From positions 124,001 to 188,000 of the forward strand of contig JANINS010000003.1 in the NCBI GenBank assembly GCA_024508725.1: DNA of 64,000 nt. The letters are read 5' to 3'. Below, one piece after another: positions 1-64,000 of this stretch (position 1 is its first letter; each line of letters begins with the position of its first letter). The notes under the pieces are model-generated. The model searched no databases. It was not told where the DNA came from and worked only from the letters and a program-made list of their open reading frames with translations. The position numbers and the translations under genes were made by a program. This DNA is from Chitinophagaceae bacterium. GTDB taxonomy: Bacteria > Bacteroidota > Bacteroidia > Chitinophagales > Chitinophagaceae.

Positions 1-597
1 CGCAGTGATACCTTTATGTGAATATTCAAGGATCTTTATTTCTTCTTCAGGAGATGGATATTTTACTTCGATCTTAAATAGAAATCTATCAAGCTGTGCT
101 TCCGGTAAACGATATGTTCCCTCGTGTTCAACAGGATTTTGTGTAGCCAGCACCATGAAAGGCTCTTTGAATTTATGCGTTACACCGTCATAAGTTATTT
201 GCCTTTCTTCCATCACCTCAAATAAAGCTGCCTGAGTTTTTGCTGGTGAACGATTGATCTCATCTATCAGAACAATGTTACTGAATACCGGACCCTGCTT
301 AAAGCTGAATGATGCAGTTTGCGGATTGAAAACAGAAGTACCAATAACATCACTCGGCATCAGGTCTGGTGTAAACTGTATCCTGGAGAAAGGAACAGCA
401 ATACATTTCGCCAGCAACTTAGCGGTGAGTGTTTTTGCAACACCCGGAACACCTTCTATTAATACATGACCTTCTGCAAGCAGGGCAGCTAACAAAAGAT
501 CGATCATCTTCTCCTGGCCAACAAGCACTTTCCCGATCTCGAATTTAATACGGGCAACAGCTTCATTCAATTGGGTTACATCAATTCTGTTCTCCAT
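1..597 (-). CDS. MoxR-family AAA+ ATPase (C-terminus cut by window edge)
   Basis: The first 199 codons of a MoxR-type AAA+ ATPase, reading from the ATG at 597 towards and past the window edge. Walker A (GVPGVAKT) is at about residues 49-56, Walker B (NIVLIDE) at 107-113, and the sensor-1 segment ATQNP at 151-155. This family is thought to act as a chaperone-like ATPase that remodels partner proteins, often with VWA or DUF58 proteins. It is the last visible gene of a minus-strand operon with DUF4350, DUF4129 and SpoIIM-like genes, the common Bacteroidota order. The start is 3 nt downstream of the DUF4350 stop, so translational coupling is likely. A DUF58 gene would be expected next but lies outside the window. 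Confidence 0.93.
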
Positions 598-600
598 TCG

Positions 601-1791
601 TTATATTTTGGATGATGTATAAAATTGTTCAATTCGTTTGTTTAACTCTAACAGCTTTCCATCAGTGATATTTCTTGATGATCTTACTTCATCGTAAATA
701 TCCACGATCTGTTGTATCTGCTGCTCTTCAGCACCGGATTTCTTTGCCAGTAGCTTTACAAAAGCTTCGTCAAGCACATTCGTTTGCACATAATACCGGC
801 TTCTCACATGCTGCATCCAGTAATGAAATTTATTATTGGCAATACTGCGATTATCTTTCTGTCCAAAATAAACTGCTGCAACCGTTCTTACAAAATCAAG
901 TGTAGTGTTTCGTAAAGGCAGAATAACCGGTATGATACGTTGCCTTCTCTTCATCTCTACCAGAACAAATAATATCATACCTGCAATGCTGATGCGTAAA
1001 GCCCACCGCAACCATTCATTACCTAAGAAAAAACGCAAGGGTGTAGCCGGACCACTTCTGCCTTGCTTGTAATATTCATCCCAGTAAATAGTTTGAACAT
1101 CTTTCGGCAGATACGACATTGCCTTTGCAACATACTGGTTGTTGTTATTGAACAACATAAAATAATTACTGAAAGAAAGCGGTGCAGCATGAACAAAAAA
1201 TGCTCCCGAACCAACGTTCACTTTTACGAAGTTGGGCTTATTGTTATGAGTAACACCAAGGATCACTGTAGAATCATCTTTATTAAGTGAGGAGAAAGTT
1301 TCATCAACAGCGAACTTCTTAAAACGGTAATTGGTATCAGCTTTCAAAACAGGATTCACAAGATTCAAAGAAGTAGAATCTTTACTGAACAACTCTGCAA
1401 AATCCTGCCTTTCTAATCCTAACGTATCCATCAGCTTTTTATTGATCTTATCAGCTGATAAAAAAACATAATTGCCTTTATGAACAAATTTCAAAAGCTC
1501 TTTTACATCAGTTTCTGCAGCTCCAAAAAATGGCGCTACAACAATGTAAGCAGCATGTTGAATATCCTGGTTGTGCAGTGTATTATAAATTGGCTCACGC
1601 TGAGCAATGATGGATGAAGTTGGGAATACATCTTTCAACCGATTGTAGAGAATGTATGCACCGTAAGGATTTTTATCGTCTTTACTCAACGTCACAGTCC
1701 AGTCGATCGGTTGCGGACGATTCAGCTCTGCTACAATATATACTGTAAGCAGTAGGCCAAATATGATGAGGAATGTACGGTAACTTTTCAC
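601..1791 (-). CDS. DUF4350 domain-containing membrane protein
   Basis: A 396-residue protein with an N-terminal membrane anchor (about residues 7-23), a long extracytoplasmic domain, and a second membrane segment near residues 263-280 followed by a basic stretch and a cytoplasmic tail. The arrangement and the MoxR/DUF4129 neighbours match the DUF4350 family, which has no assigned biochemical role. The start is GTG: its G is also the last base of the upstream TAG stop (TAGTG), which suggests coupled translation. The family call rests on architecture and context; function is unknown. Confidence 0.85.
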   Translation of the reverse strand: MKSYRTFLIIFGLLLTVYIVAELNRPQPIDWTVTLSKDDKNPYGAYILYNRLKDVFPTSSIIAQREPIYNTLHNQDIQHAAYIVVAPFFGAAETDVKELLKFVHKGNYVFLSADKINKKLMDTLGLERQDFAELFSKDSTSLNLVNPVLKADTNYRFKKFAVDETFSSLNKDDSTVILGVTHNNKPNFVKVNVGSGAFFVHAAPLSFSNYFMLFNNNNQYVAKAMSYLPKDVQTIYWDEYYKQGRSGPATPLRFFLGNEWLRWALRISIAGMILFVLVEMKRRQRIIPVILPLRNTTLDFVRTVAAVYFGQKDNRSIANNKFHYWMQHVRSRYYVQTNVLDEAFVKLLAKKSGAEEQQIQQIVDIYDEVRSSRNITDGKLLELNKRIEQFYTSSKI

Positions 1792-2477
1792 TAGTTGATC
1801 TTGTTTTTAAAATCAATGAATGATGTTTCAAAATCACGATAGTGTTCCTTACTTACAGTTTCTCCACCATACCATGCAAATTCAAACGAAGTGGTAAGAT
1901 GATTAAAGGTATCTGATGCAGCATGTTGCTTTAGTTCGTATACATAAGCGGTATTTGTTTTACCAGGCTTCCAGTCGATCAATGCTTTATCGCTGAGTAG
2001 TTTTAAGGAATAGAGATACACCAATCTTACTGCAAGACGATAGTTCTCTTTATCGACAGCTTCTTTTATTGCATCATCAAAAGAAATACTGTGAATGTCT
2101 TCCGAGCCAACTTCATAATCCAGTCCTTTCTTTCCTCGTGAACCAAATAAGCCTGTTCTGTCACCTGTCATTTTTAAAATAAAGTACACAACGGCTGCGA
2201 TTCCCAATAAAATAAAAATGATCTTGACAGTTACATTACCTACTGGGTTAGACATCAACTCCCCGATCTTTCTCCAGAACCAGGCCCAGAACCTGTCCCA
2301 CAGAGACGTTACGGGTTCTGATAATTTATCATACTGAAACTGTCGATCTTTCTTGTACTCACTTATTGCCTGTTCATTGAAAGCCCTTGCCTGTACATGA
2401 GATGAGTCATAGGCAGCTAACTGGCCATTGCCATTAAGCGAAAAGAAAACTAATATGCAGAAAAGCAGGTATCGCAT
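1791..2477 (-). CDS. DUF4129 domain-containing protein
   Basis: A 228-residue protein with an N-terminal signal sequence, a short periplasmic segment, one membrane helix at about residues 82-103, and a cytoplasmic C-terminal DUF4129-like region rich in Trp, Tyr and Leu. DUF4129 proteins typically occur with MoxR and DUF58 genes; their biochemical role is not established. The ATG overlaps the stop of the gene upstream (TAATG), consistent with an operon translated as a unit. Its own TAG stop overlaps the GTG of the DUF4350 gene. Confidence 0.85.
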   Translation of the reverse strand: MRYLLFCILVFFSLNGNGQLAAYDSSHVQARAFNEQAISEYKKDRQFQYDKLSEPVTSLWDRFWAWFWRKIGELMSNPVGNVTVKIIFILLGIAAVVYFILKMTGDRTGLFGSRGKKGLDYEVGSEDIHSISFDDAIKEAVDKENYRLAVRLVYLYSLKLLSDKALIDWKPGKTNTAYVYELKQHAASDTFNHLTTSFEFAWYGGETVSKEHYRDFETSFIDFKNKIN

Positions 2478-3352
2478 TAATACTGCTCCTCAATTTTATC
2501 ATTTGGATTTGTTGTGCCCAGGTTTTCCAAACGTTTCATCATTCCAAAGCCATCGAGTTTCTCTATAAGACTGTAATAATTAAGACAAACAGACACCACA
2601 AACACGAGGTAAAAGCAATATCCAAATACATTGGCTACTGATGTAAATACGCCTGCTGTAGTAGAAAATTCTTTAGTTGTGAGATAAGAACCTACACCAG
2701 TAAAAATCCCGACAATTAACCCGATAGCACCTCCTACAAAACTGTAGATCAGGTAAGACACGAAGTAAATAGCGAGTGAAACCCAGAAATTTTCTTTGAT
2801 GAGTTCAAAGCACCTGCTGATGGATCCACCAATACTCGCATCTTCATTTACCATTATTGTAATAGCAGGAGCAAGTACAACGGCAAGATAAACACCAGGC
2901 AAAATACAGAGCATCGTTCCAACAACGATCAAGATCAAAGCAATGATCGCTAATACAATTGCAGGAACAATATGCCTCCTGAATTCACTCCATACTTCTT
3001 CCAATGTTGGGGATTCGTTATTCTTGTCATACAGTTTCATATAAGCTGCAACACATACCTGCATAGCTGCTAAGCCCAACATTGTAAGAATGATGATCAA
3101 AAAATAGTTTAGATTAAAAATGGAAGAAAAGATCGAAAGATCACCAGGTTGCTTTTCTACCCTGTCAAATACAGAGGTCATCTGGCTTTGATAAATGCCA
3201 CTTATAATCGCAGCACCTATAATAAAAACACCAGATATAAGGGCAAAACTTTTGAATAAAGGTTTAAACTCCTGCCGGATGAACTGGAATGTATCTCCGA
3301 TATTCTCTCCGAAGTCTCTTACTTTACTGAGGTAAATTTTTTGTTGAGCCAT
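2477..3352 (-). CDS. Multi-spanning membrane protein of the MoxR operon
   Basis: A 291-residue protein with about six hydrophobic segments and a charged loop after the second. It resembles the membrane domain found in some glycerophosphodiester phosphodiesterases, but has no phosphodiesterase domain, so no enzymatic activity should be inferred. Its start lies 34 nt inside the upstream SpoIIM-like gene and its stop overlaps the DUF4129 start. The family assignment is weak; operon membership is clear. Confidence 0.75.
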   Translation of the reverse strand: MAQQKIYLSKVRDFGENIGDTFQFIRQEFKPLFKSFALISGVFIIGAAIISGIYQSQMTSVFDRVEKQPGDLSIFSSIFNLNYFLIIILTMLGLAAMQVCVAAYMKLYDKNNESPTLEEVWSEFRRHIVPAIVLAIIALILIVVGTMLCILPGVYLAVVLAPAITIMVNEDASIGGSISRCFELIKENFWVSLAIYFVSYLIYSFVGGAIGLIVGIFTGVGSYLTTKEFSTTAGVFTSVANVFGYCFYLVFVVSVCLNYYSLIEKLDGFGMMKRLENLGTTNPNDKIEEQY

Positions 3353-4344
3353 ATATCAAAACTATTGCGGGTAAATGTTGAAGTATTCTTTGGTGCCTGC
3401 TCAATTCTCTTGTGCAAACGTATCGGATAAATTATGAAATACCATATGATAAAAGCCAATGAAGCTCCCAGTATCGATAAGCTTAGTGCAAGTGGCATAT
3501 CGGTGTGCCTTGTTACATAACCTTCAAAAAATGCAGCGGTAAGAAATACCGGTACCAAACCAATTACGATCTTAAGTCCGTCTTTACCACCTCTTAAAAA
3601 AGAAGCCGACCTGCTGTATGTTCCAGGGAAAAGAATGCTTGTTCCTAATATCAATCCTGCAGCTCCTGCAATTACGATTGCCCATATCTCTAAAGTGCCG
3701 TGAATGAATATGACGGTGATGCTTTTAAAACCTAGTCCTTTTGAAAAGAAATAGTATTCGAACGATCCTAGCATTAAACCATTGCTTAATAATAGCCAGA
3801 TCGTACCAATAGTAGTAGCTCCTAAAACGTAAGCAACAAACGATACCCTGATATTATTAAATGCGATCTGAAGAAACATTTCCAATTGCCCGGCATGCTT
3901 GTACACACCAAACGGATCACCCTTTTCAATGTTCTCATTGGTCATGTTCACATACCCATCACCAAGTATCAACCGGATGAAATTATCATCGTATTTGGCT
4001 GACAAAGCTCCCATCGCACAGAATGTGATGAAGAACAGAAAGGCATACAAAAATTGCCGATGATATCGCTTAAAGAGAAATGGCAACTCATATTGCCAGA
4101 ACCACCATATCCGGCTACGGTCTTCTAACTTGTTCTTATATATTTTCTGGTGGAAACGGGAAGCCAGTCCGTTTAAATACTTTGTTGTGTTGCTTTGCGG
4201 ATAGAACGTTTTAGAATATGCCAGGTCATCGGTAAGCTCTACAAAACGTTCTGCAAGCACATCAGCCGAAATGCGTTGCTGCACTTCAGCTTCGTATTGC
4301 TTCCATTTATCTGCGTTTTGTTTCAGGAACTGTGCTTCCCTCAT
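3319..4344 (-). CDS. Stage II sporulation protein M (SpoIIM)-like membrane protein
   Basis: A 341-residue protein with a soluble, charged N-terminal third (about 95 residues) and a multi-helix membrane region. The segment FIHGTLEIWAI near residue 205 is characteristic of the SpoIIM/DUF95 family. Despite the name, this family is widespread in non-sporulating Bacteroidota and usually lies beside RDD and MoxR genes. It is the first gene of the minus-strand operon and diverges from the RDD gene across an 89-bp gap that must hold both promoters. Confidence 0.88.
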   Translation of the reverse strand: MREAQFLKQNADKWKQYEAEVQQRISADVLAERFVELTDDLAYSKTFYPQSNTTKYLNGLASRFHQKIYKNKLEDRSRIWWFWQYELPFLFKRYHRQFLYAFLFFITFCAMGALSAKYDDNFIRLILGDGYVNMTNENIEKGDPFGVYKHAGQLEMFLQIAFNNIRVSFVAYVLGATTIGTIWLLLSNGLMLGSFEYYFFSKGLGFKSITVIFIHGTLEIWAIVIAGAAGLILGTSILFPGTYSRSASFLRGGKDGLKIVIGLVPVFLTAAFFEGYVTRHTDMPLALSLSILGASLAFIIWYFIIYPIRLHKRIEQAPKNTSTFTRNSFDIWLNKKFTSVK

Positions 4345-4433
4345 AATCAGTCAACCTTCGTTACTCCGTAAAAATAAAGGCAAAAAACATTTGCAGTTCC
4401 ATAAAACTAGTTTTATTTAGAGCTGATTTATTT

Positions 4434-5162
4434 ATGAGCACCATATCCATTACAACCACCCAGAATATTGAAGTAGAATACGACCTTGCCAGCCTTGGAG
4501 AAAGGATCGTTGGAAGGATCCTCGACGGATTGCTGATCGTAGTGTATGCTTTTATTATCATCTTTATCGTAATAGGAACCAGCCAGTTTAATTCTTTTTT
4601 TGAGCATAACGGGTGGATGGTGGTTTTCTTTATTCTTCCTCCTTTCTTCTATGATCTGGTTTGTGAAATGCTTTTTAACGGTCAAAGCCTGGGAAAAAAA
4701 GTGATGGGAATAAAAGTGATCAGCCTGAATGGAGAACAACCCACATTTGGACAATACCTGATCAGGTGGCTTTTCAGGTTAGTTGATTTTAGTCTTACCG
4801 GTAGTCTTTGTGGTTTGATCTGTGTTGCCGCCACCGAAAAAAGACAACGCCTTGGCGATATCATTGCAGGAACAACTTTGGTAAAAACAAGACCGAGAGC
4901 CAACATCCAGCAGACATTGTATGTACCTACTGAAGAAAACACCTATGTACCTACTTACCCTGAAGTGGTAAACCTTTCTGATAGCGATATCCAACTGGTA
5001 AAAGAGGTGTTGATCAACGTGCAGAAAACAAGGAATACGATGCTTGCATTACAAGCTATGAACCGGATAGAACAAGTATTACACATCACCAGCAAACAGG
5101 ATCCGGTGAGTTTTCTTTATTCTGTATTATCTGATTATAACAATCTTGCTTCAAAGCTTTAA
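4434..5162 (+). CDS. RDD family membrane protein
   Basis: A 242-residue protein whose N-terminal half contains the RDD hallmark: GERIVGRILDG at about residues 22-32, three hydrophobic helices, the GQSLGKKVMGIKV loop near residue 85, and RQRLGDIIAGT near residue 138. The C-terminal 80 residues are hydrophilic and unassigned. RDD proteins are proposed small-solute or ion transporters, but the substrate is unknown. It diverges from the SpoIIM-like gene and its 3' end overlaps the convergent DUF2752 gene by 4 nt. Confidence 0.9.
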   Translation: MSTISITTTQNIEVEYDLASLGERIVGRILDGLLIVVYAFIIIFIVIGTSQFNSFFEHNGWMVVFFILPPFFYDLVCEMLFNGQSLGKKVMGIKVISLNGEQPTFGQYLIRWLFRLVDFSLTGSLCGLICVAATEKRQRLGDIIAGTTLVKTRPRANIQQTLYVPTEENTYVPTYPEVVNLSDSDIQLVKEVLINVQKTRNTMLALQAMNRIEQVLHITSKQDPVSFLYSVLSDYNNLASKL

Positions 5163-5572
5163 TGGTGCGGAGCAAGAAGATCAAACGGATATACATGTAC
5201 ATTTCTTAGTACCCAGAAAAGCATTACTACTACTGCTAAAATCCAGATGAATGTTACGGAATGAAATAGTCGCTGCTGCACAACTTTAGTAGTGAATGTA
5301 TTCATAATCGAAGCATATACAGAATAACCGATCATTGGCAAGGAAGCCACCAGCAAAACATTGAAACGCATAGCCGAAATGAGATCAAAGTGCAGTAGTG
5401 CCGAAATAGCTCTTTGAGAACCACAACCCGGACAAAATAAACCAGTCAGGCTGTGAAAAGGACATTTGGGAAACAGCTGTGTTTCTCTTGCATCAATAAA
5501 GAAGTACAGCAGTGATATCGCTACCACTGCTGCACAACGTATTAGAAATTGTATCTTCTTATCTATAATCAT
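5159..5572 (-). CDS. DUF2752 domain-containing membrane protein
   Basis: A 137-residue protein with three or four hydrophobic segments and the DUF2752 signature FPKCPFHSLTGLFCPGCGSQ at about residues 34-53, including the CPGCG motif. Members are small integral membrane proteins of unknown function. The start overlaps the end of the upstream dispanin-like gene by 14 nt, so the two are probably co-transcribed. Confidence 0.88.
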   Translation of the reverse strand: MIIDKKIQFLIRCAAVVAISLLYFFIDARETQLFPKCPFHSLTGLFCPGCGSQRAISALLHFDLISAMRFNVLLVASLPMIGYSVYASIMNTFTTKVVQQRLFHSVTFIWILAVVVMLFWVLRNVHVYPFDLLAPHH

Positions 5573-5870
5573 TCATTGCATCCTTATTTGCCCAGAAAGC
5601 TGTCACTCCGAAAGCAAAAATAGCAATGATATAAAGGACCAATACAGCCAGTCCTACGAAGAAGCCGATCTTAGTCCACTTCGCAGCATCTCTTGAAGCT
5701 TGCAATGCTCCAGCCTGATCTCCTGCATTAAATTTAGAGCTCACTTGAGTCGCATAAACAATTCCAACAACCCCAAAAGGCAAACAGCAGAATAAAGTAA
5801 CAAGGATAGATTCTACCAACCAATTCTTTGGGGGAGTTAACATTGGTTGCTGTTGATAGTTTTGTTCCAT
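5559..5870 (-). CDS. CD225/dispanin family membrane protein
   Basis: A 103-residue protein with a short Gln/Pro-rich N-terminus, then PPKNWLVESILVTLFCCLPFG (residues about 13-33) and a second hydrophobic segment near residue 75. The CC pair, the following FG-VxxIVYA segment and the A-x-ASRDAAKW linker fit the CD225/dispanin fold. Bacterial members have no defined function. It is followed by, and overlaps, the DUF2752 gene. Confidence 0.85.
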   Translation of the reverse strand: MEQNYQQQPMLTPPKNWLVESILVTLFCCLPFGVVGIVYATQVSSKFNAGDQAGALQASRDAAKWTKIGFFVGLAVLVLYIIAIFAFGVTAFWANKDAMNDYR

Positions 5871-5920
5871 AAAGCAGTTTTAGTTTATTTAGCAAAATAC
5901 ATTGTGTTGTGCAAATAAAA

Positions 5921-5941
5921 AAGCTCCTGATAAAGGAGCTT
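5921..5941 (-). terminator. Intrinsic terminator of proS
   Basis: An 8-bp perfect stem (AAGCTCCT/AGGAGCTT) with a 5-nt loop, followed on the minus strand by a T-run. It lies 27 nt after the proS stop and before the dispanin-like gene. Confidence 0.85.
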
Positions 5942-5967
5942 TTCAACAAAATATTCAACAACTCTAA

Positions 5968-7446
5968 TTAATACGCTCTTGCAAACAATACCCGTTGCTT
6001 AGATGTATTTCCTGTTAAAACGCATTTACCTTCTTCCTGTTTATTGTTAAGCGGAATACAACGAATGGTTGCCTTTGTTAGTTCCTTGATCTTTTCTTCT
6101 GTTTCAGGAGTACCATCCCAATGTGCTGAAACAAATCCGGCCTTCTCATCCAGCAGTTTTAAAAACTCATCCCACGTATTGGCTTCTCTTGTATTCTCCT
6201 GGCGAAAAGCATTTGCCCTGTTGTAAATGTTCTGCTGTATCTCATCTAACAGCTTCACTACATTGTCTGCCAAACCATCAATACTCAGGCTCATCTTCTC
6301 CTTTGTATCTCTTCTTGCTACTTCGGCAACATTATTTTCCAGGTCTCTTGCTCCCATCGCAATTCTCACAGGTACACCTTTCATTTCATACTCGGCAAAT
6401 TTCCATCCTGGTCTTGCAGCGTCATTATCATCATACTTTACTGAAACGCCTGCAGCTTTCAACTGCTTCATCAGCTCATTTACTTTTGCATCGATGGCAG
6501 CTTTCTGCTCTTCTCCTTTATAAATAGGAACGATCACCACCTGTAGCGGAGCAATTTTCGGAGGCAATACCAACCCATCGTCATCACTATGAGCCATTAC
6601 TAAAGCTCCGATCAGCCTTGTACTCACACCCCAGCTCGTTGCCCAAACATAATCCAGCTTGTTGTTCTTATCGCTGAACTTCACATCAAAAGCCTTGGCG
6701 AAGTTTTGACCGAGGAAATGTGATGTCCCAGCCTGCAACGCTTTTCCATCCTGCATCAACGCTTCAATACAATATGTGTCCTCGGCTCCTGCGAAACGTT
6801 CGTTTGGTGTTTTCACGCCTTTTACCACAGGTAAAGCCATCCAGTTCTCTGCAAAATCTGCATATACATCCAGCATTTGCTCTGTTTCTGCAATCGCTTC
6901 TTCTTTTGAGGCATGTGCAGTGTGACCTTCCTGCCAAAGAAATTCTGCAGTACGTAAAAACAAACGTGTTCTCATTTCCCAACGAACCACGTTAGCCCAC
7001 TGGTTTACCAAAATAGGAAGATCACGGTAAGATTGTATCCAACCTTTATAGGTGTTCCAGATGATCGCTTCAGAAGTTGGACGAACCACCAGTTCTTCTT
7101 CAAGTCTTGCTTCCGGATCAACGATCAGCTTTCCTTTATTATCAGGATCTGCTTTTAAACGATAATGTGTTACCACGGCACATTCTTTTGCAAATCCTTC
7201 TGCGTTTTTTTCTTCTGCCTCGAACAAACTCTTGGGCACGAACAAAGGAAAATACGCATTCACATGTCCCGTATCCTTGAACATTTTATCCAGTGCATCT
7301 CTCATATTTTCCCAAAGTGCATAGCCATATGGCTTGATCACCATACAGCCACGAACGGCACTGTAATCTGCCAGCCCGGCTTTTAAAATAAGATCATTGT
7401 ACCACTGCGAATAATCCTGTGCTCTCGATGTAATTTCTTTAGCCAT
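5968..7446 (-). CDS. proS: Proline--tRNA ligase, archaeal/eukaryotic-type short form
   Basis: A 492-residue class II aminoacyl-tRNA synthetase that charges tRNA-Pro. Motif 2 ([20 protein letters not shown]) spans about residues 152-171, preceded by the RPTSEAIIW segment, and the anticodon-binding domain follows from about residue 300. There is no inserted editing domain between motifs 2 and 3, and the protein ends in a terminal Tyr (FARAY), as in the archaeal/eukaryotic-like ProS class common in Bacteroidota. It is transcribed alone and followed by a terminator. Confidence 0.97.
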
Positions 7447-7491
7447 GATGTGTTTTATATATAACCAACTTCAAATCTATCCTCGTCGTCT

Positions 7492-7608
7492 GTTGTGTCA
7501 CTCACTTATACGTTCAGAATATTACTCTGCTGATGTGATTCGTGAATCGTGAATCTTAAAAACACGATTGACGATTAACGAATAAACCGTACAAGAGTGC
7601 GACGCAAC
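7492..7608. repeat. Full palindromic unit of the dispersed GTTGCGTCGCAC repeat
   Basis: The left arm (7492-7512) reads GTTGTGTCACTCACTTATAC. The right arm (7588-7608) is its inverted counterpart, ending GTGCGACGCAAC. Between them are short direct repeats of CGTGAATC and CGATT type. The whole unit is 117 bp and can fold into one long imperfect hairpin. The closest relative in the window is at 15937-16058. Confidence 0.8.
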
Positions 7609-7752
7609 GGAAGTTAAATAGCATTGTTACAGCCAGGACCATAAAATTCATAAACCTTATCGTTCCCTTAACACTCTTTATTGCGCTAAAACGTTGTACG
7701 GCAGAGAGTTTGCTACTAAATTGCTATCGCTCCGGAGGCGTCACAAATGTAG

Positions 7753-7760
7753 TAACTTCG
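7753..7760 (+). promoter_or_regulatory. Candidate -7 box (TAACTTCG)
   Basis: TAACTTCG resembles the Bacteroidota -7 element TAnnTTTG and lies 28 nt before the lipoprotein start. No well-placed TTG -33 element was found. Confidence 0.4.
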
Positions 7761-7788
7761 CATTAATAACCTCACAAACCAAACCGTC

Positions 7789-8460
7789 ATGAAAGACAGA
7801 ATTCTACTCACCTTGCTCGTAGGTTCTTTGCTTGCCAGTTGTTCTTCAGTTTACAGAAGCGGACAAACCCCAGATGATGTTTATTATTCTCCCACAAGAG
7901 AGGTTGTAAAAACACAGGATAAAGAAGAAGACAAGCAGGAAGAAAAAACCACCACTGCCGACGATCAATATTTAAAAATGAAAGTACGTGACCGCTATCG
8001 CTGGTCACAGATCGATGATTACGATTATTGGGTTGACAGCCGATACAACAATCATTGCAGCTGTACCTGTAACCCTCCGGGTTATAATTATGGATACAGC
8101 GTAGGTTACGGTTATTATCCTACCAGGAGCTGGTCTTACTATTCTTACAATCCTTATTACATCGCAGGATATTACAATCCTAAGTACATAAAGGGTAATA
8201 CCAGTGGCTCTAACGTTAAAGCCTACTCGAACACTACTTACAACAACACCAACAGCCCAACGAATGTAAAAACAGGCAATACTAATAATGGATCATTCCT
8301 GAAAAGAGTATTTACCAGTTCTGGCGGCACAGCAGACAGAACGGAAAGAACATTCTCTGGTGGTTCATCTAACACAAGCAGTTCTGCAGGTGGAAAGAGT
8401 GGTGGCTACAACAGCAGCGGAAGTAGTAGCAGCAGCGGACGAGGTGGCAGAGGCAACTAA
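7789..8460 (+). CDS. Low-complexity lipoprotein of unknown function
   Basis: A 223-residue protein with a lipoprotein signal peptide and lipobox (LLASC, Cys18). A charged Glu/Lys/Gln stretch follows, then DDYDYWVDSRYNNHCSCTC with three closely spaced Cys, then a Tyr/Gly-rich block, and an Asn/Ser/Gly-rich tail ending in RGGRGN. It is probably tethered to the envelope with an extended, disordered exposed region. I do not recognise a domain. It is separated from the FadL-like gene by 99 bp and may be co-transcribed with it. Confidence 0.8.
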   Translation: MKDRILLTLLVGSLLASCSSVYRSGQTPDDVYYSPTREVVKTQDKEEDKQEEKTTTADDQYLKMKVRDRYRWSQIDDYDYWVDSRYNNHCSCTCNPPGYNYGYSVGYGYYPTRSWSYYSYNPYYIAGYYNPKYIKGNTSGSNVKAYSNTTYNNTNSPTNVKTGNTNNGSFLKRVFTSSGGTADRTERTFSGGSSNTSSSAGGKSGGYNSSGSSSSSGRGGRGN

Positions 8461-8559
8461 TAATTCCTACAGCAAAAATGAAATAATCAGTTACAGATCA
8501 TGTGTTGCAGCAATGCAGCACAAGGTCTGCAGCTAAACCTTTACCCCAACACTTACTTT

Positions 8560-10095
8560 ATGCAAAAATATTTACTCCTAACCTTAAGCATCATTTCATT
8601 CAGCTTTGCGTATTCCCAAACACCGGAAGACGCATTAAGAACAGCCTGGTTTACTCCTAACGGTACTGCACGGTATGTTGCAACCGGTGGCGTAATGGGT
8701 TCGCTGGGTGGCGATATCACTGCAGCAAACGTAAACCCTGCAGGCCTGGGCCTTTTTAAAACAAATGAGTTCGTCTTCAGCCCTAACTTTAATCTCAACA
8801 GGAACAAGTTCAGCTTCAGAGGTACAGATACATCTATTAATCGCAATGCTTACCAGAATGGGACAACAGGATGGGTATTCGGAATTCCAAGAGATAAAGG
8901 TGAAAAATGGACGAGCAGTGCAGTTTCTATTTCAGTGAATCAACTTGCCAGCTACAACAATCATGTTAGTTACAAAGGCTTCAACAACTTCAGCTCTTTT
9001 TCTGAGCAATACCTGGAAGAATTAGTAAGAGACAGGGCTGATACAAATGCAGCACTCAGTAATTACATTTTCGGATCTTCACTGGCATTCAGAACCTGGC
9101 TTATCGATACAAGTAATGATCCTGTATCGGGAGTATGGAATGGCTATCAATCACTGGTAACAATTCCTACAGGATTAAATCAACAGCTCGATGCAACTAC
9201 AAGAGGTGGATATCACGAGATCGCTGTAGGTTTTGCCAATAATATGGAAGACAAACTGTACATCGGCGGTAGCATCACGATCCCTCTTTCATTCTATTCC
9301 CGCAATCTGTACTACAGAGAGTCTGATGCAACAAACAGCAAAACGAACGACTTCAATTATTTTGAATTCACGGAGAAAACAACCTCTTTCGGAATTGGTA
9401 TCGGTGCAAAACTTGGTTTCATCTACAAACCGAAAGATCAATGGAGATTAGGATTGGCAGTGCATACACCGCAGTTTATGAACTTCAAAGATAAGATCAG
9501 GGCATCGATGACTACAGATACTGAAGGTTATGCCGGTGTAAGGTCAGAAAGCAGCGATAACCTGAATGATGGAAAACGTGGTGAAAGAACCTACAACCTG
9601 ATGACGCCGTGGAGAGCTATTGCAAGTGGTAGTTATGTGTTCAGGGAAGTATCTGATACAAGAAGGCAAAGAGCTTTTCTTAGTGCCGATATAGAATATG
9701 TGAATTATCGTGGTGCAAGATTTTCTGCCAACGATGAGAACGATGTTACTGCGAAAGACTATTATAAGATGGTAAACGGTGCTGTAAAGGATGCATACAA
9801 AGGCAATTTCAATTTCCGTTTAGGCGGAGAGCTGAAGCTACACACCTTCATGCTTCGTTTGGGTGGTGCTTACTATGGAAGTCCATACAAGCGAAAAGAA
9901 TTAAAAGCCGACAGGATATTAGCAACAGGTGGTTTGGGTTATCGCAATAAAGGTTTTTTTATCGACCTGAGCTATGCCCACACTTTTGTAAAAGATGTAA
10001 ACTTTCCTTACATGCTAAATGACAAAGCCAACACTTTCGCTGTACAAGGTGGAAGCAGAGGCAATGTAGTAGCAACCATTGGATTCAAGTTCTGA
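8560..10095 (+). CDS. FadL/OmpP1-like outer-membrane beta-barrel protein
   Basis: A 511-residue protein beginning with a signal peptide (cleavage after AYSQ). The conserved N-terminal region ARYVATGGVMGSLGGD and AANVNPAGLGL is typical of OmpP1/FadL-type barrels of Bacteroidota. The remainder alternates amphipathic strands and ends with the outer-membrane-type terminus ATIGFKF. Such proteins are usually assigned to uptake of hydrophobic compounds; the substrate here is unknown. The ATG at 8560 was preferred over an in-frame ATG at 8500 because it starts directly at the signal peptide. Confidence 0.85.
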   Translation: MQKYLLLTLSIISFSFAYSQTPEDALRTAWFTPNGTARYVATGGVMGSLGGDITAANVNPAGLGLFKTNEFVFSPNFNLNRNKFSFRGTDTSINRNAYQNGTTGWVFGIPRDKGEKWTSSAVSISVNQLASYNNHVSYKGFNNFSSFSEQYLEELVRDRADTNAALSNYIFGSSLAFRTWLIDTSNDPVSGVWNGYQSLVTIPTGLNQQLDATTRGGYHEIAVGFANNMEDKLYIGGSITIPLSFYSRNLYYRESDATNSKTNDFNYFEFTEKTTSFGIGIGAKLGFIYKPKDQWRLGLAVHTPQFMNFKDKIRASMTTDTEGYAGVRSESSDNLNDGKRGERTYNLMTPWRAIASGSYVFREVSDTRRQRAFLSADIEYVNYRGARFSANDENDVTAKDYYKMVNGAVKDAYKGNFNFRLGGELKLHTFMLRLGGAYYGSPYKRKELKADRILATGGLGYRNKGFFIDLSYAHTFVKDVNFPYMLNDKANTFAVQGGSRGNVVATIGFKF

Positions 10096-10113
10096 TAAAC
10101 AGTTTTGCAAAAG

Positions 10114-10140
10114 AAAAGCCCCGGAATATCCGGGGCTTTT
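10114..10140. terminator. Bidirectional terminator
   Basis: An 11-bp perfect stem (AAAAGCCCCGG/CCGGGGCTTTT) with a 5-nt loop, between the convergent FadL-like and M16-like genes. A/T tracts on both sides suit both strands. Confidence 0.9.
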
Positions 10141-10160
10141 CTTTTCTTCAACGAATTATA

Positions 10161-12221
10161 TTATTTCAGATCATCTGCTGTTAAACCGGTATTCACCTTT
10201 ACATCTTTCAGGTTTATTTCCTGTGTAAACCTTCCAAGATCATAAGCAAGTTTCACCGGGATCTTTACATCACTTCTCTCATCATAATCCCTGATGAAAA
10301 TTTGTATTGTAGTATTGCCTGCAGGTGTTTCTCTCACCATGGAGGTTTTCACTTTCCAGCCTTTTACAATATCGTAATAGTTGGTAACTACTCTTCCTGC
10401 AGGAGATTTCACATCTACCACATAAGCATCTTTTCCATCAACAGATTCAATGCCTTTCAATGTAAAGGTGTAACCTTTATCTCTCATATAAAGATCAGTA
10501 AAGAAAGCTGCCTTCTCATTCAGATCTTCTTTTGCCTTTTCATCAATTGGCTGAGCTGCTCCCTGTTGTGTTTTTGAATACTCACCATTTCTCAACTGTT
10601 CTTTTTGCAAAACCATTCCCTGTACTTCGATCAAACCAAGATAACCTGAACCTACGATCACTTTTTGGGTAACGTTCAATTCGTTTCCTGCAACTGAAGC
10701 AGTTCCGCTCAGGCTGATATCTTTAATAGCACGGATCTTTTTTTCTCCACCCACAGCATCAATGGCTTTTTGTATTACAGACTCAACCGTTACAGATGGA
10801 TCAATTTTCTTCTCAGTTGGCTTTGCAACTTCATTTCCATAGATGTCAAAATACTTGACTTCACCATACTTCTCTAAACCGGTAATTCCTTTGGCATTAC
10901 CAACAATGATGATATGAAGATTACCAGGTTGTACATAAGTGTTAGCCATTCTTTGTACATCAGCCGGAGTAACTTTAGACAGGTTAGTGAGATAGTTCCT
11001 GTAATAATCTTTCGGAAGATTATATCTCGCTATGTTCAAAGCGAAGTTGGCGATGGTAGCAGGTTGCTCCAACGATCTTGCAAAGCCTCCTGAAAGTGAA
11101 TTTTTGAACCTTGCCACCTCTTCAGCTGGAATTGACTCTGTTCTCAACCTGTTGAATTCATACAAGAACTGACCAACAGCACTATCTGTCTTCTCTGTTC
11201 TTACTGATGCATTGGCATTGAACAATCCAATCATTTTATCCGCTCTGGTAGATGAATAAGCACCATAAGTGAATCCATATTTCTCACGAAGGTTTGCGAA
11301 TAAACGTCCGGCACTACTTCCCAAAAGCTCATTCATAACAGAGCTAGGAATTGCATTGGCAGATCCTGGCTTTAACTCAATTGGTGTAACCAGTTTGATC
11401 ACACTTTGCACAGAAGCCGGACGATCAACCACCGCAATATATGTTTTAGCAGGAGCTTTTGGCTGAGTGTAAGTCTTTGTTGGCACCGTACCTTTTTTCC
11501 AGTTGGAAAAATATTTATCAGCTAGTGATTTTGCTTCCGCAGGAGTAATATCTCCTACAAATACCAGGTAAGCAATATTAGGTTTCCAGTAAGTGTTGAA
11601 ATAATCTTTGATATCTTTAAGTGTAACAGCTTTCAGTGTTGCTTCGGTTTCAATATCACCATATGGATGATCTTTTCCATACACCAACCTGTTCACTACA
11701 TTGGTAGAAATGCTATTGGGATTGTCTTTTGCCTGTTGTAACCCTGTAAGCATCTGCTTACGAACCTTCTCTAATTCATCAGCAGAAAAAGCAGGATTGA
11801 AAGTAACTTCTGCCATCAGCTCCATCACCTGGGAGAAATTCTTCTTTAATGAAGAGACAGACAAAGAAGTGGAAGAACCTGAAAGACTTGCACCTAAAAA
11901 ATCGATTGCTTCGTCTAACTCAGCTTTAGATTTCGCCTGTGTTCCCCTGGTGAGTAAGCTTCCTGCTAAAGAAGTTAAACCAGACTTATCTCCTTCAACA
12001 AAAGGTTCTCTATCAATGGTGAGTGTTGCAGAAACACGAGGCAATTTTGTATTCTGAACAACGAATACTTTTAACCCGTTGGCTAAAGTAAACGATGCAG
12101 GATCTGCAATCTGGATCTTTGGTGCAGGAGCAGGCTTCGGAGCCTTTTTTCTGTCGATCTTCACCTGTGCCATTGCCAGCACCGGAGAAAGAAGTAATAA
12201 ACCGATATATATTTTTTTCAT
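10161..12221 (-). CDS. Non-catalytic M16-like peptidase subunit with C-terminal lipoprotein-sorting-like domain
   Basis: A 686-residue exported protein (signal peptide ending AMAQ). Residues about 40-450 form two pitrilysin (M16)-type halves, but the HxxEH zinc motif is absent: the corresponding region reads SLAGSLLTRGTQAKS. The second half keeps the YGFTYGAYSS region usual in M16 subunits. The last ~200 residues resemble a LolA/LppX-type beta domain, found on several Bacteroidota M16 proteins. It follows the catalytic M16 gene by 24 nt, so the pair probably forms a two-subunit periplasmic peptidase. The family call is firm; the LolA-like domain is inference. Confidence 0.88.
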   Translation of the reverse strand: MKKIYIGLLLLSPVLAMAQVKIDRKKAPKPAPAPKIQIADPASFTLANGLKVFVVQNTKLPRVSATLTIDREPFVEGDKSGLTSLAGSLLTRGTQAKSKAELDEAIDFLGASLSGSSTSLSVSSLKKNFSQVMELMAEVTFNPAFSADELEKVRKQMLTGLQQAKDNPNSISTNVVNRLVYGKDHPYGDIETEATLKAVTLKDIKDYFNTYWKPNIAYLVFVGDITPAEAKSLADKYFSNWKKGTVPTKTYTQPKAPAKTYIAVVDRPASVQSVIKLVTPIELKPGSANAIPSSVMNELLGSSAGRLFANLREKYGFTYGAYSSTRADKMIGLFNANASVRTEKTDSAVGQFLYEFNRLRTESIPAEEVARFKNSLSGGFARSLEQPATIANFALNIARYNLPKDYYRNYLTNLSKVTPADVQRMANTYVQPGNLHIIIVGNAKGITGLEKYGEVKYFDIYGNEVAKPTEKKIDPSVTVESVIQKAIDAVGGEKKIRAIKDISLSGTASVAGNELNVTQKVIVGSGYLGLIEVQGMVLQKEQLRNGEYSKTQQGAAQPIDEKAKEDLNEKAAFFTDLYMRDKGYTFTLKGIESVDGKDAYVVDVKSPAGRVVTNYYDIVKGWKVKTSMVRETPAGNTTIQIFIRDYDERSDVKIPVKLAYDLGRFTQEINLKDVKVNTGLTADDLK

Positions 12222-12245
12222 GATTGTCGATGTTTAATGCTGTAA

Positions 12246-13565
12246 TTATTTTGCTTTAGGCACATAGTACAGAACAACCCTGTTCTCTTTGTTCAGGTAT
12301 TTCTTCGCTACATTCATCAGGTCTTGTCTTGTTACTTTCCTGTACTTATCTATTTCTGTATTGATAAGATTCGCATCACCGAAATACACCTGGTAGTTGG
12401 CCAGACTTTCTGCAATACCTGCCATAGTAGCGTTGCTGCTCACGAACTCAGATTCGATCTGGTTCTGCACTTTCTGAAACTCTTTTTCTGAAACAAGATT
12501 CACTTTAAGATCGTTGATCACAGAATCCATCGAGGCTTCCAAAGCTTCCGGCGTAAAGCCCATATTAGGAAGTGCATAATTGATGAACAATCCTGCATCT
12601 TCATTAAAGTAAGGAATAGCAAAAGCGGCTACTGCCATTTCTTTTTCATCTACTAAGATGCGATTCATTCTTGATGATTCACCACCAGACAATAAAGTAG
12701 AAAGAACGTTGAAAGCGTAGTACTCATCGCTTGTTTGCTTTGGAGCCCTATAAGCCTGGATCACAGCAGGAAGCTGGATATTGTCTTCAACATTATCACG
12801 CACTTCTCCACCAAGCGGTGGTTCAACAACATCCGGACGATTGATTGGCTTTGTTCCTTTTGCGATAGGACCAAAATAGGCTGCGATCAGTTGTTTTGTT
12901 TTGGCAATATCAATATCACCAGCAATCGATAAAACACAGTTATTTGGAACATAGAATGTTTTATAGAAGTTGATGAATTCATCCAACTGCGCTGCATTCA
13001 AATGTTCCATACTTCCGATAGGAGCCCAACGATACGGATGCACTTTATAAGCTCTTTTCAGTACTTCGATAAGGATCGTTCCGTAAGGCTGATTATCGAT
13101 TCGCTGACGCTTCTCTTCTTTCACTACTTCACGCTGAGTGTTTACGCCAACCTGTTCGATCTTGGCATGCATCATTCTTTCACTTTCCAGCCAAAGGCCA
13201 AGTTCTAGTTGATTAGAAGGAAGCAGTTCGTAATAAAAAGTTCTGTCTTGTGAAGTGTTTGCATTTAATGCACCCCCTGCATTGGTTACATACTTATCAA
13301 ATTCGCCACGTTTAATGTTCTCGGATCCTTCGAAAAGCAGATGTTCAAAAAAGTGAGCGAACCCTGTTCTTGCAGTATCCTCATTTTTAGAACCCACGTG
13401 ATATAAAGTTGTTACAGCCACAACAGGAGCTGTTTTGTCCTGGTGCAAGATCACAGTTAAACCATTCGGCAAAGTGTACTTCTCGAACTGGATCTTTCTG
13501 GTCTGTGCCATTATCCCAGTGCTCAGAAGCAAAGCTGCAGGCAACAGAAAAAACCATCTTTTCAT
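12246..13565 (-). CDS. M16 family zinc metallopeptidase (catalytic subunit)
   Basis: A 439-residue exported peptidase with a signal peptide (MKRWFFLLPA... ending GIMAQ) and the inverted zinc motif HFFEH at residues 71-75. M16 enzymes degrade peptides inside a closed chamber, and two-chain forms pair an active with an inactive subunit. The following gene encodes just such an inactive partner. The start at 13565 was chosen because upstream in-frame codons (from 13658) would put 31 non-signal residues before the signal peptide. Confidence 0.92.
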   Translation of the reverse strand: MKRWFFLLPAALLLSTGIMAQTRKIQFEKYTLPNGLTVILHQDKTAPVVAVTTLYHVGSKNEDTARTGFAHFFEHLLFEGSENIKRGEFDKYVTNAGGALNANTSQDRTFYYELLPSNQLELGLWLESERMMHAKIEQVGVNTQREVVKEEKRQRIDNQPYGTILIEVLKRAYKVHPYRWAPIGSMEHLNAAQLDEFINFYKTFYVPNNCVLSIAGDIDIAKTKQLIAAYFGPIAKGTKPINRPDVVEPPLGGEVRDNVEDNIQLPAVIQAYRAPKQTSDEYYAFNVLSTLLSGGESSRMNRILVDEKEMAVAAFAIPYFNEDAGLFINYALPNMGFTPEALEASMDSVINDLKVNLVSEKEFQKVQNQIESEFVSSNATMAGIAESLANYQVYFGDANLINTEIDKYRKVTRQDLMNVAKKYLNKENRVVLYYVPKAK

Positions 13566-13669
13566 GTTTCTATGTTTGTTTAAAGAATTTCGACGCAAGT
13601 TGTTAATTGTATTATTGGAAACGTCGCCGCAAGGTGAGCTTTTTCCACCGTTTATCAAAGAAGCTGGTG

Positions 13670-14578
13670 CTATTGATCGGTAAAAACCGTTTCCAGCACT
13701 TGTTTCACTGGTTCATGAGGTGAAAACCACATGATCTGTGGATCTTTTTTAAACCAGGTGAGCTGCCGCTTGGCGTAATGGCGTGAGTTCTTTTTGATGT
13801 CTTCTATCGCTTTATCAATGCTGGTCTTGCCGTTGAAGTATTCGAAAAGTTCTTTATATCCTACTGTTTGTAATGCGTTGAAGTGTTGATAAGGAATCAT
13901 GCTTTTAACTTCTTCTATCAATCCATGTGTTATCATTATATCAACACGTTGATTGATTCTTTCGTAGAGTTCTTGTCTTGGAAGCTCCAATCCTATTTTG
14001 ATGATGTTAAATGGTCGCTGTTGCTTTTCTCCTTTTCTGAATTCAGTGATTGATTCTCCGGTAGATTCCATCACTTCTAAAGCTCTCATCAATCGCTGAG
14101 GATTTTGCTGTTCTGCTGAAGCCCAGAATGCAGGATCTTTTTGCTGAACCTGCCGTTGCAACCATTCTATTCCATTTTTTTCAAACTGTGTTATGATGTT
14201 TTGTCTTATTTCATCATCCACTGATGGAATATCATCCAAACCTTCGGTAAAAGCTTTCACATACAAACCAGTTCCACCAACCATTACAGCAACATCTTTG
14301 TTCTGGAATATTTCGTCTGCTGCTTTTAAAGCGTATTGCTCAAACACCACTGCATTCACATCTTCCTGAACAGAATGTGAGCTGATGAAATAGTGTTGTA
14401 CCTGTTGCAATTCTTCTTCTGTAGGTTTTGCTACACCAATATTGAGTTCTTTATAGCATTGACGGGAATCGGCAGAAATGATCTTCGTATGCAGGAGTTT
14501 GGCTGCCTCAATAGCAAAAGCTGTTTTCCCTACAGCGGTAGGACCAACGATGATGATAATTGTTTTTTTCTTAATCAT
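13670..14578 (-). CDS. miaA: tRNA dimethylallyltransferase
   Basis: A 302-residue MiaA, which adds a dimethylallyl group to A37 of tRNAs reading codons that start with U. The P-loop GPTAVGKTAF is at about residues 12-21, with DSRQCYKELNIGVAKPT just after it (residues 37-52), followed by the FISSHSVQEDVNA segment and the VGGTGLYVKAF motif near residue 100. Length is normal for the family. Two other tRNA-processing genes (cca and tsaC) lie within 5 kb on the same strand but are not in one operon with it. Confidence 0.97.
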   Translation of the reverse strand: MIKKKTIIIIVGPTAVGKTAFAIEAAKLLHTKIISADSRQCYKELNIGVAKPTEEELQQVQHYFISSHSVQEDVNAVVFEQYALKAADEIFQNKDVAVMVGGTGLYVKAFTEGLDDIPSVDDEIRQNIITQFEKNGIEWLQRQVQQKDPAFWASAEQQNPQRLMRALEVMESTGESITEFRKGEKQQRPFNIIKIGLELPRQELYERINQRVDIMITHGLIEEVKSMIPYQHFNALQTVGYKELFEYFNGKTSIDKAIEDIKKNSRHYAKRQLTWFKKDPQIMWFSPHEPVKQVLETVFTDQ

Positions 14579-14651
14579 ATATTATGTTGCAGCGAAGTCA
14601 TTATCTTACTAGATTAGTGTTTAAACTAAATTAGGTTGATACGTAGCAATA

Positions 14652-15113
14652 CTATTCTATCCAGTCAAATAAATATTTCTCATTGTATTCAATATTGAGC
14701 TTCTTCAACAACATCAAATACTCCTCTTTGAAAGATTTAGTTTTATGATGATTCGGCTGATTCATTACATAGTTCACCACTTTATCAATATGGCTATGAC
14801 TGTAAGAAAATGCTCCAAAGCCTTCCTGCCATGAAAATTTGCCAACGATAAGATTATGTTCGTTAATAAATTTTGTAGACTCAGACTTAACAATTCTTAC
14901 AAGATCAGAAATCGCAAGATCAGGCTTTAGGCTAACAAAAAGGTGCAGATGATCTGGCATACAGTAGATAGCATACACCTTATAACCTTTGTTCTGTATA
15001 ATACCTGTAATGTATTTTTCAACCCTGTCCCTAATCTGCTCATTTATAAGATTGCCTCTGCCTTTAACAGCAAAAACAATTTGAACATACAATTGAGTGT
15101 AGGTATTTGGCAT
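14652..15113 (-). CDS. REP-associated tyrosine transposase (IS200-like, TnpA_REP type)
   Basis: A 153-residue Y1-type HUH transposase. The HUH motif is HLHLF within CMPDHLHLFVSLKP, and a candidate catalytic Tyr is in the helix VVNYVMNQPNHHKTK, followed by the SFKEEY segment usual in this Bacteroidota group. It is a single gene without a partner tnpB. Four palindromes of one type lie immediately upstream (15123-15292), as expected for domesticated RAYTs acting on REP sequences. The start was set at the ATG at 15113; the ATG at 15140 lies against the first palindrome and adds nine unrelated residues. Confidence 0.9.
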   Translation of the reverse strand: MPNTYTQLYVQIVFAVKGRGNLINEQIRDRVEKYITGIIQNKGYKVYAIYCMPDHLHLFVSLKPDLAISDLVRIVKSESTKFINEHNLIVGKFSWQEGFGAFSYSHSHIDKVVNYVMNQPNHHKTKSFKEEYLMLLKKLNIEYNEKYLFDWIE

Positions 15114-15122
15114 AAAAAGTAT

Positions 15123-15138
15123 GGCTCCTAACGGAGCC
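15123..15138. repeat. REP-like palindrome 1 (GGCTCC-TAAC-GGAGCC)
   Basis: A perfect 6-bp inverted repeat with a 4-nt centre, 9 nt upstream of the transposase start. It is the first of four related palindromes. Confidence 0.85.
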
Positions 15139-15174
15139 AAATTACTTAAATGATTCTTATTACTATTAAGGTAA

Positions 15175-15189
15175 GGCTCCTCTGGAGCC
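15175..15189. repeat. REP-like palindrome 2 (GGCTCC-TCT-GGAGCC)
   Basis: A perfect 6-bp inverted repeat with a 3-nt centre; second unit of the cluster beside the REP-type transposase. Confidence 0.85.
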
Positions 15190-15230
15190 TGGTAACATTC
15201 AAAAAGTTAATTATAATTTCAAATCACCGA

Positions 15231-15245
15231 GACTCCATCGGAGTC
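15231..15245. repeat. REP-like palindrome 3 (GACTCC-ATC-GGAGTC)
   Basis: Same layout as its neighbours but with a compensated change (G-A-C/G-T-C) that keeps pairing. This indicates that the structure, not only the sequence, is conserved. Confidence 0.85.
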
Positions 15246-15277
15246 ATAGCTTAATAGAAATATAAAAAGGATTTTTT

Positions 15278-15292
15278 GGCTCCGTAGGAGCC
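15278..15292. repeat. REP-like palindrome 4 (GGCTCC-GTA-GGAGCC)
   Basis: A perfect 6-bp inverted repeat, 8 nt beyond the stop of the pRiA4b ORF-3-like gene. It is the last unit of the cluster. Confidence 0.85.
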
Positions 15293-15300
15293 GTACATTT

Positions 15301-15873
15301 CTAATAATCTTCTCCGCTTTCCTCTCCACCACCTGAATCACTTCCAAACTCGTCGCTTTCCGTTTCGCCTTCTTCTCCTTCTTCACCAAAACCTTCCATG
15401 CTATTCAGGTCGTACTTTTCTTCTATCTCATTGAACTTATTTCCAAGCAAACTTTTTGTGCCGTATTGTTGCGGACCAATGCCTTCTGTTCTGGATGTTG
15501 CAGGATAAATGAGCTTAGGATTTTCTTCTTTGCTAACGTTGATCAGTTCAACAAGGAAAGTCCAGTTCTTATCAAAGTCGTACACGTAAATGAACTTCTG
15601 ATTCGTATCTCTTATCTCACTTCCAATGGTTGTTTGTTCCATGATCAGCGGTTCTGCACGATAATCTTTATCGTACTTTTCTAAACTGATCTCACGTCCA
15701 CGTTGCCAGTTATCGTTACTGCGGTAAAAAGTTGCCTTATGTTTATTGTCAAACTCAAACGCTTTCAAAATTGCATAGTGAAGGTCTTGAAAGGATTGGG
15801 TGTGTTTGATCACGATATCACGGTAAACACTATCATCGTCTTCGTAATATGCTCTGAACTTGAGTATCGCCAT
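15301..15873 (-). CDS. Plasmid pRiA4b ORF-3-like protein
   Basis: A 190-residue protein. Residues 1-140 fit the pRiA4b ORF-3/IS1096 TnpR-like fold: a start like AILKFRAYYEDDDSVYRDI, the block SFQDLHYAILKAFEF, and a YVYDFDKNWTFLVEL segment near residue 95 where the family has YxYDFGDxW. The final 30 residues are almost wholly acidic, Gly and Ser. The family is linked historically to mobile elements but its function is not established. Linkage to the adjacent transposase may be coincidence. Confidence 0.8.
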   Translation of the reverse strand: MAILKFRAYYEDDDSVYRDIVIKHTQSFQDLHYAILKAFEFDNKHKATFYRSNDNWQRGREISLEKYDKDYRAEPLIMEQTTIGSEIRDTNQKFIYVYDFDKNWTFLVELINVSKEENPKLIYPATSRTEGIGPQQYGTKSLLGNKFNEIEEKYDLNSMEGFGEEGEEGETESDEFGSDSGGGEESGEDY

Positions 15874-15936
15874 TCAATTACTTTTCTAATGTTAGATACG
15901 GTTGGGTTGCCAGCTTTTGTTTTTCAATTGATCTTC

Positions 15937-16058
15937 GTTGTGTCACTCACTTGTACGTTCGGAACTTTGTTCAGCTGACGTGAGCCGTAAATGGTGAGTC
16001 GTGAAGCTTAGCTCACGATTGACGATTCACGATTCTTCAGTACAAGAGTGCGACGCAA
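15937..16058. repeat. Full palindromic unit of the dispersed GTTGCGTCGCAC repeat
   Basis: The left arm (15937-15957) starts GTTGTGTCACTCACTTGTAC and continues TTCGGAACTTTGTTCAGC. The right arm (16040-16058) is GTACAAGAGTGCGACGCAA. Internal direct repeats of CACGATT(G/C)ACGATT type resemble those in the 7492-7608 copy. The unit fills most of the gap between the ORF-3-like gene and cca. Confidence 0.8.
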
Positions 16059-16119
16059 GGAACGATGACCAAAGAAGTAAAGCTGACTTCACAACCAAAC
16101 TATCGTCGAAAATACGATC

Positions 16120-17532
16120 TTATACAATCGGTTGCAAGTTGTATTCTGCAGCTTTTCTTACCATCAAATTATACGCCGCTTCATAATTATTGGGGATTTC
16201 TCCATCGAGAATGGCTTCACGAATGGCATCTTTGATCAGTCCAACCTGTTTACCTGGCGTTAATCCAAACGTTTGCATGATGATCTCACCTGTGATTGGA
16301 GGTTGCCAGTTACGTATCCGGTCACTTTCTTCTACCAGCTCAAGTCTCTGTTGTACCAGCTCAAAATTTTGCAGGTATCGTTTCACTTTTATTTTGTTCT
16401 TACTGGTGATATCTGCTTTGCAAAGTTTCATCAGGTCTTCAATATCATCTCCGGCATCGAATAACAACCTTCTTATGGCACTATCGGTAATATTTTCTTT
16501 AGTAAGACTGATCGGCCTCAAATGCAAAGCCACCAGCTTTTGAACATACTTCATCTTTTCGTTCAGCGGAAGTTTGAGCTTAGTGAAAATCCTGGGAACC
16601 ATCCTTGCACCAACTACTTCATGACCATGAAATGTCCATCCATCTTCTTCGAATTTTTTGGTTGCTGGTTTACCAATGTCGTGCAATAAAGCAGCCCATC
16701 TAAGCCATAGATCACCGGTTACTTCACAAATATTATCCAGTACCTGTAATGTGTGGTAGAAATTGTCTTTATGACCTTTCCCATCGATAAACTCAGTACC
16801 ATGCAGATCAACCATCGGAGGAAAAATGATGTGCAGCAGTTTTGTTTTGAACAGCAGATCCCAGCCAATCGAAGGTTTGGGGCTGAGCATGATCTTGTTC
16901 AACTCATCTGTAATTCTTTCCTGGGAAACGATCCTGATACGATCAGCATCTGCTTCAATTGCAGCTAAAGTTTCAGGAGCAATAGTAAAGTTGAGCTGTG
17001 TAGCAAAACGAATGGCTCTCATCATCCTCAACGGATCATCACTGAAGGTTTGCAGTGGTTCGAGTGGTGTTTTAATGATACCTTTTTCGATATCGGCTAC
17101 GCCATTGAATGGATCGATCAATCTTCCGTAATCTTCTTTATTGAGGCTGATCGCTAAAGCATTGATGGTGAAATCCCGGCGATTCTGATCGTCTTCTAAA
17201 GTGCCGGGCTCTACTTCAGGCTTGCGACTATGTCGCTGGTAACTTTCTTTTCGGGCACCAACGAATTCCACGTCAAAATCAGGCAGTTTGATGTGTGCCG
17301 TACCGAAGTTCTTGAAGTATGAAACAGTTGGGTTGGAGAAACGCTCAGAGACCTTGTGGGCTAATTCAATTCCATCACCCAGGCAAACAATGTCAGCATC
17401 TTTGGTAGACCGACCAATGATCTTATCTCTTACAAAACCTCCGATAAGGTAACAGGGTAAATTGAGATCCCATGCAGCGTTTGCTATCTTCTTGAAAATG
17501 AACAATTCCCTATCTGTACAATTGATCTGCAT
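16120..17532 (-). CDS. cca: CCA-adding tRNA nucleotidyltransferase / poly(A) polymerase family with HD domain
   Basis: A 470-residue class II nucleotidyltransferase. The active-site block is [19 protein letters not shown] (about residues 34-52) with the DxD carboxylates. It is followed by [14 protein letters not shown] and [13 protein letters not shown] motifs and an HD phosphohydrolase domain ([11 protein letters not shown] near residue 285). It adds or repairs the 3' CCA of tRNAs; the HD domain may add phosphatase activity. The ATG at 17532 was preferred over a TTG at 17553. Confidence 0.93.
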
Positions 17533-17562
17533 TGCAGCAAAGATAGGGTTCAAAAAACCAGT

Positions 17563-17790
17563 CTATTCAAACTCTAACTCGTTCCTGTTCCTGTCCCAAT
17601 CGAATAGTTTTGCCGTAAAGTTTTTGAAACGCTTTCCAGAAAACAAGCTCTCTCTTTCAGGTTTGGTGAACTCAGCAGTCTGTCTTTCTTTTTCTGAACT
17701 GATGGAATGATTGTCAATTCCCAATTGCATGATGGCTCTGATAAAAGAACCCATTTTTTCAGACGGAACGTCTAAAATAACCCTTGCCAT
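17563..17790 (-). CDS. Small hypothetical protein
   Basis: A 75-residue protein beginning MARVILDVPSEKMGSFIRAI and ending in a highly charged stretch (WDRNRNELEFE). The first 25 residues look like a beta strand followed by a helix, as in small antitoxin-like or ribbon-helix-helix proteins, but no toxin gene is adjacent and I do not assign a function. It lies 30 nt before cca and may share its transcript. Confidence 0.65.
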   Translation of the reverse strand: MARVILDVPSEKMGSFIRAIMQLGIDNHSISSEKERQTAEFTKPERESLFSGKRFKNFTAKLFDWDRNRNELEFE

Positions 17791-17928
17791 ATAACTGATT
17801 TTAGATGAATAGTGGCACAATTACTTTTCCAGAACGGATGCATGCCAATTAAAGTTTTACATTCAGCGATCACCAAGCATTCAGATCATTGAAAATCAGA
17901 CGGATGTTTTTCTCCACAGCTTTCCACA

Positions 17929-18501
17929 TCAGGCTCTGATGATTGTGAATTTCCCGTTTCCATGCCATTTTATGATGCTGGAAGGTGCAGCCGAAATACT
18001 GTCTTTGCGGCGATGTTCCACAACAAAATCCACACTTTCAAGGATTTTCGGGCTGACCTCTGAGAAGATCGAAGGTGAAGGCTCACCACTTATATTAGCC
18101 GAAGTACTGAGTAAAGGTTTACGAAAACGTTTGATGAGGTGCCGGCAAAATTCATCCTTTACAATACGGATGGCAATACTTCCATCATCTGCAATGGCAT
18201 TATCAGCCAAACCGATCGCATGTTCGTAGATAACGGTTGTGGGTTTGATGGCTTTCTCCAGATAGTTGAAGACTTCCAGGTCAGGACTGCCTGTATATTT
18301 CAGGATATCATTCTCATCAGCCACCAACACAACAAAACTTTTGTTCTGCGGACGATTTTTTATGTTGATCACTTTCTCAACAGCTATTGCATCGGTTGCA
18401 TCACAACCAATGCCCCAGATAGTATCTGTGGGGTAAACGATCGTTCCTCCGTTACGTAGAACAGAAAGACATTGCTCGATATCGTTACTAAAATCTGTCA
18501 A
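17929..18501 (-). CDS. tsaC: L-threonylcarbamoyladenylate synthase (YrdC/Sua5 family)
   Basis: A 190-residue YrdC-domain protein that makes threonylcarbamoyl-AMP for t6A37 in ANN-decoding tRNAs. Typical features are GGTIVYPTDTIWGIGCDA (residues 18-35), the KNRPQNKSFVVLV substrate segment, and LLSTSANISGEPSP near residue 150. It has only the YrdC domain, without the Sua5 C-terminal domain. Its ATG overlaps the stop of the polysaccharide deacetylase gene by 4 nt, so it is probably the last gene of the glycan operon. Confidence 0.95.
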   Translation of the reverse strand: MTDFSNDIEQCLSVLRNGGTIVYPTDTIWGIGCDATDAIAVEKVINIKNRPQNKSFVVLVADENDILKYTGSPDLEVFNYLEKAIKPTTVIYEHAIGLADNAIADDGSIAIRIVKDEFCRHLIKRFRKPLLSTSANISGEPSPSIFSEVSPKILESVDFVVEHRRKDSISAAPSSIIKWHGNGKFTIIRA

Positions 18502-19286
18502 GCGATGAGATTTTTTTGCTGAAGATAATTTTCAATAGTCAAGAACTGATAATCTTTCTTAAGATCAGATATCAATCTAAATAACCTTTCCTGCAAAGGC
18601 TTACCTGCTAAACGTTTTGTGTAGCCGGGAATTTTAAATGCTGAAAGATCAACAAATTCCCAGGGATGAAAATACAAGCACACATATCCATCTTTTTTGA
18701 TGGCACCTTTTGTCCCATTTAGAAAGAGTGAGTATGGAAAGTTTTTAAACGACAACCAGAAAAGCGGAATTCTGAATGTTGCAGATACCGATGCAGGTAA
18801 GCGTAACATATCTTCCTGTGTATATATGTTTCTTGGCAATTTAAGGTTATTGTATCTTCCGGGAACCCATGTTGGATTGATCGATGAATCGTAACTATAT
18901 CCTGCAGCTTTTACTTCACTCATTTCAACAGCTCTCATTCTTGGCATTCGCAAGCCTTTCACTGTTCTGCCGGAAATTTCTTCTAATCGCTTTTTTGATG
19001 ACAGCAGATCTTCATTCTTAAAGCTCGAATGATAATAAGTATGAGAAGCAATTTCATGATGAGGATGGATACTTCTAAGATCGTCCTGGTAGTGATCAGC
19101 AAAATTCGCAGTAGTAAAAAGTGTTGCAGGAACAGCAAGTGAATCGATAATGTTCATTGTTACTTTGAAACCATTATAGCCTGTTTGCATTTGCTGTTCT
19201 TCAGGTACCTGTTGACCATACTCTAAAGGCATATCAAACTCCTCTACATCAAAACTGAGCAAAACCACACCTTTACTTTCTGCCAT
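18498..19286 (-). CDS. Polysaccharide deacetylase family protein (NodB-like)
   Basis: A 262-residue carbohydrate esterase with the NodB-fold elements: LSFDVEEFD (residues 10-18, catalytic/metal Asp), HEIASHTYYHSSF (about 76-88, metal-binding His pair), LRMPRMRA (93-120 region) and YFHPWEF near residue 207. These enzymes remove N- or O-acetyl groups from surface glycans. There is no signal peptide, so a cytoplasmic role on lipid-linked precursors is plausible. It overlaps GT2 upstream (14 nt) and tsaC downstream (4 nt). Confidence 0.9.
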   Translation of the reverse strand: MAESKGVVLLSFDVEEFDMPLEYGQQVPEEQQMQTGYNGFKVTMNIIDSLAVPATLFTTANFADHYQDDLRSIHPHHEIASHTYYHSSFKNEDLLSSKKRLEEISGRTVKGLRMPRMRAVEMSEVKAAGYSYDSSINPTWVPGRYNNLKLPRNIYTQEDMLRLPASVSATFRIPLFWLSFKNFPYSLFLNGTKGAIKKDGYVCLYFHPWEFVDLSAFKIPGYTKRLAGKPLQERLFRLISDLKKDYQFLTIENYLQQKNLIA

Positions 19287-20205
19287 AAAGATTTGTTTCT
19301 TTCACGATATACAAAGGTCTGCCTTTTGCCTGCATGAATAATTTACCAAGATAAATTCCAATAATGCCAAGGATAGTGAGTTGTAATCCACCGAAAAAGG
19401 CAACAGTAACGATCACTGAGGTCCAGCCATTGATCACATGACCAAAAAAGTAACTGTATGCAGCGTAAGGAAAATAAAGCAAGGACGCAATTGTGCTAAA
19501 GAATCCAAGGTATGCTGCTGCATATAAGGGACGAATACTAAATGATGTGATGCCCTGCAATGCAAGCCGGAACATTTTTTTAAAAGTGTATTTCGACTTA
19601 CCGGCAAATCGCATATTTTCTTCGTACTCTAAAGCAATTTGTTTGAAGCCCACCCATTTTACCAATCCACGATAAAAAAGATCATACTCATTTAAACTTC
19701 GCAGTACTTCGAGCACATTTCTGCCAATAAGCCTGAAATCAGGAGTACCGACTTCCAGGTCAACTTCAGAAAGCCAGTTGAGCAGTTGATAGAAAGCACT
19801 GGATGAACGTTTCTTCATTGGCGAAAGTCCATCCATATTTTTTCTAACGGTGTACACAACATCAAAACCCTCTTCCCATTTCTGCAGCATTTCGGGGATC
19901 ATGGAAGGTGGATGTTGCATATCTGCATCGAGTGAGATCACACAATCCGCATCAGCATGATCCAATCCTGCCTTCAATGCATTTTGATGACCAAAATTTC
20001 TACTGAATGAGATGTAATTGATCGTGCTATCCTGCAAAGCAATTTCCTGTACTACCTGCAAAGATCTGTCACGACTTCCATCATCCACCAATATCACATT
20101 ATAAGTGTACGGCAGTTTCTCAAACACTGCTTTTATTGCAGCAATGAGGACTTTGATATTTTCTTCTTCATTAAAAAGAGGTACAACCAGTGCTACGTGT
20201 TTCAT
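19273..20205 (-). CDS. Glycosyltransferase family 2, DPM1/ArnC-like, with two membrane helices
   Basis: A 310-residue enzyme with a GT-A domain: VPLFNEEENI (residues 8-17), ILVDDGSRDRS (38-48), and the metal-binding SLDADMQHPPSMI near residue 92. Two C-terminal membrane helices (about 230-290) place it among polyprenyl-phosphate glycosyltransferases that load a sugar onto a lipid carrier. It overlaps GT87 by 4 nt and the deacetylase by 14 nt, so these act together in glycan assembly. Confidence 0.93.
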   Translation of the reverse strand: MKHVALVVPLFNEEENIKVLIAAIKAVFEKLPYTYNVILVDDGSRDRSLQVVQEIALQDSTINYISFSRNFGHQNALKAGLDHADADCVISLDADMQHPPSMIPEMLQKWEEGFDVVYTVRKNMDGLSPMKKRSSSAFYQLLNWLSEVDLEVGTPDFRLIGRNVLEVLRSLNEYDLFYRGLVKWVGFKQIALEYEENMRFAGKSKYTFKKMFRLALQGITSFSIRPLYAAAYLGFFSTIASLLYFPYAAYSYFFGHVINGWTSVIVTVAFFGGLQLTILGIIGIYLGKLFMQAKGRPLYIVKETNLYGRK

Positions 20206-21392
20206 ATTTGTTGCTTAGTAGTAGCCGGCGACAGAAAGTCTTTGAACATGACGTCTGCTATCAGCCAAAGCCATATGAGAAAACAAGGTAAAGCTTTTAA
20301 AGAATGCGCTCTTACTACATTCTCACGAAAGAATCTTGGAACAAGATCCGTTGGTGAAAGAATGGTAAATAAGAACAATAATATCAACATCACCCTACTT
20401 GCAGTTTTGTAATTGTTGCGATGCAAAATATACCAGATACAAGCTCCTGGTAATGCAATAACATAGGTAGCAGATTCTGCTGATGAACTAAACACGATCA
20501 CCGTAATAAGTACAATCGCCAGGTATGAAAGTCTGAACTTATCAGATAAATATTGTTTGAAACGCAGTAACGGGATCAATATCAAAGCTGCAGCAGGGAC
20601 TAAAAAGATCAGGCTACTTACCGTTGGATCACCACTTATTCTTCTTGCCATTCCCATTACAGAAATATCCTGGAACGTTGCCACCACAGAACCCGAAGTA
20701 TTTTTTTCATTCTTTACTGCCAAACTTTGTATCCATTCTTTATAGCTGTCGATAATATAAGATGGAGAAGAGAAGACCATCGGAAGGCAGAACAACACAA
20801 TCATCCAAAAAATAAAATAAAGAATAAACTTCACCTTGTGTTTTGAAAAAACGAAGAATAACAATCCGACGATACCGTATAGTTTGATGAGAAAACCAGC
20901 AGCGATGAACATTGTTGCCCAGAAATCTTCTTCATCTTCTACCAAAGCATAAGTAAGAATAAGCCATGCACCTGTTGCAGGATTGAACTGTACACTGTGA
21001 ATGGAGGTCATCATCTCTATTGCTGAAATAGCAAGAATGATGAGTTTATTACGACGAGATATTTTCAGCCTGTTGATCGCATAAAATAATATCCATGCAT
21101 TTGCCAAAGCCCAAAGCGAACATCCCAGCCAGTTTGGTAAAACAGCAAAAGGAGCAATCACCACACTGAATAAGGGACCATAATGATTTGTATCAACATA
21201 TTCTGGATAGATAGCATACAATGATTGCTGATCGATGGCATGCCAGAAGACATATTTAAAAATGAGATAATTATTGATCGAGTTCCTCGACAGTTCAGAA
21301 ACAACTGCCACCAAAGCCAGCGTAAACCAGATGATGGTAATAAGGGGTATTTTTCTCCTGAAAACATTGTATTCCTTGAAAAGGAAACTCAT
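20202..21392 (-). CDS. GT87/DUF2029-type membrane glycosyltransferase
   Basis: A 396-residue protein with about ten hydrophobic helices. The first periplasmic loop carries acidic residues (YPEYVDTNHYGPLFSVVIAP), as in the DUF2029/GT87 polyprenyl-phosphate-dependent mannosyltransferase-like family. It would use the lipid-linked sugar made by the adjacent GT2 enzyme. The ATG at 21392 was chosen over a TTG at 21401. Substrate unknown. Confidence 0.82.
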   Translation of the reverse strand: MSFLFKEYNVFRRKIPLITIIWFTLALVAVVSELSRNSINNYLIFKYVFWHAIDQQSLYAIYPEYVDTNHYGPLFSVVIAPFAVLPNWLGCSLWALANAWILFYAINRLKISRRNKLIILAISAIEMMTSIHSVQFNPATGAWLILTYALVEDEEDFWATMFIAAGFLIKLYGIVGLLFFVFSKHKVKFILYFIFWMIVLFCLPMVFSSPSYIIDSYKEWIQSLAVKNEKNTSGSVVATFQDISVMGMARRISGDPTVSSLIFLVPAAALILIPLLRFKQYLSDKFRLSYLAIVLITVIVFSSSAESATYVIALPGACIWYILHRNNYKTASRVMLILLFLFTILSPTDLVPRFFRENVVRAHSLKALPCFLIWLWLIADVMFKDFLSPATTKQQI

Positions 21393-21467
21393 AAGAAGCA
21401 ATCAATTTGCGGCAAAAGTATTTTTATCGGGGCAGATTACCATTTAAACATGCATTAAACTAAACAT

Positions 21468-22622
21468 TCATCTTAATCGCTTGTAAACTTTCATCACTGA
21501 TTCTGCACATCGTTGTTGCGTAAAGTTTTGTGCATGCCGCCAGCCTTTGTTGATCATCATTTGCTGCAATGCATGATCCTGGCTTACTTTCAAAATTGCT
21601 TCTCCCATCTCTGCTGAACTGAAAGGATCAACATAAAAAGCAGCATCACCACCGGTTTCGGGTAAACAGGAAATATTACTGGTGATCACAGGTGTTTTGC
21701 TCCATAACGCTTCTAAGACAGGTATTCCAAATCCTTCGAAAATGGAAGGATAGATCATACACAAAGCCTGTTGATAGATCGCCGGAAAATCAGCTGCTGA
21801 CTGGTAAGTTGGTAAAGCTTTTACCGTTGGATCATCTGATAGGAATCTCACCTGGTGCTGAAGTCCATTGTCATTCACAAATTGTTGTACTTGTTGTTTG
21901 TAAGCACCACCATCACCAATAACGATCAATGGAATATCGAGTTTATCTTTTAGCTGATGTAAAGCCTTGCAGATAGTTAGTAAGTTCTTTCTTTCGATGA
22001 TAGATCCTACATACAACAAAAATTGATCAGGTAAGTTGTACAGTTTTTTTATCCTTCGTTTCTCTTCATCTGAAATGATTTCAGCAAAAGCCGGGTTACA
22101 GCTTTGGTAACAAATGGTGATCTTCTCTTCCGGAATTTTATAAAAGTTGATGATATCTTCTTTTGTCTGTTTGCTGATAGCGATTACTTTATCAGCATTC
22201 TGGCAGGCATAACGAAACTTATATCGATAAATGCGAACATCGATTGCATTGAATTGTTCGGGATACCGTTCAAAGATCAGGTCGTGAATGGTGACTGTAG
22301 TTGGAATTCTTGTTTTCTTTATTCCCACTGGGATCTCATGACTCAAGCCGTGGTAAACATCAATGCCTAGCTTCTTAAGATCAGATTTTACCCAACTACT
22401 TCTCCATGCTCCTGAAAACATCGTGGACGGAAAAGATTGAGGCGTAACTATGTTGATGTTGTTGAATTCAGTAACAGTAAACCGATCAGTGATCTTGGGT
22501 GTGAACAAGGTATAATCATGTTCAGGAAAATATGTTGCCAGCGAACGAATGAGTGTTCTGCTGTAATGTCCCAAACCTGTTCCGTTGGTGAAAGCCCGTT
22601 TTGCTTCGAAGCCGATGTTCAT
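21468..22622 (-). CDS. Glycosyltransferase family 4 (GT-B fold)
   Basis: A 384-residue retaining glycosyltransferase. The N-terminal domain has the glycine loop GTGLGHYSRTL; the C-terminal domain has LLYVGSIIERKNL and the family signature CMIYPSIFEGFGIPVLEALW (about 290-309) with the E-x7-E nucleotide-sugar site. It has no signal or membrane helix. It is the first gene of the glycan operon, followed by GT87, GT2, deacetylase and tsaC. Confidence 0.93.
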   Translation of the reverse strand: MNIGFEAKRAFTNGTGLGHYSRTLIRSLATYFPEHDYTLFTPKITDRFTVTEFNNINIVTPQSFPSTMFSGAWRSSWVKSDLKKLGIDVYHGLSHEIPVGIKKTRIPTTVTIHDLIFERYPEQFNAIDVRIYRYKFRYACQNADKVIAISKQTKEDIINFYKIPEEKITICYQSCNPAFAEIISDEEKRRIKKLYNLPDQFLLYVGSIIERKNLLTICKALHQLKDKLDIPLIVIGDGGAYKQQVQQFVNDNGLQHQVRFLSDDPTVKALPTYQSAADFPAIYQQALCMIYPSIFEGFGIPVLEALWSKTPVITSNISCLPETGGDAAFYVDPFSSAEMGEAILKVSQDHALQQMMINKGWRHAQNFTQQRCAESVMKVYKRLR

Positions 22623-22727
22623 GGTGCTGCAAAGTAACTGTAAAGGGCTAAGAGAATAAAGGAGAAAAAAAGCTAAAGATGCTATTGAATGATTGTCTCT
22701 TCAACATATTTGATTCTGATTAAAAAT

Positions 22728-22760
22728 AAGGAGAGAAGAAACCAAATTCCTTCTCTCCTT
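22728..22760 (-). terminator. Intrinsic terminator of osmC
   Basis: An 11-bp stem AAGGAGAGAAG/CTTCTCTCCTT with an 11-nt loop and a T-rich stretch beyond it on the minus strand, 27 nt after the OsmC stop. Confidence 0.75.
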
Positions 22761-22787
22761 TACTCTTTTTGTCTCTTAGCAAAAATA

Positions 22788-23204
22788 TCAACCTTCTAAC
22801 TGAGCATCCAGGCTAATGTTAGCATTGAGCAACTGGCTGATCGGGCAATTTTGTTTGGCATCTTCTGCACACTCCTGGAATTTCTGCTGATCAATACCTG
22901 GTACTGAAGCAATCAACTGAAGTTTAGAATCGGTAACCTTACCATTATCTAAAGTGATACCGCAGGTAACTTTTAAACTGGTTGGGGTAAAGCCTGCTGC
23001 ACCTAAAACAAAACTCAGCTTCATTGCAAAACATCCTGCATGAGCAGCAGCGATCAATTCTTCAGGATTCGTTCCTACTCCATCTTCAAAACGTGTTTTG
23101 TAAGAATACTGTGCGTTATTTAAAACAGTGCTTTGCGTGGAAACAGTACCGCTTCCTTCTTTACCTGAGCCATTCCATACGGCTGTTGCTGAACGTGTTG
23201 GCAT
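22788..23204 (-). CDS. osmC: OsmC family peroxiredoxin
   Basis: A 138-residue OsmC-type thiol peroxidase that reduces organic hydroperoxides. The peroxidatic Cys is Cys58 in AAAHAGCFAMKLSF, and the resolving Cys is Cys120 in QNCPISQLL. The N-terminus (ATAVWNGSGKEGSGTVS) is typical of the OsmC branch. It is monocistronic, with a terminator, and diverges from csaA across 35 bp. Confidence 0.95.
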   Translation of the reverse strand: MPTRSATAVWNGSGKEGSGTVSTQSTVLNNAQYSYKTRFEDGVGTNPEELIAAAHAGCFAMKLSFVLGAAGFTPTSLKVTCGITLDNGKVTDSKLQLIASVPGIDQQKFQECAEDAKQNCPISQLLNANISLDAQLEG

Positions 23205-23239
23205 AATTTGATTTTATTTGTGTTTTTAAAGTAGATTTT

Positions 23240-23569
23240 ATGATCTCCTGGGATGATTTTGCAAAAATAGACATCCGCTGCGGAACAGTGGTTGAAGTTA
23301 GAGATTTTCCTAATGCAAGAAAGCCTGCTTACCAATTGACTATTGATTTTGGTGAGTTGGGCATGAAACAATCGAGTGCTCAGATCACAAAACATTACAC
23401 CAAAGAGCACTTGATCGGCAGGCAAATTCTTGCTGTGGTTAACTTTCCTAAGAAGCAGATCGCAAATTTTTTTAGTGAATGCCTGGTGCTTGGTGTGTAT
23501 GATGACAATAACGATGTAATTTTATTGCAGCCGGAACGATCAGTGAAGAACGGGCAGCCTGTTGGCTAA
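23240..23569 (+). CDS. csaA: CsaA-type tRNA-binding protein
   Basis: A 109-residue protein made of one EMAP II/tRNA-binding OB fold: DFAKIDIRCGTVVEV (residues 5-19), QLTIDFGELGMKQSSAQIT, and the C-terminal LLQPERSVKNGQPVG that closes the dimer. Family members are proposed tRNA-binding or chaperone-like proteins. The Ogt gene follows after 13 bp on the same strand. Confidence 0.93.
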   Translation: MISWDDFAKIDIRCGTVVEVRDFPNARKPAYQLTIDFGELGMKQSSAQITKHYTKEHLIGRQILAVVNFPKKQIANFFSECLVLGVYDDNNDVILLQPERSVKNGQPVG

Positions 23570-23582
23570 CTAATACTAACCC

Positions 23583-24074
23583 ATGCTATATTTTACATAC
23601 TACGAAAGTCCGATAGGATTATTAAAGATCGGTGCTACAGAACAATACATTGCTGAGCTGAGCTTTGTAGATAAGAAAGAGCAGATCGTTCATGGAGAGC
23701 CGGGAGTGAGTGATGTGATCCATCAATGCACTGAACAACTGATCGAATTCTTCGCCGGTGAAAGAAGAAAATTCTCAGTTCCCATTTTTCAGCATGGAAC
23801 AGAATTTCAGCAGAAAGTATGGCATGAACTCACTACCATTAATTATGGCAGAACGATCAGCTATCTTGACCTTGCAAAACGTATTGGCGATGCAAAAGCC
23901 ATAAGAGCAGCAGCTTCTACCAATGGAAAAAATAAAATAGCCATCATTGTTCCCTGTCATCGTGTGATTGGTATGAATAAAAGCCTGATCGGTTATTCTG
24001 GTGGGCTTTGGCGAAAGAAATTCTTACTGGATCTTGAATTTAAGATTGCACATGGTGTGCAGACGTTGTTTTAG
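23583..24074 (+). CDS. ogt: Methylated-DNA--protein-cysteine methyltransferase
   Basis: A 163-residue O6-alkylguanine-DNA alkyltransferase that repairs alkylated guanine by suicide transfer to a Cys. The active-site motif IVPCHRVIG places the acceptor at Cys125, after the helix-turn-helix RTISYLDLAKRIGDAKAIRA. The YSGGLWRKKFLL segment completes the fold. There is no AdaA-type regulatory domain. It is probably co-transcribed with csaA. Confidence 0.95.
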   Translation: MLYFTYYESPIGLLKIGATEQYIAELSFVDKKEQIVHGEPGVSDVIHQCTEQLIEFFAGERRKFSVPIFQHGTEFQQKVWHELTTINYGRTISYLDLAKRIGDAKAIRAAASTNGKNKIAIIVPCHRVIGMNKSLIGYSGGLWRKKFLLDLEFKIAHGVQTLF

Positions 24075-24114
24075 ATTTTTTTGAAGCCAACTATAGTTTT
24101 TCAATTGAACTTTC

Positions 24115-24134
24115 GTTGCGTCGCACACTTCAAC
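24115..24134 (+). repeat. Dispersed repeat copy (single arm)
   Basis: GTTGCGTCGCACACTTCAAC, preceded by the conserved leader AGTTTTTCAATTGAAC. The leader is shared closely with the copies at 15937 and 40838. Confidence 0.75.
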
Positions 24135-24150
24135 TTACACTCTCAAAAAA

Positions 24151-24411
24151 ATGAACAATCCTGCTTTAATAAATACCCTTATTAGTATATTGGTATGGAT
24201 TGTTATTATTATTATTGGTGCAGTATTTTTATTCAATAGAACTAAAAAACGTTCTTCCGCTAAGCTGATTGCGATCATTGCTTTTACATTTTTTATTACA
24301 ATGATCTTCCAATTATTCATCGTAAAACTAAATAGTTCCAAAGAGTTAATGATGATCTCTTTTTTTAGTTTTCCTCTTTTATTTAGCTATATATTTTCAA
24401 AACTCCTATAG
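24151..24411 (+). CDS. Small hypothetical membrane protein
   Basis: An 86-residue, very hydrophobic protein with three predicted helices (residues about 6-28, 41-57 and 66-84) separated by short basic loops. No family is recognised. It follows ogt after a copy of the dispersed repeat and has no clear promoter. It could be real, but coding support is only its length, start and hydrophobic pattern. Confidence 0.5.
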   Translation: MNNPALINTLISILVWIVIIIIGAVFLFNRTKKRSSAKLIAIIAFTFFITMIFQLFIVKLNSSKELMMISFFSFPLLFSYIFSKLL

Positions 24412-24433
24412 CACTATTCTTTAAACTTAAGAT

Positions 24434-24916
24434 CTATTTCAAGTCATCACTCGTAAAACCTAATGGCAATAACATACCAGCTTTTGGGATGATATACACT
24501 TTACCTTCTTTTCCTGCTAAGATCAAACGAATGGATTGATGTGTTCTTGTTTCGTATTCTCGTAAAGCCTGTCGGCACATACCACATGGTGAAGCTGGAG
24601 TATCACTGGTACCATTCAGGTTGTCGTAAGTGATCGCCATTGTAACAATAGGTTCGTTGGGAAACAAAGCACCTACTGTACCTAATAAACTTCTCTCGGC
24701 ACAAGTGCCAACCGGGTAACTTGCATTTTCCTGGTTCGTTCCTTTTACGATCTCGCCATTTTGCAAAATCGCAGCCGCAGCAACATGAAACTTTGAATAA
24801 GGGGCGTATGCAGTTGGTGCAAGATCTTTTGCCAGCTGCAATAAGTTTTTATCATTTGGCTGCAACTCATCAGCTGAGTTATACACCTCGAATTCAAAAC
24901 TATATTTCTCAATCAT
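24434..24916 (-). CDS. cdd: Cytidine deaminase
   Basis: A 160-residue zinc-dependent deaminase converting cytidine and deoxycytidine to uridine forms for pyrimidine salvage. The zinc ligands and catalytic Glu are visible: TCAERSLL (Cys72, Glu74) and PCGMCRQAL (Cys111, Cys114). The length fits the small homotetrameric class. Confidence 0.96.
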   Translation of the reverse strand: MIEKYSFEFEVYNSADELQPNDKNLLQLAKDLAPTAYAPYSKFHVAAAAILQNGEIVKGTNQENASYPVGTCAERSLLGTVGALFPNEPIVTMAITYDNLNGTSDTPASPCGMCRQALREYETRTHQSIRLILAGKEGKVYIIPKAGMLLPLGFTSDDLK

Positions 24917-24937
24917 CTGTTATGTTTAGATAAAAAA

Positions 24938-24957
24938 TCCTCACCCGTGGGTGAGGA
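24938..24957 (-). terminator. Intrinsic terminator of lepB
   Basis: A perfect palindrome (TCCTCACCC and its complement around GT), followed on the minus strand by a T6 run, 28 nt after the signal peptidase stop. Confidence 0.85.
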
Positions 24958-24984
24958 CTGTCTAAGGTAAGCAATATTTTATTT

Positions 24985-26523
24985 CTATTTGATGCTTTTG
25001 AATATGCGGTTCCATCTTGGACCACCATCCCAGCTGAACCATATTACCGAAGCTTTACCTACTATATGCGTTTCAGGAACAAACCCCCAGAAACGGCTAT
25101 CCTGGCTGTTATGACGGTTATCTCCCATCATCCAGTAATAATCGTATTTAAATGTGTAAGATGTTGCAGGCTTATCATCGATCATGATGCTGTTTCCATT
25201 CACAACAAGCTTGTGTTCTTCATAAGTAGTGATGATCCTCTCATACAAAGGCAATGTTGCAGCATTCAACTGAACTGTCACTCCTTTCTTTGGAATAGAG
25301 ATCGGTCCATAATTATCTACCGTCCATTTAGCATGTGTGGAATCGTAAGGGAAATACAGGAATTGTGATTTCATTCCATCGTAAGGTTCTACAACAGAAG
25401 TTACAGATGTTATCCCTGGAACAGTTTTCAGTTTTGCTGCATCACCTTCAGTTAAAATAATATCCGTAACACCAGACTGAGCTAATTGTGCTGCCATTTG
25501 TTGGCGATACTCATGATAATTCTGATCTACACGAATGTTTATTCCATATGATTTTTCTACTTCATCAAAGTCGATGAACTTCTTCTCTCCTGTTACACGA
25601 TAGGTACGTTGAGAATTCTCAGGCACAGGGCTTTTCTGGTCATTGATATACAAAATACCATTTACCACCTGGAGTTTATCACCCGGAACTCCGACACATC
25701 GTTTGATGTAGTTGTCGGTTTTATCGTAAGGATGAACAATGATATTATCACCAAAACGATCCCAAACATCCTGCCTGCTACTCTGCCGCATCTCCTGGTA
25801 ATATGTTTGCAAAGAGCCATATCCCGGAAGATTGATGATCGTATCACCTGCAGGAAAGTTGAACACCACCACATCATTACGCTGCACCTTTCCAAAACCA
25901 TCGAGACGTTTATAATCGAGTTGTATCCACTTTAAGTAAGAAGGTGTGGTTTCAGACAGCGGAAGTGTGTTGTGAACGAAAGGAAAGCTGAGTGGTGTTT
26001 TCGGAATTCTTGCACCATAGCTCATCTTATTTACAAAAAGAAAATCATTCACCAATAATGTCTTCTCCATACTTCCTGTTGGAATAGTATACGCTTCGAA
26101 GATGAATGTTCTGATGATGGTGGCTGCAACAATTGCAAACACAGCAGCATCGATCCATTCTCTTGATGTTGGTTTCTTATAGAGCTTGAATATTTCATGT
26201 CCCTTCCATTTGTCTTGTTTATTGAAACCGAGATAAGGAAAATAAACGTAAGGGAAGAAAACAGTGAGTGTATGAGAGATGAGATCGAATTTGCCAAAGT
26301 GCATTACCCATATGATAGAGATCCAGATGGTGATGAACTGTCCTGCGATCGGGATGAACTGCAACCAGAACCACCATTTTTTGATGTGACACATTTCTAC
26401 CATGATCCAGGTATTGTAAAAAGGTATCAGTGCTTTCCAGGGAGTAACGCCGGCTTTTTTGAACATGCCGTATAAGCCAATATGAAATCCAACGATCCAG
26501 ATAATAAGAATGATCCAACCCAT
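24985..26523 (-). CDS. lepB: Signal peptidase I, long Bacteroidota form
   Basis: A 512-residue type I signal peptidase that cleaves Sec/Tat signal peptides. An N-terminal block of membrane helices (residues about 1-100, DUF5684-like) precedes the anchor helix. The catalytic Ser151 is in YTIPTGSMEKTLL and the Lys base is Lys274 in YIKRCVGVPGDKL; the box MMGDNRHNSQDSR is near the end. It is about twice the length of a minimal LepB, because of the N-terminal region and an insertion between the two catalytic boxes, as is usual in Bacteroidota. Confidence 0.95.
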   Translation of the reverse strand: MGWIILIIWIVGFHIGLYGMFKKAGVTPWKALIPFYNTWIMVEMCHIKKWWFWLQFIPIAGQFITIWISIIWVMHFGKFDLISHTLTVFFPYVYFPYLGFNKQDKWKGHEIFKLYKKPTSREWIDAAVFAIVAATIIRTFIFEAYTIPTGSMEKTLLVNDFLFVNKMSYGARIPKTPLSFPFVHNTLPLSETTPSYLKWIQLDYKRLDGFGKVQRNDVVVFNFPAGDTIINLPGYGSLQTYYQEMRQSSRQDVWDRFGDNIIVHPYDKTDNYIKRCVGVPGDKLQVVNGILYINDQKSPVPENSQRTYRVTGEKKFIDFDEVEKSYGINIRVDQNYHEYRQQMAAQLAQSGVTDIILTEGDAAKLKTVPGITSVTSVVEPYDGMKSQFLYFPYDSTHAKWTVDNYGPISIPKKGVTVQLNAATLPLYERIITTYEEHKLVVNGNSIMIDDKPATSYTFKYDYYWMMGDNRHNSQDSRFWGFVPETHIVGKASVIWFSWDGGPRWNRIFKSIK

Positions 26524-26767
26524 AGCGGTTAATTAAAGTGAGCAAAAATAGGGTAAACCCCTATCCCCGAAGAGATAACAATACAATAAGTATCATTTAT
26601 GGGAAATTATTACAGGATCTCAGCCTTAAAGTTTGGTTAATGAGGTTTTCACGCAAAGGAATCTGGATGTTTAAATCGAGACCATAAAACGCAAAGGATC
26701 CAGCTCGTGAAATAGAGTTTAAAACAATGATTTAGACTATCCCTTCTTTGCCTCTTTGCCTGAAAAC
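26524..26767. other. Gene-free intergenic region with degenerate repeats
   Basis: A 244-bp gap. It contains imperfect repeats of ACGCAAAGGA (near 26652 and 26688) and, at its end, TTTGCCTCTTTGCCTG. No gene, promoter or terminator is convincing. Confidence 0.4.
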
Positions 26768-27931
26768 TTATCTTGGCAATACATAACTGCTCACATCTTC
26801 TGCAGTAATGGTTTTACCTGAAAGGATCACCAATCTTTCCACCACATTCCTCAATTCACGGATGTTACCGGTCCAGTTGTGTTGCTGAAGTGCTTCTACC
26901 GCTTTGACATCGATGGATTTTTTTGCCTGGCCATATTCATCAGCAATATCGGTAAGGAATTTATCTACCAGCAGCGGAATATCATCTCGTCTTTCGTTTA
27001 GTGATGGCACATGGATCAGTATCACACCTAAACGATGATAAAGATCCAGTCGGAAATTCTTTGCTTCCACTTCTTTCAAAAGATCTTTATTGGTAGCTGC
27101 TACTACTCTTACATCAACTGCGATCTCTTTATCGCCACCAACCCTTGTGATCTTTCCTTCCTGCAAAGCCCTGAGTACTTTTGCCTGTGCATCCAGGCTC
27201 ATATCGCCGATCTCGTCTAAGAAAAGTGTTCCGCCATTTGCCTGTTCAAACTTTCCGATCCTTTGTTTGATGGCTGAAGTAAAAGAACCTTTCTCATGAC
27301 CGAATAATTCACTTTCGATCAGTTCACTTGGAATGGCAGCACAATTCACCTCAACTATCGGATATTCCGCCCTGTTACTTTTATAATGCAGCCATCTTGC
27401 CACCAATTCTTTACCGCTACCATTTTCGCCTGTCACCAAAACTCTTGCATCGGTAGGAGCAACTTTATCGATCGTTTCCCTGATTTTTTTAATGCCTTCA
27501 CTCTGACCAACCATCTCTTCCACTTTCTTCACTTTCTTTTTGAGCACTTTAGTCTCTTTAGAAAGTTTATTGCGATCAGTAGCATTGCGAATGGTGATCA
27601 AAAGCCTGTTGAGATCGGGTGGTTTAGAAATATAATCGAATGCACCTTTCTTTACTGCTTCTACAGCAGTATCGATATTTCCATGACCGCTGATCATGAT
27701 GATCGGCAATTCAGGGTTCATCTCTGTAGCTTTTTCCAGGAATTCGATGCCGTCAACCTTTGGCATTTTGATGTCGCATAGCACTACATCAACATTACCA
27801 CTGATCTTTTTCAGCCCTTCTTCACCGTCACCGGCTTCGTCTACTTTATATCCTTCTACAGTTAAGATGTCTTTTAAAACGTTCCTGATCGCTCTTTCAT
27901 CATCTACGATCAAAATATTGGCACTCGGCAT
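26768..27931 (-). CDS. Sigma-54-type response regulator (REC-AAA+) lacking a DNA-binding domain
   Basis: A 387-residue NtrC-family regulator. The receiver domain (1-120) has phospho-acceptor Asp53 in LCDIKMP and Lys104. The AAA+ domain (about 138-380) has Walker A GENGSGKE (168-175) and Walker B LFLDEIGDM. The sigma-54 contact loop reads GSFTSA (215-220) instead of GAFTGA. The protein stops right after the AAA+ domain (ITAEDVSSYVLPR), so the usual Fis-type helix-turn-helix is absent. No sensor kinase is adjacent. It could act on sigma-54 promoters from solution; this is inference. Confidence 0.93.
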   Translation of the reverse strand: MPSANILIVDDERAIRNVLKDILTVEGYKVDEAGDGEEGLKKISGNVDVVLCDIKMPKVDGIEFLEKATEMNPELPIIMISGHGNIDTAVEAVKKGAFDYISKPPDLNRLLITIRNATDRNKLSKETKVLKKKVKKVEEMVGQSEGIKKIRETIDKVAPTDARVLVTGENGSGKELVARWLHYKSNRAEYPIVEVNCAAIPSELIESELFGHEKGSFTSAIKQRIGKFEQANGGTLFLDEIGDMSLDAQAKVLRALQEGKITRVGGDKEIAVDVRVVAATNKDLLKEVEAKNFRLDLYHRLGVILIHVPSLNERRDDIPLLVDKFLTDIADEYGQAKKSIDVKAVEALQQHNWTGNIRELRNVVERLVILSGKTITAEDVSSYVLPR

Positions 27932-28015
27932 AAGCTAAGATTTGGCAGCGAATATAAGTTGAAGAAAATTTATGATGTGTATTTACTGCAAGCTTCACGC
28001 CACAGTCGGTTGATT

Positions 28016-28477
28016 TTAGTTCAATAAAGCTTGTAACCTCGTGAGAAAATCTATTTGAGCGGGATGCATCTTTACCTCTGCTTTTGGTATAGTGAACCAT
28101 TCTGCTTTATCTACTTCAGGAAAAGATTGCATCTTTCCGCTTTTGGGTGGCCATTCTATTTCGAAATTATTTGAACTGATAAAACACTCTTCCAAATCGG
28201 CTTCAACAGCCCAGGCTGTGATGATCTTTCCACTTTTCAACTTAACATCGCCTAATTCTAAAAATGCATTCGATTGAATAACGTTACCCGTTTCTTCAGT
28301 GAATTCTTTTTGTGCGATTGCTAAGGCATTTTCGTGCTCATCATATTCTCCTTTCGGAATACTCCACACACCGGCATCTTTCTTCAAATAAAAAGGTCCA
28401 CCTGGATGTACCAATAACACCTGGAGTTCCTGCTGATGCATTCGATAAGCCAATATTCCTGCACTGCGTTTAGCCAT
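28016..28477 (-). CDS. NUDIX hydrolase
   Basis: A 153-residue Nudix protein. The Nudix box is GEYDEHENALAIAQKEFTEE followed by TG (about residues 43-64), with Lys in place of the usual Arg before the EFTEE helix. The N-terminus (KRSAGILAYRM) and PKGEYDEHE pattern resemble the group acting on diadenosine polyphosphates or nucleoside diphosphate derivatives; the substrate cannot be fixed from sequence alone. Confidence 0.92.
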   Translation of the reverse strand: MAKRSAGILAYRMHQQELQVLLVHPGGPFYLKKDAGVWSIPKGEYDEHENALAIAQKEFTEETGNVIQSNAFLELGDVKLKSGKIITAWAVEADLEECFISSNNFEIEWPPKSGKMQSFPEVDKAEWFTIPKAEVKMHPAQIDFLTRLQALLN

Positions 28478-28584
28478 GCAGCAATTTACTATTGTTTGCT
28501 TCGATTTGTGATCTTAATAATGCTGCTTACATCTTCTTAACAAACCATCTTCCTTTAAGAAAGCTTTAGCTTCCTAATGCTTTA

Positions 28585-28601
28585 ATGGTGTAATGCTTGT
28601 T
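28585..28601 (+). promoter_or_regulatory. Weak sigma-54-like motif
   Basis: ATGGTGTAATGCTTGTT has GG and TTGT at the right spacing but a poor -24 box. The GG is 36 nt from the start codon at 28624, matching the spacing of stronger sites in this window. Confidence 0.3.
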
Positions 28602-28623
28602 TTGGAATAGTAAAACGTAGATT

Positions 28624-28836
28624 ATGTATACAGACAAAATAATAGGCGACAGAAGTCATAATGATCACAACAATTCATCTAAAAAAGAAATAGAACAAGT
28701 GCAGAGAGATAACAGAGATAAACTTAAGTCTGGTGAGCCATTGGCCATCAGCGGTACAGGAAGTAATTACCTGGAGAGTGACCTGATTTCAGCTCCTGAT
28801 AGCCTGGTAGAAAAGCTCAGGCACAAAAAGAAATAA
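28624..28836 (+). CDS. Small hydrophilic hypothetical protein
   Basis: A 70-residue, highly charged protein (many Lys, Asp, Glu, Asn, Ser) with no signal peptide or membrane segment. It resembles small stress-induced hydrophilic proteins in composition only. It converges on the 28893-29201 gene with a terminator between, and may be driven by the weak sigma-54-like motif at 28585. Confidence 0.6.
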   Translation: MYTDKIIGDRSHNDHNNSSKKEIEQVQRDNRDKLKSGEPLAISGTGSNYLESDLISAPDSLVEKLRHKKK

Positions 28837-28850
28837 ACTATGAAAACAAA

Positions 28851-28873
28851 AAGCCACGCCTAAAGCGTGGCTT
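28851..28873. terminator. Bidirectional terminator / REP-like hairpin
   Basis: A 9-bp perfect stem AAGCCACGC/GCGTGGCTT with loop CTAAA, between convergent genes. Its sequence closely matches a 21-bp insert found inside a repeat at 61067-61087 (CACG-yCTwwAG-CGTGGCT). Confidence 0.8.
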
Positions 28874-28892
28874 AATTTATTATTGAATGTCG

Positions 28893-29201
28893 TTACAGAT
28901 CATCATCTACTGTTGTAGTTCTTGTTACTCTGCCTGTTCCCATATCTTCACGAACAACAGTTGTTCTTCTGCTGCTACTTCCGCCACCGATCAAAGCAAA
29001 TAAGAGAATAATGAATACGATCACTCCTACAACCCAGATCCAGTTGTTAGCAAACCAGTTCCCGGTGTCTGCACTGATCTCCACTTTTGTAGTGCTGGTG
29101 CTTCCACTACCTGAAGATTCCTGTGCATAGGTCATCACCTGGATGAATGTTAGCATCAAGGTCAGATAAAAAAGCTTTAAAGATCCTGCTATTGATTTCA
29201 T
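28893..29201 (-). CDS. Hypothetical exported protein with one membrane helix
   Basis: A 102-residue protein with a signal sequence (cleavage after TYAQ), a Ser/Thr/Gly-rich linker, a membrane helix at about residues 50-70 (IWVVGVIVFIILLFALIGGG), and a short cytoplasmic Arg/Thr/Asp-rich tail. No domain is recognised. It follows the 29236-29433 gene by 34 bp and probably shares its sigma-54-like promoter. Confidence 0.65.
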   Translation of the reverse strand: MKSIAGSLKLFYLTLMLTFIQVMTYAQESSGSGSTSTTKVEISADTGNWFANNWIWVVGVIVFIILLFALIGGGSSSRRTTVVREDMGTGRVTRTTTVDDDL

Positions 29202-29235
29202 GTTTATTGGTTTTATAATTACGAATTAATGTTTG

Positions 29236-29433
29236 TTACGGCGTGTGTTTTCTGTCTTCCGTTGAGTTCACATCCATCTTATCTGCTTTGCCTTTATGCG
29301 TAGCATGCTCTACAGTAGGCTTATGCTGCACACTGGCATTATCGGCTGTTGTAGAAGTTGGCGAAGAGGGTTTGCTTTCACTACCTCTTGGTTCGTTTGT
29401 GCTTTGAAAGCGGTCGTCTTGTTTTGTATCCAT
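29236..29433 (-). CDS. Small hydrophilic hypothetical protein
   Basis: A 65-residue disordered-looking protein rich in Asp, Lys, Ser, Thr and His. The ATG at 29433 was chosen because the in-frame extension to 29493 runs through the best sigma-54-like promoter in the window (29457-29473) and a terminator. It is the first gene of a probable two-gene unit with the 28893-29201 membrane protein. Confidence 0.6.
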   Translation of the reverse strand: MDTKQDDRFQSTNEPRGSESKPSSPTSTTADNASVQHKPTVEHATHKGKADKMDVNSTEDRKHTP

Positions 29434-29456
29434 ACAAATACGTTTTAAAAAGCTGC

Positions 29457-29473
29457 TGCGAGTACTGTGCCAG
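29457..29473 (-). promoter_or_regulatory. Sigma-54-like -24/-12 promoter
   Basis: CTGGCACAGTACTCGCA on the minus strand matches 12 of the 14 defined positions of YTGGCACGRNNNTTGCW, with GG-N10-GC spacing. The GG is 37 nt from the start codon at 29433. It is the best match in the window. Confidence 0.7.
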
Positions 29474-29479
29474 TAAATA

Positions 29480-29513
29480 AAAAACGTGACCAAATGCTAT
29501 TGATCACGTTTTT
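29480..29513 (-). terminator. Intrinsic terminator after the 47-residue ORF
   Basis: A 10-bp stem AAAAACGTGA/TCACGTTTTT with a 14-nt loop, downstream of the small ORF at 29537-29680. It separates that gene from the next promoter. Confidence 0.7.
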
Positions 29514-29536
29514 GTGCGTAATAAATTACGCTACTA

Positions 29537-29680
29537 TTATTTTGATTTGCCTGGAACAGTAACCAAAGCTGATCTTTTTGATTTCCTGGTTCTGTACCCA
29601 ACTATTTTTAATTTAACAGGCAACTTAAGTTCCTGAATCAATCCAAAAGAAACTGCAATTAAGAATAAAGCCGTCAGCAT
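29537..29680 (-). CDS. 47-residue small membrane or exported peptide
   Basis: A short open frame: MLTALFLIAVSFGLIQELKL is followed by a strongly basic tail (YRTRKSKRSA) and ends PGKSK. One hydrophobic helix and a cationic C-terminus suggest an inner-membrane peptide. Support comes from a CTGGCACG promoter-like box upstream at 29734-29750 and a proper terminator downstream at 29480-29513. No homology is known to me. Confidence 0.5.
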   Translation of the reverse strand: MLTALFLIAVSFGLIQELKLPVKLKIVGYRTRKSKRSALVTVPGKSK

Positions 29681-29733
29681 AAGATTCGTTTTTAAAAATC
29701 GTCGAAATAATAAATGCCCTTGAATCTATGTAA

Positions 29734-29750
29734 CAGAAATCCCGTGCCAG
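29734..29750 (-). promoter_or_regulatory. Sigma-54-like motif, strong -24 element
   Basis: CTGGCACGGGATTTCTG on the minus strand has a perfect -24 element (YTGGCACGR); the -12 region is TTCT rather than TTGC. The GG is 67 nt from the small ORF start, longer than at other sites. Confidence 0.5.
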
Positions 29751-29810
29751 AAAATAAGTGCATTTGTTCGTATATCTGATGCAACAATTTTACAGATTAC
29801 ACAAAACAGA

Positions 29811-29830
29811 AAACCAGCCGAAGCTGGTTT
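29811..29830 (-). terminator. Intrinsic terminator
   Basis: An 8-bp stem AAACCAGC/GCTGGTTT with CGAA loop, followed by a short T-rich stretch on the minus strand, 21 nt after the 29852-30148 gene. Confidence 0.7.
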
Positions 29831-29851
29831 CACTGGTAAGATCTTATGCGA

Positions 29852-30148
29852 TTAATTGCCTTCGCTGGCTAAGAGTTCCATTTTTTCCTGCAACCATCTT
29901 TTTGCGGTAACCTGGCTTTGCTTGCCTAAAGGAAGTCTGTCGTGGATCAGTTTTTCTATCATCTCTCCATCCTCTTTAGAAGTGGCCCCGGTCTCTTTCA
30001 TTAAATGATTCACCATGTACAGCACCTCTTCGCCTTCGGTTGAGGTGAACAAATTCCGGTCAGGGTCACTTTTTAATTTAGAAGCATCTTCAGTAGTATT
30101 CCAGTCATAATCCTGGTAAACCATATCGGTTCTTGTATATAACATCAT
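29852..30148 (-). CDS. Hypothetical protein
   Basis: A 98-residue soluble, charged protein (MMLYTRTDMVYQDYDWN at the start) that appears largely helical, with EEVLYMVNHLMKETG and KRWLQEKMELLASEGN segments. No family is recognised. The paired ATGs at 30148/30145 were chosen because the upstream extension is unlike the rest of the protein and overlaps promoter-like sequence. It is followed by a terminator. Confidence 0.6.
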   Translation of the reverse strand: MMLYTRTDMVYQDYDWNTTEDASKLKSDPDRNLFTSTEGEEVLYMVNHLMKETGATSKEDGEMIEKLIHDRLPLGKQSQVTAKRWLQEKMELLASEGN

Positions 30149-30189
30149 AGGTGTGTCTGTTTGAAATCGGTGGATTGCTGATATAACAA

Positions 30190-30206
30190 TCCAAAAACCG
30201 CTCCAT
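30190..30206 (-). promoter_or_regulatory. Weak sigma-54-like motif
   Basis: ATGGAGCGGTTTTTGGA on the minus strand keeps GG-N10-G spacing and TTG, but its -24 element is degenerate. It lies 55 nt before the start at 30148. Confidence 0.25.
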
Positions 30207-30260
30207 ACAGCTGTTGTTGGACTATTTGGGGACAAGCTACGCCAATTCTACTCATCTTTC

Positions 30261-30281
30261 GTTGTGTCACTCACTTGTACG
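30261..30281 (+). repeat. Dispersed repeat copy (GTTGTG variant, single arm)
   Basis: GTTGTGTCACTCACTTGTAC plus G. It is the same variant as the left arms of the two full units at 7492 and 15937. The right arm is missing. Confidence 0.75.
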
Positions 30282-30331
30282 CTATGTAACACTCCTCAGC
30301 TTATTAATAAACTGCTGATTAAATTCCTCAA

Positions 30332-32731
30332 CTACAGATCAGCAGAAATGCCAAACACAAATCTTCCGTTCTGCTTATTGAAAGGACCATCCAAATGGTA
30401 AAAATATCCTCCATTCAGATTCATATACATCATGCCCATCACTTTCATACGAACTACCCTGTTCAGCATCATTCCTACTTCATGATATCCTTTGTCGGGT
30501 ACTCTGAAATTTACATTTTTATGTGCTTCCGGATTTTTCAAAGAACCATACAGCACATTATAGCCAAAACTGAGTGTAGGTGAACTGCTTAATCCTTTAG
30601 TGAGTTTTGCATTATAAAACTTGAAATCAAAATCATGCTTCCAGTAAAAGTTGATAAAACGGTCTGAGTAATAATCGTAGGGCAACATGGTTTGCATTCC
30701 ACCAAAAACATAGAACGACTGATCTTCTGTTCTAAATCCATTACCGGCAAATAATTTACTTATTGGCAAAGGCTTCTTACTAAATACACCTCCGGCCATC
30801 AGCAGGAATTGTTCATTACCTAAATGGTTGATATGCTTTTGCCATTTTACCGCAGCAACAGCATGTATGTATTGATTCTTATCTGTATTCACCTCACCAA
30901 ACCTCACTTTTCCATATATAATTGGATACTTAGAACCGTTGGAAAGATATTTTCCAAATATTGGCGACATTCTTTCTGCATAAGCATAGCGGAAACCAAG
31001 TGTAAGTTCTTTTGTTTCGAACTGCTTCCATGCTTTTCCGGAAACATCTAATGTATAATCGTATTGCGGTATGATCTGTTCATGATTTACTCCCAGAACG
31101 GTACTCAGGTAACCAAACTTTTTATACACTTCAAATGAATAGGATCTTATTTTATCAACTCTGCCAAGTAAAAATCTTCGCAGAAAGTTTCTATCCAATT
31201 CTTCGTTTATCTGCAATCTTCCTGGATCCTGCAGGTCACTTTGATAAGCCGCTCTGAACTTGAACTCACGATAACGATCAGCATATACTTCTGCAAAACC
31301 ACCATACTTCAGGTTTTTATCACCGGTACCATAACCAAACCAGCCACCTACAGAAAACTTTTCTGAAAACTTTTTACTTGTTCTTAATCCAAATCCCAAT
31401 CGGTGTTTCTCATAGTTATTATAACTATATATTCTTTGGAGATCAATGTCAAGCTTTCCTGCAGGGAAATAACCATCAGAAAGCCTGTCCATGTATAAAG
31501 TAATATTATCGAAATGATGTTTATTCCCAATGCTGTCTATGAATTCGTACGTTCTTTCTTCTTTTGCAGATAAGGAAGCAGGCCTGATCTCTTTCCATTC
31601 GGCATTTGAACGTTCATCTGCTTTCGGCTGTAATCTTGCCGTGTGAGCTTTATCGAATTTGAAACCCTGCTCTTTCTCAAAAGTTACAGAATCGATAGAT
31701 GAAGTACCCTTCATATAAAGTTCCTGTCCTGCAAAAATCCCTTTCCAGTTAATAAAATAATTGAGCTGATCAGGAAACCATTTTCCCTGTTCAAAAACAT
31801 ATTGTTGTTCGATGCCTACCAATCTTCTTAACGAGCTGTCATAATGTTGAGCGATCAAATGTGATATGGCAAACTGGTTAGAGCTGATGTATAACGTACC
31901 ACTTAAATTTTCTTTGTCTTTTTTAGGTTCATAACTGATCACCCATACCGTGTCTGTTCCCGTGAGAAGTTCATCCTGTATGCGGAAATCGAAACGCTGC
32001 CAATAACCACTGCTCAAAGGATTGTGATAGTCTTTGCCGTTGAATGTTAGAAAGTCGTTGTACGCATGAAAAGGAAGCACATCTGTGACCAGTGAAGTGA
32101 ACCATGCTTTCTTAAACCCGGAAACACGTGAAGCGATCACATCTTCCTGCAACTTTTGTGGTCTTTCCCAAGTTCGTTTACTGTAGGTTTCGGTGATGAA
32201 CATGTGTTGTTGTTTCATTCTTTCCCGCCACTCTGCAGCTTCAGCAGAAGTATCTAGTGTAGAAATTGAATCCGGACTTAAAATATCAACTGTTGTTTTG
32301 TAATAGATCTTACATTGATACCAGTTGTATTTCTCAGGATTGTTCTTATTCCTGTTACTGATCGCACCGCCTAATATCCGTTTCAATTTATTGGTCGAAC
32401 TACTTACTACTACATCATCCAGATTCCTGTCTGCCGGTAATAATTTTATTTGTAATACAACTGAAGTATCTGCATGTTCAACATTCACCTGCTCTTGCTG
32501 GTAGCCAAGATGGCTAACGATGATAAAAGAGAAACTTTTTGTTACTCTTAATCTGAATTTACCATTCAGATCTGCCATCAGCCCTTGTTTTGTATCTCCG
32601 ATCTTGATGGTGGCAAATGCCAATGGTTTTCCGGAAGTATCAGTTACTACTCCTTTAATCACCTGTGCTGATGAATCAATAACTATAAAACAAAAAATGA
32701 ATAATAGTAAAAGTGTTATAGGTTTTGGCAT
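30332..32731 (-). CDS. DUF5686 outer-membrane protein with carboxypeptidase-like regulatory domain
   Basis: A 799-residue protein. It has a signal peptide (to about residue 23), an N-terminal carboxypeptidase-regulatory-like beta domain (VIKGVVTDTSGKPLAFATIK, residues 24-110), and a long DUF5686 region ending in many amphipathic strands and FVFGISADL. This is a common Bacteroidota outer-membrane family with no proven function; the N-terminal domain is the one seen on TonB-dependent receptors. It stands alone between a repeat-bearing gap and the CBM48-like gene. Confidence 0.9.
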   Translation of the reverse strand: MPKPITLLLLFIFCFIVIDSSAQVIKGVVTDTSGKPLAFATIKIGDTKQGLMADLNGKFRLRVTKSFSFIIVSHLGYQQEQVNVEHADTSVVLQIKLLPADRNLDDVVVSSSTNKLKRILGGAISNRNKNNPEKYNWYQCKIYYKTTVDILSPDSISTLDTSAEAAEWRERMKQQHMFITETYSKRTWERPQKLQEDVIASRVSGFKKAWFTSLVTDVLPFHAYNDFLTFNGKDYHNPLSSGYWQRFDFRIQDELLTGTDTVWVISYEPKKDKENLSGTLYISSNQFAISHLIAQHYDSSLRRLVGIEQQYVFEQGKWFPDQLNYFINWKGIFAGQELYMKGTSSIDSVTFEKEQGFKFDKAHTARLQPKADERSNAEWKEIRPASLSAKEERTYEFIDSIGNKHHFDNITLYMDRLSDGYFPAGKLDIDLQRIYSYNNYEKHRLGFGLRTSKKFSEKFSVGGWFGYGTGDKNLKYGGFAEVYADRYREFKFRAAYQSDLQDPGRLQINEELDRNFLRRFLLGRVDKIRSYSFEVYKKFGYLSTVLGVNHEQIIPQYDYTLDVSGKAWKQFETKELTLGFRYAYAERMSPIFGKYLSNGSKYPIIYGKVRFGEVNTDKNQYIHAVAAVKWQKHINHLGNEQFLLMAGGVFSKKPLPISKLFAGNGFRTEDQSFYVFGGMQTMLPYDYYSDRFINFYWKHDFDFKFYNAKLTKGLSSSPTLSFGYNVLYGSLKNPEAHKNVNFRVPDKGYHEVGMMLNRVVRMKVMGMMYMNLNGGYFYHLDGPFNKQNGRFVFGISADL

Positions 32732-32838
32732 GATTCGAATATAACGTTCAGGATTTCTGGAAAATGTTAAGATAACGATAACTGCTGCTGTTCATTGGCA
32801 TATTTCCCGCCATTACCAGATCAAACTTCAATGAACCC

Positions 32839-34302
32839 TTAATTATTTTGTTGTCCAAACCAAACTACAGAGTTGCCGGTTCCATATTCATTTTGTTCCC
32901 ACAACTTATTTGCAGGATCTTTTATCCATTCACCATCTACAATAAACTTGTACCTGTGTTTTCCTGGTGTTAGATAAACTGATAATGTCCAATATTCACC
33001 ATCTCTTTGCATTGGCAAAGAATTCGGATTCCATCCATTAAAGTCACCTGCAAGATTCACTTTTTTAGCGTCGGCTGCTTTGATCTTGAATGTATAATTG
33101 GGATGAATGATCAGAAAGGAATTTCCATCATTTCCTTTCAATGGATTCGAAGGATCAGCTATCCATTTTTTATCAACGATGAACTTGTATTCATAATTAC
33201 CCGGAGCAATGGCATAAGTTAGTTCCCATCCCGTAGCAGTTTTGTGCATAGAGAGTTCATCATCTTTCCATGCATTGAAATTACCTGATAAAATCACCTC
33301 TTTCGCATCTGTAAAACCCTGCAATCTGAAAGTATGTGTTGCACCAAGCTGAAGCAATGAATTATATCCACCGGCTCCATCCGGAACTTGCTTCGGGTTC
33401 TTTGGATCAGCGTACCAATTTCCATCAGCGATGAACTTGTAAGTATGTGTTCCATCAGCCACATAAACAGGAATCTGCCAGCCACCGGCAATTCTTTCCA
33501 TTAGCAGGTCTTTTTGCTTCCAGTTATTAAAGCTTGCAGCTAAATAAACTTTCCTGTACTTACCAGAATGATCATCGAAAGAAAATGTTTTATTGGTTTT
33601 ATAATACACCGAGTTCACATTACCTCTTCCATCATTCTCTCTAAGATCATTATCCGGATCTATGATCCAGTTTCCATCAACAATAAACTTATACCAGTGC
33701 TTACCTGCACCGAGTTTTACTGCAACGATCCATCCGCTATCTGTTTTCTGCATCGGGAATGCACCGCTTTGCCAGTTAGTGAATGTTCCAGCAAGTCGAA
33801 CATCTCTTGCATTCTGTGCTTTTCTCAGGAAGAAAACAACAACCGAGTCTTCTACTCTAAATGGATATTTATTCTTGAACCTGTTTACGCCAAACCTAAC
33901 GTTAGTGTTTTGCAGAGGCAGCACTCCTCCTTTGAATATCTCTGAGAAAATAATCCGGTCTGACGGACTTGCCTGCACATCAAAACTGAACAGCGGTTTG
34001 CTTAACACCATCAGTTCGTTAGTATTTATTTCTACTGCCCAACCCATTTTTTGTAATGAGTCTGGCTTGTTTGTTTTGATGAAAGTCTTCAGATCAAGAT
34101 CAGCGAGATCAAACGTAGTAACAAAAGCATTCAGATCTTTCTCGTTGATATGTTTACTTAATTCGATGACCATTCTGCCGTCCCTGATAAAATACTTTTT
34201 AATAACAGGCTGGGCTTCTACATGAATTGATGACAGCAAAATGCATATCAACAGGCACAAGCCTTTGATGGAACGAGCTGGTATGTTACGCATCATTTCC
34301 AT
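32839..34302 (-). CDS. Secreted protein with four tandem glycogen-binding-like (AMPK/CBM48 type) domains
   Basis: A 487-residue protein with a signal peptide (to about residue 30), a unique ~120-residue domain, and four consecutive E-set domains at about 153-234, 238-318, 322-400 and 402-482. Each has an F-N-x-W core (TFTNW, SFNNW, NFNAW, DFNGW) and the later YKFI(V/A)D...W..DP block typical of AMPK-beta glycogen-binding/CBM48 folds. No catalytic domain is present. It starts 10 nt inside the end of the retropepsin gene, so the two are probably co-translated. Carbohydrate binding is predicted from the fold only. Confidence 0.88.
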   Translation of the reverse strand: MEMMRNIPARSIKGLCLLICILLSSIHVEAQPVIKKYFIRDGRMVIELSKHINEKDLNAFVTTFDLADLDLKTFIKTNKPDSLQKMGWAVEINTNELMVLSKPLFSFDVQASPSDRIIFSEIFKGGVLPLQNTNVRFGVNRFKNKYPFRVEDSVVVFFLRKAQNARDVRLAGTFTNWQSGAFPMQKTDSGWIVAVKLGAGKHWYKFIVDGNWIIDPDNDLRENDGRGNVNSVYYKTNKTFSFDDHSGKYRKVYLAASFNNWKQKDLLMERIAGGWQIPVYVADGTHTYKFIADGNWYADPKNPKQVPDGAGGYNSLLQLGATHTFRLQGFTDAKEVILSGNFNAWKDDELSMHKTATGWELTYAIAPGNYEYKFIVDKKWIADPSNPLKGNDGNSFLIIHPNYTFKIKAADAKKVNLAGDFNGWNPNSLPMQRDGEYWTLSVYLTPGKHRYKFIVDGEWIKDPANKLWEQNEYGTGNSVVWFGQQNN

Positions 34303-35276
34303 ATATACATTTTGCGTTGCACAAAGTTAAACCCTATTTTATGGAGCGACAGGAAATCAAATCCTAAAACGCCGTCAATACAACCATTATAAGAGAAACA
34401 TGTATTATCCAGATTGGTAATAAGAACGGGCAGGTTGGTAATAGATTCTGTTCCCACTTTCATTTCTGATAAACCTCCATATAAAGCATCTACTTGCCTG
34501 GTTCCGGAGCCGGTAAGCTTTACACGACGAGAAATTGTAACGAACTCCATCACCTTGTTTGGCAGTTTACTGTTTAGGATATTCGTTTCGGCAGCACAAT
34601 CGATGATCATCTTCAGCTTTTTACCATTTACTTCTGTTGTGGTAATGATCCTGTTATCCATTATATCTATTGGCACAGTAGTATAAGCACTATCATTTTT
34701 CAAGGAGGAATTTGTATAAGTAGCCTGCATCTTTTTAGTAATGTATTGCAGATGGATCAATCCATTTTCAAAATCAATGATCATCTCGCAATCTTTAAAG
34801 AACTCCAATCCTATCAAACCTAAAATTCTGATGTTTTTGCTGTTCTCGATATGACCCAGGTTAGCCATATCAGCATGTATATTATCGTAATTGAAAGTGC
34901 CGATATTGAATTCCTTTACAGTTGTTTTTAAAGCAGTAGCAGATGAACCCGTGATGCCTGTTTGTTCTGCATTGCTTTCAGTAGTTGTAGGATAATCACG
35001 AAAATATGTGAGGTTCAATACAAGACCAGGTGCACCAGTATCGAGTATAAAGTTACCTTCTGTTGTATCGGCTTTCGCTTTTATAACGATCAGGTTTCCT
35101 GCACGGGTAAATGGAATTGTGAAGCTGGGAGAATCGGTTCTGATGGAATATCCGAGATTAAAGTTCTGGAACTGCTCTGCACTAAACACACCTTTATCTT
35201 CCATCGGAGGATATGTAAGACCTCCTACCATAAATGGAAGAAACGCCATCAGTAATATGTACAGTGAGCGAGGCAT
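34293..35276 (-). CDS. Exported retropepsin-like aspartyl protease, second active-site motif altered
   Basis: A 327-residue protein with a signal sequence and two retropepsin-like lobes. The first lobe has the active-site motif FILDTGAPG (Asp79). The second has MIIDCAAETNIL (Asp226), where DTG/DSG has become DCA. The lobe-end Gly-Leu-Ile-Gly and GVLGFDFL flap-type segments are present. The PDZ domain common in such Bacteroidota proteases is absent. It is the upstream partner of the four-domain glycogen-binding-like gene. Confidence 0.85.
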   Translation of the reverse strand: MPRSLYILLMAFLPFMVGGLTYPPMEDKGVFSAEQFQNFNLGYSIRTDSPSFTIPFTRAGNLIVIKAKADTTEGNFILDTGAPGLVLNLTYFRDYPTTTESNAEQTGITGSSATALKTTVKEFNIGTFNYDNIHADMANLGHIENSKNIRILGLIGLEFFKDCEMIIDFENGLIHLQYITKKMQATYTNSSLKNDSAYTTVPIDIMDNRIITTTEVNGKKLKMIIDCAAETNILNSKLPNKVMEFVTISRRVKLTGSGTRQVDALYGGLSEMKVGTESITNLPVLITNLDNTCFSYNGCIDGVLGFDFLSLHKIGFNFVQRKMYIWK

Positions 35277-35420
35277 CGGGGTTTAGTATGCTAAAGATGT
35301 CAAACTAGTATTTAGCGTACTGTATAAGTTATGTGAGTGGCTTTATTTCGTTGTGGGTAGCGATCTTGTAAAAGTAGTGTTAACGGAAGTTATACCAGCT
35401 TCAGATCTTTGAGCAGCTTC

Positions 35421-35440
35421 GTTGCGTCGCAAGCACTTCA
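35421..35440 (+). repeat. Dispersed repeat copy (degenerate 3' part)
   Basis: GTTGCGTCGCAAGCACTTCA, preceded by the family leader (ACCAGCTTCAGATCTTTGAG). The second half diverges from the consensus ACTCTTGTAC. Confidence 0.65.
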
Positions 35441-35460
35441 TCGCTCAGTACTGTGAGTAG

Positions 35461-36228
35461 CTATTTATCAATCGCATTCATTAGATGATGCCTGCCCTTC
35501 ATCATGAACTTCTTACTTTGTTCAATGGCATCCATCACCTGTTCCAGTATTACTTCAGCAGGGCTGTTATAATCGATTGCCAAAGGTTCTTTGAATTTCA
35601 CTGTAAGTATTGAACCTGTTTTCTTAAACTTCAAACCTTTCTTATTAAATGCTCTCCAGAAACCATTGATCACGACTGGAATCACAACAGGTTGTGTTTG
35701 TTTGATGATGTAAGCAGTTCCTTTTCTTCCCGGGGCAAAAGGTTTTGTTGTTCCCTGCGGAAAAGTGATCACCCAGCTATTGTTCAATGCTCTTTCTATC
35801 TTACGTGTGTCTGATGGATCCAATCCTCTCCTTACTTCTTTTCCTTCTGATCGCCATGTTCTTTTAACAGTCAACGCTCCGGCAAGTTTGAACAAACGGC
35901 TGATGAAACTTCCATTCATCGTTTCTTCTGCAGCAACGTAGTGAACCTTGGTAAAAGGATTTAACAGGTAATATGGAATACCAAGCTTGTTTTGCTTTCT
36001 CCATTTCACTGCACAGAAAATATGCAGGAACATGATCACATCAGCAAAATAGGTTTGGTGATTGCTTACGAACAGTACATTCTTTCTGGGAAGGTCTTTA
36101 ATATGTTCAGTTCCTTCGATCTTAATCCTGTTGATGATCGCAAAACCAGGATACGTAAATAATCCTACCACAAAGTAAACAACAGCTCTTACAAGCTTAA
36201 TTTGTTTCAGCTTATCGAATAGGCTCAT
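35461..36228 (-). CDS. Lysophospholipid acyltransferase (PlsC-like)
   Basis: A 255-residue membrane-associated acyltransferase of the PlsC/LPLAT superfamily, which acylates lysophosphatidate or related lipids. Block I reads SNHQTYFAD, giving H-x5-D rather than the usual H-x4-D, and block III reads FPQGTT rather than FPEGTR. Both changes occur in one protein, so this may be a distinct Bacteroidota subfamily with a different acceptor. A hydrophobic N-terminal segment (VRAVVYFVVGLFTYPGFAII) precedes block I. Confidence 0.85.
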   Translation of the reverse strand: MSLFDKLKQIKLVRAVVYFVVGLFTYPGFAIINRIKIEGTEHIKDLPRKNVLFVSNHQTYFADVIMFLHIFCAVKWRKQNKLGIPYYLLNPFTKVHYVAAEETMNGSFISRLFKLAGALTVKRTWRSEGKEVRRGLDPSDTRKIERALNNSWVITFPQGTTKPFAPGRKGTAYIIKQTQPVVIPVVINGFWRAFNKKGLKFKKTGSILTVKFKEPLAIDYNSPAEVILEQVMDAIEQSKKFMMKGRHHLMNAIDK

Positions 36229-36351
36229 CGTTAGTCAGTTGTTGTAAAGTGCCGACAAATGTAATGTAAAGAAATTGTTAAGCAACAATTGCCGGATGCA
36301 TAGATTATGTAATCTTTACCGGCGAAACATCATACATCAAATTTTGAGACT

Positions 36352-37074
36352 ATGAAGAATCTATTTATTGCTTTACTGAGTATGCTCAGTTTAACCGCAT
36401 TTGCACAAGACACGAAATATCCTTACCCTAAGACCATCAATGTAAATGGTACCGCAGAAATGGAAGTTACACCTGATGAGATCTACGTTCAGGTAGAGTT
36501 AAGAGAATACGATAAAAAAGGATCGGGCAAGGTCGATATTCAAACGATCAGGAACAATTTTTTAGCTGGTGTAAAAAGTCTTGGTATTGCAGATACCAAT
36601 GTTACAGTTCAGGGTTACAGCGGCTGGGATGGAAATTACTGGTGGTATAAAAAGAATAAAAAGCAAAATCCTGATATGAAAGCAGGTATCACCTACTGGG
36701 TTAAGGTAAGCAGCACTGCTAAGATGGATGAATTGGTAAATAAGATGGATGATGAAGCTACCCAGAACTTCTTTATTGCCAAGGTGTCGCATAGTAAAAT
36801 ACTGGAATTCAAAAAACAATTGAAGATCCAGGCAGTAAAATCTGCAAAGGACAAAGCGATATACTTAGCAGATGCTATTGGCGAAAAGATCGGTGAAGCG
36901 ATAACTATTAACGAACCTAATGAAGTAGGTTATTATCCTCAGCCAATGTACAGAGCCAATGCAGTGATGATGGAACAAAAGATGGCTGGCGGAGATGTAG
37001 CTGCTCCAATGAATGTAGATTTTAAAAAGATCAAGCTGCAGTTCGATGTGAATGTAGTGTTTGCATTGAAGTAA
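36352..37074 (+). CDS. SIMPL domain (DUF541) protein
   Basis: A 240-residue periplasmic or surface protein with signal peptide MKNLFIALLSMLSLTAFAQ and the DUF541 opening (TINVNGTAEMEVTPDEIYV). SIMPL proteins form oligomeric beta-sandwich assemblies; their role in most bacteria is unclear. It ends with a strong terminator. Confidence 0.9.
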   Translation: MKNLFIALLSMLSLTAFAQDTKYPYPKTINVNGTAEMEVTPDEIYVQVELREYDKKGSGKVDIQTIRNNFLAGVKSLGIADTNVTVQGYSGWDGNYWWYKKNKKQNPDMKAGITYWVKVSSTAKMDELVNKMDDEATQNFFIAKVSHSKILEFKKQLKIQAVKSAKDKAIYLADAIGEKIGEAITINEPNEVGYYPQPMYRANAVMMEQKMAGGDVAAPMNVDFKKIKLQFDVNVVFALK

Positions 37075-37103
37075 AGCTAAGAGCATAAAGAGGTGAAGGA
37101 GAT

Positions 37104-37135
37104 AAAAGAGCGTTGAAATGGATCAACGCTCTTTT
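37104..37135 (+). terminator. Intrinsic terminator of the SIMPL gene
   Basis: A 13-bp perfect stem (AAAAGAGCGTTGA and complement) with a 6-nt loop and a T7 run, 29 nt after the stop codon. Confidence 0.92.
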
Positions 37136-37158
37136 TTTAGCATCTCTCTTCTCCTCTT

Positions 37159-37224
37159 CACTCCTTTAACTTCTTAACATAAAAACTCATTCTTCTCTTT
37201 CACTCCTTTAACCTCTTAGCATAA
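37159..37224 (+). repeat. Imperfect direct repeat upstream of the HAD gene
   Basis: CACTCCTTTAACTTCTTAAC and CACTCCTTTAACCTCTTAGC start about 41 bp apart. A related sequence in reverse orientation (GCTAAGAGCATAAAGAGGTG, 37076-37095) lies on the other side of the terminator. Similar text occurs near 22648-22779. Confidence 0.55.
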
Positions 37225-37232
37225 TATCTTTG
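37225..37232 (+). promoter_or_regulatory. -7 box TATCTTTG
   Basis: An exact TAnnTTTG match 9 nt before the ATG at 37241. A start point about 7 nt downstream would make the transcript nearly leaderless. No TTG -33 box is obvious. Confidence 0.55.
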
Positions 37233-37240
37233 CCGCCAAT

Positions 37241-37903
37241 ATGCAATTAAGAGCCGTAATTTTTGATATGGATGGTTTGCTGATCGACAGCGAACCGCTT
37301 TGGGCAGAAGCAGCAGACGAAGTATTTAAATTATACGGTGTTAGTCTTACCCACGAACAATACATCACTACCACTGGGTTGCGTACAAAAGAATTTGTGC
37401 AGTGGTGGTTCAGGCATTTTAAAATCGATGATGAAGAATTGAGCAGAGCGGAAAAGAGGATCATCACGCTTGTATTGGATAAGGTGAAGCGAAAGGCGAG
37501 AATAATGCCTGGTGTAGATCATATATTCGAATTCTTTCACCGCAAGCAATTTAAAATAGGGCTTGCATCTTCTTCGCCTATGGAATTGATAGAATTGGTG
37601 GTGGAGATGACAGGTATCGGAAAATTTCTTGATGCTATTGCTTCAGCCGAAGATCTTCCGTACGGTAAACCGCATCCATTGGTTTATTTGAATTGTGCTG
37701 AAACTTTAGGAGTTGAACCTGCAGCATGCATCTGCTTTGAAGATTCGTTCAATGGAATGATCGCAGCAAAAGCAGCTAAGATGAAATGTGTTGTGGTACC
37801 TCACCATGCTCAGTTAAAAGATGATCGCTGGGGTGCTGCAGACCTGAAGCTTTCTTCTTTACAGAATTTTGGTGAGCTGCATTTTAATCTTGTGCAGGGC
37901 TAA
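37241..37903 (+). CDS. HAD-IA family phosphatase, HxpB/beta-phosphoglucomutase-like
   Basis: A 220-residue HAD hydrolase. Motif I is FDMDGLLIDSEPLW (residues 8-21), motif II ASSSP (about 110), and the C-terminal motif CFEDSFNGMIAAKAA carries the acidic pair. The LLIDSEPLW opening resembles hexitol phosphatase B and 2-deoxyglucose-6-phosphatases, so sugar or polyol phosphate hydrolysis is likely; the exact substrate is not determinable here. Confidence 0.9.
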   Translation: MQLRAVIFDMDGLLIDSEPLWAEAADEVFKLYGVSLTHEQYITTTGLRTKEFVQWWFRHFKIDDEELSRAEKRIITLVLDKVKRKARIMPGVDHIFEFFHRKQFKIGLASSSPMELIELVVEMTGIGKFLDAIASAEDLPYGKPHPLVYLNCAETLGVEPAACICFEDSFNGMIAAKAAKMKCVVVPHHAQLKDDRWGAADLKLSSLQNFGELHFNLVQG

Positions 37904-37967
37904 AAGTTTTACACGCTAAGTTTGTTTTTGTAAATCTTACTCTTCTATATATTTGAAAAAAACAAGA

Positions 37968-38387
37968 ATGTACAAGTTTTCATACCTCCTGTTTATTGCA
38001 GCATTGATGTCATGCGGAAATAAAAATTCTGAAAAAGACAATTCACAAGATTCTGCCAAAGCAAAACAAGTTGCAACTGTACAGTCTTCAGGAAAAGTGG
38101 TGTATGGAAAATATGGATGTACGGCTTCCAGTTATAAAAATGGTTCAGTAGAATATTCACCCAAAGGCTTCTTCACTATTACATCAGATGGTACGTATAC
38201 ATACGAAGGTTTTGAAAAGCCCCGCACCGGAACATTCACAGAAGATAAAGATGGTAACCTGTTTTTCAAAGACGGTTATTTTGATGGAGGAAAAGCAGAG
38301 AAGATAGACCGACCCAACAAATTCTTTGTAACCTTTCCTGCCAATCCTGATAACAGGTGGACAGCAGGTTTGGTAGAGGATAAATAA
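37968..38387 (+). CDS. Hypothetical lipoprotein
   Basis: A 139-residue lipoprotein with signal MYKFSYLLFIAALMSC (lipobox LMSC, Cys16), a short Asn/Asp/Lys linker, and a compact C-terminal domain with SSGKVVYGKYGCTAS and FTITSDGTYTYEGFEKPRTG, which suggests small antiparallel beta sheets. No family is recognised. The ATG at 37968 was chosen over a TTG 15 nt upstream. It is followed after 23 bp by another exported small protein. Confidence 0.7.
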   Translation: MYKFSYLLFIAALMSCGNKNSEKDNSQDSAKAKQVATVQSSGKVVYGKYGCTASSYKNGSVEYSPKGFFTITSDGTYTYEGFEKPRTGTFTEDKDGNLFFKDGYFDGGKAEKIDRPNKFFVTFPANPDNRWTAGLVEDK

Positions 38388-38410
38388 TTGGCATATTAAA
38401 CTCAAACGAT

Positions 38411-38692
38411 ATGAGAAGATTTCTTCTAACAGTTGTTCCTTTAGCAATGGCTGCAGTAACGATTTACCTGCTTAAACCTTCTGAAGAGACCTGCAGGAAA
38501 GTTGCAACTGAAAAACTTTCAGCAGCGAATCTTCCGGCTGCTAATGAAAATATCATTGTACAGGATTACTTTTTCATGAGAACACTTAAGTATGCTGATA
38601 ACGGAGATACTTCTAAGCTTGGCTCTGCAGCTTTCTTGCAGGTGAGGGTGAAGGATAACTTTGTACAAGATATCAAAGCAAAAAAGAAGTAA
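38411..38692 (+). CDS. Small exported hypothetical protein
   Basis: A 93-residue protein with an N-terminal hydrophobic helix (residues 3-21), then PSEETCRKVATEKL and a VQDYFFMRTLKY block. The layout is reminiscent of DUF4359, but I cannot confirm this. It is co-directional with the upstream lipoprotein and ends at a shared bidirectional terminator. Confidence 0.6.
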   Translation: MRRFLLTVVPLAMAAVTIYLLKPSEETCRKVATEKLSAANLPAANENIIVQDYFFMRTLKYADNGDTSKLGSAAFLQVRVKDNFVQDIKAKKK

Positions 38693-38713
38693 TCATCCAC
38701 GTTACCAAAATAA

Positions 38714-38739
38714 AAAGTCCCTCCAAATGGAGGGACTTT
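38714..38739. terminator. Bidirectional terminator
   Basis: An 11-bp perfect stem AAAGTCCCTCC/GGAGGGACTTT with loop AAAT, between the convergent 38411-38692 gene and rpsA. Confidence 0.9.
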
Positions 38740-38761
38740 GCTTTATTAGTCACTTAAGAAA

Positions 38762-40693
38762 TTACTCTTGAGTTGTAGCTGCATCACTGTTTCCTTTCTC
38801 TTCTGCTTTCAGCTTCTCTTTCAGTTCAGCCAGTGCACCCAGGTCGCCTAAAGTTGTTTTCTCAACTTTGCTCTGAATGTTCTTCACTGCTTTACGAGTA
38901 GAATCAGCTTCTGCTCTTGCTTCTTTCTTCGCAACTTCTTTCTCCTCTGCTTTCACCTGCTCCCAGATTCTTGCATGGCTAAGAACGATACGCTTTTCGT
39001 TACGATCGAACTCGATCACCATGAACTGTGCCGTTTCATCAGCAGCGATCACTTTACCATCTTCTTTACCCAGGTGTCTTGCCGGTGCAAAACCTTCCAG
39101 TCCGTAAGGAAGTTGTACGATCGCTCCTTTATCATCTCTTCTTGTAACAGTTCCTTCATGGATAGACCCGATAGCGAATGTATCTTCCAATGCATTCCAA
39201 GGATCTTCTTCCAGTTGCTTGTGTCCAAGCTGAAGCTTCCTGTTCTCTTTATCGATAGAAAGAATGATCACATCGATGTGCTCACCAACCTTCGTGTACT
39301 CAGAAGGGTGATTGAAACGCTTCAACCAGCTAAGGTCAGAAATGTGGATCATACCACCGATACCAGCTTCCAGCTCGATGAACACACCATACGGAGTGAT
39401 GTTCTTCACCAAACCTTTGTGCTTGCTTCCCTCAGGGAATTTGGTTTCGATAGTGCTCCATGGGTCTTCGCTCATCTGCTTGATAGAAAGACTCATCTTA
39501 CGGGCATCTTTATCCAGTGTTACCACTTTTGCTTCATGCTCGTCGCCAAGCTTGAAGAATTCTTTAGCGTTGATCGGAGTGTTAGCCCATGTAATTTCAC
39601 TTACGTGAACCAGACCTTCAACACCAGGAAGAATTTCTAAGAAAGCACCGTAGTCTTCAATGTTCACCACTTTACCTTTTACGATAGCACCTTCAACGAT
39701 TGTTTCAGGCAACACATCCCAAGGGTGTGGAGTCAATTGTTTTAAACCAAGGCTGATACGTTTCTTGTCGTCGTCGAAATCCAATACAACAACCTGAAGC
39801 TTCTGATCCATCTTCACCACTTCTGAAGGGTGATTGATCCTGCCCCACGAAATATCTGTGATGTATAACAAACCATCTAATCCACCAAGATCCATGAAAG
39901 CACCGAAGTCTGTGATATTCTTCACAGTACCTTCCAACACCTGGCCTTTCTCGAGTTTGCTCATGATCTCTGCTCTTTGAGCTTCGATATCGCTTTCGAT
40001 AAGTGCTTTGTGAGATACTACAGCGTTCTTGATAGCTTCGTTGATCTTAACAACTTTAAATTCCATTGTCTTACCAACAAACTGATCATAATCAGTAACT
40101 GGTTTAACGTCGATCTGAGAACCTGGTAAGAATGTTTCCATACCAAATACGTCAACGATAAGTCCACCTTTTGTTTTGCTGGTAACAGTACCAGTGATAA
40201 CCTCACCAGTTTTATGCACCTCAACGATTCTTTCCCAAGCTCTGAATATCCTTGCAGATTTACGGCTAAGGTTTAAGTGACCATCCCTGTCTTCTTTCTC
40301 AACCACCATTACTTCAACAGTGTCGCCGATAGCAAGACCTTGCATATCTCTGAATTCGTTCGCAGAGATCAGTCCGTCACTCTTAAATCCGATGTTAACA
40401 ACAACATCAGTTTTGGTCATGGCTACAACCAAACCGTTTACGATTTCACCATCGTTGATCTGAACGAAAGTTTTGTCGTACACAGCGTCGTAACGCTCTC
40501 TTTCACCAGCAGCATAGTGACTCACATTACGTTTGTCGATGCTCCAGTCAAAATCATCATGAGCTGTAGCGATCGTCTCAGCCACAGGCTCCTGCACAGG
40601 TACATTTGTTGTCGCTGTAGTCTCAGTAGCTTCTGCAGCCACCGGAGCCTCTTGTGCTTCAGCGTTTACGTTTTCAATATTGTTTTCTGACAT
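38762..40693 (-). CDS. rpsA: 30S ribosomal protein S1
   Basis: A 643-residue S1 protein, which anchors mRNA on the 30S subunit. After an acidic Glu/Ala-rich N-terminus, six S1 OB-fold repeats are visible; examples are NGLVVAMTKTDVVVNIGFKS, EGTVKNITDFGAFMDLGGLD and KGLVKNITPYGVFIELEAGI. The C-terminal ~60 residues are a Lys/Glu-rich helix. The ATG at 40693 was preferred: an upstream in-frame extension covers the -7 box and a leader hairpin. S1 is of special interest in Bacteroidota because leaders usually lack Shine-Dalgarno sites. Confidence 0.96.
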   Translation of the reverse strand: MSENNIENVNAEAQEAPVAAEATETTATTNVPVQEPVAETIATAHDDFDWSIDKRNVSHYAAGERERYDAVYDKTFVQINDGEIVNGLVVAMTKTDVVVNIGFKSDGLISANEFRDMQGLAIGDTVEVMVVEKEDRDGHLNLSRKSARIFRAWERIVEVHKTGEVITGTVTSKTKGGLIVDVFGMETFLPGSQIDVKPVTDYDQFVGKTMEFKVVKINEAIKNAVVSHKALIESDIEAQRAEIMSKLEKGQVLEGTVKNITDFGAFMDLGGLDGLLYITDISWGRINHPSEVVKMDQKLQVVVLDFDDDKKRISLGLKQLTPHPWDVLPETIVEGAIVKGKVVNIEDYGAFLEILPGVEGLVHVSEITWANTPINAKEFFKLGDEHEAKVVTLDKDARKMSLSIKQMSEDPWSTIETKFPEGSKHKGLVKNITPYGVFIELEAGIGGMIHISDLSWLKRFNHPSEYTKVGEHIDVIILSIDKENRKLQLGHKQLEEDPWNALEDTFAIGSIHEGTVTRRDDKGAIVQLPYGLEGFAPARHLGKEDGKVIAADETAQFMVIEFDRNEKRIVLSHARIWEQVKAEEKEVAKKEARAEADSTRKAVKNIQSKVEKTTLGDLGALAELKEKLKAEEKGNSDAATTQE

Positions 40694-40701
40694 GATAAAC
40701 T

Positions 40702-40719
40702 CCCGTTGTTTTATACGGG
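40702..40719 (-). promoter_or_regulatory. Hairpin in the rpsA leader
   Basis: CCCGT/ACGGG with an 8-nt AU-rich loop. It would lie at the very 5' end of the transcript predicted from the adjacent -7 box, and 9 nt before the start codon. It could be an autoregulatory or stabilising stem; this is inference. Confidence 0.4.
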
Positions 40720-40723
40720 GCAG

Positions 40724-40731
40724 CAAAAGTA
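40724..40731 (-). promoter_or_regulatory. rpsA -7 box (TACTTTTG)
   Basis: An exact TAnnTTTG match on the minus strand, 30 nt upstream of the rpsA ATG. A TTG lies 12 nt further upstream, closer than the 17-23 nt usually quoted. Confidence 0.55.
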
Positions 40732-40837
40732 TGTGTTTATGGGCAATTTTTGATGGTGAAATCGCTGATGTAGCTTGATTTTGAGCGATTTTAAGGACTT
40801 TTTGGGTAGCCAGCAATAAGTTTTCAATTGATCTTCG

Positions 40838-40857
40838 GTTGCGTCGCACTCTTGTGC
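40838..40857 (+). repeat. Dispersed repeat copy (single arm)
   Basis: GTTGCGTCGCACTCTTGTGC, with the leader GTTTTCAATTGATCTTCG shared with the copies at 15937 and 24115. Confidence 0.8.
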
Positions 40858-41063
40858 TGCAAAAATATGGGCATCATTCAAGTTGAAAAATAATCGCAAA
40901 TAGGAGATTCAAATAATACAAGCGACTGTTGCCCGATCAATACCTCTGAATAACAAAGTAGGACATATCTGGAATTGTTCGCATTCAACCCTTCAATTTG
41001 TCGCATCTGCACTTGATAGGTATATTGCCTGTAACGACCTTTGTATTTCATACATTAACTACA

Positions 41064-41495
41064 ATGGAAAAGCAAATCTTCATCAACTTAGCCGTGAAAG
41101 ACCTGCAAAATTCTATGCAATTTTACACCGCACTGGGTTTTACAAACAATCCGCAATTCTCCGACGATTCAGGAAAATGTATGGTTTGGAGTAACCACAT
41201 TTTTGTAATGCTATTAACGCATGAAAAGTTTTCGGGTTTTACCAATAAACCCATTGCAGACACAAAGGCAAATATTGCAGGACTATTTTCATTATCAGTA
41301 AGCAGTGTTGACGAGGTAAACCGCATTACTGCTAGTGGAGTAAAAGCAGGTGGAACTGAACCTAATGAAATGAGGGATTATGGGTTTATGCAACAACGAA
41401 CTATTGAAGATCCTGACGGGCATACATGGGAGATCTTTTACATGGACATGTCTAAAATTCCTTCTGGCCAAACCATTGATCAGAGCGCATCTTAA
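41064..41495 (+). CDS. VOC family (glyoxalase/bleomycin-resistance-like) protein
   Basis: A 143-residue protein of one vicinal-oxygen-chelate unit pair: QIFINLAVKDLQNSMQFYTA at the start, CMVWSNHIFVMLL in the middle, and the C-terminal DPDGHTWEIFYMD with the metal-site Glu. The function may be a metal-dependent isomerase, dioxygenase or antibiotic-binding protein. The ATG at 41064 matches the family N-terminus. It is the first gene of a compact four-gene operon. Confidence 0.9.
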   Translation: MEKQIFINLAVKDLQNSMQFYTALGFTNNPQFSDDSGKCMVWSNHIFVMLLTHEKFSGFTNKPIADTKANIAGLFSLSVSSVDEVNRITASGVKAGGTEPNEMRDYGFMQQRTIEDPDGHTWEIFYMDMSKIPSGQTIDQSAS

Positions 41496-41521
41496 CTGAA
41501 TAATTCTTATAAATAACAACC

Positions 41522-41950
41522 ATGGCATTCATCAATCCGCACATCAACTTCAACGGTAACGCAGAAGAAGCCTTTAATTTCTACAGATCAGTTTTTGGTG
41601 GAACCTTCACTAAGGTCATTCGCTTTAAAGAACTTAACAGCCCTGAATTCCCGGTACCTGCCCATGAGGCTGAGAAGATCATGCACATTTCGTTAACGAT
41701 TGGTAAAGGCCAGATGTTGATGGGAAATGATGTTCCGGAGATTCTTGGAAAGACAAATGAAAATGAGAACAGGAGTAAGATCGTTATTCACACTGAAAGC
41801 AAAGAAGAATCAGATAAAATTTATAACGGTCTTTCTGCAGGAGGAGCAATTGAAGCACCGATCGGTGATAGTCCGTGGGGTTCGTATTTTGGATGTTTCA
41901 GAGACAAATATGGTATAGAATGGATCATAGAGTTTAATAAAGACATTTAA
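41522..41950 (+). CDS. VOC family protein, PhnB-like
   Basis: A 142-residue protein of the PhnB/YjdN-like VOC branch: INPHINFNGNAEEAFNFYRS at residues 4-23, HISLTIGKGQMLMGND in the centre, and GCFRDKYGIEWIIEF at the end. No catalytic role is established for most members. It lies 26 bp after the first VOC gene and 17 bp before the RibD-like gene. Confidence 0.9.
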   Translation: MAFINPHINFNGNAEEAFNFYRSVFGGTFTKVIRFKELNSPEFPVPAHEAEKIMHISLTIGKGQMLMGNDVPEILGKTNENENRSKIVIHTESKEESDKIYNGLSAGGAIEAPIGDSPWGSYFGCFRDKYGIEWIIEFNKDI

Positions 41951-41967
41951 CTGGAAGGAAAGTAGCT

Positions 41968-42564
41968 ATGCGGAAAATCATCGTGTTAACGTTCGTTACG
42001 CTGGATGGCATTATTCAATCTCCCGGAGCTCCCGAAGAAGATGCTTCCGGTGGATTTAAATACGGTGGCTGGATGGCTCCGTATGACGATCACAGTGCAG
42101 GAGCGGTAATGCAAAAACTATTACAGCCTTCAGATCTGCTCCTGGGTAGAAAAACATTCGATATATGGGAGCAATACTGGCCCAAACATGCAAGCTTTTG
42201 GCCGGGCATCAACGAAGTAACCAAATATGTATTCTCGAATACAAGAGATAGATCTGGCTGGGAGAATTGCGTTTTCGTAAAGAGTATTGATGAGATAAAG
42301 AAACTCAAATCCACGAATGGCTCTGATATTAAAGTGTGGGGCAGCAGCGAACTAATACAACTATTATTAAAGCATGACCTGGTAGATGAATTTTGGCTAA
42401 TGATCCATCCGCTGATACTTGGTAAGGGAAAAAAATTGTTTACAGAAGAAATACCTGCAGCAGCTTTTACCCTTGAAGAAAATGTGACCACTTCCAAAGG
42501 AGTGATTATTGCTCACTATAAAAGATCCGGAGAAGTGATAACAGGTCGTGTTGGACCTGAATAA
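41968..42564 (+). CDS. Dihydrofolate reductase family (RibD C-terminal-like) protein
   Basis: A 198-residue reductase-fold protein: KIIVLTFVTLDGIIQSPG at the start, DLLLGRKTFDIWEQYW in the middle (about residues 52-67), DIKVWGSSELIQLLL and DEFWLMIHPLILGKGKKLF near the end. The family shares the NADPH-binding fold of DHFR/RibD, but the substrate is unknown. It is linked to the VOC and methyltransferase genes by very short gaps. Confidence 0.92.
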   Translation: MRKIIVLTFVTLDGIIQSPGAPEEDASGGFKYGGWMAPYDDHSAGAVMQKLLQPSDLLLGRKTFDIWEQYWPKHASFWPGINEVTKYVFSNTRDRSGWENCVFVKSIDEIKKLKSTNGSDIKVWGSSELIQLLLKHDLVDEFWLMIHPLILGKGKKLFTEEIPAAAFTLEENVTTSKGVIIAHYKRSGEVITGRVGPE

Positions 42565-42579
42565 GATATCTTTATCCTG

Positions 42580-43290
42580 ATGGACAAAAGATATTACGAG
42601 CCTGAATATGTAAGAACGCTTTTCGACAAGATGTCTGCCTCGTACGAAAGAATGAATTACATTACTTCTTTTGGATTCTCCATCAGGTGGAGAAAGCAAT
42701 TACTCCAAAGCCTTCCCAATAATGTTTCTCAAATACAGGTGATCGATCTGCTGACTGGCATGGGTGAAAACTGGAATTCCATCAAACATAAATACCCAAA
42801 CTGCCAACTTACTGCTCTCGACTTTTCTGAAAAGATGCTTAAGCATGCACACAAAACAAACGATCTTAAGTTTAAGCAACGTGTTAGAATAAAATGTGCC
42901 GATATTTTAAATAATGATTTACCCTCAGAACAATATGATATTGTGACTTGCTCATTTGGTCTGAAAACATTCAGCAAGCAACAGATCATTTCACTGGCAA
43001 CTGAGGTAAAAAGGGTTTTGAAAAAAGGCGGTCATTTCAGTTTTGTTGAAGTATCTGAACCAAAGAATCTGTTATTAAGGTCTGCTTATTCATTTTACCT
43101 TGGGAAGATCATTCCCATACTAGGCAAACTCTTTTTAGGTGACCCTACAGAATACAAAATGCTATGGAAATATACTTCGGCTTTTAAGAATGCTGATGAT
43201 GCTGCAGCGATCTTTTCCGATGCAGGATTACAGGTACATAAACAATCATTCTTCTTTGGATGTGCAACTGGTTTTTGGGGAGTGAAGTGA
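42580..43290 (+). CDS. Class I SAM-dependent methyltransferase (UbiE-like)
   Basis: A 236-residue methyltransferase. The SAM-binding motif I is QVIDLLTGMGENW (about residues 47-59), and motif II-like ALDFSEKMLKHA and CSFGLKTFSKQQ follow. It resembles UbiE/MenG in layout but need not act on quinones. It is the last gene of the VOC-VOC-RibD-like operon (15-bp gap). Confidence 0.9.
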   Translation: MDKRYYEPEYVRTLFDKMSASYERMNYITSFGFSIRWRKQLLQSLPNNVSQIQVIDLLTGMGENWNSIKHKYPNCQLTALDFSEKMLKHAHKTNDLKFKQRVRIKCADILNNDLPSEQYDIVTCSFGLKTFSKQQIISLATEVKRVLKKGGHFSFVEVSEPKNLLLRSAYSFYLGKIIPILGKLFLGDPTEYKMLWKYTSAFKNADDAAAIFSDAGLQVHKQSFFFGCATGFWGVK

Positions 43291-43393
43291 CCAAATCATT
43301 ACCAGGGATTTTTAAAATTATTTGTTAATAGGAATTTTTGTTGCAGCGAACAAACATGAAAATCATTCTATAGCTGCAAACAAAAACTTTCTT

Positions 43394-44050
43394 ATGAAGA
43401 AATTTACCCTCATTGTGTTTTCAGTATTTATGATCGCTGTTGCTAATGCTCAATTCTCAGCAGGTGACAAATATCTTGGTGGCTCATTTTCTGCAGGCTG
43501 GGCTAAGAATAATCCTGTGAATAACGAACAAAAACAATTCAACATTGGCTTCTCTCCAAGTTTTACAAAATTTAAGACAGACAAGAAAGCTGTTGGATTT
43601 AAGTTGATCACCTTATATGGTGAAAATAAAAGTACCAGTGGTACCAACACCCAGAAATTAACGCAATATGGATTGGGTGCAGGTGTGTTTTCTCAGAATT
43701 ATTTCACACTTGGAAAAGACTTTTACTTTTTTGCAGAAAAAGGTATTGAAGCAACTTATTCTCATTCAAAAGCAACACAATCGGCCTTTGTAAATAACGA
43801 GATCGTTACGCAAGGTTATTCTGCCAGCATCTATCTTAAACCAGGTGTAGGTTATAAACTTACCGACAGGCTTTTATTAAATCTTGAATTCGGAAATATT
43901 ATCGACCTCACTTATGGACATTCTAAAACAGATAACAAAACTGGCACTACTTCAACAACAGAAAAGAACAACAGTGTTTCGTTTGGTAGCAGTCTAAACA
44001 ACATCAGCTTAGGTGACCTTGGGATCACCTTTGCATGGAAGTTGAAATAA
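43394..44050 (+). CDS. Small outer-membrane beta-barrel protein
   Basis: A 218-residue exported protein with signal peptide MKKFTLIVFSVFMIAVANAQ, then repeated amphipathic strands (FNIGFSPSFTKF, YGLGAGVFSQNYFTLG, FYFFAEKGIEATYSHS) and a terminal LGITFAWKLK. It resembles the small porin-like beta-barrel proteins of Bacteroidota. The ATG at 43394 begins the signal peptide directly. Confidence 0.82.
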   Translation: MKKFTLIVFSVFMIAVANAQFSAGDKYLGGSFSAGWAKNNPVNNEQKQFNIGFSPSFTKFKTDKKAVGFKLITLYGENKSTSGTNTQKLTQYGLGAGVFSQNYFTLGKDFYFFAEKGIEATYSHSKATQSAFVNNEIVTQGYSASIYLKPGVGYKLTDRLLLNLEFGNIIDLTYGHSKTDNKTGTTSTTEKNNSVSFGSSLNNISLGDLGITFAWKLK

Positions 44051-44183
44051 TATATTGTAAGTAATGAAATGATTTCAAATGCAGTCTCGCCCAAGAGCTG
44101 CATTTTTATATTAAGAAACTGCAGACAATACAATTTTTCATATGATCTGAGGATAGCAACATTACCGATAACTGTATAAACAA

Positions 44184-44211
44184 AAAAGGCGAAGATCTCT
44201 CTTCGCCTTTT
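44184..44211. terminator. Bidirectional terminator
   Basis: An 11-bp perfect stem AAAAGGCGAAG/CTTCGCCTTTT with loop ATCTCT, between convergent genes. Confidence 0.9.
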
Positions 44212-44230
44212 AATATTCAGTTATCAATTA

Positions 44231-46792
44231 TTATTTGATTGCTGTTGCATTATCTACCAGGAACACAATATTTGCTCTGTGTGCCTTTGTTTCTTCGTTA
44301 GTAGAAACTGCTGTTGCAAGTTTTGCTTTAATCTTTTTCAAAGTTGCACGAGCAGCTGCCATTGAAACATCATCATAAGGAGATTTCTCATCGATCATCA
44401 TCGCAAGACGCTCTACATATTGTGTTTGCAGATACTGGCGATAAACGTTTACGTTAGTCGCATTGTCAGCATCGAAGATGGTTTTGGTAAGATCATTCAA
44501 CACATCTGCAACGCTGTACTGGTTACCATATAAACGGCTGTTAGTGATACGCTGCATAGTAGTTGGATGCATCAGGTGGCTCAATGCCTGAGCTGCCAAT
44601 GCATTCATTGTTGAAGTAGCCTTAGGATCTTCAGTACTGGAGAAGAAGTTGTAACCTCTTCTTTGTTGCTGCAGGTAAGGGATCAATTGCATGTCTGCAT
44701 CGAATGCATTCGGAGCAAACACATATTTACCCAATACTTCGATCGCTTTCTTTTGATATGCAAGTGATACCGGAGTGTAAGGCTTGGTAGTTGTGTTTTG
44801 ACCAACAAAGCTTCTGTCTACATAAACACCACCAACATAACGGCTAACAGCAGCGATCATATTTGCACGCTGACCTTGCATCATATTGTAACGGGCTCTT
44901 AACTCTGCATAGCTGCCATCAGGTTTAGAATACTTTGCTTTCAGGTTAGGAAGAACACTGTTCACCAGTTTAAAACGCTCTTCAGCATAACCAACAGCAT
45001 CAGAACTCATATCATTAATATTCACTCTTGGATCAATTGCTTTACCAGGACTTCTCATATCATCAGCATCGTTACCGAAAGTTAATTCAGGCTCAGTGCT
45101 ACGGCTGAGAACTCTTTTACGGAAAGCCATTTCTTCAGCATCATCTTTCGTTGGTGTATAACCAAACTCGATCGCCCAAAGATCATAAGGACCAGGTTTT
45201 GTTGTATAGTAATCACCTTGCTTACTTCTGTCGAGACTAACATTGATCGCAGGATAATCCATTACAGAACCGATCAAACCTTTTGTACGGGTGATGCTCT
45301 TATCGTTCAACTGAGCTGGACTTAACATCTGGCTTGCTTTCATGTTGTGGTTCAAACCAAGGGTGTGACCCATTTCATGAAGTATCAGGTAATACAAGAA
45401 CTGCTTATGCATTTCTTTTACATCAGCTTCGCTACCACCAGCAGCTTCAACAGCAGTCATACCGGCAACAAACTGTGCTTTCAACTCCATACCTGCATTA
45501 CAAGCAGCATGGTTACCGATCATTTCAGGAAGTTGTCCACCAGGATTGCTGAAAATTTCATCATAGATAGGAGTAGCAGAACCGCTGTACCATTCTACCA
45601 TGATATCAGCACCCAATATCTGGCCTGTAACAGGATTTACGAAACTTGGTCCGTAAGCACCGTAATTAGGATATGCAGAAGACACCCAACGGATGGTGTT
45701 ATATCTTACATCACCTGCATGCCATGTAGCATCGTCAGGCTGAATCTTCATTACAACAGCATTTTTGAAACCTGCTTTCTCGAAAGCTTCGTTCCACTTC
45801 TCTCCTGCTTCTTTAATGATCTGGCGATATTCCAGCGGAGTTGTATTCTCGATCCACCAAACGATCGGCTCAACAGGCTCACTTAAAGCTGCATTAGGAT
45901 CTTTCTTAACAAGATTCCACCTGTGGATGAAGTCGTGGTAAGGAGTAGGTTTAATGCTGGTAAGGTCAGTGATCTCTTCTGTGAAGAAACCAACACGAGG
46001 ATCGTCCATTCTTGGTTTGAAACCGTTACCTGTTGGCATTTCAAGGAAGCTGTGTTGGATACGAACCCTGTTGAAACGAGCATCAGCGATGTCGTTACCA
46101 CCCTGGTTAAAAGGTGCAGGATTTTCGTAAGCCAGGTCAACAGTTACATCGGTATTATTAGGATAAGACCTGATGCCTGCATACTGAGATTTTGTTGGAT
46201 TCAAACCACCCAGGTTAAAGATCATACCTGGAGGAATTCCCGGAGGTAATTGTGGACGAACGGGGTCAAGTTTTTCACCCATGAACAATCCATCACCAGA
46301 GATCAGGTAACCTGTACTGTCTTCAGCAATGATCTTCTCAGCTAAGAAAATAGCTTCAGGAAGATTTGCATCAGAAGCTTTGCTTACCGGATTGTTCTGA
46401 TCGAAATAGAATCTTGTGTTCAAACGCTGGAACTCTAAACGATCATAGTATTTCTTGATCGAGAAAGCTGCATTATCACGGTAGCTACCTCTTCCAAGTC
46501 CAACTGCATTTGGTCCGTTCTCAGAAAAGCTCTGGTAAACATATTGCTTACCCAACTGAGCTTTCTTTACAAAGATCTGAGTTGTTCCGCTGGTAGTGTC
46601 CTGGTAAATGGTAAATAACCCTTCGTGCTTTTTTGTTCCCTTTACTTTGTCTGCAACACCTGGTTTTTTAGGAGCCGTAGTCTTAGTTGAGTCTCCTCCA
46701 GGCTTTGCACCTGGTGAAGGAGCTGTTTGTGCTTCAGCCGTTAAGCCGATAAAGCAGCCTGCAGCCACTGCAAGTAGCAAATTGTGTTTCAT
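44231..46792 (-). CDS. Exported zinc-dependent metalloprotease (DUF5117/DUF4953 type)
   Basis: An 853-residue exported protein (signal ending AEAQ). The extended zinc motif HEMGHTLGLNHN lies near residue 471, of HExxHxxGxxH type. The N-terminal part matches the DUF5117 region and the remainder the DUF4953 region found in secreted or periplasmic Bacteroidota proteases. A Pro/Lys/Gly/Thr-rich linker follows the signal. Transcribed alone; substrate unknown. Confidence 0.92.
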   Translation of the reverse strand: MKHNLLLAVAAGCFIGLTAEAQTAPSPGAKPGGDSTKTTAPKKPGVADKVKGTKKHEGLFTIYQDTTSGTTQIFVKKAQLGKQYVYQSFSENGPNAVGLGRGSYRDNAAFSIKKYYDRLEFQRLNTRFYFDQNNPVSKASDANLPEAIFLAEKIIAEDSTGYLISGDGLFMGEKLDPVRPQLPPGIPPGMIFNLGGLNPTKSQYAGIRSYPNNTDVTVDLAYENPAPFNQGGNDIADARFNRVRIQHSFLEMPTGNGFKPRMDDPRVGFFTEEITDLTSIKPTPYHDFIHRWNLVKKDPNAALSEPVEPIVWWIENTTPLEYRQIIKEAGEKWNEAFEKAGFKNAVVMKIQPDDATWHAGDVRYNTIRWVSSAYPNYGAYGPSFVNPVTGQILGADIMVEWYSGSATPIYDEIFSNPGGQLPEMIGNHAACNAGMELKAQFVAGMTAVEAAGGSEADVKEMHKQFLYYLILHEMGHTLGLNHNMKASQMLSPAQLNDKSITRTKGLIGSVMDYPAINVSLDRSKQGDYYTTKPGPYDLWAIEFGYTPTKDDAEEMAFRKRVLSRSTEPELTFGNDADDMRSPGKAIDPRVNINDMSSDAVGYAEERFKLVNSVLPNLKAKYSKPDGSYAELRARYNMMQGQRANMIAAVSRYVGGVYVDRSFVGQNTTTKPYTPVSLAYQKKAIEVLGKYVFAPNAFDADMQLIPYLQQQRRGYNFFSSTEDPKATSTMNALAAQALSHLMHPTTMQRITNSRLYGNQYSVADVLNDLTKTIFDADNATNVNVYRQYLQTQYVERLAMMIDEKSPYDDVSMAAARATLKKIKAKLATAVSTNEETKAHRANIVFLVDNATAIK

Positions 46793-46991
46793 CTGTTTGG
46801 TTTTTTGTTTTCTTTTCGCTGAGATGTATCGATAAAATTTTCTAATTACCGTTGGGATCGATACACCTGATTTGTGGCAATGAATGTAATGTTAATCCTG
46901 CTTAGAGGGCCATTAATTTTATGAATGGCATTAGTTAGTTGCCTGTGGTTATTTCTATGAAGCCAGCTTATCGTACACTACCCAGCTTTAC

Positions 46992-47010
46992 TTGCGTCGC
47001 ACTCTTGTAC
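46992..47010 (+). repeat. Dispersed repeat copy (single arm)
   Basis: TTGCGTCGCACTCTTGTAC, an exact core. It is preceded by GAAGCCAGCTTATC, the family leader. Confidence 0.8.
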
Positions 47011-47140
47011 TTCCTTATATCTATTCGGCTGATCCATAAAGATATTACTGAACCCTTTCCTCTAACAATGTATTAAATGAAAAATATTCGTCAAGTGTAC
47101 AAGGCTTCTGGGAAATTGAAAATGGGGTATGCAAAAATAA

Positions 47141-47170
47141 AAAAGAGATGACCTCACTGTCATCTCTTTT
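47141..47170 (-). terminator. Intrinsic terminator after the 43-residue ORF
   Basis: An 11-bp stem AAAAGAGATGA/TCATCTCTTTT with an 8-nt loop, followed on the minus strand by a T-rich run. It is 80 nt after the stop of the small ORF. Confidence 0.8.
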
Positions 47171-47250
47171 CAATTGATTAAAGCCATTGTTGACCCAACG
47201 AAGTAAAAAAGAATTCATCTCCGCCAGCCCATCAACAATGGCGAATATTT

Positions 47251-47382
47251 TTAAGCCTGTTTCATATCGCCTTCCTTCAAATGAATCATTTGCTGAATGG
47301 CTACAGCTAAACTGAACACGGCCGTAATTATTCCAAAAACTGCTTTGAGCTGCTTTATTTTTTTTACACCTGGCTTTTTCAT
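47251..47382 (-). CDS. 43-residue single-helix membrane peptide
   Basis: A short frame with a basic N-terminus (MKKPGVKKIKQLK), a single hydrophobic helix (AVFGIITAVFSLAVAIQQMI) and a charged end (HLKEGDMKQA). The layout is that of a small inner-membrane peptide. Support: a TTGGCATGG promoter-like box at 47409-47425 with GG 40 nt upstream of the ATG, and a terminator downstream. No homologue is known to me. Confidence 0.55.
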   Translation of the reverse strand: MKKPGVKKIKQLKAVFGIITAVFSLAVAIQQMIHLKEGDMKQA

Positions 47383-47408
47383 TTTTCAATCGTTTACATG
47401 TATCGTAA

Positions 47409-47425
47409 TAAAAAAGCCATGCCAA
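47409..47425 (-). promoter_or_regulatory. Sigma-54-like motif
   Basis: TTGGCATGGCTTTTTTA on the minus strand: a good -24 element and a T-rich -12 region. The GG is 40 nt before the 43-residue ORF. Confidence 0.45.
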
Positions 47426-47442
47426 AAAGAGATGAAAATAAA

Positions 47443-47464
47443 AAAGCAGCTTTACAGCTGCTTT
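47443..47464 (-). terminator. Intrinsic terminator of the RRM gene
   Basis: A 9-bp stem AAAGCAGCT/AGCTGCTTT with loop TTAC, then T-rich on the minus strand, just after the RNA-binding protein stop. Confidence 0.85.
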
Positions 47465-47467
47465 GAA

Positions 47468-47887
47468 TTAGTATCTTGGTTTGTAGCCTCCGCCACCATC
47501 ACGAGATCCTCCACCACTTCCATAACCACCGCCTCCCCTTGAGCCACCACCGTAGCCTCCTCCACCTCTGTTTCCTCCACCGTAACCGCCACCTCTATTT
47601 CCACCACCACCATAACCTCCACCTCTTGATCCTCCTCCACTACTTCCTCTGTCTTCTGCTTCTTTTACAACAAGGGTTTTCTTACCAATTGCAAGATCAT
47701 TCAAACCTTCAATTGCTTCTTCTCCTTCACTCCTGATAGGCATATCTACAAAAGCGAAGCCTTTGCTTTTACCTGTTTCTTTATCAATCGCCACTTTTAC
47801 TGACGTAACTGTTCCAAATTTTTCGAAGAACTCAGTTAATTCAGCATCGTCCATGTCGTATGGCAATCCTGCCACAAAAATTTTCAT
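47468..47887 (-). CDS. Glycine-rich RRM RNA-binding protein
   Basis: A 139-residue protein with one RRM (residues 1-80): RNP2 is KIFVAGLPYD and RNP1 is KSKGFAFVDM. The C-terminal ~55 residues are Gly/Arg/Tyr repeats (GGGYGGG, RGGG) ending KPRY. Such proteins are common in Bacteroidota and cyanobacteria and bind RNA, often in cold or stress responses. The start at 47887 was set by the RRM's first strand. Confidence 0.93.
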   Translation of the reverse strand: MKIFVAGLPYDMDDAELTEFFEKFGTVTSVKVAIDKETGKSKGFAFVDMPIRSEGEEAIEGLNDLAIGKKTLVVKEAEDRGSSGGGSRGGGYGGGGNRGGGYGGGNRGGGGYGGGSRGGGGYGSGGGSRDGGGGYKPRY

Positions 47888-47975
47888 CTTTAAACAAGTT
47901 TTGGCGAATGTAAGCACTATTGGAAACAAATTATGCTCCTTTCGTCATTAACTTTCGTGTTCAATTTTGGCGTGT

Positions 47976-48368
47976 ATGAAATTCAACCTTAGGAAGATAT
48001 GTGTTCTGGGCAGTTTACTGCTATTAATAAGTTTCGCTATCGCATGGACTCCCGGAAAAGAAGACGACCGTAACTTGAAAGTTCTGCCAAAGGATATCAG
48101 CTCAGATAGTCTTTCGATCATCATGGATGAATTTACCGAAGCCCTTAATGTGGATTGTGCTTTTTGCCATGCACCAAAAGATCCGCAGAATCCACGGAAA
48201 TTAAACTATGCAAGTGATGCAAATCATTTAAAAGATGTTACCAGAACAATGATGCGAATGACTTACGAAATGAATGATAAGTATATAAAAAGCATCAAAC
48301 AGAATAACATACATCTCGTAACATGCTACACCTGCCACAGGGGAAACAGTGTTCCGTTAGAAAAATAA
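47976..48368 (+). CDS. Periplasmic di-haem c-type cytochrome
   Basis: A 130-residue exported protein with an N-terminal hydrophobic signal and two haem-attachment motifs: CAFCH (within DCAFCHAPKD, about residue 60) and CYTCH near residue 118 (TCYTCHRGNS). It resembles the short cytochrome family related to the reaction-centre cytochrome c subunit, used for periplasmic electron transfer. ATG 47976 was preferred over TTG 47967. Confidence 0.88.
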   Translation: MKFNLRKICVLGSLLLLISFAIAWTPGKEDDRNLKVLPKDISSDSLSIIMDEFTEALNVDCAFCHAPKDPQNPRKLNYASDANHLKDVTRTMMRMTYEMNDKYIKSIKQNNIHLVTCYTCHRGNSVPLEK

Positions 48369-48429
48369 ATGCCCTCGTTAGCAGCACTTTGCGTAGTGAA
48401 ATCTGAGATTTATGAAATGAAAATTATGA

Positions 48430-48446
48430 ATGGCACGTTTTTTTTC
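48430..48446 (+). promoter_or_regulatory. Sigma-54-like motif
   Basis: ATGGCACGTTTTTTTTC: a perfect TGGCACG -24 element, with TTTTC at -12. The GG is 39 nt from the ATG at 48472. An alternative upstream ATG of the open frame is part of this motif, which argues against it as a start. Confidence 0.5.
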
Positions 48447-48471
48447 CTTTACTAAGCATAAAGACGATTTT

Positions 48472-48666
48472 ATGAACAACAGACGAAACAGCGAGGAAAG
48501 AAAACCAAGGAAAAGATTTTTAGTAAGGAAAGCAGCTGAACTGGTAAGATCAGTTAAATTATCAGGAGAAAGAGCACATGAAGCAGGTACAGAGATGATC
48601 TCTAATGCTGCCCAAAAATTCAACAGTCTTTTCAGTTCACCCAACTCACAAATACAAATGCATTAA
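48472..48666 (+). CDS. Small basic hypothetical protein
   Basis: A 64-residue protein, strongly basic at the start (MNNRRNSEERKPRKRFLVRK) and then helical with Ser/Asn-rich end. No domain is recognised. The start at 48472 was chosen because the ATG at 48430 overlaps the sigma-54-like box. A terminator follows at once. Confidence 0.6.
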   Translation: MNNRRNSEERKPRKRFLVRKAAELVRSVKLSGERAHEAGTEMISNAAQKFNSLFSSPNSQIQMH

Positions 48667-48690
48667 AACAGGGACGCTTGTCCCTGTTTT
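48665..48690 (+). terminator. Intrinsic terminator
   Basis: An 11-bp perfect stem AAAACAGGGAC/GTCCCTGTTTT with loop GCTT and a T-rich tail, immediately after the 48472-48666 gene. Confidence 0.9.
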
Positions 48691-48805
48691 CTTTTCTCGA
48701 AAAGCGTAACTTACAGGTGTAGTTCTTCCATAAATTGGTTCTATTAACAGCATGGCTTTGATCTGAGGCTTAGGTTTTATTATTCATTCATTAAAAACTT
48801 AAGTT

Positions 48806-49264
48806 ATGGATCCTCATGAAACCATTTACAAGTACAACACTTTATCCCGTGGCATTTTAGGTGGATTGTTTGTTGGCATTCTTGCAACAGGTGTCAATCT
48901 TTTATTTGATTACCTGTATCGAAGGTTTACCCATTACCAGTTTGCAGAATTTGTGAACATCAATTCGATCATCTTCTTCACCATTCCAACTTTGATCGCA
49001 GCCGGAATTGTGTATGCTGTTATTAAAGATCACTTGAAAAAAGGTGTGTGGTTGTACACTATTTTAGCATTGGTACTTACTGCTATCGTAGCTTTTATTC
49101 CACTTGGACCTAACATGCTGCCGAACGGTGATCGTTTGCCTGCAACTGCAAGAGGTTTAACAATGGGTATCGAGATCATCACCGGATTAATGGGAGCATT
49201 TGCACTTCCATATTTTGCCGAACATCAAAAGATATGGAGTGATGATGAAGTAGAAACGAGATAA
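48806..49264 (+). CDS. Hypothetical four-helix membrane protein
   Basis: A 152-residue protein with four hydrophobic helices (about residues 15-34, 49-70, 78-98 and 120-140), polar N-terminus MDPHETIYKYN, and a short acidic tail. No family is recognised. It is transcribed in the same direction as the neighbouring phosphatase-like gene, 122 bp apart. Confidence 0.65.
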   Translation: MDPHETIYKYNTLSRGILGGLFVGILATGVNLLFDYLYRRFTHYQFAEFVNINSIIFFTIPTLIAAGIVYAVIKDHLKKGVWLYTILALVLTAIVAFIPLGPNMLPNGDRLPATARGLTMGIEIITGLMGAFALPYFAEHQKIWSDDEVETR

Positions 49265-49386
49265 GACGTTCCTGCTTTTATATTATTAAAATGATCAACA
49301 AATTCTAAGTTGATTATAAGGTAATTATTTGCTTTCTTTAAGCTGTTCTAAAGCCTTTTTAGAAACCTTCAGTTGATTTTTGCAGC

Positions 49387-50541
49387 ATGCGAAAAAGAAA
49401 GCTAACCTGGTATCAATGGTTCATGAAAAGCTGGATGTACCTGATGGTGATCTGGTTGTTTATGGGTTTTGCATTAGGTACGCTGATCTTGCTTTTTCCA
49501 TTGAGAACATGGGTGAATTATGTAAGAGAAAATGATCTTTCCAATACTACTGAAAGCATTGGTGTAGTTGTATTGATGCTGATTCTGGCTGTTGTATCTT
49601 TCATCATCAGCTGGAAAATATATCAATGGCATTTAAGACGAGACAGAATATCTGTCACCATAGCTTCGATTGTTATTCCGTTTGTTTTAGCCGTTGCTGC
49701 ACTGATGCTGTTCATGAATCCCAATATTGTAAATAGCGGATCTGAAAGTTCAGAACTATCTCAACAGTTTACTATTGGCCCTTACCCAACAGAAGACAAG
49801 ATCAAAGAGTTGAAGAAAGAAGGATTCACCGGCATCATCACTTTGCTGCATCCTGCAGTGGTTCCTTTTGAGCCCTCATTGATCGAAGAAGAAGAAGAAG
49901 CAACATCAGAAGCACATATTCAATTGGTAAAAGCACCCATGTTACCATGGATCGGTGATAATTCATCTTCACTTAAAACCATTGAAGACATTGTAAGATC
50001 GGGCAAAGGAAAATATTACGTTCATTGTTATCTTGGAAAAGATCGGGTGAATGTTGTAAAGAATCTTATTGCAAAAGTGAGTGGGGGAAATTCAGGTATT
50101 GAATCAGAGATCGGTCCGTCGAGCAGAACATTCGAAACCATGAAAAGTTTTGAACGTGGCGATATTTTTAAACTGGATGATGATGTTTACATGACACCAT
50201 TCCCTACAGATGAAGAATTCCTTTCTTTCTTTCTTGCAGGCAAAGTAAAAAGTGTGGTATGCCTGCTTGATGATAATGTTGATAACCGCAAATGGCTTGA
50301 GAAAGAAAAGAAAGAACTTAAGAAAACAAATGTTCAGTTCAGGCATATTCCTTTGAAAGAAGGTGCAAGTGATCAGTCAATGATGTCTGTAGTTAAAGAA
50401 ATAAAGAATTTACCTAAGCCACTTGTTGTACACAGCTGGTCTACAAAATTCTCTGACAATATTCGCTTTAGAAAGATCTTTTCACAAAGCATCAATAAAT
50501 CTCCCATTAATCTAGCTACGAATGTTCCAGAAACTTATTGA
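49387..50541 (+). CDS. Membrane protein with two tandem phosphatase-like domains, second one degenerate
   Basis: A 384-residue protein. Residues 1-115 contain three hydrophobic segments. The first dual-specificity-phosphatase-like domain (about 128-235) has the catalytic loop HCYLGKDR at 213-220 (Cys214, Arg220; C-x5-R). The second domain (about 255-365) has a parallel layout, but its loop reads HSWSTKFSD, with Ser for Cys and no Arg at the expected place, so it is probably inactive. Its end overlaps the CTP-transferase-like gene by 20 nt. Confidence 0.82.
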   Translation: MRKRKLTWYQWFMKSWMYLMVIWLFMGFALGTLILLFPLRTWVNYVRENDLSNTTESIGVVVLMLILAVVSFIISWKIYQWHLRRDRISVTIASIVIPFVLAVAALMLFMNPNIVNSGSESSELSQQFTIGPYPTEDKIKELKKEGFTGIITLLHPAVVPFEPSLIEEEEEATSEAHIQLVKAPMLPWIGDNSSSLKTIEDIVRSGKGKYYVHCYLGKDRVNVVKNLIAKVSGGNSGIESEIGPSSRTFETMKSFERGDIFKLDDDVYMTPFPTDEEFLSFFLAGKVKSVVCLLDDNVDNRKWLEKEKKELKKTNVQFRHIPLKEGASDQSMMSVVKEIKNLPKPLVVHSWSTKFSDNIRFRKIFSQSINKSPINLATNVPETY

Positions 50542-51256
50542 ACGATTCTTACCTGAGGCTGATATCCTGCAACAGTTATTGCTTCCTATACTTTTAGTTT
50601 CATTGTTTGCTGCATTACTTTCGGCATGGATGAAACGTAAAGGAATCAGAACACCTTATACCCGCAAAACGTTTCATTTCGTGATCTTTTCTCTTGCTGG
50701 TATTCTTCAGTACCATTATGGCTTACAGGCTGTGAGTTTACTTGGAGGAATCGTTTTTATCATGGTGGTGGTTGCCGTGATCGTTGGAAAAAAATGGTGG
50801 TTTTTCAGAGCTCTGGCCAGGGAAACAGATGCTCCGCATGAAAAGAAATTCATTATTCTGCCTTTACTGGCAACTGCTATAGGCGGTATCATCAGCAATA
50901 TCTTTTTTCCAGGTACTGCTTACATTGGATATTTTGTAGGAGGATGGGGTGATGCTATTGGTGAACCGGTTGGTACCAGGTGGGGCAAACATAAATATAC
51001 AGTTCCAACACTTTTTGGTGTACGAGCAACAAGAAGTATTGAAGGCTCTACAGCAGTAATGTTATTAAGTACTACGATTGCTACAATATGCCTCATGCAG
51101 ATCACACCATTCGGCTTTGCTAACTGTTTACTATATGGCGCCATATGTGGTTTGGCTGCAGCAGTAGTTGAATCGATCAGCAGCCACGGATTGGATAATC
51201 TTACGATACAGGTTTGTGCAGCAGGAGTGCTTCATTATTTTATCTCCATTAATTAA
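50522..51256 (+). CDS. CDP-diglyceride synthetase/dolichol-kinase-like membrane protein
   Basis: A 244-residue protein with about seven membrane helices. The segment GGWGDAIGEPVGTRWGKHKY (residues ~142-161) carries the acidic motif of the phosphatidate cytidylyltransferase/dolichol and phytol kinase superfamily, and RKTFHFVIFSLAG resembles the kinase branch. A CTP-dependent lipid kinase is more likely than CdsA. It overlaps the phosphatase-like gene, suggesting that the two act on the same lipid pathway. Confidence 0.82.
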   Translation: MFQKLIERFLPEADILQQLLLPILLVSLFAALLSAWMKRKGIRTPYTRKTFHFVIFSLAGILQYHYGLQAVSLLGGIVFIMVVVAVIVGKKWWFFRALARETDAPHEKKFIILPLLATAIGGIISNIFFPGTAYIGYFVGGWGDAIGEPVGTRWGKHKYTVPTLFGVRATRSIEGSTAVMLLSTTIATICLMQITPFGFANCLLYGAICGLAAAVVESISSHGLDNLTIQVCAAGVLHYFISIN

Positions 51257-51311
51257 TAGAACTTACATCATCTCTTAGTAGTAGCAACGAAATACAGGTA
51301 ATGCATTACTT

Positions 51312-51319
51312 TATCTTCG
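51312..51319 (+). promoter_or_regulatory. Candidate -7 box (TATCTTCG)
   Basis: A TAnnTTyG match that ends 6 nt before the MFS transporter ATG, implying a very short leader. Confidence 0.4.
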
Positions 51320-51325
51320 TTATAC

Positions 51326-52540
51326 ATGCTAGCTGCTACAGCCAAAATATATAAGAACGCTTATAGTGGATTAAGCCGGCAAACATGGTTATTGTCTGTT
51401 GTGATGCTGATCAATCGTAGCGGCACCATGGTTGTTGGCTTTATGAGCCTTTACATCGTAAATGGTTTGGGTTGGAAGTTATCGCAAGCCGGAGTGGTGA
51501 TGGCATGCTTTGGTGCAGGTTCTATCGTTGGTGCTTACTTCGGTGGAAAGATCACTGACAGATTTGGATTTTATAAATTACAGGTTGGTGCACTGGCTTC
51601 GGGGGGAATGATGTTCATTATTGTTGGCTATCTCAAAGCATACATCCCACTTTGCATAGGCACCTTTATTTTAAGTCTTTGTAATGAAAGCTTCAGGCCT
51701 GCCAATTCAACAGCGATTGCTCATTACAGCACAGTACAAAACAGAACAAGATCTTACTCATTAAATCGTTTGGCCATAAACCTTGGTTGGGCAGTTGGTG
51801 GAGCTTTGGGTGGTTTCCTGGCAGAATTTAATTACAGTGTTTTATTCTGGGTAGATGGTTGTACCAACATTGCCGCAGCCGGATTAATGCTTTTTCTTCT
51901 TCCGCCGGTTAAGAAAAATTACGATTATAAGATCCCTCATCAGAAACTTACCGGTTCACCTTACAGCGATCGCAGGTATTTATTTTTCATCTTAATGGTT
52001 GTGCTGTTTGCCATTTGTTTTCTGCAGTTATTCTTTACACAATCCCTCTTCTTTAAAAAAGAATGGCACATCACAGAAAGTAAGATCGGGATATTAATGG
52101 CCTTTAACGGACTTCTTATTGCTTTTGTTGAAATGGTGCTGATATACTTCTTAGAAAAAAGAAGTCGTGGTTTGTTTTACATCAGGATCGGAGCTTTGCT
52201 TACAGGATTGGGATATGCCATGGCTAATATATTATCACCTGCATTCACTAATGCATTATTTGTAGTAGGTATTGTTACCATTGGTGAGATGTTGGTGCTG
52301 CCGTTCATGAACAGCTACTGGATATCCCGAACCAATGAAAACAATCGTGGTAGTTACGCTGCTCTTTATACAATTGCCTGGTCTGTAGCCCAGATCATAG
52401 CTCCTACATTCGGAAGCCAGGTAACAGAGCATACTGGTTTTAATATGTTGTGGTGGACCGTTGGATGTATTTGTGTTGTTGTTGCCGGAGGAATATGGTG
52501 GCTGGATTCTAAGAGTAGAAGTAGTATAAAAAGTATATAG
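51326..52540 (+). CDS. Major facilitator superfamily transporter
   Basis: A 404-residue protein with twelve hydrophobic helices. The loop-2/3 MFS motif GGKITDRFGFYK is at about residues 71-82 (acidic Asp and Arg kept), and NLGWAVGGALGGFLAE resembles the efflux-type helix 5 motif. Drug or small-molecule export is likely; the substrate is unknown. It is followed by a terminator shared with the convergent CsbD gene. Confidence 0.92.
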   Translation: MLAATAKIYKNAYSGLSRQTWLLSVVMLINRSGTMVVGFMSLYIVNGLGWKLSQAGVVMACFGAGSIVGAYFGGKITDRFGFYKLQVGALASGGMMFIIVGYLKAYIPLCIGTFILSLCNESFRPANSTAIAHYSTVQNRTRSYSLNRLAINLGWAVGGALGGFLAEFNYSVLFWVDGCTNIAAAGLMLFLLPPVKKNYDYKIPHQKLTGSPYSDRRYLFFILMVVLFAICFLQLFFTQSLFFKKEWHITESKIGILMAFNGLLIAFVEMVLIYFLEKRSRGLFYIRIGALLTGLGYAMANILSPAFTNALFVVGIVTIGEMLVLPFMNSYWISRTNENNRGSYAALYTIAWSVAQIIAPTFGSQVTEHTGFNMLWWTVGCICVVVAGGIWWLDSKSRSSIKSI

Positions 52541-52558
52541 AGTATATTGAGTAATGAG

Positions 52559-52591
52559 AAAGCGAATTATACGAGCTGTATAATTCGCTTT
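52559..52591. terminator. Bidirectional terminator
   Basis: A 14-bp perfect stem (AAAGCGAATTATAC and complement) with loop GAGCT, between the convergent MFS and CsbD genes. Confidence 0.92.
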
Positions 52592-52610
52592 GATTCTTTG
52601 AAGATGGAGA

Positions 52611-52799
52611 CTAACCCAAAGATTTCAACCAATCTATTACCTGCTCTCTCGTTTTTCCGAGCTTGGTTTGCAATCTTCCGTAAAGCTCGTCATCTTTACC
52701 TTCTTCATATCTCAGATCATCATCGGTAAGATCGCCATGAGCTTGTTTTACTTTACCCTTGAGCTCATTCCATCTTCCCTTTAGTTCAAGCTTATCCAT
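52611..52799 (-). CDS. CsbD family stress protein
   Basis: A 62-residue CsbD-type protein: [20 protein letters not shown] (residues 6-25) and [16 protein letters not shown] follow the family pattern. CsbD proteins are small, abundant and stress-induced in many bacteria; their molecular role is unresolved. A clear sigma-54-like motif lies upstream, which would explain stress-type control here. Confidence 0.92.
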
Positions 52800-52822
52800 A
52801 TAGAAATGTTTAAAGCATTAGC

Positions 52823-52839
52823 GACAATTAACGTGCCGT
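52823..52839 (-). promoter_or_regulatory. Sigma-54-like promoter of the CsbD gene
   Basis: ACGGCACGTTAATTGTC on the minus strand: GGCACG and TTGT with GG-N10-G spacing. The GG is 37 nt from the CsbD ATG. Confidence 0.6.
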
Positions 52840-53246
52840 GAGATGCTGTTGTAACTCAGTCCACTCAATGATACATATCAGTTGATCGCAATAACACAGT
52901 AAGTATGTTGCATTCGAAACGCAATAAACAGGTGTATCCTGTAATCTTTTAATCGAAGTTCTACTAAGAATTTGCGTTTGCCTTGTTCCGGTACTGCCTC
53001 GTTTGGCTCATTTTGCAGCGCTTGTGAGGTTTATCGTGGGAATATGGTTCTGTATGAATGATGTGCACACGAAAGGCAGCATCATCTTCGGCAAACAAAT
53101 TTAAAGTGAACAGAGATTTGATCCTTACCCTTACAGCCGGTATTTTAATTAGTGCCGGCTTTTTGTTGAACCTTATTATGCAGCACAAGAGTGCGACGCA
53201 ACAGAAGCATCATGCATGCAATACAGCCGGTTACACCTTCAGCCAA
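52840..53246. other. Gene-poor region
   Basis: About 400 bp between the CsbD promoter and the next one. It holds a doubtful small ORF (53058-53255) and one inverted repeat copy (53183-53202); nothing else is supported. Confidence 0.5.
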
Positions 53247-53255
53247 CTGGCATAA
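53058..53255 (+). CDS. Doubtful 65-residue ORF with one membrane helix
   Basis: The frame encodes VNRDLILTLTAGILISAGFL as a plausible membrane helix, but the last ~20 residues are read through a copy of the dispersed repeat, and no promoter is visible. It could be a gene fragment or a chance frame. Confidence 0.25.
   Translation: MMCTRKAASSSANKFKVNRDLILTLTAGILISAGFLLNLIMQHKSATQQKHHACNTAGYTFSQLA
53183..53202 (-). repeat. Dispersed repeat copy (inverted orientation)
   Basis: GCACAAGAGTGCGACGCAAC, the reverse of the core. The family leader lies to its right and ends in GCCGG at about 53226-53230. Confidence 0.8.
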
Positions 53256-53263
53256 TTTTTACG
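53247..53263 (+). promoter_or_regulatory. Sigma-54-like motif
   Basis: CTGGCATAATTTTTACG: a good -24 element, with TTAC at -12. The GG is 36 nt from the ATG at 53286. Confidence 0.5.
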
Positions 53264-53285
53264 CACTATTATTAAAAGATTCTCT

Positions 53286-53897
53286 ATGGCAATCAATATT
53301 GTAGAAGCAATACAAAAAAGATTAGGCACAACATCCATCAATAAGATTGATGTGAACACTTCGCATCAAAGCGAAACAAAACACCCTGCTAAAACCGATG
53401 AAGGAATGCAGGCTGCTGCTTCTGCTGTGCTGGTTGCATTGTACAGGTTTGGTAAAACAGATGAAGGTGCTGCCAGTATTGCAAGTGACGGCAACAGGAA
53501 TTGGTTGCAAACCATCTTTATGAATAAGGAAGAGGTTGCGATCGACCGTGTATCAAAATATTCGAATAATTCAGCAGATGATTGCCGTAATGTAATGACA
53601 GAAATTGCGGATGAAGCGGTACAGGAAGTGCACAGAAATGTTGGAAAAGATGCCACACCTGAAAAAGTGAAGGCTTACATCAGCTCGCAAAGACATAATA
53701 TTCTTTCGTATTTACCTGCCGAATTAGAAATGGGAAAACTGTTAGACGATCCTGTTCTTGATGACAGAACCAATAAAATGGAAGGACCTGTTTCCAGTTT
53801 CCTTCACTGGATTGAAAATCTTATGGCACCAGGCGACAGAACAAACGAAGAAGCCTTTAAAAGAGAAGATGAAATGTTTACCAGGAAAACAAGATAA
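53286..53897 (+). CDS. Hypothetical helical protein
   Basis: A 203-residue soluble, mostly helical protein. It has a start (MAINIVEAIQKRLG) reminiscent of DUF937-type proteins, an Ala-rich helix (GMQAAASAVLVALYRFG), and a second half with HNILSYLPAELEMGKLLDD. I do not recognise a confirmed family. It has a sigma-54-like promoter and ends near a repeat copy that forms a hairpin followed by T5. Confidence 0.7.
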   Translation: MAINIVEAIQKRLGTTSINKIDVNTSHQSETKHPAKTDEGMQAAASAVLVALYRFGKTDEGAASIASDGNRNWLQTIFMNKEEVAIDRVSKYSNNSADDCRNVMTEIADEAVQEVHRNVGKDATPEKVKAYISSQRHNILSYLPAELEMGKLLDDPVLDDRTNKMEGPVSSFLHWIENLMAPGDRTNEEAFKREDEMFTRKTR

Positions 53898-53932
53898 TTG
53901 GTAAGTCGGCTTAATCGCTTTGATTGAACATC

Positions 53933-53953
53933 GTTGCGTCGCACACTTGTGCG
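53933..53953 (+). repeat. Dispersed repeat copy (single arm)
   Basis: GTTGCGTCGCACACTTGTGC plus G. Because its end is self-complementary, it overlaps the hairpin at 53938-53955. Confidence 0.8.
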
Positions 53954-53955
53954 AC
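53938..53955 (+). terminator. Repeat-derived intrinsic terminator
   Basis: GTCGCAC/GTGCGAC (7 bp) with loop ACTT and a T5 run, 41 nt after the 53286-53897 stop. It appears to be a dispersed-repeat copy whose sequence allows a terminator. Confidence 0.6.
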
Positions 53956-53962
53956 TTTTTCT

Positions 53963-54850
53963 TTATTCACCTTCTTTGGGTAATAGAAGTGTTAATTGTG
54001 CAGGCTCTATACAAGCTTCCAGTTGATTGATCTTGCCAAGATACTCACCATCGATCTGGAAATGAGCTTTGTGTTTTGTTTCAATACTCACATGTTTTGT
54101 ATGAAACACTTCAACATTCTTCGCATTGAACCTTCTTGCTTTTAGCAGCATTCTTACCAGTTCTGCAACCGCCAGCTTTTTTACCACCACCACTTCGAAT
54201 AAACCATCATAAATATCGCCTCCTGGATTTATCACAGCACCGGTTCCGTATTTAGTAGCATTTGCAATTACAACCATCAATGCATTTCGCTCAATGGCTT
54301 TTCCATTACTGTCGATAGAAACATGAATACGTTCTTTGTTCCATAAAGTTTTTAATAAAGCTCTTCCATAACCTAAAAATCCACGGATATTCTTATCATC
54401 GAAAAACTTTATGATCTGTGCATTCAAACCGATATCACTTAAATGGAGACAGAAATGTTTTTTATTAATGCGTATGATATCTGCTTTTTTGATCTCTCCA
54501 TTTACTACAACATCGAGTGCGGCCTTTGTATTCTTTGTTATGTCCAGCTCTTTCGCCATTCCATTGGCAGAACCTGCAGGCAGAATTCCCATGGGTACAT
54601 CTGTTCCCAATAATTGTTCTGCTACTAACGATACAGTTCCATCACCACCTACAGCGATTACCCTGTCTGGTTTCCAGTTATTGATCCAGTGGTTTAATGA
54701 AGCTGCATCATTTTTGCCATCCATCAGGAAAAACTCAACCTGATGCGGGAATGGTTTAAAATATTCATGGATGGCAGATTCAACATTTTGTTTTTTTCTA
54801 CCTCCTGAAATTGGATTAATAACGAATAAAAATTTTAAACTTTCCAGCAT
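53963..54850 (-). CDS. Diacylglycerol-kinase-family lipid kinase
   Basis: A 295-residue enzyme of the DAGK/YegS/sphingosine kinase family. NPISGGRKK (12-20) and the nucleotide-binding VGGDGTVSLVAEQLL (about 67-81) and LPAGSANGMAKEL (95-107) are present. It phosphorylates a lipid hydroxyl with ATP; the lipid is unknown. It diverges from the App1-like phosphatase gene across 24 bp. Confidence 0.93.
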   Translation of the reverse strand: MLESLKFLFVINPISGGRKKQNVESAIHEYFKPFPHQVEFFLMDGKNDAASLNHWINNWKPDRVIAVGGDGTVSLVAEQLLGTDVPMGILPAGSANGMAKELDITKNTKAALDVVVNGEIKKADIIRINKKHFCLHLSDIGLNAQIIKFFDDKNIRGFLGYGRALLKTLWNKERIHVSIDSNGKAIERNALMVVIANATKYGTGAVINPGGDIYDGLFEVVVVKKLAVAELVRMLLKARRFNAKNVEVFHTKHVSIETKHKAHFQIDGEYLGKINQLEACIEPAQLTLLLPKEGE

Positions 54851-54874
54851 AGAGCATTTGAATCAATACAACCA

Positions 54875-55972
54875 ATGCAGAATCATGCCAATATAGCCGT
54901 TCAGCCAAAGCCTTCTTTTTGGGAAAGGTTACGGATAAATATCCTTCATGCATTCCGGCTCACCGATCAACCTGTGGTAAAAGTGTATCATGGGTTTGGT
55001 AACGATAAAACAGTTACTGTTTTTGGACATGCTTTTCATTTTAGTCCAATTCCACGTAAGCACTATTCAAAAAACTTTCTCACCAACACTTTTGCTTTGC
55101 TGCGATTGTTTATGGTGAGGCCTTATCGAAGAACTCACCTGAAAATGCAATGGAACGATCAATGGATATATACACAGAGTGAAAAAGATGGCTTTTTTCG
55201 TTTCGAATGGAAGATCGATGCACCTTTACAACCAGGCTGGCATGAAGTAGAGGTTCTCTTGCTTGGAAAAAACAAAGAGAACAATCCAAAAGCCTCAGGA
55301 AAAGGTTCCATCTTCATTCCATATACCAATCAATATGCATTCATCTCCGATATCGACGACACATTTCTCATTTCGCATTCTTCCAACCTTAGAAAAAGAT
55401 TGTTTGTTCTCCTAACTGAAAATGCACACAGCCGTCAACCGTTCGAAGATGTAGTAAAACATTACCAGTTGCTTTCAAGAGCAGGAGTTCCACATGCTGA
55501 AAGCAATCCATTCTTTTTTGTTTCGAGCAGTGAGTGGAATTTATATGATTACATCAGGGAATTTGCCATTAAACAAGAATTGCCGCAAGGTGTTTACCTC
55601 TTGAACCAGTTAAAACTTTTTAGTCAGCTCTGGAAAACGGGTCAGAACAATCACTCCACAAAATTTATGAGGATCGTAAGGATACTCGAAGCTTTTCCTA
55701 AACAAAAGTTCATTTTGTTAGGAGACGATACACAAGAAGATCCTACTATTTATGCTTCCATTGTTTCTCACTTCCCCAATAAAATTCTGGCCGTTTATCT
55801 TAGAAAAGTGAGGAAAATCACAAAAACAACTGTGTTGCCTGCTATTGATGAAATGAAAGCTGCAGGAGTGATCACATGTTATTTCAGCCATAGTTCAGAG
55901 GCAATAAGTCATTCCATATCAATCGGGCTGATCAATAATCCAGATCCTGTACTCCAAATGAAAACTACCTGA
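54875..55972 (+). CDS. App1-like phosphatidate phosphatase (DUF2183)
   Basis: A 365-residue protein whose C-terminal half is the App1/DUF2183 catalytic domain of HAD type: DIDDTFLISHSS (Asp159, Asp161) as motif I, FVSSSEWNLYDYI as motif II, and LLGDDTQEDPTIY as motif IV. Residues 1-150 form a beta-rich N-terminal domain. In yeast App1 dephosphorylates phosphatidic acid. It sits beside a lipid kinase, which suggests lipid phosphate turnover, though this is inference. Confidence 0.88.
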   Translation: MQNHANIAVQPKPSFWERLRINILHAFRLTDQPVVKVYHGFGNDKTVTVFGHAFHFSPIPRKHYSKNFLTNTFALLRLFMVRPYRRTHLKMQWNDQWIYTQSEKDGFFRFEWKIDAPLQPGWHEVEVLLLGKNKENNPKASGKGSIFIPYTNQYAFISDIDDTFLISHSSNLRKRLFVLLTENAHSRQPFEDVVKHYQLLSRAGVPHAESNPFFFVSSSEWNLYDYIREFAIKQELPQGVYLLNQLKLFSQLWKTGQNNHSTKFMRIVRILEAFPKQKFILLGDDTQEDPTIYASIVSHFPNKILAVYLRKVRKITKTTVLPAIDEMKAAGVITCYFSHSSEAISHSISIGLINNPDPVLQMKTT

Positions 55973-55982
55973 TAGGCTAATG

Positions 55983-55999
55983 CTGGCATAGTATTTTTC
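55983..55999 (+). promoter_or_regulatory. Sigma-54-like motif
   Basis: CTGGCATAGTATTTTTC: a good -24 element, with TTTTC at -12. The GG is 39 nt from the ATG at 56025. Confidence 0.5.
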
Positions 56000-56024
56000 T
56001 GTGTTAAATGGAGAACGATGAGTT

Positions 56025-56501
56025 ATGATAGTAGTGAAAACAGACAAAGCGGCAGTAACAACTTTGAAACAGATGATCGAAGGATTGGATGTGTGCATAC
56101 TCATCACAACAGATAGTGAAGGCCAGCGGCATAACAAGCCAATGGCAGCGATCAGGATTGATGATAAAGGAGATTGCTGGTTTTTTGCAAGTAAATCTTC
56201 CGGAAAGCTAAAGGATCTTTCTACCAATAATAAATTACAGATCGTATTCGCTAACCCTGCCAACGATGATTATGTTGAGTTGCATGGAGTTGGTGATGTT
56301 ATTTGTGACGAAGAAGAGATCAGGAACAAATGGAGTCCATTGGTTTCCCAGTGGTTTCCAAATGGTGTAAAAGACCCTGAGGTTTGTCTTGTAAAAGTTG
56401 AGCTCACCAATATTTTTTATTGGGATGCAGAAACAGAAGGAATTCAAAGATTAGCAATAAAGACAACTACAGTAGTTGAAGAACAGAAGCTGGCTGCATA
56501 G
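56025..56501 (+). CDS. Pyridoxamine 5'-phosphate oxidase-fold general stress protein
   Basis: A 158-residue split-barrel flavin-binding-type protein similar to general stress protein 26. The pattern VCILITTDSEGQRHNKPMA, GDCWFFASKSSGKLKDLSTN and NDDYVELHGVGDV is characteristic. It has no PNPOx C-terminal domain, so pyridoxal synthesis is not implied. It leads a probable two-gene unit with the membrane protein at 56538. Confidence 0.9.
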   Translation: MIVVKTDKAAVTTLKQMIEGLDVCILITTDSEGQRHNKPMAAIRIDDKGDCWFFASKSSGKLKDLSTNNKLQIVFANPANDDYVELHGVGDVICDEEEIRNKWSPLVSQWFPNGVKDPEVCLVKVELTNIFYWDAETEGIQRLAIKTTTVVEEQKLAA

Positions 56502-56537
56502 AAAGGAATTTGACATTTTAGTTAACTAAAAAAAGGA

Positions 56538-56828
56538 ATGGCTATGTTAGAAAGAATTAATGTAAGCGGTTTAAAAGATCGCATCTACGATTTAAAAGAT
56601 CGTGTTGATGTAAGCAAATTGAAAAGCCTGGGTAATTCAGCTTTACACGAAGCAAAAAAGTTCAGCAAACACAAAGTGCGTTACAAAGGTTATTCAGTAA
56701 ACACTTTACTGCTATCGGGTATTGCAATTGGATTAGCGATCGGCGGAATCTTGTTGTATAAAAACAGGAATCGCTTAGGTTTCTCCGGATCTACAGGAAT
56801 GGAAGATCAGGATTATCCGATCAAATAA
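56538..56828 (+). CDS. Small YtxH-like hypothetical membrane protein
   Basis: A 96-residue protein: an amphipathic N-terminus with two heptad-like LKDR repeats (SGLKDRIYDLKDRVDVSKLK), a basic stretch, one membrane helix (LLLSGIAIGLAIGGILLY, about 64-81), and a short polar tail. The shape resembles YtxH-type stress proteins, but the relation is not proven. It lies 36 bp after the PPOX-fold gene and ends in a terminator. Confidence 0.65.
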   Translation: MAMLERINVSGLKDRIYDLKDRVDVSKLKSLGNSALHEAKKFSKHKVRYKGYSVNTLLLSGIAIGLAIGGILLYKNRNRLGFSGSTGMEDQDYPIK

Positions 56829-56833
56829 AATTT

Positions 56834-56865
56834 CAAAACAGCTTTCTTAATCGAAAGCTGTTTTG
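56834..56865 (+). terminator. Intrinsic terminator
   Basis: A 13-bp perfect stem (CAAAACAGCTTTC and complement) with a 6-nt loop and a T-rich tail, just after the 56538-56828 gene. Confidence 0.88.
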
Positions 56866-56891
56866 CTTTTGCATTGTTACAACACTGACTT

Positions 56892-56908
56892 CGGGCATTG
56901 TTTTGGAG
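56892..56908 (+). promoter_or_regulatory. Sigma-54-like motif
   Basis: CGGGCATTGTTTTGGAG: GGGCA at -24 and TGGA at -12. The GG is 42 nt from the ATG at 56937. Confidence 0.4.
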
Positions 56909-56936
56909 CTATTACTTGTAACAAAAGCCCCTCATT

Positions 56937-57146
56937 ATGAAGAATCTGAACAGGTGGGAAATTGCAAATCACTTACATACGTCTTTAAAAGAAACATATC
57001 CGTATGAAAGAGATACACCTGCTAAGAGTTTACGTGGGGTGAAAAGCACATCAGGTGGGGAATTTTATTCTCGCCAACACAACTCACCAGAAGGTCATTC
57101 CCGTGATGACAGAAGTTTTACTCAATCTCTATGGGGTCGTAGATAA
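56937..57146 (+). CDS. Small hydrophilic hypothetical protein
   Basis: A 69-residue soluble protein rich in Arg, Ser, His and Tyr (SLKETYPYERDTPAKSLRG, FYSRQHNSPEGHSRDDRS). It has no signal, membrane segment or known domain. It lies in the stress-like gene run and has a sigma-54-like motif at the usual distance. Confidence 0.55.
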   Translation: MKNLNRWEIANHLHTSLKETYPYERDTPAKSLRGVKSTSGGEFYSRQHNSPEGHSRDDRSFTQSLWGRR

Positions 57147-57214
57147 AAAACGACTTCCACCCTTATTCCAGAATGCTTTTATGCTTTAAAAGATTATTAT
57201 TCAACATAACACGG

Positions 57215-57231
57215 CTGGCATTGTACTTGTC
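57215..57231 (+). promoter_or_regulatory. Sigma-54-like promoter
   Basis: CTGGCATTGTACTTGTC: a full -24 CTGGCA and a TTGT at -12 with GG-N10-G spacing. The GG is 40 nt from the ATG at 57258. It resembles the CsbD promoter. Confidence 0.6.
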
Positions 57232-57257
57232 TTTTTAACTCCAAAAAAAGATAGGTT

Positions 57258-57776
57258 ATGAGAGCACTGAAAACATTTTTATTTGCGGCTTTGGCTGCTG
57301 CAGTATGGACTGCATGTTCCGATGCCAAAGCAAGGTATGTTGATCTTACGACAGGAGAACCATTGGATCTTGTAAGAGATGATGAAACAGGAGTATTGGT
57401 TGATGCCGAAACAAGAAAGCCAGTTCGTATGTATGTTGACACAAGAACACATGATACCATTTGGGGAATCAGTGGTAAAGTGATCAATGGATATGTACAC
57501 AGGAAAAACGATGGTGGTTACGTTTACATTGATGAGAATGGCAGAGAAGTAGAATACAAGTACAAGGTAGATGATGATGGCAGCATGAAAGTGAAGTACG
57601 GTGATGATGCTTACAAATATAAAAGAGATGAAGACGGAAGTTATAAGGTAAAAGTTGGTGACGATTACTATAAGAAGAAAGTAGAAGATGATGGTGATGT
57701 AAAGATCAAAAAAGGTAATAAGAAGATTAAAGTAGATGCGGAAACCGGCGAAAGAAAAGTAAAGTATGACGACTAA
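57258..57776 (+). CDS. Lipoprotein with tandem charged repeats
   Basis: A 172-residue lipoprotein (signal MRALKTFLFAALAAAVWTAC; Cys20). The N-terminal half has DLTTGEPLDLVRDDETGVLV-type segments. The C-terminal half is three ~19-residue repeats of Y-K-(Y/K)-K-x-(D/E)-D-G-x-x-K-V-K type, ending in Lys/Asp-rich sequence. The repeats look like short beta hairpins. No family is recognised. Confidence 0.75.
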   Translation: MRALKTFLFAALAAAVWTACSDAKARYVDLTTGEPLDLVRDDETGVLVDAETRKPVRMYVDTRTHDTIWGISGKVINGYVHRKNDGGYVYIDENGREVEYKYKVDDDGSMKVKYGDDAYKYKRDEDGSYKVKVGDDYYKKKVEDDGDVKIKKGNKKIKVDAETGERKVKYDD

Positions 57777-57797
57777 TCAAACAACATCGTAAAAAAG

Positions 57798-57821
57798 AGA
57801 AGGGACTTAACGGTCCCTTCT
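57798..57821. terminator. Bidirectional terminator
   Basis: A 9-bp stem AGAAGGGAC/GTCCCTTCT with loop TTAACG and A/T runs on both sides, between convergent genes. Confidence 0.88.
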
Positions 57822-57825
57822 TTCT

Positions 57826-58143
57826 TTACGGATTGCCTTGTGTAGAATTATCATTTTGTGTTGCCTCTCCTTTATTCAGACTGTAAGGATCATTGTCTGC
57901 GTCGTTGAATAAACCTTCACCTTCTTCATCTGCTGAAGAGATCGTTGTATCTGCCAACTCACCTAAAGCCGGAGGGTGAATAAATTCCTGACCGGGAATA
58001 TCTTTTACATCAGGAAGATCGATGGTTGTTTCATCAGGTTTAAGCCTTTCCTGGTCTCTTTTTGAATCATGCAGATCACCTGTCCTGTCATTCAACGATT
58101 GTTTCTCCTGGTCAGAACGTTGTTGATTATTTGGTTGTTTCAT
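57826..58143 (-). CDS. Acidic hydrophilic hypothetical protein
   Basis: A 105-residue protein with no signal or membrane helix. The first 35 residues are Gln/Asp/Arg-rich; the centre carries DLPDVKDIPGQEFIHPPALG and DTTISSADEEGE, blocks that look conserved rather than random. The end is Asp/Asn-rich. No function is known to me. The ATG at 58143 was chosen because the longer frame runs through the sigma-54-like motif at 58168-58184. Confidence 0.65.
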   Translation of the reverse strand: MKQPNNQQRSDQEKQSLNDRTGDLHDSKRDQERLKPDETTIDLPDVKDIPGQEFIHPPALGELADTTISSADEEGEGLFNDADNDPYSLNKGEATQNDNSTQGNP

Positions 58144-58167
58144 AAAGTTGTTGTTTATAGCAACAGC

Positions 58168-58184
58168 CGAAAAATCTATGCCCT
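58168..58184 (-). promoter_or_regulatory. Sigma-54-like motif
   Basis: AGGGCATAGATTTTTCG on the minus strand. It is close to the site at 55983 (GGCATAG then T5C). The GG is 38 nt from the ATG at 58143. Confidence 0.45.
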
Positions 58185-58225
58185 TTTGAACCTGAGAAGT
58201 ATATTTAATCTGCAAACCAAAACTT

Positions 58226-58657
58226 ATGGAACAGAATTTTAAGAATCATTCACGCTATGTGCCTTTATACCATATTGTCGCTCCTATAATACTTGTGGCT
58301 TTGCTTATTGCGGCTTTAATCGATCTCTTCGAAAAACTATCAGACGGAGAAAATTACATGGAATCGATTTTCAGATTTCTAATTGTTGTTGTACTGCTGA
58401 TATTGTACTGGCTGATCAGGGCTTTCCCGCTAAAAGCACAGGACCGTGTGATCATTTTAGAAGAAAAATTAAGACACCAGCAATTAACCGGCAGATCATT
58501 AAACCAGAATCTTCGTTTTTCACAGATCATTGCATTACGTTTTGCAAGCGATGCTGAATTCCCTGCCTTGGCAGAGAAAGCAGCAGCAGGCAATATGAGC
58601 AGCAAAGAGATCAAACAATCAATCAAAAACTGGAGAGCAGATCATCACAGGGTATAA
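58226..58657 (+). CDS. DUF6526 family membrane protein
   Basis: A 143-residue protein with two membrane helices (about residues 15-34 and 48-66) and a cytoplasmic C-terminal half containing VIILEEKLRHQQLTGRS and SQIIALRFASDAEFPALAEK. This matches DUF6526, a Bacteroidota family of unknown function. It diverges from the 58143 gene. Confidence 0.85.
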   Translation: MEQNFKNHSRYVPLYHIVAPIILVALLIAALIDLFEKLSDGENYMESIFRFLIVVVLLILYWLIRAFPLKAQDRVIILEEKLRHQQLTGRSLNQNLRFSQIIALRFASDAEFPALAEKAAAGNMSSKEIKQSIKNWRADHHRV

Positions 58658-58666
58658 GCTTTGCTA

Positions 58667-58674
58667 TACCTTCG
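58667..58674 (+). promoter_or_regulatory. Candidate -7 box (TACCTTCG)
   Basis: A TAnnTTyG match 15 nt before the FKBP ATG. No TTG -33 box at usual distance. Confidence 0.4.
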
Positions 58675-58688
58675 CAGCAAATTCTTTT

Positions 58689-59123
58689 ATGAGCGTTGCA
58701 GATAAACTAGCACAAATGAAACAAGAAAAAGCAGCAGCTAACCTGAAAGCAGGACAAGATTTCCTTGAGCAGAATAAAACAAGACCTGGCGTAACAGAAA
58801 CAGCCAGCGGTTTACAATATGAAGTGCTTACAGAAGGTAATGGACCAAAGCCTTCTGCTTCAAGTAAAGTAACATGTCATTACCACGGTACGTTGATCGA
58901 TGGAACTATTTTCGATTCGTCTGTACAACGTGGTCAACCGGCAACTTTTCCGTTGAATATGGTGATCAAAGGTTGGACGGAAGCGCTGCAGCTAATGCCA
59001 ACAGGTAGCAAATGGAGATTATTCTTACCACCACATCTGGCTTATGGCGAAAGACAAACAGGTGCTGTGATCGGACCAAACAGTACGCTGATCTTTGATG
59101 TGGAGTTGATCAGCTTTAGCTAA
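58689..59123 (+). CDS. FKBP-type peptidyl-prolyl cis-trans isomerase
   Basis: A 144-residue prolyl isomerase with a ~40-residue helical N-terminus (Lys/Ala/Glu-rich) and one FKBP domain (about 40-144). Key segments: GTLIDGTIFDSSVQRGQPAT, VIKGWTEALQLMPTGSKWRL and the final STLIFDVELISFS. It has no signal peptide, so it is cytoplasmic. It assists protein folding at proline bonds. Confidence 0.95.
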   Translation: MSVADKLAQMKQEKAAANLKAGQDFLEQNKTRPGVTETASGLQYEVLTEGNGPKPSASSKVTCHYHGTLIDGTIFDSSVQRGQPATFPLNMVIKGWTEALQLMPTGSKWRLFLPPHLAYGERQTGAVIGPNSTLIFDVELISFS

Positions 59124-59221
59124 GCCTTAAATATTTTCGTTGCAGGATTGTGAAAAATATTCACTCCTGAATCTTACAGCCAGGATTTTATTTATTTTAA
59201 ATTCTACTGTACGGATCTGCC

Positions 59222-59863
59222 ATGGCAATACTGAAACTAACGGCAATAATTTTCTTGTCACTGATAAGTGCTTCTTTATTCGTAAGTAGAGGAACGATCG
59301 AACTATCAACACTCGAAAAAGTATCTCGTGAAGTGGAAATCGATCGTTTACGAAGCAAAGCTGCCGAAGCAAAGAAATATTGCAATCTTAATGATCTGAA
59401 CCAGGATTTTTTCTTCCTGGTTGATCTTAAACGCCATTCCGGTTTAAAGCGATTTTATGTCTGGAATTTTGATAAAGACACTTTGGATCACTCTTTTTTA
59501 GTAAGTCATGGCTGTGGTGATAATCCATGGGGTAAAGATGATTCTAAGGAAAATGCAACAGTGAGCAATGAAGATGGATCTCATAAATCTTCAGTAGGAA
59601 AATATATTATTGGGAAAAGAGGTTACAGCAGTTGGGGCATCAATGTGAATTATAAACTTCACGGGAAAGATGCTACCAACAGCAATGCATTAAAGCGATT
59701 GATCGTTTTACATTCCTGGGATGCAGTACCTGATGAAGAAGTTTATCCCAACGGTACACCTGAAGGATGGGGTTGCCCTGCATTGTCCAATTCGGCTATG
59801 CGATTGATAGACGATAAGGTCAGAAATAGTAAAAAGAAAGTGTTGTTGTGGGTGATTCAGTAG
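59222..59863 (+). CDS. Murein L,D-transpeptidase-like (YkuD-related) exported protein
   Basis: A 213-residue exported protein with an N-terminal hydrophobic signal. The catalytic domain shows VSHGCGDNPWG, SVGKYIIGKRG and HSWDAVP, and the nucleophile Cys185 is in EGWGCPALSNSAM. This is the murein L,D-transpeptidase catalytic-domain family common in Bacteroidota, which may crosslink or modify peptidoglycan. Confidence 0.88.
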   Translation: MAILKLTAIIFLSLISASLFVSRGTIELSTLEKVSREVEIDRLRSKAAEAKKYCNLNDLNQDFFFLVDLKRHSGLKRFYVWNFDKDTLDHSFLVSHGCGDNPWGKDDSKENATVSNEDGSHKSSVGKYIIGKRGYSSWGINVNYKLHGKDATNSNALKRLIVLHSWDAVPDEEVYPNGTPEGWGCPALSNSAMRLIDDKVRNSKKKVLLWVIQ

Positions 59864-59904
59864 TAATGTCTGCGTTTGATCTGCTTAGAAAAGTTCAGAA
59901 ACCT

Positions 59905-59921
59905 GAAGAGTGCGACGCAAC
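59905..59921 (-). repeat. Dispersed repeat copy (inverted, shortened)
   Basis: GAAGAGTGCGACGCAAC, the reverse of the core without the GTAC end. It is followed by the family leader (GCAGCTGG at about 59943). Confidence 0.7.
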
Positions 59922-59960
59922 ATAAGCTTCATAGCAGCATTGCAGCTGGTCAACAAAATA

Positions 59961-60992
59961 TCATTCCTCTTTATAGATCTTCACAGCAGTTTCACCGGTT
60001 GATTTTACATAACCACGATACATTCCTTCTGTGCAAAAAGGCATGGTGATATTTCCATTTTTGTCAACACCGATCAATCCTCCATCACCACCCAGGGAAG
60101 GCAATTTTTTCATGATCATATCTGTTGCTGCTTCATTGAGAGACTGGTTACCGTACTCCATTCTGTCGCTCACTGTTTTTGCCATCACTAACCTGATAAA
60201 ATATTCACCCCAACCCGTTCCGCTAATGGCACACGTGGCATTGTTTGCATACGTTCCGGCACCAATGATCGGAGCATCTCCTACCCTGTTATAACGTTTG
60301 TTGGTCATACCGCCAGTACTCGTTGCTGCAGCAAGATTGCCGTGTTTGTCAAGTGCGACAGCACCAACAGTTCCGTATTTGTTATCAGGATTATCGAGCT
60401 GACGAATCGCTTTTTTCGAAACAGTATCCGCTTTCTTCTTTAATGAATCGGCTTTCTTTGCTTTTTGTAATCCATCCCATCTTTCCTGCGTAAAGAAATA
60501 AGATGGATCCACCATTTCAGCACCATTCTGCTTTGCAAATTGTTCTGCACCTTCACCGATCATCATCACATGCTCCGATCTTTCCATCACAGCTCTTGCA
60601 GTAGAGATCGGGTTTTTGATGTGCATCACACCTGCAATGGCTCCGGCTTTTAGTGTTTTGCCATCCATGATCGCAGCATCGAGTTCGTTCTTTCCGTCAT
60701 TGGTAAACACAGCACCTTTCCCGGCATTGAATAAAGGATCATCTTCTAATATTCGTACAACAGCTTCAACTGCATCCAAAGCAATTCCGCCTGATGCGAG
60801 AATTTTCTCACCGGCATTCAACGCTTTCTGCAGGGTTTGCTTATACATCTCTTCTTTTTCGGGCGACATATTCTTTTTGAGGATCGTACCTGCTCCACCA
60901 TGGATCACCAGTACATATTTTGAGGTATCTTTCATTTGTGCGATCGCCATATGGCTGATAAAAATGGTGAATAAAAGAAGAACGTTTTTCAT
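59961..60992 (-). CDS. Isoaspartyl peptidase / L-asparaginase (plant type, Ntn hydrolase)
   Basis: A 343-residue exported Ntn hydrolase that cleaves isoaspartyl dipeptides or L-asparagine. The precursor is expected to self-cleave before Thr208 in NKYGTVGAVAL. The substrate loop NLAAATSTGGMTNKRYNRVG and the early HGGAG (residues 31-35) are present. A Lys/Ala-rich linker precedes the cleavage point. The start at 60992 begins the signal peptide (MKNVLLLFTIFISHMAIAQ). Confidence 0.95.
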   Translation of the reverse strand: MKNVLLLFTIFISHMAIAQMKDTSKYVLVIHGGAGTILKKNMSPEKEEMYKQTLQKALNAGEKILASGGIALDAVEAVVRILEDDPLFNAGKGAVFTNDGKNELDAAIMDGKTLKAGAIAGVMHIKNPISTARAVMERSEHVMMIGEGAEQFAKQNGAEMVDPSYFFTQERWDGLQKAKKADSLKKKADTVSKKAIRQLDNPDNKYGTVGAVALDKHGNLAAATSTGGMTNKRYNRVGDAPIIGAGTYANNATCAISGTGWGEYFIRLVMAKTVSDRMEYGNQSLNEAATDMIMKKLPSLGGDGGLIGVDKNGNITMPFCTEGMYRGYVKSTGETAVKIYKEE

Positions 60993-61055
60993 TAGATAAA
61001 TGTAATAAGAAGCAAAAGATTGTGACACCAGCTACAATATTTCATGGCATCTTCT

Positions 61056-61096
61056 GTTGCGTCGCATTTATCACGTCTTTAGCGTGGCTCTTGTAC
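61056..61096 (+). repeat. Dispersed repeat copy interrupted by a 21-bp insert
   Basis: GTTGCGTCGCA (61056-61066) and CTCTTGTAC (61088-61096) are the two halves of the core. A 21-bp sequence (61067-61087) separates them, containing the palindrome CACG-TCTTTAG-CGTG. The sequence beyond (TTCAGAACTTTGTTCAGC) continues the family consensus. Confidence 0.75.
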
Positions 61097-61214
61097 TTTC
61101 AGAACTTTGTTCAGCATTTACAGGCTACTAGTTCTTAATGATTTGCAAATCGTTTGGCATTGAATTTGAAATAGTTGCGTTTTACCTAAATTTACCCCCG
61201 TAAACTCGAGACCG

Positions 61215-64000
61215 CTGAGAAAATTCTTAAAAATAACAGGAAGAGTTCTGCTGATTCTGCTCGGTATCATCATCCTGCTTTTTATCGCTATTCAAACTTC
61301 TCCGGTACAAAACTGGCTCGCCAAACGTGCAACAGCCAAACTCAGCAAAGATCTGAATACGGAAGTTCGGATTAAACGTGTGAGCTTTTCTCTACTCAAC
61401 CGTATGGATCTAGAAGGAATCCTGATACGTGATAAGAAAAAAGATACGCTGCTTTATGCCGGAACAATGAAAGTGCGTATTACAGACTGGTTCATTTTCA
61501 GAGATCAGGCAGACTTGAAATATATCGGCCTGGAAGATGCTGTGATTAAGACCAACAGAACAGATTCTATCTGGAATTACCAGTTCATTGTAGATTATTT
61601 CAGCTCGCCGTCATCTCCTAAAACTTATTCCAGCGGAAAGAAAAAAAGCCTGCAACTCGATCTGAAGAAAGTGGATTTTAAAAATGTTTCGCTAGCCCAG
61701 GAAGATCGCTGGAGAGGCGAAACAATGAAGCTGAAGTTTGGCAGTATGCAAATGGATGCTAAGAAAGCAGACTTTGCCAAAGGTGAACTGGATATTGATG
61801 ATCTCGTTCTCGACAAACCAGAATTTGCGATCTACAATTATACCGGTAACAGGAAAACGAAACGTCCGGGTGGTGCTTTTAGTCTTGACATCGGCCTTAA
61901 ACTAAAAATTGCCAACCTCGAGATCAATAATGGCACATTCATCAACGATAAGGAAACCGAAAGAGGTGTGTACCGTCATTTCGATGGTGCTCATATGGTG
62001 ATCACAAAGTTGAATGGTAAGATCAAAGATCTTGCATTCGTCGGTGATACGATCTTAGGTAAACTTGATCTCTCAGCAAAAGAAAGAAGCGGTTTTGAAC
62101 TAAAAAAACTCAAAGCAGATTTTAAATTCACCACCAGTGAAATGGAATTTGCGAATCTTGATCTGCAAACACCAAGAAGCCGCATCAGGGATTATTTCAG
62201 GATGAGGTACACCGAGTTTGAAGATGATATGAGTGACTTCGTTGAGAAAGTAATCATCAATGCAAAATTCAAACAAGCCGATATCAACTCTGACGATATT
62301 GCCTACTTTGCTCCTGAATTAAAAGACTGGAACAAAAAGATCGCTGGCAGCGGATCTTTCAATGGTACAGTTAACAATTTTACGGGTAATGATGTTTTTG
62401 TAAGAACAGGTAATTCATCTGTTTCAGGAAATATTGCGGTTACCGGAGTAACTGATATCAATACAGCCGTTTTCCGCTTATCAAATGGAACGGTAAACAC
62501 TAATTACAACGACATTGCCACTTACGTTCCCGATATTAAAAATGTAACCACTCCTGATCTCAGAAGTCTTGGTTCTATCCGTTTTGCGGGAAATTTTAAT
62601 GGAACGATCCGCAGGTTCAGCACCACAGGAAATCTTAATACAAGCCTCGGTAATGCATACACTGATCTTAGCATGAATATTCCTTCGAAAGGTCAGCCTA
62701 CTTACAACGGAGCCATCAACACACAACGATTTAATCTTGGAAAGTTTCTCGACATCAAAGATCTGGGCTATGTAAGCATGAATGGCAGGATCAACGGAGC
62801 TGGCTTTGATAAGAACACACTCAAAACAAGTTTTGATGGAACGATCGGTGAGCTTCACTATGGTACTTATACTTACCGAAACATCTCTACCAACGGAACG
62901 TTTCAAAAAGGGGCTTTCGCAGGTGAAGTAAGAATGAACGATCCCAACCTGAACTTCACAAGTAATATCAACATCGACTTCAATGGAGATCAGCCAAGGT
63001 TTTTGGTTTTGGGCGATGTGGCAAAAGCCAATCTCCAGGCTTTACAACTTACCCAGGATAAATATGAGCTTGCAGGTTTATTCGATCTTGATTTTACCGG
63101 AACCAACATCGACAATTTTATCGGCTATGCGAAATTGCTGAACGCTTCTTTGTTACACGATAGTACAAGACTTGCTTTCGACTCACTTTCACTTTCTACT
63201 GAACTGGTTGATGGCAGAAAGCTGCTCACTTTAAAGAGTAATGAGATCGATGCAACAGTAAGAGGTCAGTATAATATTCTTGACCTTCCAAACACCATAC
63301 AAAGTTACCTGCACAATTACTATCCATCTTATATCGCTGCGCCTTCAAAAATTCCGCAGGACCAGCGGTTCGGAATTCGCATCACTACAAGAAATATCTC
63401 TGATTACATTAGCATATTCGATCCAAGGCTTTCCGGATTCGACAATTCAACCATCTCTGGTAGAGTGAATACAACAAGACCTGATTCAGGCTTTGCCATC
63501 ACTACCAACATACCTTATTTCCGTTATGACAAAGCTCAGTTTACCGGAGTACAGTTCAGAGGCGTTGGAGACAGGAATACACTTAACTTAAATGGAGATG
63601 TTGATATTGTAACCTATGGCGATAGTTTGTATTTCCCAAATACCAAGATCAATATTCAAAGCAGCAACGACATATCATCAGTAAGTATTAAAACCAAAGC
63701 AAATAATACACTGAATGAAGCTGATCTTAACGCAACCGTTACAACATTTGAAGATGGTGTTCAGATCGATTTTAAACCATCATCATTTGTTTTGAACGAT
63801 GCTAAATGGAGTTTGGAAAAAGAAGGTCAGTTGGTCTTGAGAAAACATTATATCAGTGCGAAAGATGTAAAGTTCACACAAGGTTTCCAGGAGATCACGG
63901 TTTCAACAAGGCCGATCGAAGGCGGAAACGTATTAGCAGATGAATTAGTAGTGAATCTGAAGTCAATTCACCTGGGCGATTTCATTCACTTTGCCACCAA
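61215..64000 (+). CDS. TamB-like translocation/assembly module protein (start unclear, C-terminus cut by window edge)
   Basis: An open frame from 61170 to the window end (more than 900 residues). It starts with a membrane anchor (RKFLKITGRVLLILLGIIIL), then a LAKRATAKLSKDLNTEVRIK block, and long stretches of beta-rich sequence typical of TamB/AsmA-like proteins. These bridge the periplasm and take part in outer-membrane assembly or lipid transport. No ATG, GTG or TTG occurs in frame between the upstream stop (61167) and about 61378; the coordinate given is a CTG that would precede the anchor, which is inference. The C-terminal DUF490 region is outside the window. Confidence 0.85.
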   Translation, partial: MRKFLKITGRVLLILLGIIILLFIAIQTSPVQNWLAKRATAKLSKDLNTEVRIKRVSFSLLNRMDLEGILIRDKKKDTLLYAGTMKVRITDWFIFRDQADLKYIGLEDAVIKTNRTDSIWNYQFIVDYFSSPSSPKTYSSGKKKSLQLDLKKVDFKNVSLAQEDRWRGETMKLKFGSMQMDAKKADFAKGELDIDDLVLDKPEFAIYNYTGNRKTKRPGGAFSLDIGLKLKIANLEINNGTFINDKETERGVYRHFDGAHMVITKLNGKIKDLAFVGDTILGKLDLSAKERSGFELKKLKADFKFTTSEMEFANLDLQTPRSRIRDYFRMRYTEFEDDMSDFVEKVIINAKFKQADINSDDIAYFAPELKDWNKKIAGSGSFNGTVNNFTGNDVFVRTGNSSVSGNIAVTGVTDINTAVFRLSNGTVNTNYNDIATYVPDIKNVTTPDLRSLGSIRFAGNFNGTIRRFSTTGNLNTSLGNAYTDLSMNIPSKGQPTYNGAINTQRFNLGKFLDIKDLGYVSMNGRINGAGFDKNTLKTSFDGTIGELHYGTYTYRNISTNGTFQKGAFAGEVRMNDPNLNFTSNINIDFNGDQPRFLVLGDVAKANLQALQLTQDKYELAGLFDLDFTGTNIDNFIGYAKLLNASLLHDSTRLAFDSLSLSTELVDGRKLLTLKSNEIDATVRGQYNILDLPNTIQSYLHNYYPSYIAAPSKIPQDQRFGIRITTRNISDYISIFDPRLSGFDNSTISGRVNTTRPDSGFAITTNIPYFRYDKAQFTGVQFRGVGDRNTLNLNGDVDIVTYGDSLYFPNTKINIQSSNDISSVSIKTKANNTLNEADLNATVTTFEDGVQIDFKPSSFVLNDAKWSLEKEGQLVLRKHYISAKDVKFTQGFQEITVSTRPIEGGNVLADELVVNLKSIHLGDFIHFAT

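Follow-up and report, generated by a model that had tools for sequence, protein, structure and literature searches.

Because known REPtrons are remote from IS200, they leave the question of how an insertion-sequence enzyme comes to be paired with small palindromes. This question is raised by a Y1 transposase gene of a Chitinophagaceae bacterium that lies, with four palindromes upstream, in a 64,000-nucleotide stretch of DNA (the whole stretch that was analysed, referred to as the window). An earlier note on this DNA had described a lone REP-type transposase, or RAYT, with palindromes of its own type; that interpretation was partly supported. With a probability of roughly 0.7, the locus is read here as REPtron-like: an enzyme of TnpA_Y1 subclass 1.2, on the IS200/IS605 side, is accompanied by bipartite, tagged hairpin repeats of its own.

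The tnpA_Y1 gene occupies positions 14652..15113 of the minus strand, with a probable ATG start at 15113 and a stop at 14652, and encodes a Y1/HUH protein of 153 amino acids that was characterised with Pfam, NCBIfam, an alignment and AlphaFold2. Its HUH motif is DHLH, followed by WQ and by the tyrosine motif YVMNQPNHH. The protein scored 92.7 bits against Pfam Y1_Tnp, 75.3 bits against the NCBIfam IS200 model (cut-off, 55) and 38.5 bits against REP_Tyr_transpos (cut-off, 80). Both of the latter models matched all 22 aligned relatives, the REP-transposase model more weakly at best (best E, 1.5e-11) than the IS200 model (best E, 4e-23), and D54-H55-x-H57, W95-Q96 and Y115-x3-Q119-x2-H122-H123 were invariant in the 22 sequences (alignment A1). 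Y---Q--HH is the published mark of TnpA_Y1 subclass 1.2, a group described as having ∼148 amino acids, a low genomic copy number and hosts that are mostly Bacteroidetes or Cyanobacteria (PMC6006769). The window gene, at 153 amino acids and with three diverged members in its own genome, agrees with this description; some genomes of the phylum had 8 to 12 matches. A sequence-profile search of the PDB returned eight matches at E ≤ 0.01, which were ISDra2, IS608 and other transposases, with ISDra2 and IS608-type TnpA closest and TnpA_REP (4ER8) not among them. The AlphaFold2 model (pLDDT, 92) gave its lowest fold-search E values with ISDra2 TnpA (2e-8), while 4ER8 was ranked 30th of 30, with the worst E value, among fold matches at E ≤ 0.001. 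The query TM-score of 4ER8 (0.61) was unsurpassed and equal to the best, so the predicted fold alone does not discriminate between IS200 and TnpA_REP. As judged by motif and family score, the window enzyme is a TnpA_Y1 of subclass 1.2, on the IS200/IS605 side of the family.

The transposase is not a lone one, since three genes with the subclass 1.2 motif were present in its own genome (3.88 Mb, eight contigs), the member nearest to the window protein being 58% identical. The third of these genes (motif YINNQEVHH; C4:967541-967879, L084 5467-5892, minus strand) had beside it another palindrome of its own, CTCCGGCAT-N2-ATGCCGGAG, in three copies, together with a CCAGCC hairpin. A different transposase of the same genome, a class-2-like Y1 gene (motif YIHLNP; C3:206114-206305, L085 4866-5372, minus strand), was likewise found next to palindromes of its own, namely CCAGCC/GGCTGG hairpins.

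The four palindromes upstream of the gene were confirmed at 15123-15138, 15175-15189, 15231-15245 and 15278-15292, as was the compensated base change previously reported for one of them, which is the third. The form GGCTCC-N3/4-GGAGCC is exact in three of the four and gave no match in 100 dinucleotide shuffles of the window; only 11 GC-rich 6-bp hairpins with loops of 3 to 4 nt occur in the 64 kb, and 4 of them fall within these 170 bp. Together they form two back-to-back copies of a single unit, H1-TAG-H2. Unit B (minus strand, 15189 to 15123) is directed toward the gene and consists of H1 (15175..15189; GGCTCC-AGA-GGAGCC, tag toward the gene), a TAG tag at +10 from H1 (15163..15165, in CTTAATAG) and H2 (15123..15138; GGCTCC-GTTA-GGAGCC in gene sense), which ends 9 nt before the ATG. 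Unit A (15231-15292, plus strand) points away and consists of H1 with the compensated change (15231..15245; GACTCC-ATC-GGAGTC, tag away from the gene), a TAG tag at +10 (15255..15257, in CTTAATAGAA) and H2 (15278..15292; GGCTCC-GTA-GGAGCC), followed by GTAC. The leader (15114..15300) with its two divergent units is one large imperfect inverted repeat, with a self inverted match of 70% and a DNA fold of −35.1 kcal/mol (z, −5.9) that was equalled by 0 of 200 shuffles. No recognisable unit was found downstream of the gene at the window locus.

The grammar of the unit was derived from two sets of loci. Of 195 genomes of the family that were searched, 82 had a match at 1e-20, and the top-scoring loci were taken, so that the loci are best-scoring matches and not a random sample. 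The family set comprised 86 loci with the gene (the top of the list plus stretches of the own genome). The second set comprised the best 80 of 573 matches plus 30 further ones, which were mostly but not only from Bacteroidota and included some same-family records. L099 and L084 were left out of the family counts, and L185 and L204 were left out of the second set before tags were counted. As duplicates or near-identical loci, L149 (100% identical to L020 of the family set), L187, L198 and L209 were left out of the counts of 104 and 188 loci; palindrome densities, the 475-hairpin consensus and the layout counts of 192 loci still include some of the dropped loci.

Palindromes were concentrated at the gene, with 149 within 250 bp in the 86 loci (3.45/kb, versus 0.31/kb at 2 to 6 kb; control, 0.49 and 0.18). 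For non-coding DNA the densities were 9.93/kb within 250 bp and 0.98/kb at 1.5 to 6 kb, versus 0.91 and 0.31 for a matched control. An orientation-latent motif search of the family relatives, blind to any expected sequence, picked out a box on the 3′ side of the hairpin, with TAG at its end. Among 225 gene-near hairpins of the family set, TAG was at +10 in 100 and at any other offset in 0 to 10; for hairpins more than 1 kb from the gene, TAG was at +10 in 12 of 185. The result was replicated in the second set (104 loci and 631 hairpins, duplicates removed), where TAG occurred 250 times at +10 versus 3 to 19 times at other offsets; for hairpins located 1 to 3 kb away, TAG was at +10 in 10 of 224. 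One or more tagged hairpins lay no further than 600 bp from the gene at 85 of the 104 loci, and 75 of 84 loci of the family set were tagged, leaving 19 and 9 untagged loci, respectively. By protein identity, the more distant subclass 1.2 genes were tagged in 8 of 9 cases at 38 to 42%, 0 of 2 at 44 to 45% and 1 of 10 at 33 to 37%. Hairpins such as AGCCCTGAAAGGGCG were seen beside the most distant of these genes (L274 to L282 and L223; 33 to 37% identity), which may use another mark than the +10 tag.

Alignment of 475 tagged hairpins from 163 loci gave the consensus A.RYYCC-RNA-GGRRY.G-ACATGTTTRTAGAAA, with a stem of 5 to 6 bp that frequently has an A.G foot, a loop of 3 nt (146 of 163 by locus weight) and a conserved box from +1 to +14 around (A/G)TAG. 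The spacer between H1 and H2 peaked at 33 to 37 nt in the family set. The unit can be written as H1 (RYYCC stem, usually with the loop RNA), 9 nt, TAG, ∼22 nt and H2. A lone palindrome was rejected as the unit on the +10 tag and the H1-H2 spacing. The claim of own-type palindromes held insofar as they are real and go with the gene, but the element is a two-hairpin unit with TAG 3′ of H1. In the 5′ flank of the same 475 hairpins, no conserved GT[AG]G or other tetranucleotide was found (≤0.18 bits per column). An IS608-like guide on the 5′ side of the hairpin was rejected on this lack of conservation; the largest mutual information was that of pairing of the foot, and no rule for pairing between guide and tag emerged.

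These features bear on whether the locus is a class 2 RAYT (TnpA_REP) of the canonical kind, accompanied by the usual REPs with a GTAG tag. Membership of the HUH/Y1 family, low copy number in this genome, own-type palindromes beside the gene and elsewhere, the weak match to the REP-transposase model and a TM-score to 4ER8 no lower than that to IS200 enzymes are all compatible with a RAYT. Such an enzyme should, however, have an NP-type motif in place of Y---Q--HH, a REP_Tyr_transpos score above the cut-off and GT[AG]G conserved 5′ of the hairpin rather than a tag at +10 on the 3′ side. Filing with the class 2 RAYTs, and with it the name given in the earlier note, was rejected on motif, score and tag position, and a canonical RAYT is regarded as very improbable.

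Tagged hairpins clustered 60 to 130 nt from both gene ends (192 loci). At 55 to 130 nt on either side, 168 tags were directed toward the gene and 22 away from it (188 distinct loci). An inward-tagged H1 was present on at least one gene side at 119 of the 188 loci, on both sides at 42 and in the full four-hairpin layout at 27; none of the four hairpins was at its expected place at 41 of 192 loci. In the fullest layout each gene end has one unit, the two being inverted, H2 lying nearest to the gene and the tag facing inward. An ordinary autonomous IS200/IS605-type insertion sequence, with the hairpins as its ends, could account for tagged hairpins on both sides of the gene at these 42 loci, for the IS200 family score above cut-off and for the absence of gene and hairpins from the site in relatives (see below). 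Its expected end structure is different, as the end units here are mutually inverted, unlike the hairpins of IS608, which are described as both being on one strand (PMC5934647). Moreover, the own-genome members are diverged, the nearest having the 58% identity given above, and the near-identical same-genome pair that was examined, in genome G123, has inverted ends and 9-bp repeats. An autonomous insertion sequence is consequently considered unlikely.

The position of the hairpins could also reflect a function in RNA, as terminators or leader hairpins regulating tnpA, unrelated to any processing of DNA. A hairpin was located 8 to 50 nt before the ATG at 87 of 192 loci, and the one nearest to the window gene is followed, in gene sense, by four nucleotides and then five T. 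Against this reading, like hairpins were located 8 to 50 nt after the stop at 97 of the 192 loci, copies were present far from the gene and the +10 tag is left unexplained; RNA features as the whole explanation are thus highly unlikely. Under the REPtron-like reading, the same hairpins may damp translation of the enzyme, given the 87 loci with a hairpin shortly before the start codon.

A search of the own genome for the GGCTCC palindrome, as proposed in the earlier note, did detect further copies (six exact ones, three of them at the locus), and CTCC-N3-GGAG was present at 29 places versus 2 for the reversed control. The dialect of the window, GGAG-N-C-N4-CTTAATAG, had five exact matches, comprising the two at the gene and three dispersed on the same contig. 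The own genome had no copies of this dialect with one mismatch, and the 31 matches with two mismatches were not in excess over the control (60 matches in all). All three dispersed units had the stem type and the CTTAATAGAA box seen at the window and matched the window over ∼70 bp at 76 to 79%, that is, over the unit itself, as single direct doublets. A generic pattern, CC-N3-GG-N13-TAGAA, was not in excess in this genome (11 versus 12 control hits). Spread in the own genome was small, amounting to only three dispersed units.

Across the family, the pattern CC-N3-GG-N7-TRTTNRTAG had a mean of 5.20 hits in the 82 gene-positive genomes (reversed control, 1.78) and of 1.39 in the 113 gene-negative genomes (control, 1.42; p = 1.7e-8 versus gene-positive). 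Five or more hits were present in 30 of 82 and 2 of 113 genomes, respectively, counts that miss dialects such as that of the own genome (G000), which the TRTTNRTAG pattern does not fit (0 hits). Two genomes scored as gene-less, G077 and G183, had five and seven tagged-hairpin hits and may hold a diverged or lost gene. The earlier note had named two outcomes that would speak against it, an absence of further palindromes in the genome and palindromes equally common in genomes without the gene; given the further copies and the lack of an excess in gene-less genomes, measured with the tagged-hairpin pattern and not with GGCTCC itself, neither was observed. The five richest of the 195 genomes had 20 to 29 hits. 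Hits were located away from the gene in G055 (20 of 20), G089 (19 of 19), G165 (9 of 10, the list giving a single one of the two places of the gene in this genome) and G057 (8 of 11), and all 6 listed of the 8 hits in G045 were at the gene; some of the dispersed hits in these genomes are chance hits. Two loci of G089 (L228 and L229) were mosaic arrays, resembling BIMEs, of TGCCCC tagged units with AGCCC, AACCCC and AGCCCT hairpins.

Element distance tracked protein distance (Mantel r = 0.545, 0 of 999 permutations). For 37 of 39 paralogues, the elements resembled those beside the nearest protein of a different genome more than those of the same-genome sibling, the window locus being one of the two exceptions. 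Judged by these distances, gene and units travel together, co-evolution and linkage being inseparable by either test.

In another reading, the Y1 gene and the hairpin units are carried as passengers by different mobile elements, of DDE or unknown type, and are not moved by the enzyme. On contig 6 of G123, two 781-bp copies (L265 and L266; 98.5% identical) of a more distant subclass 1.2 gene have imperfect inverted ends of ∼16 bp and perfect 9-bp direct repeats. Inverted ends together with 9-bp direct repeats are marks of DDE-type transposition. Movement there was hence probably not by the Y1 enzyme, the gene probably riding on a DDE-type element, and these copies were rejected as proof of autonomous transposition. 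They were the one near-identical mobile pair found, with none among the own-genome matches. In G055, dispersed composites (L210 to L222), several of them of the four-hairpin form H1-H2-H2′-H1′ and of ∼210 bp, have longer inverted ends around ATGTCATTTAGTTAAG. The dispersed units of this genome are AGCTCC/TGCTCC, of TCCTGTTTGTAG type, a dialect unlike those beside both its tagged genes (AATCCC at L054 and TTGCCC at L098), so that no cognate gene was found for them. TA as a target repeat at the G055 ends was rejected, as no more than 9 of 19 ends were flanked by TA, while others were flanked by CA/TG. The passenger reading draws on both genomes, but the end sequences differ between G123 and G055. 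In addition, in a search for terminal inverted repeats beyond the hairpins, over 160 bp outward from 47 two-ended loci, scores exceeded the 99% null level only through further hairpin units (five loci). The match of own-genome copies over the ∼70-bp unit only also argues against it, and neither the +10 tag nor the gene link is explained by it. Transport as passengers is therefore judged quite unlikely as a general account.

At the window, gene and hairpins lie in an intergenic segment of 722 bp (14579..15300), which was compared with same-genus genome G068 and other family genomes. The adjacent pRiA4b ORF-3-like gene (15301..15873, minus strand; Pfam PF07929), which the earlier note had listed as nearest neighbour, is indeed present but is a conserved host gene found in 57 of 60 family genomes and not a part of the element. 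In G068, the pRiA4b-like gene and miaA are 30 bp apart, without tnpA, as opposed to 722 bp in the window; this 30-bp interval is diverged from the window, and the insertion borders are therefore approximate. Of the 57 genomes that have the pRiA4b-like gene, 30 were used to compare the site. In 18 of the 29 other family genomes, the two genes were close together without tnpA, the remaining 11 being uninformative, and tnpA was absent from the stretch covered in all 29. As the site lacks the gene in G068 and relatives, gene and hairpins most simply arrived in this lineage, apparently by insertion between two core genes. A functional link between tnpA and the pRiA4b-like gene was rejected, the latter being conserved without the transposase. 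Between the pRiA4b-like gene and the gene for the CCA-adding enzyme there is a dispersed repeat (15909-16098), with at least ∼44 further own-genome matches (25 to 128 bp, 76 to 100% identity; 40 candidate regions scored) and three in G068.

The unit, its tag and spacing, the link to the gene, the copies away from genes and the lineage-specific presence of the gene were all read from sequence, and this part of the REPtron-like reading is solid, having been replicated in the second set; it corrects the earlier family name and extends the published description of the subclass. How the system would work is proposed by analogy. Like IS608, ISDra2 and E. coli TnpA_REP, the enzyme would bind the hairpin in single-stranded DNA, on the lagging strand or in a cruciform, and the box from +1 to +14 around (A/G)TAG would serve as guide and/or cleavage element. 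By analogy with IS608 (PMC5934647) and TnpA_REP (PMC8266576), cutting would take place at or near the tag, and occasionally a two-hairpin unit would be excised, or a copy of it placed elsewhere, in trans, along the lines proposed for RAYT/REPIN systems. Hairpin binding, tag cleavage and spread driven by Y1 are in this sense inferred from known enzymes. A broader proposal, for which the chances are put at slightly below even, is that IS200-type transposases became a REPtron a second time, independently, in subclass 1.2. Each of its gene lineages in Bacteroidota would have its own dialect of H1-N9-TAG-N22-H2, inverted around the gene and read via a 3′ tag, not a 5′ GTAG, and would still be seeding copies in gene-bearing genomes.

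Published subclass 1.2 (Quentin et al., 2018; PMC6006769) shares with the window gene DHxH, WQ, Y---Q--HH, a length of ∼150 amino acids and a Bacteroidetes host. The survey's table has the entry "no" under REPs for subclass 1.2, and its text describes the genes as generally without IS200-type ends (PMC6006769), in contrast to the tagged hairpins beside 85/104 and 75/84 loci here; such hairpins are a correction to the published description and not a criterion of membership. The automatic REP search of the survey took as its basis REP families that have GT[AG]G 0 to 2 nt 5′ of a 7- to 20-bp stem (PMC6006769), and a search with these requirements would pass over units with TAG at +10. In the open-access literature (including PMC6006769, PMC8266576, PMC3733652, PMC5934647, PMC12306157, PMC3116915 and PMC2817692; subscription journals were largely outside the search, and supplementary tables may list such hairpins), no description of tagged hairpins for subclass 1.2 was found. 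A group on the IS200 side, reported to be without REPs, thus presents REP-like units by the hundreds with a new tag geometry, from which annotators of Bacteroidota genomes also gain a simple rule for many short palindromes. Since the dialects are lineage specific, enzyme and DNA could be swapped between lineages in vitro to read out recognition.

The REPtrons of E. coli and Pseudomonas (RAYT/TnpA_REP with REPs and REPINs) resemble the present system in that a Y1 enzyme has palindromes of its own next to it, these occur as doublets and also in other places, and their type tracks the enzyme. They differ in protein subclass and in their tag, which is GTAG 0 to 2 nt 5′ rather than (A/G)TAG 9 to 12 nt 3′. 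Unlike in REPtrons, the stem here is of 5 to 6 bp with a frequent A.G foot, and the H1-H2 doublet is direct, the doublets then being inverted around the gene. A REPIN is an inverted REP doublet; the inverted H1-H2/H2′-H1′ composites of G055 have this arrangement, while the copies in the own genome are single direct doublets. Subclass 2.6, with its "atypical secondary structures" (PMC6006769), is similar in that Bacteroidetes Y1 genes are flanked by hairpins without GT[AG]G and copies occur elsewhere, but its protein is of class 2, with a YIH[QN]NP motif unlike that of the window protein, and the passages of the survey consulted on it mention no +10 tag. IS608 and ISDra2 TnpA (IS200/IS605), the nearest to the window protein in PDB sequence and in fold-search E value, recognise folded single-stranded ends, a likeness that is drawn here by analogy. 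Unlike theirs, the ends here are inverted and bipartite, with no conserved tetranucleotide 5′ of the hairpin, and the same-strand, non-inverted end hairpins of IS200/IS605 (subclass 1.1) are at variance with the predominance of tags pointing toward the gene.
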